From an uncultured Bacteroidales bacterium (lineage in GTDB: Bacteria; Bacteroidota; Bacteroidia; Bacteroidales; UBA932): a stretch of DNA of 13,549 nucleotides. Every line of letters begins with the position of its first letter. The first letter of the stretch is position 1. The DNA lies in assembly GCA_946062035.1 (NCBI GenBank), contig CAMGTS010000012.1, positions 1 to 13,549 on the forward strand, in the 5' to 3' direction. The position numbers and the translations under genes were made by a program. Below are positions 1-13,549 of this stretch, piece by piece. The notes under the pieces are model-generated. The model had not been told where the DNA came from and did no database searches. It saw nothing but the letters and a program-made list of their open reading frames with translations.

Positions 1-139
1 CGGCATAACCATCTTTCTCTTCTGTACGAATCTGCGTAACAACACACGGACCAGCCTCAATTACAGTGCAAGGGATATTCTTCCCGTCTGCACCGAATAC
101 GGATGTCATTCCGATTTTTTTGCCAATTAATCCAGGCAT
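1..139 (-). CDS. rplC: 50S ribosomal protein L3, N-terminal part
   Basis: Ribosomal protein L3 binds 23S rRNA near the peptidyl-transferase centre and is an early assembly protein. The visible 46 residues start [15 protein letters not shown] and continue through a [23 protein letters not shown] stretch that matches the L3 N-terminus (in E. coli MIGLVGKKVGMTRIF, then VTVIE and VTQV). The gene runs off the left edge, so only the start is present. The ATG complement lies at 137-139, after an A/T-rich stretch without a Shine-Dalgarno sequence, as usual in this phylum. rpsJ (S10), the customary upstream neighbour of rplC, is not present. The gene instead has its own promoter and a structured leader, so it appears to open its transcription unit. 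Identity is certain; operon content beyond the edge is inferred. Confidence 0.95.
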
Positions 140-269
140 TTTGATAATGTGTTTAAATTAAACATAGCCGCATTGCCACCTCCATCGGCACTCCCTGCAG
201 GCACTCTCACAGCGTCTCGCATGGTCAGTGCATAAAGTTGGGTACGACTCCCCTGCTTTTTGCAAGGGG
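140..269 (-). ncRNA. structured 5' leader of rplC, possible autoregulatory mRNA element
   Basis: Reading the minus strand from the promoter, about 125 nt precede the L3 start codon. Four hairpins can be drawn. The first (250-269) is CCCC(U)UGC / GCAGGGG with an AAAAA loop, right at the expected transcript 5' end. The second (201-231) has outer arms GCACT/AGTGC and an inner GCG/CGC stem. The third (174-190) is UGCC/GGCA. The fourth (151-163) is the A/T dyad GTTTAA-T-TTAAAC, just upstream of the start codon. Ribosomal protein operons are often feedback-controlled through such leaders (L4 acts on the S10 leader in enterobacteria). Control here is inference, and I do not recognise a named RNA family. 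Confidence 0.45.
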
Positions 270-272
270 CTG

Positions 273-303
273 CAAAGATAAGAGTTTTTCTCTAAATACC
301 AAA
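273..303 (-). promoter_or_regulatory. Bacteroidetes-type promoter for rplC
   Basis: On the minus strand the -33 element TTTG (complement of 300-303) is followed by exactly 19 nt and then the -7 element TATCTTTG (complement of 273-280). Both match the TTTG / TAnnTTTG consensus. Transcription should start near 267-269, about 130 nt before the L3 start codon. Confidence 0.8.
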
Positions 304-523
304 TATATAGCAGGCTAAGAGTATCCCCCGTACTAACATTGCTGATATTATTTCCCACAGGAAACAAAATCAACAACATCGACACTTTTAATCCCCACAG
401 GAAAAATTACAGGTTTCTCCCTATCAACTACTTCGCCATGAGATACTACGCATTGGCATCGAATTAACAGAACCATCTTAAAGAAGTACCATGTCGTTAA
501 TCATATTCGTTAGAACAGAGTTC
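304..523. other. non-coding gap between rplC promoter and SIMPL gene
   Basis: About 220 nt hold no gene I can support. The only visible structure is a pair of near-identical direct repeats, TCCCACAGGAAA at 353-364 and CCCCACAGGAAA at 393-404, 40 bp apart. No clear rho-independent terminator was found for the SIMPL gene that ends at 524. A 42-codon minus-strand frame (348-476) has no protein-like features. Confidence 0.5.
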
Positions 524-1219
524 TTAGTTCAGATAATAGACAACCGTAGTCACGACTCTGACCTTTTTCATGTAAGGGGTGGTCTCATCCAGGTCCTCGA
601 CAGAGAAGATTCCCTGATTAGCGGTCTTGAGCTTTCCGATCTTACGGTGCGAATCCTCCGCGAATTTCTGCGCAGAAGCTCTCGCATTGGCGGTAGCTTC
701 CTCAATCATCTTAGGCTTCAGTTCATTAAGCCCCGTGAAAGAATAGTTCGCATAGCCATTGACGGCAATTCCCTCTTTTGACATGTCAGACGCAATGGTC
801 GAAATCAGAGAGCGTACCTCATTTATCTTCGATGAGGAGACGGTCAACGATGTGTATATTTCGTAATTATACTCCGGCTTTTTGCTTGCATACGCATACT
901 GCTTTGCTAAATCCGTAAGCGAAGGTGAGGCCGTAAATATCTCATTTTCCGATATTCCGCCTTTTTTCAAATAAGCGGCTATTACCTTGACATTTTTGTC
1001 TACTTCGGCAAAAAGATTTGACATGTTGTTCCCTTGACAGGAAAAAGAAATATTCCAAAGCACCTTATCAGCAGGTACTTCCGTTTCAGACAATCCCTTG
1101 ACAGAGACCGTTCGCTCCATTGACTTAAACTTGACGATTCCGTTGCTCAGGGCTATGCCTCCACCGATGAGGCCCATTGCGATTATTATCGCCGCCAAAA
1201 CAATATTGTTGATTTTCAT
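524..1219 (-). CDS. SIMPL (DUF541) domain protein, membrane-anchored, periplasmic
   Basis: A 231-residue protein with one N-terminal hydrophobic segment (about residues 4-24, VLAAIIIAMGLIGGGIAL) and a long exported domain. The pattern RTVSVKGLSETEVPADKVLWNIS, a central TSLTVSSSKINEVRSLIS block and a conserved ATANARASAQKFAEDS helix near the C-terminus fit the SIMPL/DUF541 family (Oxidative-stress defence YggE and relatives). Family members are periplasmic or outer-membrane proteins of poorly defined role. The frame also opens 24 nt upstream (ATG at 1243). I prefer 1219 because the promoter -7 box at 1258-1265 would leave the upstream ATG almost leaderless, and the sequence just before the inner ATG (AGGAGA) is a rare Shine-Dalgarno-like site here. 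Divergent from eno. The catalytic or binding residues of the family are unknown, so no enzymatic role can be assigned. Confidence 0.85.
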   Translation of the reverse strand: MKINNIVLAAIIIAMGLIGGGIALSNGIVKFKSMERTVSVKGLSETEVPADKVLWNISFSCQGNNMSNLFAEVDKNVKVIAAYLKKGGISENEIFTASPSLTDLAKQYAYASKKPEYNYEIYTSLTVSSSKINEVRSLISTIASDMSKEGIAVNGYANYSFTGLNELKPKMIEEATANARASAQKFAEDSHRKIGKLKTANQGIFSVEDLDETTPYMKKVRVVTTVVYYLN

Positions 1220-1257
1220 TCTCCTATATCGTTTAACAAACATCCTTGCGGATAGTT

Positions 1258-1265
1258 CAAAGGTA
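1258..1265 (-). promoter_or_regulatory. -7 promoter element for the SIMPL gene
   Basis: The minus-strand octamer TACCTTTG matches TAnnTTTG. No TTTG is present 19-21 nt upstream, so the -33 half is weak. Predicted start of transcription is near 1252-1254, giving a leader of about 33 nt to the ATG at 1219. Confidence 0.5.
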
Positions 1266-1289
1266 ATAAAACTTCGTATAAAAAATTTA

Positions 1290-1297
1290 TAACTTTG
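1290..1297 (+). promoter_or_regulatory. -7 promoter element for eno
   Basis: TAACTTTG matches TAnnTTTG and lies about 46 nt upstream of the enolase ATG. A consensus TTTG is missing at the -33 position (1265-1271). The element is only 24 bp from the oppositely oriented -7 box of the SIMPL gene, so the two -33 regions overlap. Confidence 0.5.
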
Positions 1298-1340
1298 CGG
1301 CGCTTTGCAAAAAGAGAGATTTTAACTTATTAAAATATAG

Positions 1341-2651
<1,311 letters not shown>

Positions 2652-2668
2652 CCCTTAGCTGAACAATC

Positions 2669-2703
2669 AAAAGGGAGGGTTTATGACTCTCCCTTTTTTA
2701 TTA
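2669..2703 (+). terminator. rho-independent terminator of eno
   Basis: An 11-bp stem pairs AAAAGGGAGGG (2669-2679) with the segment at 2687-2697 (one G-U pair), around a 7-nt loop. It is followed by a T-rich tract. It lies 17 nt after the enolase stop codon. Confidence 0.9.
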
Positions 2704-2833
2704 CCCGAACACCCGAAGCTGCACATGGAGCATCTTCAATTAGAGAAATCACATACAACATTTTAATACATAGGCGTTTTTGTATGAGCTTACGAAAACG
2801 GGAGTCATACGACAGCCTGATATCAGAAGAAAA

Positions 2834-3100
2834 ATGACAAAGAACGTTTTATACAAGACACAGGGTACCTGCTCTCAATTCATTGAAATAGAAGCGGATG
2901 AAAATAAAATTATAACCAAGTTGACCGTATTCGGCGGCTGCAGCGGCAATCTAAAAGGAATCGCCGCACTTGCGGTAGGAATGCGCCTTGACGAGCTTAA
3001 GAACAAGTTCAGAGGCATTACCTGCGGAAGCAAAAGCACAAGCTGCCCGGACCAGATCAGCAGAGCGGCAGAACAACTCGAAAAAGAGTACGACAAATAA
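2834..3100 (+). CDS. TSCPD-domain protein, TIGR03905-like, four conserved cysteines
   Basis: An 88-residue protein that looks like the small stand-alone TSCPD family. It carries four cysteines, C13 (QGTCS), C36 (FGGCSGNLKGI), C64 (GITCGSKS) and C71 (TSCPDQ), which suggest a metal site. The same domain occurs at the C-terminus of some ribonucleotide reductases, but stand-alone members have no established function. I start at the ATG at 2834. The frame can be extended to a TTG at 2780, but the extra 18 residues are not family-like. Only 12 nt separate its stop from umuD, so it probably forms the first gene of an operon with umuDC. No consensus promoter is evident between 2704 and 2833. A nucleic-acid or nucleotide role is inference from the neighbours. 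Confidence 0.85.
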   Translation: MTKNVLYKTQGTCSQFIEIEADENKIITKLTVFGGCSGNLKGIAALAVGMRLDELKNKFRGITCGSKSTSCPDQISRAAEQLEKEYDK

Positions 3101-3112
3101 CGTTATCGTATA

Positions 3113-3535
3113 ATGGAAATTCACGGTGCCGACCAGACCCAATCCGGAACACAGGTAAAAAAGGGATTTTCCGCTCAGGCGCATGATTACATGGAAAGAG
3201 GTATAGACCTCAACAGGGAACTCATACATAATCCCGCCTCCACTTTTTTCGGAAGAGTGAGCGGAGACGCCATGTCAGGCGCAGGGTTGGAAGAAGATGA
3301 TATAGTGGTGATTGACAAGTCTTTACAAGCAAAAGACGGAGACATTGCCGTATGCTATATTGACGGAGAATTCACTCTGAGGAGAGTCAGCGTCGATGGG
3401 GAATTTCTCTGGCTTACCGCAGATAATCCCAAATACAGAAAAATCAAAGTAGACAAAAGCGAGGAATTTCCTATTTGGGGAGTCGTAACCTATTCAATCA
3501 AGGACATCCGCAGAAAAAATGGAGGAAAAGCCTGA
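3113..3535 (+). CDS. umuD: UmuD homologue (S24 peptidase fold) lacking the catalytic dyad
   Basis: UmuD is the accessory subunit of DNA polymerase V; normally RecA filament triggers it to cut itself after about 24 residues, giving active UmuD'. This 140-residue protein aligns with E. coli UmuD without gaps: GFSAQAHDYMERGIDLNRELI matches GFPSPAADYVEQRIDLNQLLI, and DGDIAVCYIDGEFTLRRV matches the strand carrying the catalytic lysine. At the key positions it differs. The nucleophile serine of SGDSM is A53 (SGDAM, codon GCC at 3269-3271). The lysine is R90 (codon AGG at 3380-3382). The cleaved Cys-Gly or Ala-Gly bond is K17-G18. Self-cleavage should therefore be impossible. The frame cannot be extended upstream because of a stop five codons before the ATG. 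The 3' end overlaps umuC by 17 nt, implying translational coupling. The fold and operon are intact, so it reads as a functional non-cleaving partner, not a pseudogene. Confidence 0.92.
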   Translation: MEIHGADQTQSGTQVKKGFSAQAHDYMERGIDLNRELIHNPASTFFGRVSGDAMSGAGLEEDDIVVIDKSLQAKDGDIAVCYIDGEFTLRRVSVDGEFLWLTADNPKYRKIKVDKSEEFPIWGVVTYSIKDIRRKNGGKA

Positions 3536-4859
3536 TATTGTCCATGCCGGCCATTTTTTCGGTGTGATGGACTGCAACAATTTTTTCGTCTCATGCGAGA
3601 GAGTGTTTAACCCTTCATTAGAGGGGAAGCCTGTTGTAGTACTTTCCAACAACGACGGCTGTGCCGTAAGCAGAAGCAACGAAGCTAAAAAAATCGGAAT
3701 AGCGATGGGTACTCCGGCATTTAAAATCGAACAGGAGTACATCTCCCGTGGAATCAATATAGAGATGTGCTCTTCCAACTACACCCTCTATTCCGATATG
3801 AGCAGAAGGGTTTTCTCTGTATTGCAAAGCCTGATTCAAGGAGCTCAGCCCTATTCCATAGATGAATCCTTCATAGACTTCAAAGGGATGGAGAAGAAGG
3901 ACATCGACAAAAAGGGGCGGGAAATCGCATACAAGGTCAGAAAGTTTACCGGGATACCCGTTTCGGTCGGAGTAGCCCACTCCCTTACCCTCGCAAAGGC
4001 CGCCACAAAATTCGCCAAGAAGTACAAAGGCTATAGAGGCTACTGCATGATCGACACCGATGAGCAGCGTGTCAAAGCCCTAAAACTCATGGATATAGGC
4101 GATGTGTGGGGTATTGGAAGAAGAAGTTCCAAGAGACTTTTGTCAGAAGGGATTCTCTCAGCATACGATTTTACAAAGATTTCACCCTATGAGGTAAAAA
4201 AGAAGATGGGGATAAACGGTCTGCGAACCCATATCGAGCTTTTGGGAAAGCCCGCTGTTGAAATCGACAGGCATGCTGATAAACAAAGCATTACGACAAG
4301 CAGAAGTTTCGGGGACATGGTAAGCGACAAGGAACAAATGAGCATAGCCGTTTCTAATTTCGCCGCATCGTGTGCAGAAAAACTCAGGGAGCAGCACTCT
4401 GCCGCACGGTTTGTCACAGTCTATATCACGACCAACTATTTTCGGCAAGATCTGCCCCAATATGACAATGCCGCCATTATTGAGTTTCCAGAAGCCACAA
4501 ATTCAACTGTCGATATCGTAAAAGAGAGCGTCAAAGCTTTGGAGGAAATTTTCAAAGGAGGCTACAAATACAAAAAAGCCGGTGTCATATTGAGTGGCAT
4601 TATTCCGGAAAGCCATATCCAACAGAACATCTTCGTAGAGAGCAACTACGAAAAAATGAAGAACATAAGCAACCTGTTAGACGAAGTAAACCGTAAATAC
4701 GGGCGCAACAAATTGCATCTTGCGATTCAAGGCAAATCAGCCGTTTACAACCACCATTCCGAAGAACCGCGGGAAGAGAAATGGGAGATGAAAAGAGAGC
4801 ATCTTTCCGGAAACTATACGACATCCCTGCGGGACATTATAACAATCAAGGCTCACTGA
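3519..4859 (+). CDS. umuC: Y-family DNA polymerase UmuC (polymerase V catalytic subunit)
   Basis: Error-prone translesion polymerase that copies damaged templates with UmuD. The 446 residues cover the whole family length. Landmarks: the first metal-binding Asp D18 in GVMDCNNFFVSCERVF; KPVVVLSNNDGCAVSRS; SSNYTLYSDMSRRV; the second acidic pair D115-E116 in YSIDESFIDF; SVGVAHSLTLAKAATKFAKK; the helix-hairpin region DVWGIGRRSSKRL; the little-finger region from about residue 250 (SRSFGDMVSD); and the UmuC-type C-terminus ending WEMKREHLSGNYTTSLRDI. The ATG at 3519 is chosen because the alternative Met17 would remove the first beta-strand that leads to D18. It overlaps umuD by 17 nt. Convergent with the M3 peptidase gene, with only 23 nt between stops and no clear terminator. 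All catalytic residues are present, unlike in its UmuD partner. Confidence 0.96.
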   Translation: MEEKPDIVHAGHFFGVMDCNNFFVSCERVFNPSLEGKPVVVLSNNDGCAVSRSNEAKKIGIAMGTPAFKIEQEYISRGINIEMCSSNYTLYSDMSRRVFSVLQSLIQGAQPYSIDESFIDFKGMEKKDIDKKGREIAYKVRKFTGIPVSVGVAHSLTLAKAATKFAKKYKGYRGYCMIDTDEQRVKALKLMDIGDVWGIGRRSSKRLLSEGILSAYDFTKISPYEVKKKMGINGLRTHIELLGKPAVEIDRHADKQSITTSRSFGDMVSDKEQMSIAVSNFAASCAEKLREQHSAARFVTVYITTNYFRQDLPQYDNAAIIEFPEATNSTVDIVKESVKALEEIFKGGYKYKKAGVILSGIIPESHIQQNIFVESNYEKMKNISNLLDEVNRKYGRNKLHLAIQGKSAVYNHHSEEPREEKWEMKREHLSGNYTTSLRDIITIKAH

Positions 4860-4882
4860 CTCCACCCCCACATCCTGCACTC

Positions 4883-6934
4883 TTAAACAAGCTTTCTCCC
4901 CATCCCCTGCGCTTTCATAAGTGCGTTTATCTTAGGATCTCTGCCTCTGAAACGCCTGTAAAGCACATCGGCATCTTCGATATTTCCACGTGACAAGATA
5001 TTTTTCCTGAAGCTCTCCGCAACTTCTTTCGAGAAAACGCCTTTCTTCTTAAAAAGTTCAAATGCATCAGCCTCAAGCACTTCCGCCCATTTATAAGAAT
5101 AATATCCCGCTGAATATCCACCTGCGAAAATATGCGTGAAACTTGGTATGAACGCAGTCCCCTCTACTTGCGGAAGTATATCGCACTTCTTCCTCGCCTT
5201 GCGCTCCAGTTCCAAGACATCCCCCTCATGTGAAGTCGTCAAAGTGTGCAATGCCATATCGGTAATGCCGAATGTCAACTGCCTGACACAGGCATATCCG
5301 CTATTAAAATTACGGGAGCGTATTATCCTGTCTATCAGTTCATCGGGGATATCCTCCCCCGTTTTATAATGTTTCGCCCAAAGTTTCAGGAACTCCTTTT
5401 CTGTCGCGAAATTTTCCATTATCTGCGACGGAAGTTCTACAAAGTCACGGGCCACATTTGTTCCGGTCAGTGAAGAATACCTACCCTCAGCAAGTATTCC
5501 GTTGAGCGCATGGCCGAATTCATGTAGAACAGTAGTCACTTCTCCGAATGTCAATAAAGAGGGACTTTCGGTTGTCGGCTTCGTAAAATTGCAGACTATC
5601 GACACCAAAGGACGTTCCTCTTTTCCTGATGCGTTCACACCTTGCTCTCTGAAACTTGTCATCCAGGCACCTCCGCTTTTGCTCGCACGTGGATAATAGT
5701 CAGCATAGAACAGAGCCATTTCTTTTCCCTTAGCGTCGAAAACCTCATACACTTTTACATCTCTGTGATACACAGGGAATTGCTGAGCTTCTATAAACTT
5801 CAGGCCATAAAGCTTTTCCGCCAAAAGAAACAAGGCTTTCTGTACACTCTCAAGTTTGAAATACGGTTTGAGCAGAGAGTCGTCTACATTATATTTCTTT
5901 ACCCTCAGTTTCTCAGCCCAATATGCAAAATCCCATGGCATTAGAGTGAACTGACTGTCTTTTAAGGATTTCCGTGCATAATCCTCTATTCTTTTGACAT
6001 CACGTTTTCCATAAGGAAGGGAACGCTCAAGCAACCGGCTCAAGAAAGAATTGACGTTCCGGGTATTTTTCGCCATCCTGTTCCTAAGAGCATAGGCCGC
6101 ATACGTTTTGTATCCGAGTATGTTCGCACTTCTTAATCTCAGAGAGAGTACTTCCTTGATTATCTTAGTGTTATCAAACTTACCCGAAACACATTTCGTT
6201 GAAGAGGCTCTCCAGATTCTTTCTCTCAGATCTCTGCGCTCACTATATTTCAGAAATGCGTTCAGACTCGGTGCCTGCAAGGTAAACACCCAACCCTTTA
6301 TTTTTCTCTCTTCCGCCTCTGCCGCCGCAGCCTCTATCGCAAACTCTGGAAGTCCCTTTAAATCAGATTCATCAGTTATTGTAAGAATGAATTCATTGGT
6401 GGCATCCAAAGCGTTTTTTCCGAACTGCAGACTCAGCAGCGAGAGCTTTTCGACAATCTTCGACAATTCCTTCTTTTTATCCTCCGGCAAATTCGCGCCA
6501 TTCTCCAAAAAACCTTTGTAAGTTTTTTCCAGCAGACGAAACTCCTCGATATCCAAATTGAGTCTGCCTCGTTTCCGCCAGATAAATTTTACCTTTTTGA
6601 ACAAATTGTCGTTGAAACCGATATACAGCGACAATTTTGTCAATTCGGGAGAAATCTCCTCAGCGATTTTATGCATCGTCTCTGAGGACAGGCACTCGTT
6701 CAGATTGAAAAAGATTCCCGAAACTATGTCTAACTTATTTCCGCAATAATGCAAAGCCTCGATTGTGTTCTTAAAGGTGGGAGTATCCTGATTATTAATT
6801 ACAGCATCTACCTCTTTATAAGCGTCACTCAGGGCCTCTCTAAAGGCCGGAAGATAGTCGCTCTCCTTGATTTTGTCGAAAGCGGGAGCGCCCCACTTTT
6901 TGTCAAAAGGGGTAAAAATCACATTTTGAGTCAT
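4883..6934 (-). CDS. dcp: M3-family zinc oligopeptidase, peptidyl-dipeptidase Dcp type
   Basis: Zinc metallopeptidase that degrades short peptides, probably removing C-terminal dipeptides. The 683 residues match the family's size. The zinc motif HEFGH is at 471-475 (H471, H475 ligands, E472 catalytic), and the third ligand is E500 in the RDFVELPSQIMENFATE block. SLTGTNVARDFVE resembles Dcp more than OpdA. The C-terminal substrate-binding tyrosine-rich loop is visible as FAGGYSAGYYSYKWAEVLEADAFELF. The N-terminal FDKIKESDYLPAFREAL start is also typical. No signal peptide, so cytosolic, like E. coli Dcp and OpdA; this contrasts with exported versions in some relatives. It is the last gene of an operon, 10 nt after the lipoprotein gene. 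The precise choice Dcp versus OpdA is a judgement from motifs. Confidence 0.93.
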   Translation of the reverse strand: MTQNVIFTPFDKKWGAPAFDKIKESDYLPAFREALSDAYKEVDAVINNQDTPTFKNTIEALHYCGNKLDIVSGIFFNLNECLSSETMHKIAEEISPELTKLSLYIGFNDNLFKKVKFIWRKRGRLNLDIEEFRLLEKTYKGFLENGANLPEDKKKELSKIVEKLSLLSLQFGKNALDATNEFILTITDESDLKGLPEFAIEAAAAEAEERKIKGWVFTLQAPSLNAFLKYSERRDLRERIWRASSTKCVSGKFDNTKIIKEVLSLRLRSANILGYKTYAAYALRNRMAKNTRNVNSFLSRLLERSLPYGKRDVKRIEDYARKSLKDSQFTLMPWDFAYWAEKLRVKKYNVDDSLLKPYFKLESVQKALFLLAEKLYGLKFIEAQQFPVYHRDVKVYEVFDAKGKEMALFYADYYPRASKSGGAWMTSFREQGVNASGKEERPLVSIVCNFTKPTTESPSLLTFGEVTTVLHEFGHALNGILAEGRYSSLTGTNVARDFVELPSQIMENFATEKEFLKLWAKHYKTGEDIPDELIDRIIRSRNFNSGYACVRQLTFGITDMALHTLTTSHEGDVLELERKARKKCDILPQVEGTAFIPSFTHIFAGGYSAGYYSYKWAEVLEADAFELFKKKGVFSKEVAESFRKNILSRGNIEDADVLYRRFRGRDPKINALMKAQGMGRKLV

Positions 6935-6944
6935 ATAAATCCTC

Positions 6945-7829
6945 TTACTGAACCTGAATTACAAGATATTTCGTCTGCTCCCAAAAGTTTTCGGGATCTG
7001 AAATCGTAAGAACCGATTCGCCATTAACCTGCTCTACGGCATAGGTTCCCTTAGGGTGGATAGAGATCACCTTGGCCTTTGCAGAATTAGTGTTTATAGT
7101 AGAGACCTCTCTGTAGTCTATTTTTATAAACGCCTTTTTTTCAGCCTGATAAGAGATTTTTGAAGATTTGAACAGACCTCCCTTTGTAAGGACTCCTACC
7201 TTTATCAGCTCATCCTTGGTTCCGACTATATAGTAGGCTGAATAAATCTGCTTATCCTGTGATGAAATGGTATTTTTCATCTCCTCGCCCTCGCTGCTGA
7301 GCGTCTCGACATCTTGCTGAAGACCTGCGACGACCTTGTCCAAGGTCTCTATCTTTTCATCCTTAGCCTTGATGATCTGCTCTTTTTCAGCCAATTGAGT
7401 CGAAAGATCCGCAATAATCTTGGATTTTTCCTCCAATTCCTGACGCATTGCGTTCAGCCTTTTCTTAAACTGAATCGACTTGATATTACTGTCTTTCTTA
7501 AGTTCATCAATTTTTGCTTTATACTGCTCGATTGCACTCTGGATGGCCGATATATCCGATTGAATGTGTTCTTTCTGATTTTCAGGAACATTCTCTTTTG
7601 TAGCCTCTACAGAAAGAATCTGCTCACTCTCTCTGATAGATGTAAGACCGCTCTCTATTTCATTAAGTGCGGCGAAAATCTCGTCCAACTGATTTTTCTG
7701 GGTTCCGTAACTGCCTTGAAGTGAATCAAGTTGAGCCTGCAACTCTTTATATTTCCCCGACTGTTCTACGCAAGAACTTAAAAAGACGACTGAAAACAGT
7801 GTCGCTGCCAATAAAAATATACGTTTCAT
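6945..7829 (-). CDS. coiled-coil lipoprotein with a C-terminal YIVGTKDEL-type domain
   Basis: A 294-residue lipoprotein: a short signal peptide ends in the lipobox LSSC with the acylated Cys at position 20. Residues about 26-200 are rich in heptad-like Leu/Ile/Glu/Lys (QAQLDSLQG, KRLNAMRQELEEKSKIIADL, KEQIIKAKDEKIETLDKV) and should form a long coiled coil. A compact C-terminal part (about 205-294) begins YSAYYIVGTKDELIKVGVLTKGG and contains SIHPKGTYAVEQ and ISDPENFWEQTKYLVI. This architecture recurs in many Bacteroidota lipoproteins of unknown function. It sits between the zinc-ribbon gene, with which it shares an ATGA overlap (7826-7829), and the M3 peptidase. An envelope scaffold or tether role is inference. 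The residues after Cys20 (VEQSG) are not strongly acidic, so surface export through the Bacteroidetes export signal is not evident. Confidence 0.88.
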   Translation of the reverse strand: MKRIFLLAATLFSVVFLSSCVEQSGKYKELQAQLDSLQGSYGTQKNQLDEIFAALNEIESGLTSIRESEQILSVEATKENVPENQKEHIQSDISAIQSAIEQYKAKIDELKKDSNIKSIQFKKRLNAMRQELEEKSKIIADLSTQLAEKEQIIKAKDEKIETLDKVVAGLQQDVETLSSEGEEMKNTISSQDKQIYSAYYIVGTKDELIKVGVLTKGGLFKSSKISYQAEKKAFIKIDYREVSTINTNSAKAKVISIHPKGTYAVEQVNGESVLTISDPENFWEQTKYLVIQVQ

Positions 7830-8173
7830 AACGAAACGAATTTAGTCAATATTTTACAGACACCGCTTACAGCAGATACTATTTTTAGCAAAAAAGTCGC
7901 ATTCGATTTTGCGAGCCACAAGACGCTTTTTCTTATGTTTCTGACTTCGTTGCTATTACCCATGCTTTTAACCGTCTGCCTCCTGAGTCGGTTATTGTAA
8001 TACGACCTACAGTCATCCGAACAAAATTTTTTGTCTATTCTCCCTGTTATTCTACCTCCGCATACCGGACATGTCCTGTATTCATCATCATTTTCCGCAC
8101 ATCCGCACCCCACATAAGTGTCGTGATTTTCCGCTATACCCGCCTTTCCGTTTCTTCGGTCATTATTTTCCAT
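7826..8173 (-). CDS. small zinc-ribbon protein (DUF2116-like) with hydrophobic tail
   Basis: A 115-residue protein. A treble-clef-like zinc ribbon is clear: C35-P-V-C38-G-G, then C51-S-D-D-C55, followed by RSYYNNRLRRQ, as in DUF2116-type Bacteroidetes proteins. Two further cysteines (C23, C25) lie in the linker before it. After about residue 80 the usual C-terminal domain is absent; the end is a short hydrophobic, basic stretch (ATFLLKIVSAVSGVCKILTKFVSL), possibly a membrane-associated amphipathic helix. The stop codon overlaps the start of the lipoprotein gene as ATGA, indicating translational coupling. I found no consensus promoter in the 340 nt upstream. Function unknown; membrane attachment and a regulatory role are inference. 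The ATG is the first after the non-coding region and places the ribbon normally. Confidence 0.75.
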   Translation of the reverse strand: MENNDRRNGKAGIAENHDTYVGCGCAENDDEYRTCPVCGGRITGRIDKKFCSDDCRSYYNNRLRRQTVKSMGNSNEVRNIRKSVLWLAKSNATFLLKIVSAVSGVCKILTKFVSL

Positions 8174-8413
8174 AGTCCTGTTATTTTCAACATTTTGGCA
8201 TATATCCAGTGCGTCGGTTCAATGCTCATTAAACTCCGCTCAATACACTCTGCCGCTTTTCTCACTTAATCTCACCAAAATTGGTCGTTACCGATTGTGA
8301 AGGTAACGGACATATCTCGTGATTATTCCACAAACAGTCTGATTGTCAAGAGTTAATATGATTATTTTTACAATCTTGCGATAGTGATTTACCCATTTGG
8401 TACACTATCCGTC

Positions 8414-8453
8414 CGTAATCGTTTAAAATCGGATATAATCGGCTATAAACGAA
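8414..8453 (+). repeat. four tandem 10-bp repeats, helically phased, upstream of the ssb-like gene
   Basis: Four consecutive 10-mers, CGTAATCGTT, TAAAATCGGA, TATAATCGGC and TATAAACGAA, share the core AATCG (AAACG in the last) in the same register. One helical turn per unit would put all cores on the same DNA face. The array ends about 30 bp before the -7 box of the ssb-like gene, abutting the expected -33 region, which is a natural place for a cooperative activator or repressor. The repeat is visible; binding is inferred. Confidence 0.6.
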
Positions 8454-8483
8454 TACTCTACGGCTTCCTGAGACTCAACCCTT

Positions 8484-8491
8484 CATCTTTG
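8484..8491 (+). promoter_or_regulatory. probable -7 element for the ssb-like gene
   Basis: CATCTTTG matches TAnnTTTG at seven of eight positions. The expected start site is near 8495, about 17 nt before the ATG. No TTTG is present at the -33 position, which may fit a need for an activator bound at the adjacent repeat array. Confidence 0.4.
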
Positions 8492-8511
8492 CGACACCAA
8501 AACATAACGAT

Positions 8512-8850
8512 ATGGAAAGAAATGTAAACAAAGTTGAAATCGCAGGGATAGTAGGAAGCGAGCCTAAGATTACGACAATGGAGAGCGGCGCTTCTATAGT
8601 GCGTTTTCCGGTAGCCACAAATGAAGTTTTCAAATTAAAGGACGGGAGCTTCAGAGAAGAGACCTCTTGGCATAGTATATCCGCCTGGAGTTCAAAAACT
8701 CTCCCTGATTTTTCGAAGATCAAAAAGGGAATGTTCGTCGAGGTCATCGGACGATTGAAATACTTCAAATACAAGACAAAAGACGGAGATGACCGTTTCT
8801 CGACGGAAATAGTCGCACTCAAAATATCTCTTCCTGAAACAAATCACTAA
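8512..8850 (+). CDS. single-stranded DNA-binding (SSB) family protein without acidic tail
   Basis: A 112-residue protein consisting of little more than one OB fold. The N-terminal VNKVEIAGIVGSEPKITTMESGASIVRFPVATNE and SWHSISAWSSKTLPDFSKIKKGMFVEVIGRLKYFKYK match the SSB pattern (strand 1, WH motif, KG..V.V.G.L). Housekeeping SSB is longer (around 150-180 residues) and ends in an acidic DDDIPF-like tip that recruits partner proteins; this one stops at ISLPETNH with no tail. It is likely the second, short paralogue found in Bacteroidetes and not the replication SSB. It precedes cysS by 40 nt in the same direction and may share its transcript. DNA binding follows from the family; its particular task is unknown. 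Confidence 0.85.
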   Translation: MERNVNKVEIAGIVGSEPKITTMESGASIVRFPVATNEVFKLKDGSFREETSWHSISAWSSKTLPDFSKIKKGMFVEVIGRLKYFKYKTKDGDDRFSTEIVALKISLPETNH

Positions 8851-8890
8851 ATTTGTCCGGCAATACCTCTTATGGATTGAATTATGACCT

Positions 8891-10423
8891 ATGGCAGAGA
8901 TAAAAAGAGACTTTGAGCTATATAATACACTGACAAGAAAGAAGGAAAAGTTTGTCCCTACAACACCGGGAATGGTAGGATTGTATGTCTGCGGACCGAC
9001 TGTCTACGGAGATCCACACCTCGGCCACGCAAGACCCGGTATCACTTTCGATGTCCTTACAAGGCTCTTCCGTTATCTCGGCTATAAGGTCAGATATGTC
9101 AGAAACATTACAGACGTAGGCCACTTGGAGCACGACGCAGATGAGGGCGAGGATAAGATCGCAAAGAAAGCAAGACTGGAAATGCTTGAGCCTATGGAGG
9201 TAGCGCAGACATATACTGTCCATTTCAGACAGGCTATGACAAAATTGAACGTGCTTCCTCCAAGCATCGAGCCCAACGCTTCCGGTCATATCATCGAGCA
9301 GATAGAGTTCACCAAGAAGATTTTGGAGAAAGGGTTCGCATATATCAGCAACGGATCCGTCTACTTCGATGTCGCCAAATACAACAAACAGTACAATTAC
9401 GGTATTCTCAGCGGCCGTAAATTGGACGACATGATCAGCAACACAAGAGAGTTGGACGGAACGGAGGACAAGCACTCTCCTGCGGATTTCGCTTTATGGA
9501 AAAAGGCTCAGCCTGAACATATTATGCGCTGGCCATCACCTTGGGGAGACGGTTTTCCAGGCTGGCATATCGAGTGCTCGGCCATGGGAGAGAAATATCT
9601 TGGGAAAGAGTTCGACATTCATGGAGGAGGAATGGATCTTCTTTTCCCTCACCACGAATGTGAGATAGCCCAAAACTATGCGGAAAGAGGAATGTGCGGA
9701 GCCAAGTATTGGATGCACAACAACCTCATCACCATAGATGGCAGGAAAATGGGTAAGTCTCTCGGAAACTTCATCACTTTGGACGAACTTTTCAACGGTA
9801 CGAATCCTAATCTCGAACAGGCGTATACTCCTATGACTGTCAGATTCTTCGTATTGCAGGCACACTATCGCGGGACTCTCGATTTCAGCAATAGCGCATT
9901 GCAGGCGGCTGAAAAAGGGTATAAGAGACTCATGCTCGCTGTAAAAGATGCCGGAAAACTCAAAGATTCGGCAGTTCAGAGCAAGACTGTTCCTGGAGAA
10001 AAAATCGATACGACATCCAAACTTTCACAAATAAGGGAGAACATATTTTCCGCTCTTTGTGATGACCTCAATACTCCGATAGCGATTTCATATCTCTATG
10101 AGCTTGTAAAGCTCGTAAACATCGCAAAAGAGGGTAAATTAGAATTGACAAAGGGAGAAAAGGAAGAGGTGTGCAAACTGTTCTCCGAAGTTGTATTCGA
10201 TATTCTCGGATTGTACGATGAGTCAGAGTCCGTAGCATCAGACAGCGGCAGCGGAAAGAACGCCGCCATTGACGGCCTTATGCAGTTCATCATAGACGAG
10301 AGAAAAGAGGCCCGTGCTAACAAGGACTGGGGAAAGAGCGACAAGATACGCGACACCCTCGGCAGTCTCGGCATAAAGCTGAAAGACAACAAGGACGGTT
10401 CTACCGAATGGTCGATTGAGTAG
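8891..10423 (+). CDS. cysS: cysteinyl-tRNA synthetase
   Basis: Class I synthetase that charges tRNA-Cys. The 510 residues are full length. The HIGH motif is HLGH at 43-46 ([10 protein letters not shown]). The KMSKS motif is KMGKS at 286-290 ([11 protein letters not shown]), a Ser-to-Gly variant I believe is usual in this phylum. The zinc that recognises cysteine is held by C34 (YVCGPTVY), C229 (WHIECSAMG), H254 and E258 ([10 protein letters not shown]), all present. The C-terminal helical domain that reads the anticodon starts near residue 320, and the end [13 protein letters not shown] motif ([14 protein letters not shown]) is typical. The ATG at 8891 fits the family start. It follows the ssb-like gene and is convergent with the methyltransferase gene, with only 9 nt between stops. 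Confidence 0.99.
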
Positions 10424-10432
10424 ATCTCGCTG

Positions 10433-11512
10433 TTACAACGAGCACTCTAATACACTGTGGCCGAAAGCCAAGCCGTCGTAAATGTTGTCAATGTGATAGC
10501 CGGCCTTTTCCAAGACGCTGATCATATCCTCACTATGATACATCTTGCTGTTGCCGTTCGCCATGGCTGTAAAGTAGACAGAAGTCATTGTCAGACAATA
10601 GCTTGCCGCCTCATATTTCTGCCTGTCCCAGAAAGTCTCCATGATATAGAGATGTCCTCCTTTATTCAAGGCCCGCTTAGCGTTGCTGACTATATGTAAT
10701 ATCTCTTCCTCGCTGAAGCAGTCCAGGAACTGGCTCATCCATACGACATCGAATCCCTCTGGAAAAGCTTTGTCTCCCAATACATTATTCGGGAAAAGTG
10801 ATATTCTTTCCGCCCCCTCGGCCCCTGCAATGTTCTTTTTAAGCATCTCTAACTGTTGGGGAAGATCCATCACAAAAACATTCAAATCAGAAGACCTTCT
10901 GACGCACTGCAAGGCGAAACGCCCGGTGTTTCCGCCGACATCCAAGAGCCTTGCGGGATTGTTTCTCATAATAATATCGAGAGCCTCTTCAAAAGAACTG
11001 TCGCTATAGAAATGATCGAAATTAAACCAGCTCTCCTGCACACCTTTCGGAAGGGAAGAGAGCCCTTCATAAATCGTGGGCCACTCTCCGAAGACCTTAA
11101 GACCTGCCGGTTTACCCTCGACAAGAGCCTTTTCCAAATTGAACAGTCCCAAGTAGTTGACATCATTCGAAAAATCCATGTTAACCCTTGTCATCTTATC
11201 TTTCAAAAGATAGAATCCCGTCTTGGTGATTTTAATGATATCATTGTTGACCATAACCGTCCCTATTGAAAGACTTGCCTCAACAAGAACCTTTACAGCA
11301 TAACGTGACAGAGATGTCTGCCCTACAATCTGATCCAAAGTAAGCCCCTTAGGATTATCCGCCAAAGCATCCAACACTCCGAGCTTTATCATCATTCTGC
11401 TTACTTGAAAAACAAAAGGGGCGAACGCTATCTCCTGCGCCGCACGCTGTGCTTTCAAAATTGAACGTCTGTCTCTTCCGTACTGTTCCTTGAGTGGTGA
11501 ATCTAATTTCAT
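10433..11512 (-). CDS. SAM-dependent O-methyltransferase, family 2 (PF00891-like)
   Basis: A 359-residue enzyme with the two-part architecture of small-molecule O-methyltransferases. A helical, winged-helix dimerisation domain (about 25-105, GVLDALADNPKGLTLDQIVGQTSLSRYAVKVLVEAS) is followed by a Rossmann domain. The SAM motif is LLDVGGNTGRF (D191-G197 core), with the acidic MDLPQQ (D216) at the end of strand 2 and GFDVVWMSQFLDCFSEEE plus KGGHLYIMET further on. The phylum's homologues are often part of aryl-polyene/dialkylresorcinol pigment clusters, but no such genes are in this window, so the substrate is unknown. It starts 31 nt downstream of the tRNA operon terminator hairpin and has no good promoter of its own; it may depend on read-through. 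Converges on cysS. Confidence 0.85.
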   Translation of the reverse strand: MKLDSPLKEQYGRDRRSILKAQRAAQEIAFAPFVFQVSRMMIKLGVLDALADNPKGLTLDQIVGQTSLSRYAVKVLVEASLSIGTVMVNNDIIKITKTGFYLLKDKMTRVNMDFSNDVNYLGLFNLEKALVEGKPAGLKVFGEWPTIYEGLSSLPKGVQESWFNFDHFYSDSSFEEALDIIMRNNPARLLDVGGNTGRFALQCVRRSSDLNVFVMDLPQQLEMLKKNIAGAEGAERISLFPNNVLGDKAFPEGFDVVWMSQFLDCFSEEEILHIVSNAKRALNKGGHLYIMETFWDRQKYEAASYCLTMTSVYFTAMANGNSKMYHSEDMISVLEKAGYHIDNIYDGLAFGHSVLECSL

Positions 11513-11533
11513 GAATACTGTCAGATAAAAGGC

Positions 11534-11571
11534 AAATAAAAAAGGAGCAATCGAATATTCTCAATCGCTCC
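11534..11571 (-). terminator. rho-independent terminator after the tRNA operon
   Basis: On the minus strand an 8-bp stem (GGAGCGAT with ATTGCTCC, one G-U pair), extendable to 11 bp, lies at 11544-11571 and is followed by TTTTTTTATTT. It begins 12 nt after the 3' end of tRNA-Met. Confidence 0.85.
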
Positions 11572-11582
11572 CGTAACCGACG

Positions 11583-11656
11583 TAGCGCGATCCAGGATTG
11601 AACTGGAGACCTCATGATTATGAATCATGCGCTCTAACCAGCTGAGCTACCGCGCC
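11583..11656 (-). tRNA. tRNA-Met (CAT), probably elongator
   Basis: A complete 74-nt cloverleaf. The acceptor GGCGCGG pairs with TCGCGCT (G-U at both ends of the stem), the D-stem is GCTC/GAGC, the anticodon stem CATGA/TCATG encloses TTCATAA with CAT (complement of 11620-11622), and the T-arm is TCCAG-TTCAATC-CTGGA. Discriminator A; CCA is not encoded. It lies 7 nt downstream of tRNA-Gln on the same transcript. The CAT anticodon could also belong to a lysidine-modified Ile2 tRNA, but the body resembles elongator tRNA-Met. The G1-U72 pair is not the initiator pattern of a CxA mismatch plus GGG/CCC stem. Confidence 0.88.
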
Positions 11657-11663
11657 ATCGTAG

Positions 11664-11734
11664 TTGAGATACCCGGATTCGAACCAGGACTAAGAGGACC
11701 AGAATCTCTTGTGCTACCATTACACCATATCTCA
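11664..11734 (-). tRNA. tRNA-Gln (CTG)
   Basis: A 71-nt cloverleaf. The acceptor TGAGATA/TATCTCA is perfect, the three-pair D-stem GTG/CAC is typical for Gln, and the T-arm is CCTGG-TTCGAAT-CCGGG. The anticodon loop is TTCTGGT with CTG (complement of 11700-11702). The last anticodon-stem pair is an A31-C39 mismatch. No encoded CCA; discriminator A. First gene of the two-tRNA operon. Confidence 0.92.
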
Positions 11735-11742
11735 ATGGGCTG

Positions 11743-11773
11743 CAAAAGTAAGCAAAATTATTTTTCCGACAAA
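11743..11773 (-). promoter_or_regulatory. consensus promoter of the tRNA-Gln/tRNA-Met operon
   Basis: On the minus strand TTTG (complement of 11770-11773), exactly 19 nt, then TACTTTTG (complement of 11743-11750): a full match to the phylum consensus. The predicted start is 4-7 nt further on, only a few bases before the mature 5' end of tRNA-Gln at 11734. The -33 element lies in the loop of the inverted repeat TTCCGA/TCGGAA (11764-11785), which also covers the ispF stop codon. Confidence 0.85.
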
Positions 11774-11776
11774 TTT

Positions 11777-12307
11777 TTATCGGAATTTCTCGACTAAAAC
11801 CACACTATAGGATGCCACCCCTTCCTCTCTTCCGACAAATCCCGCACCCTCTGTTGTTGTGGCTTTTACAGCGATCCGCTCTTTCCCTGACTCTAAAGTC
11901 TCTCTGTCGCCAAAGTCAAAATTCGCCTCACAACTATCTATGACAGCTCCCATTGACTCTCTCATTGCTGCGATATAAGGAGCGATTTTAGGTTTCTGCA
12001 ATAAAAGCGTGTTATCAGCATTTACCAGTCTATACCCTTTTTTCAAGATATAACAATATGTCCTTTCTAAGAGAATCCTGCTGTCTATTCCTGCGAATTC
12101 GTCCGATGTATCCGGAAAAAAATGCCCGATATCGCCAAGGCCGAGCGTCCCGAGAAGCGCATCACAAAAGGCGTGGATAACAGCATCGCCGTCAGAATGC
12201 GCCACGCACCCTTTTGAATGCTCTATTTCGACCCCACCGAGAACCATCCTGCGCCCGGGAGCAAGCAGATGTACATCGTAACCGTTTCCTATTCTAAGTT
12301 TGCTCAT
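11777..12307 (-). CDS. ispF: 2-C-methyl-D-erythritol 2,4-cyclodiphosphate synthase
   Basis: MEP-pathway enzyme that cyclises CDP-ME 2-phosphate to MEcPP on the way to isoprenoids; a zinc-dependent homotrimer. Zinc ligands D11, H13 (GYDVH) and H45 (AVIHAFCDALLG) are present, as are AHSDGDAV, GDIGHFFPDT, and the active-site motif VKATTTEGAGFVGREEG. The protein has 176 residues against about 157-160 for most homologues. A 15-residue insertion sits between the helix beginning MRESMGAV and VKATTTE (about residues 124-146, including DFGDRETLESGKERI). It is divergent from the small membrane-protein gene with only 29 nt between start codons. Its own -7 box (TACTTTTG, 12312-12319) leaves just 4 nt before the ATG, so the mRNA is probably leaderless. 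The start codon is the family one (MSKLRIGNGYDVH). Confidence 0.97.
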   Translation of the reverse strand: MSKLRIGNGYDVHLLAPGRRMVLGGVEIEHSKGCVAHSDGDAVIHAFCDALLGTLGLGDIGHFFPDTSDEFAGIDSRILLERTYCYILKKGYRLVNADNTLLLQKPKIAPYIAAMRESMGAVIDSCEANFDFGDRETLESGKERIAVKATTTEGAGFVGREEGVASYSVVLVEKFR

Positions 12308-12339
12308 AGTGCAAAAGTAGTTAAATTTGCAGCACTATG
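12299..12339. promoter_or_regulatory. compact divergent promoter of ispF and the mutL operon, inside a palindrome
   Basis: Rightward promoter: TTTG (12299-12302, inside ispF codons 2-3), 19 nt, TAAATTTG (12322-12329), a full consensus match, 7 nt before the ATG at 12337. Leftward: TACTTTTG on the minus strand (12312-12319), 4 nt before the ispF ATG, with no consensus -33. The two -7 boxes are 2 bp apart. The perfect inverted repeat CATAGTGC (12305-12312) and GCACTATG (12332-12339) encloses both, and its outermost triplets are the two start codons. Simultaneous use of both promoters seems impossible. Confidence 0.7.
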
Positions 12340-12651
12340 GGAATTAAGTTATTTCACCTTCCGGCGCACAGAGTTTTCAATTACACCCCTACCTACTATA
12401 ATCCTGAAAAGGACAAATTAGAGCAGGGCGTAGCGAAACGTGATGCGGAAGGAAATTATATACCTGGCTCCATTGTGAGCAAAGGTTTTAGAAAACGTGC
12501 GGGAAGTGGCGTAAAAAGGAAAGACGGAGCTTATTCAAACACAAGAAGAATCGCTGTCTATATTCTTATTGCGGCTATCCTTGTCGCCTTGTTCTATTTT
12601 TCAAAGGCTTTCTCTTCTCTTATCGAGGCGATGAAAGTTCCTGTAAACTAA
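12337..12651 (+). CDS. small single-pass membrane protein upstream of mutL, unknown function
   Basis: A 104-residue protein with a conserved-looking N-terminus LPAHRVFNYTPTYYNPEKDK and one transmembrane segment at about 72-89 (IAVYILIAAILVALFYFS). I recognise the HRVFNY..YYNPEK opening from other Bacteroidales proteins encoded near mutL, from memory. The basic segment at 51-71 before the membrane helix suggests a cytoplasmic N-terminus. The ATG is 7 nt from the -7 box, so translation likely starts on an almost leaderless mRNA. mutL begins 7 nt after the stop, so the two are surely co-transcribed. No function is known; a link to mismatch repair rests only on gene order. Confidence 0.85.
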   Translation: MGIKLFHLPAHRVFNYTPTYYNPEKDKLEQGVAKRDAEGNYIPGSIVSKGFRKRAGSGVKRKDGAYSNTRRIAVYILIAAILVALFYFSKAFSSLIEAMKVPVN

Positions 12652-12658
12652 TAGTGCA

Positions 12659-13549
12659 ATGCTAAAGGTTCTTCCGGCAAACGTCTATAATCTGATTGCC
12701 GCCGGCGAAGTTGTCAAGCGCCCAGCATCTGTCGTCAAAGAGCTTATGGAAAACTCCGTAGATGCGGGTGCAACTTCTATCACCCTGATAATCACCGATT
12801 TTGGCAGAACATTAATTCAGGTAACCGACAATGGCGGCGGCATGACTAAAGAGGAGGCGGAAATCTGCTTCCTAAGTCACGCTACATCCAAAATAGAGAG
12901 CGTCGAGGATCTGGAAAAGCTCACCACCTTCGGTTTCAGGGGAGAGGCTCTCGCCTCCATAGCGGCATGCTCCGATGTGACCCTTAAGACACGCAAGGCG
13001 GGTGAAAACATCGGGACAGAGCTGCATATTGCGGCTTCTGTAATGGAAAAGATAGAGGAGACCGCATGCCCGACAGGTTGTAATATCGCAGTCAGGAATC
13101 TCTTCTATAATATTCCTGCCCGCAGAAAGTTCTTAAAGTCAGATAGCTCCGAGTATCGTCATATACTTTCGGAGTTCATGAAAGTAGCCCTCACAAGATT
13201 GGATATTGAATTTAAACTCATAAATAATTCTAAAGAGGTCATCACACTTCCGGCAGGAAGAACCCTGAAACAAAGAATAGCGGATTCCGGAGGCATAGCC
13301 GCAACCAAACAGCTCATTGATATCCATGTAGATACAAGCGTAGTAAAACTTCACGGATACATCTCGGAGCCAGGAAGCGCCAAGAAAAGCCAAGGTAACC
13401 AGTTCTTCTTCGCAAACGGACGTTACTTCCGCAATCCGGCATTCTATCGTGCTGTCATTAAGGGATATACAAATCTGATTCCTGAAGGTTACTCACCTGC
13501 GTATTTCATATTTTTCGAAGTAAACCCGCAGGAAATGGATGTCAATATC
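12659..13549 (+). CDS. mutL: DNA mismatch repair protein MutL, N-terminal part
   Basis: MutL couples MutS mismatch recognition to strand incision. The 297 residues here cover the GHKL ATPase domain and run off the right edge. Landmarks: NLIAAGEVVKRPASVVKELMENSVDAGA (motif I with catalytic E31), DNGGGM (motif II), TTFGFRGEALASIAAC (motif III), RNLFYNIPARRKFLKS, then the transducer segment QGNQFFFANGRYFRNPAFYRA. The start LKVLPANVYNLIAAGEVV is the normal family start. The conserved NQIAAGEVV is NLIAAGEVV, as I recall for Alistipes. The C-terminal dimerisation and endonuclease domain with its metal motif lies beyond the window. Co-transcribed with the small membrane-protein gene. Confidence 0.97.
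   Translation, partial: MLKVLPANVYNLIAAGEVVKRPASVVKELMENSVDAGATSITLIITDFGRTLIQVTDNGGGMTKEEAEICFLSHATSKIESVEDLEKLTTFGFRGEALASIAACSDVTLKTRKAGENIGTELHIAASVMEKIEETACPTGCNIAVRNLFYNIPARRKFLKSDSSEYRHILSEFMKVALTRLDIEFKLINNSKEVITLPAGRTLKQRIADSGGIAATKQLIDIHVDTSVVKLHGYISEPGSAKKSQGNQFFFANGRYFRNPAFYRAVIKGYTNLIPEGYSPAYFIFFEVNPQEMDVNI

Follow-up and report, generated by a model that had tools for sequence, protein, structure and literature searches.

A UmuD homologue without its self-cleavage residues in an uncultured Bacteroidales bacterium, and recurrence of the same changes in other bacterial lineages

The window, that is, the whole stretch of 13,549 nucleotides analysed here, belongs to a 1.33-Mb draft genome (G000; 74% complete, 208 contigs) whose family name we take to be UBA932 and whose genus we infer to be Candidatus Egerieousia. 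It carries a umuDC gene pair in which umuC overlaps umuD by 17 nt (Table 1). The ATG at 3113 is the sole ATG, GTG or TTG within the first 30 codons of the umuD stop-to-stop frame, a span that extends just short of the next in-frame ATG at 3191. The TSCPD-domain gene ahead of the pair is possibly co-transcribed with umuD; a tblastn search of 13 genome loci around umuDC (L043-L055) gave no match to it. Further along the window, an O-methyltransferase-like gene with a Dimerisation2-like domain lies at 10433-11512 on the reverse strand.

Table 1. Features at the umuDC locus of the window
Feature	Position	Strand	Remarks
umuD homologue, proteolytic dyad and cleavage bond lost	3113..3535	+	140 aa
N-terminal arm, 17 aa, MEIHGADQTQSGTQVKK	3113..3163	+	alignment, AlphaFold2
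Lys17-Gly18 at the Cys24-Gly25 cleavage bond position (Ala-Gly in most relatives)	3161..3166	+	
Ala53 codon GCC at the nucleophile Ser60 position	3269..3271	+	alignment, codon comparison
Arg90 codon AGG at the general base Lys97 position	3380..3382	+	alignment, codon comparison
umuC, Y-family polymerase, catalytic D/D/E intact, DUF4113 C-terminal domain	3519..4859	+	446 aa
TSCPD-domain gene, 3' end 12 nt ahead of umuD	2780..3100	+	

The window protein scores as a member of the UmuD family (NCBIfam NF007621, 135.7 bits, cut-off 110) and as an S24 peptidase (Pfam, 86 bits, cut-off 23.3), and its AlphaFold2 model, which is confident over approximately residues 41-130, has E. coli UmuD' (1ay9) as its best Foldseek match, with a TM-score of 0.87 by target length. 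S24 is the sole Pfam domain and is preceded by the 17-residue arm only, without the added N-terminal DNA-binding domain of UmuDAb-type repressors. The umuC gene directly 3' encodes an intact polymerase site; its product scores 355.5 bits with the NCBIfam UmuC model NF002955, which is under the cut-off of 431 and yet its best NCBIfam match. A sequence-only reading of the locus had placed Ala53, Arg90 and Lys17-Gly18 at E. coli Ser60, Lys97 and the Cys24-Gly25 bond, and had called the UmuC active site intact. Both statements were confirmed, as phmmer aligned residues 15-133 to E. coli UmuD with one single-residue gap, located 3' of all three sites, and the catalytic Asp, Asp and Glu of UmuC are present. 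Self-cleaving S24 peptidases of the LexA/UmuD type have a Ser nucleophile, a Lys general base and an Ala/Cys-Gly bond, and the window protein carries other residues at all three. The corresponding Ser, Lys and P1 codons are TCA, AAG and GCG in its closest active relative (G025) and GCC, AGG and AAG in the window, where the P1 codon (3161-3163) differs at two nucleotides. Replacement of Ser60 by Ala prevents UmuD self-cleavage (PMC3901139, available excerpt), and self-cleavage of the window protein is not expected; the earlier description of a proteolytically dead, fixed subunit thus holds as a prediction from sequence. The current NCBIfam model labels the window protein an "autoproteolytic subunit", its score being over the cut-off, and does the same for four of five other dead forms tried, a label that is misleading for such forms.

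Within the genus, a UmuD match was found in 32 of 39 genomes, and the 33 copies read at the nucleophile and general base positions comprised 29 active (Ser/Lys) and four dead (Ala/Arg) ones, the latter from the window and from G002, G034 and G038 (hereafter the trio). In the sample of the wider family, 194 of 299 genomes had a match, and the copies read were those of the genus plus 10 others. The nearest relatives of the window are active, which leaves the window as the sole genome found to represent its own loss event. On a UmuC tree of 44 rows, seven of them dead, which excluded L032, L054 and two Chitinophagaceae rows, the dead label needs four changes, all forced by supported branches, and a single ancestral loss common to the window and the trio was rejected (AU p 0.00096); these are separate losses. 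In the trio the umuD stop-to-stop frame is only 121-128 aa long, and its sole ATG, GTG or TTG 5' of the core aligns at the N-terminal Gly of UmuD', in a short stretch where the alignment is not certain and where the 168-copy alignment described below places a gap. With its only start codon at the old cut site, the trio gene seems to encode UmuD' directly, with no arm.

We used a DNA motif in which the nucleophile codon is set to GNN, so that Ser cannot match, and any residue is allowed at the Lys position. Among 56 loci it matched the four dead Egerieousia genes and no other gene. Run over a collection of 84,980 genomes, it returned 27 loci, of which 10 encode unrelated proteins and were dropped, leaving 17 UmuD homologues from Bacteroidales, Chitinophagaceae, Fibrobacter and Fibrobacterales, Arthrobacter, Neptuniibacter (two copies from one genome), candidate division WWE3, Synechococcaceae and Pantoea. 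All 17 carry Ala, and 16 also carry Arg, the single exception with Lys being from Pantoea sp. IMH; because the Lys position had been left free, the joint Ala/Arg state is not due to chance. The balance of states differs among lineages: among the 13 UmuD from 38 genomes of the Arthrobacter sp. Leaf234 genus, nine species have Ala/Arg with a Ser-Gly site and the other four Ser/Lys with an Ala-Gly site; in its family, presumably Micrococcaceae (197 genomes, 48 copies read), we counted 28 Ser/Lys, 16 Ser/Arg, three Ala/Arg and one Gly/Arg; and in Chitinophagaceae, where 92 of 147 genomes had a match and 49 copies were read, 44 Ala/Arg, one Ser/Arg and four Ser/Lys, with the second batch of loci from both families hand-picked from lists. 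One Chitinophagaceae genome (G299) holds two dead types, L112 with Met directly before the old cleavage Gly and no arm, and L129 with a conserved arm. A less biased check came from 395 genomes drawn evenly from the class, which we take to be Bacteroidia, some of them recurring from the Chitinophagaceae set: 81 had a match, the window's own included, and the best 69 of the 91 non-window matches were 62 Ser/Lys, six Ala/Arg and one Cys/Arg, so that outside certain lineages only a minority of copies are dead. A phage origin of the dead form was considered and rejected, since viral contigs gave no match to the dead motif and the viral homologues readable at both positions all have Ser and Lys (L284 ends before the Lys, and the last four viral-contig rows may be other S24 proteins); a scan with P0001 gave only two viral relatives. 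The plasmid and phage relatives listed are outside the residue counts.

Altogether, 168 copies were read by alignment, a non-random set found via the dead-motif scan and its relatives (L192 and L193 repeat L142 and L144 and were counted once): 77 are Ser/Lys, 72 Ala/Arg, 17 Ser/Arg, one Ala/Lys and one Gly/Arg. An Ala/Cys-Gly bond stands at the cut site in 73 of the 77 Ser/Lys copies compared with six of the 90 Arg copies. On a FastTree tree of 151 rows, built with the trait columns omitted and without the 17 copies that lack a same-strand downstream umuC (13 Ala/Arg, three Ser/Lys, one Ser/Arg), state changes numbered 11 for Lys, 12 for Ser and 11 for P1. Independent pairs on this tree linked Lys with P1 (nine pairs, of which a mean of 7.1 changed in the same direction and none in opposite directions; median p 0.0156) and Ser with Lys (11 pairs, of which a mean of 6.7 changed in the same direction and none in opposite directions; median p 0.0156), and the association of Ser with P1 was not significant (median p 0.125). 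The sequence-only reading had argued for a lineage trait over random error and had looked to co-variation of the three positions in relatives; the first point is borne out by the joint recurrence of the same changes, and the second by a clear co-variation, spread however over several separate branches and not over one Bacteroidales branch. Ser/Arg copies are far commoner than the single Ala/Lys copy, which suggests that Lys to Arg tends to precede Ser to Ala. In the Arthrobacter family, Ser is kept with Arg in place of Lys at L205-207, L209, L215, L221 and ten more loci, and 14 of these 16 loci have a changed cut site; such Ser/Arg proteins are possibly intermediates.

The polymerase partner has usually been retained. 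Of the 77 UmuC partners of dyad-lost UmuD, 75 have the whole catalytic D/D/E and the other two have a gap at one or more positions; among partners of the remaining copies, 73 of 74 have it whole. Loss of the dyad has occurred several separate times across bacterial groups, with the polymerase usually kept. Within the stretch around the gene, a same-strand downstream umuC is missing for 13 of 72 Ala/Arg copies versus three of 77 Ser/Lys copies, nine of the 13 being from Chitinophagaceae, and a recheck of the copies without it found umuC only at L189, on the opposite strand. Some dead UmuD proteins may hence serve something else, or their UmuC may be encoded elsewhere. Ala/Arg umuD genes with no umuC nearby include L165, L166, L170, L171, L176, L226, L232 and L236 (Chitinophagaceae) and L123 and L126 (Synechococcaceae). 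In the Neptuniibacter genome (L113, L114, L115), no umuC was found around the two short dead umuD genes, and a Ser/Lys umuDC pair lies elsewhere.

Control by transcription, which had been proposed in place of proteolysis, was addressed by searching near gene starts for the published SOS box CTAA-N5-TTAG with at most one mismatch. The proposal fits the Chitinophagaceae, where the box is found at 40 of 44 Ala/Arg umuD genes versus 8.9 expected from shuffles, and no such box is seen 5' of umuD in the window. The Egerieousia genes (three of 32, 5.1 expected) and the same-family set were not above expectation for this box, no group had clearly more GGA-N5-TCC boxes than expected, and a promoter scan around umuD gave nothing clearly over shuffles. 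A survey states that both Bacteroidetes SOS regulator groups are absent from Bacteroidales (PMC8565304, in the portion available). Given their SOS box, the Chitinophagaceae appear to have kept transcriptional control and dropped the proteolytic step, and the window lineage shows neither.

The reading we prefer, with a probability of roughly 0.6, is that the window protein is a UmuD without self-cleavage that would assist DNA polymerase V permanently, in the role of a UmuD'-like accessory subunit; among the options first offered, the UmuD'-like one is probably the better supported. Loss of cleavage is read directly from the residues, and from there we infer UmuD'-like behaviour as a further step. 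Lacking a nucleophile, the protein would have no RecA-triggered switch; its short polar arm would no longer dock on the globular domain, and the dimer would always be UmuD'-like and bind UmuC for lesion bypass, making polymerase V assembly-competent whenever expressed and leaving the level of expression and the activation of the UmuD'2C complex by RecA as the means of control. The same end might be reached by other routes, with no arm encoded in the trio and a conserved, uncut arm kept in Chitinophagaceae. A presumably undocked arm is essential to the UmuD'-like reading, because the full-length E. coli S60A protein is anti-mutagenic and not UmuD'-like (PMC3901139, available excerpt). The window arm is without the hydrophobic stretch of active relatives (LPLADGG in G025, LPYADGG in L268, LPLF in gammaproteobacterial-type copies), and in E. 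coli UmuD the residues T14, L17 and F18 have a role in arm docking, their joint replacement by Ala weakening arm contacts to give a UmuD' mimic (PMC5342242, in part). AlphaFold2 pLDDT is below 50 for window residues 1-14, and the arm of the active control L268 scores low too (blocks 51-71). RecA was found in all six genomes checked (G000, in two pieces, G002, G034, G038, G025 and G012).

The main rival is that the uncut, full-length state acts as a fixed brake, restraining UmuC and competing at the replication clamp as a permanently non-mutagenic manager of damage tolerance. E. coli UmuD S60A behaves in this way (PMC3901139 and PMC5342242, excerpts), and the arms of the Chitinophagaceae Ala/Arg copies are conserved as this rival would have them. 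In ungapped comparisons of non-independent pairs, identity over the 15 residues preceding P1 is 61% in these copies at 60-65% core identity, compared in the same bin with 22% in Micrococcaceae Ser/Lys, 9% in Micrococcaceae Ser/Arg, 18% in Egerieousia Ser/Lys and 17% in same-family Ser/Lys copies; at a core identity of 0.7-0.8, arm pN/pS is 0.31, compared with 0.79 for Micrococcaceae Ser/Lys, 0.90 for Micrococcaceae Ser/Arg and 0.72 for Egerieousia Ser/Lys copies. Above 0.8 the gap narrows (arm identity 72-73% versus 51-71%, pN/pS 0.24 versus 0.36-0.71), and the Arthrobacter Ala/Arg arms (62-67%; pN/pS 0.44) do not differ from active ones. The putatively uncut arm of the Chitinophagaceae form is conserved like its core, and not every dead UmuD would be a bare UmuD'; as no active sister of this clade is in the sample, the constraint on the arm could predate the loss. 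A full-length state is nevertheless impossible for the armless trio and L112, the window arm is missing the hydrophobic stretch, and the UmuC catalytic residues are retained. For the window, we therefore consider a fixed brake unlikely and favour the permanent UmuD'-like subunit.

Decay, in which the window gene would be an early pseudogene that still looks intact, finds some encouragement in the tempo of change. The window UmuD core evolves faster than three of six sisters (unique changes versus G025, 19 to 5, chi2 8.2; in UmuC, 43 to 26, chi2 4.2), which allows for some relaxation, and one genome only represents this loss event. The frame is nonetheless open, the fold confident and UmuC intact, dN/dS versus G025 is 0.095, though with dS saturated, and elsewhere the same changes have arisen again and persist in many species. 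Among hand-picked pairs, dN/dS was 0.02-0.2 in 10 of 17 dead-dead pairs, 0.34, 0.51 and 0.69 in three and saturated in four, compared with 0-0.13 in 11 active pairs; dead copies in separate lineages are mostly under purifying selection. Covariation, the UmuC residues and dN/dS in relatives led us to reject decay as the main account, and for the window it is quite improbable.

Removal of the arm in trans, by a second UmuD or a general protease, is very improbable. In E. coli, a partner whose active site is intact cuts UmuD S60A in trans (PMC5342242, excerpt), and the Neptuniibacter and Pantoea genomes hold a second, Ser/Lys UmuD; the window bond, however, is Lys-Gly, a search of the 74% complete G000 found no second UmuD or other S24 protein except a weak match in a 501-aa frame, and none was found in the trio genomes (81-92% complete). 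A sequencing or assembly error, for which the 208-contig draft might speak, is hardly credible, given that the nearest active relative differs at three functional codons (P1 by two nucleotides) and in the arm, and that Ala/Arg also occurs in unrelated assemblies, some of whose records carry no MAG label (Arthrobacter sp. Leaf234, A. agilis 4041).

As a putative permanent UmuD'-like subunit, the window protein can be set beside several known systems. It resembles E. coli UmuD/UmuD' in sequence family, fold, umuDC gene pair and UmuC partner, and differs in having Ser60, Lys97 and the Cys24-Gly25 bond replaced. Phage P1 HumD is a UmuD'-like, gene-encoded form and in this respect resembles the Egerieousia trio; the window protein scores only 72.5 bits with the NCBIfam HumD model (cut-off 120) and keeps an arm. 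Non-cleavable UmuD mutants are classic tools. Comparable too are the engineered E. coli UmuD 3A (T14A L17A F18A) and UmuD 18 (arm shortened), whose uncut, weakly bound arm makes them full or partial UmuD' mimics (PMC5342242, excerpt); these are laboratory constructs, and the active site of UmuD 18 works unless S60A is added, whereas the window protein is naturally without both active site and hydrophobic arm residues. In a model of polymerase V, the N-terminal arm of UmuD' lies within the cleft of UmuC, and the arms of YqjX/YolD, small subunits of Gram-positive Y-family polymerases, are likewise modelled in their polymerase (PMC12926913, in part), which offers a possible role for permanent or gene-encoded arms. 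The YqjX/YolD arm is thus a possible working analogy for the Chitinophagaceae form, although YqjX/YolD are described as an evolutionarily distinct family (PMC6511836, excerpt), and the window protein has no YolD-like Pfam match at E 0.001. A natural, non-cleaving S24-fold protein that has no canonical active site is already known in phage 186 CI (PMC12984324, available part), a phage repressor, whereas the window UmuD is a polymerase subunit homologue. Searches of open-licence PMC turned up no report that UmuD self-cleavage has been lost repeatedly in nature, and the excerpts cited here make no mention of a naturally lost UmuD dyad.

A wider proposition, to which we give about even weight, is that separate lineages have repeatedly converted UmuD, a switch that cuts itself, into a fixed subunit by stereotyped changes (Lys to Arg, loss of the cut site, Ser to Ala), after which the arm would be deleted, undocked or made a permanent conserved part working in UmuC like the YolD arm, so that polymerase V there would operate without a proteolytic checkpoint. 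The Ala/Arg copies without a neighbouring umuC weaken this proposition. RecA-driven UmuD self-cleavage is the textbook delay that holds the mutagenic polymerase off until damage persists, and lineages without self-cleavage but with UmuC would be natural experiments on the purpose of that delay, in which one could test whether polymerase V is controlled by transcription and RecA binding alone, and whether mutation is higher or not.

Two further variants were seen among the copies read. In the UmuD at L360 (G1002), Cys replaces the nucleophile Ser and Arg replaces Lys, with the Ala-Gly site and the arm kept. In Egerieousia, the UmuD proteins at L051 (4968-5312), L052 and L053 (from G022, G018 and G016, respectively) keep Ser and Lys with Thr-Gly at the cut site, and in all three Phe replaces the Met after the Ser and about 20 residues are absent after the Lys strand.
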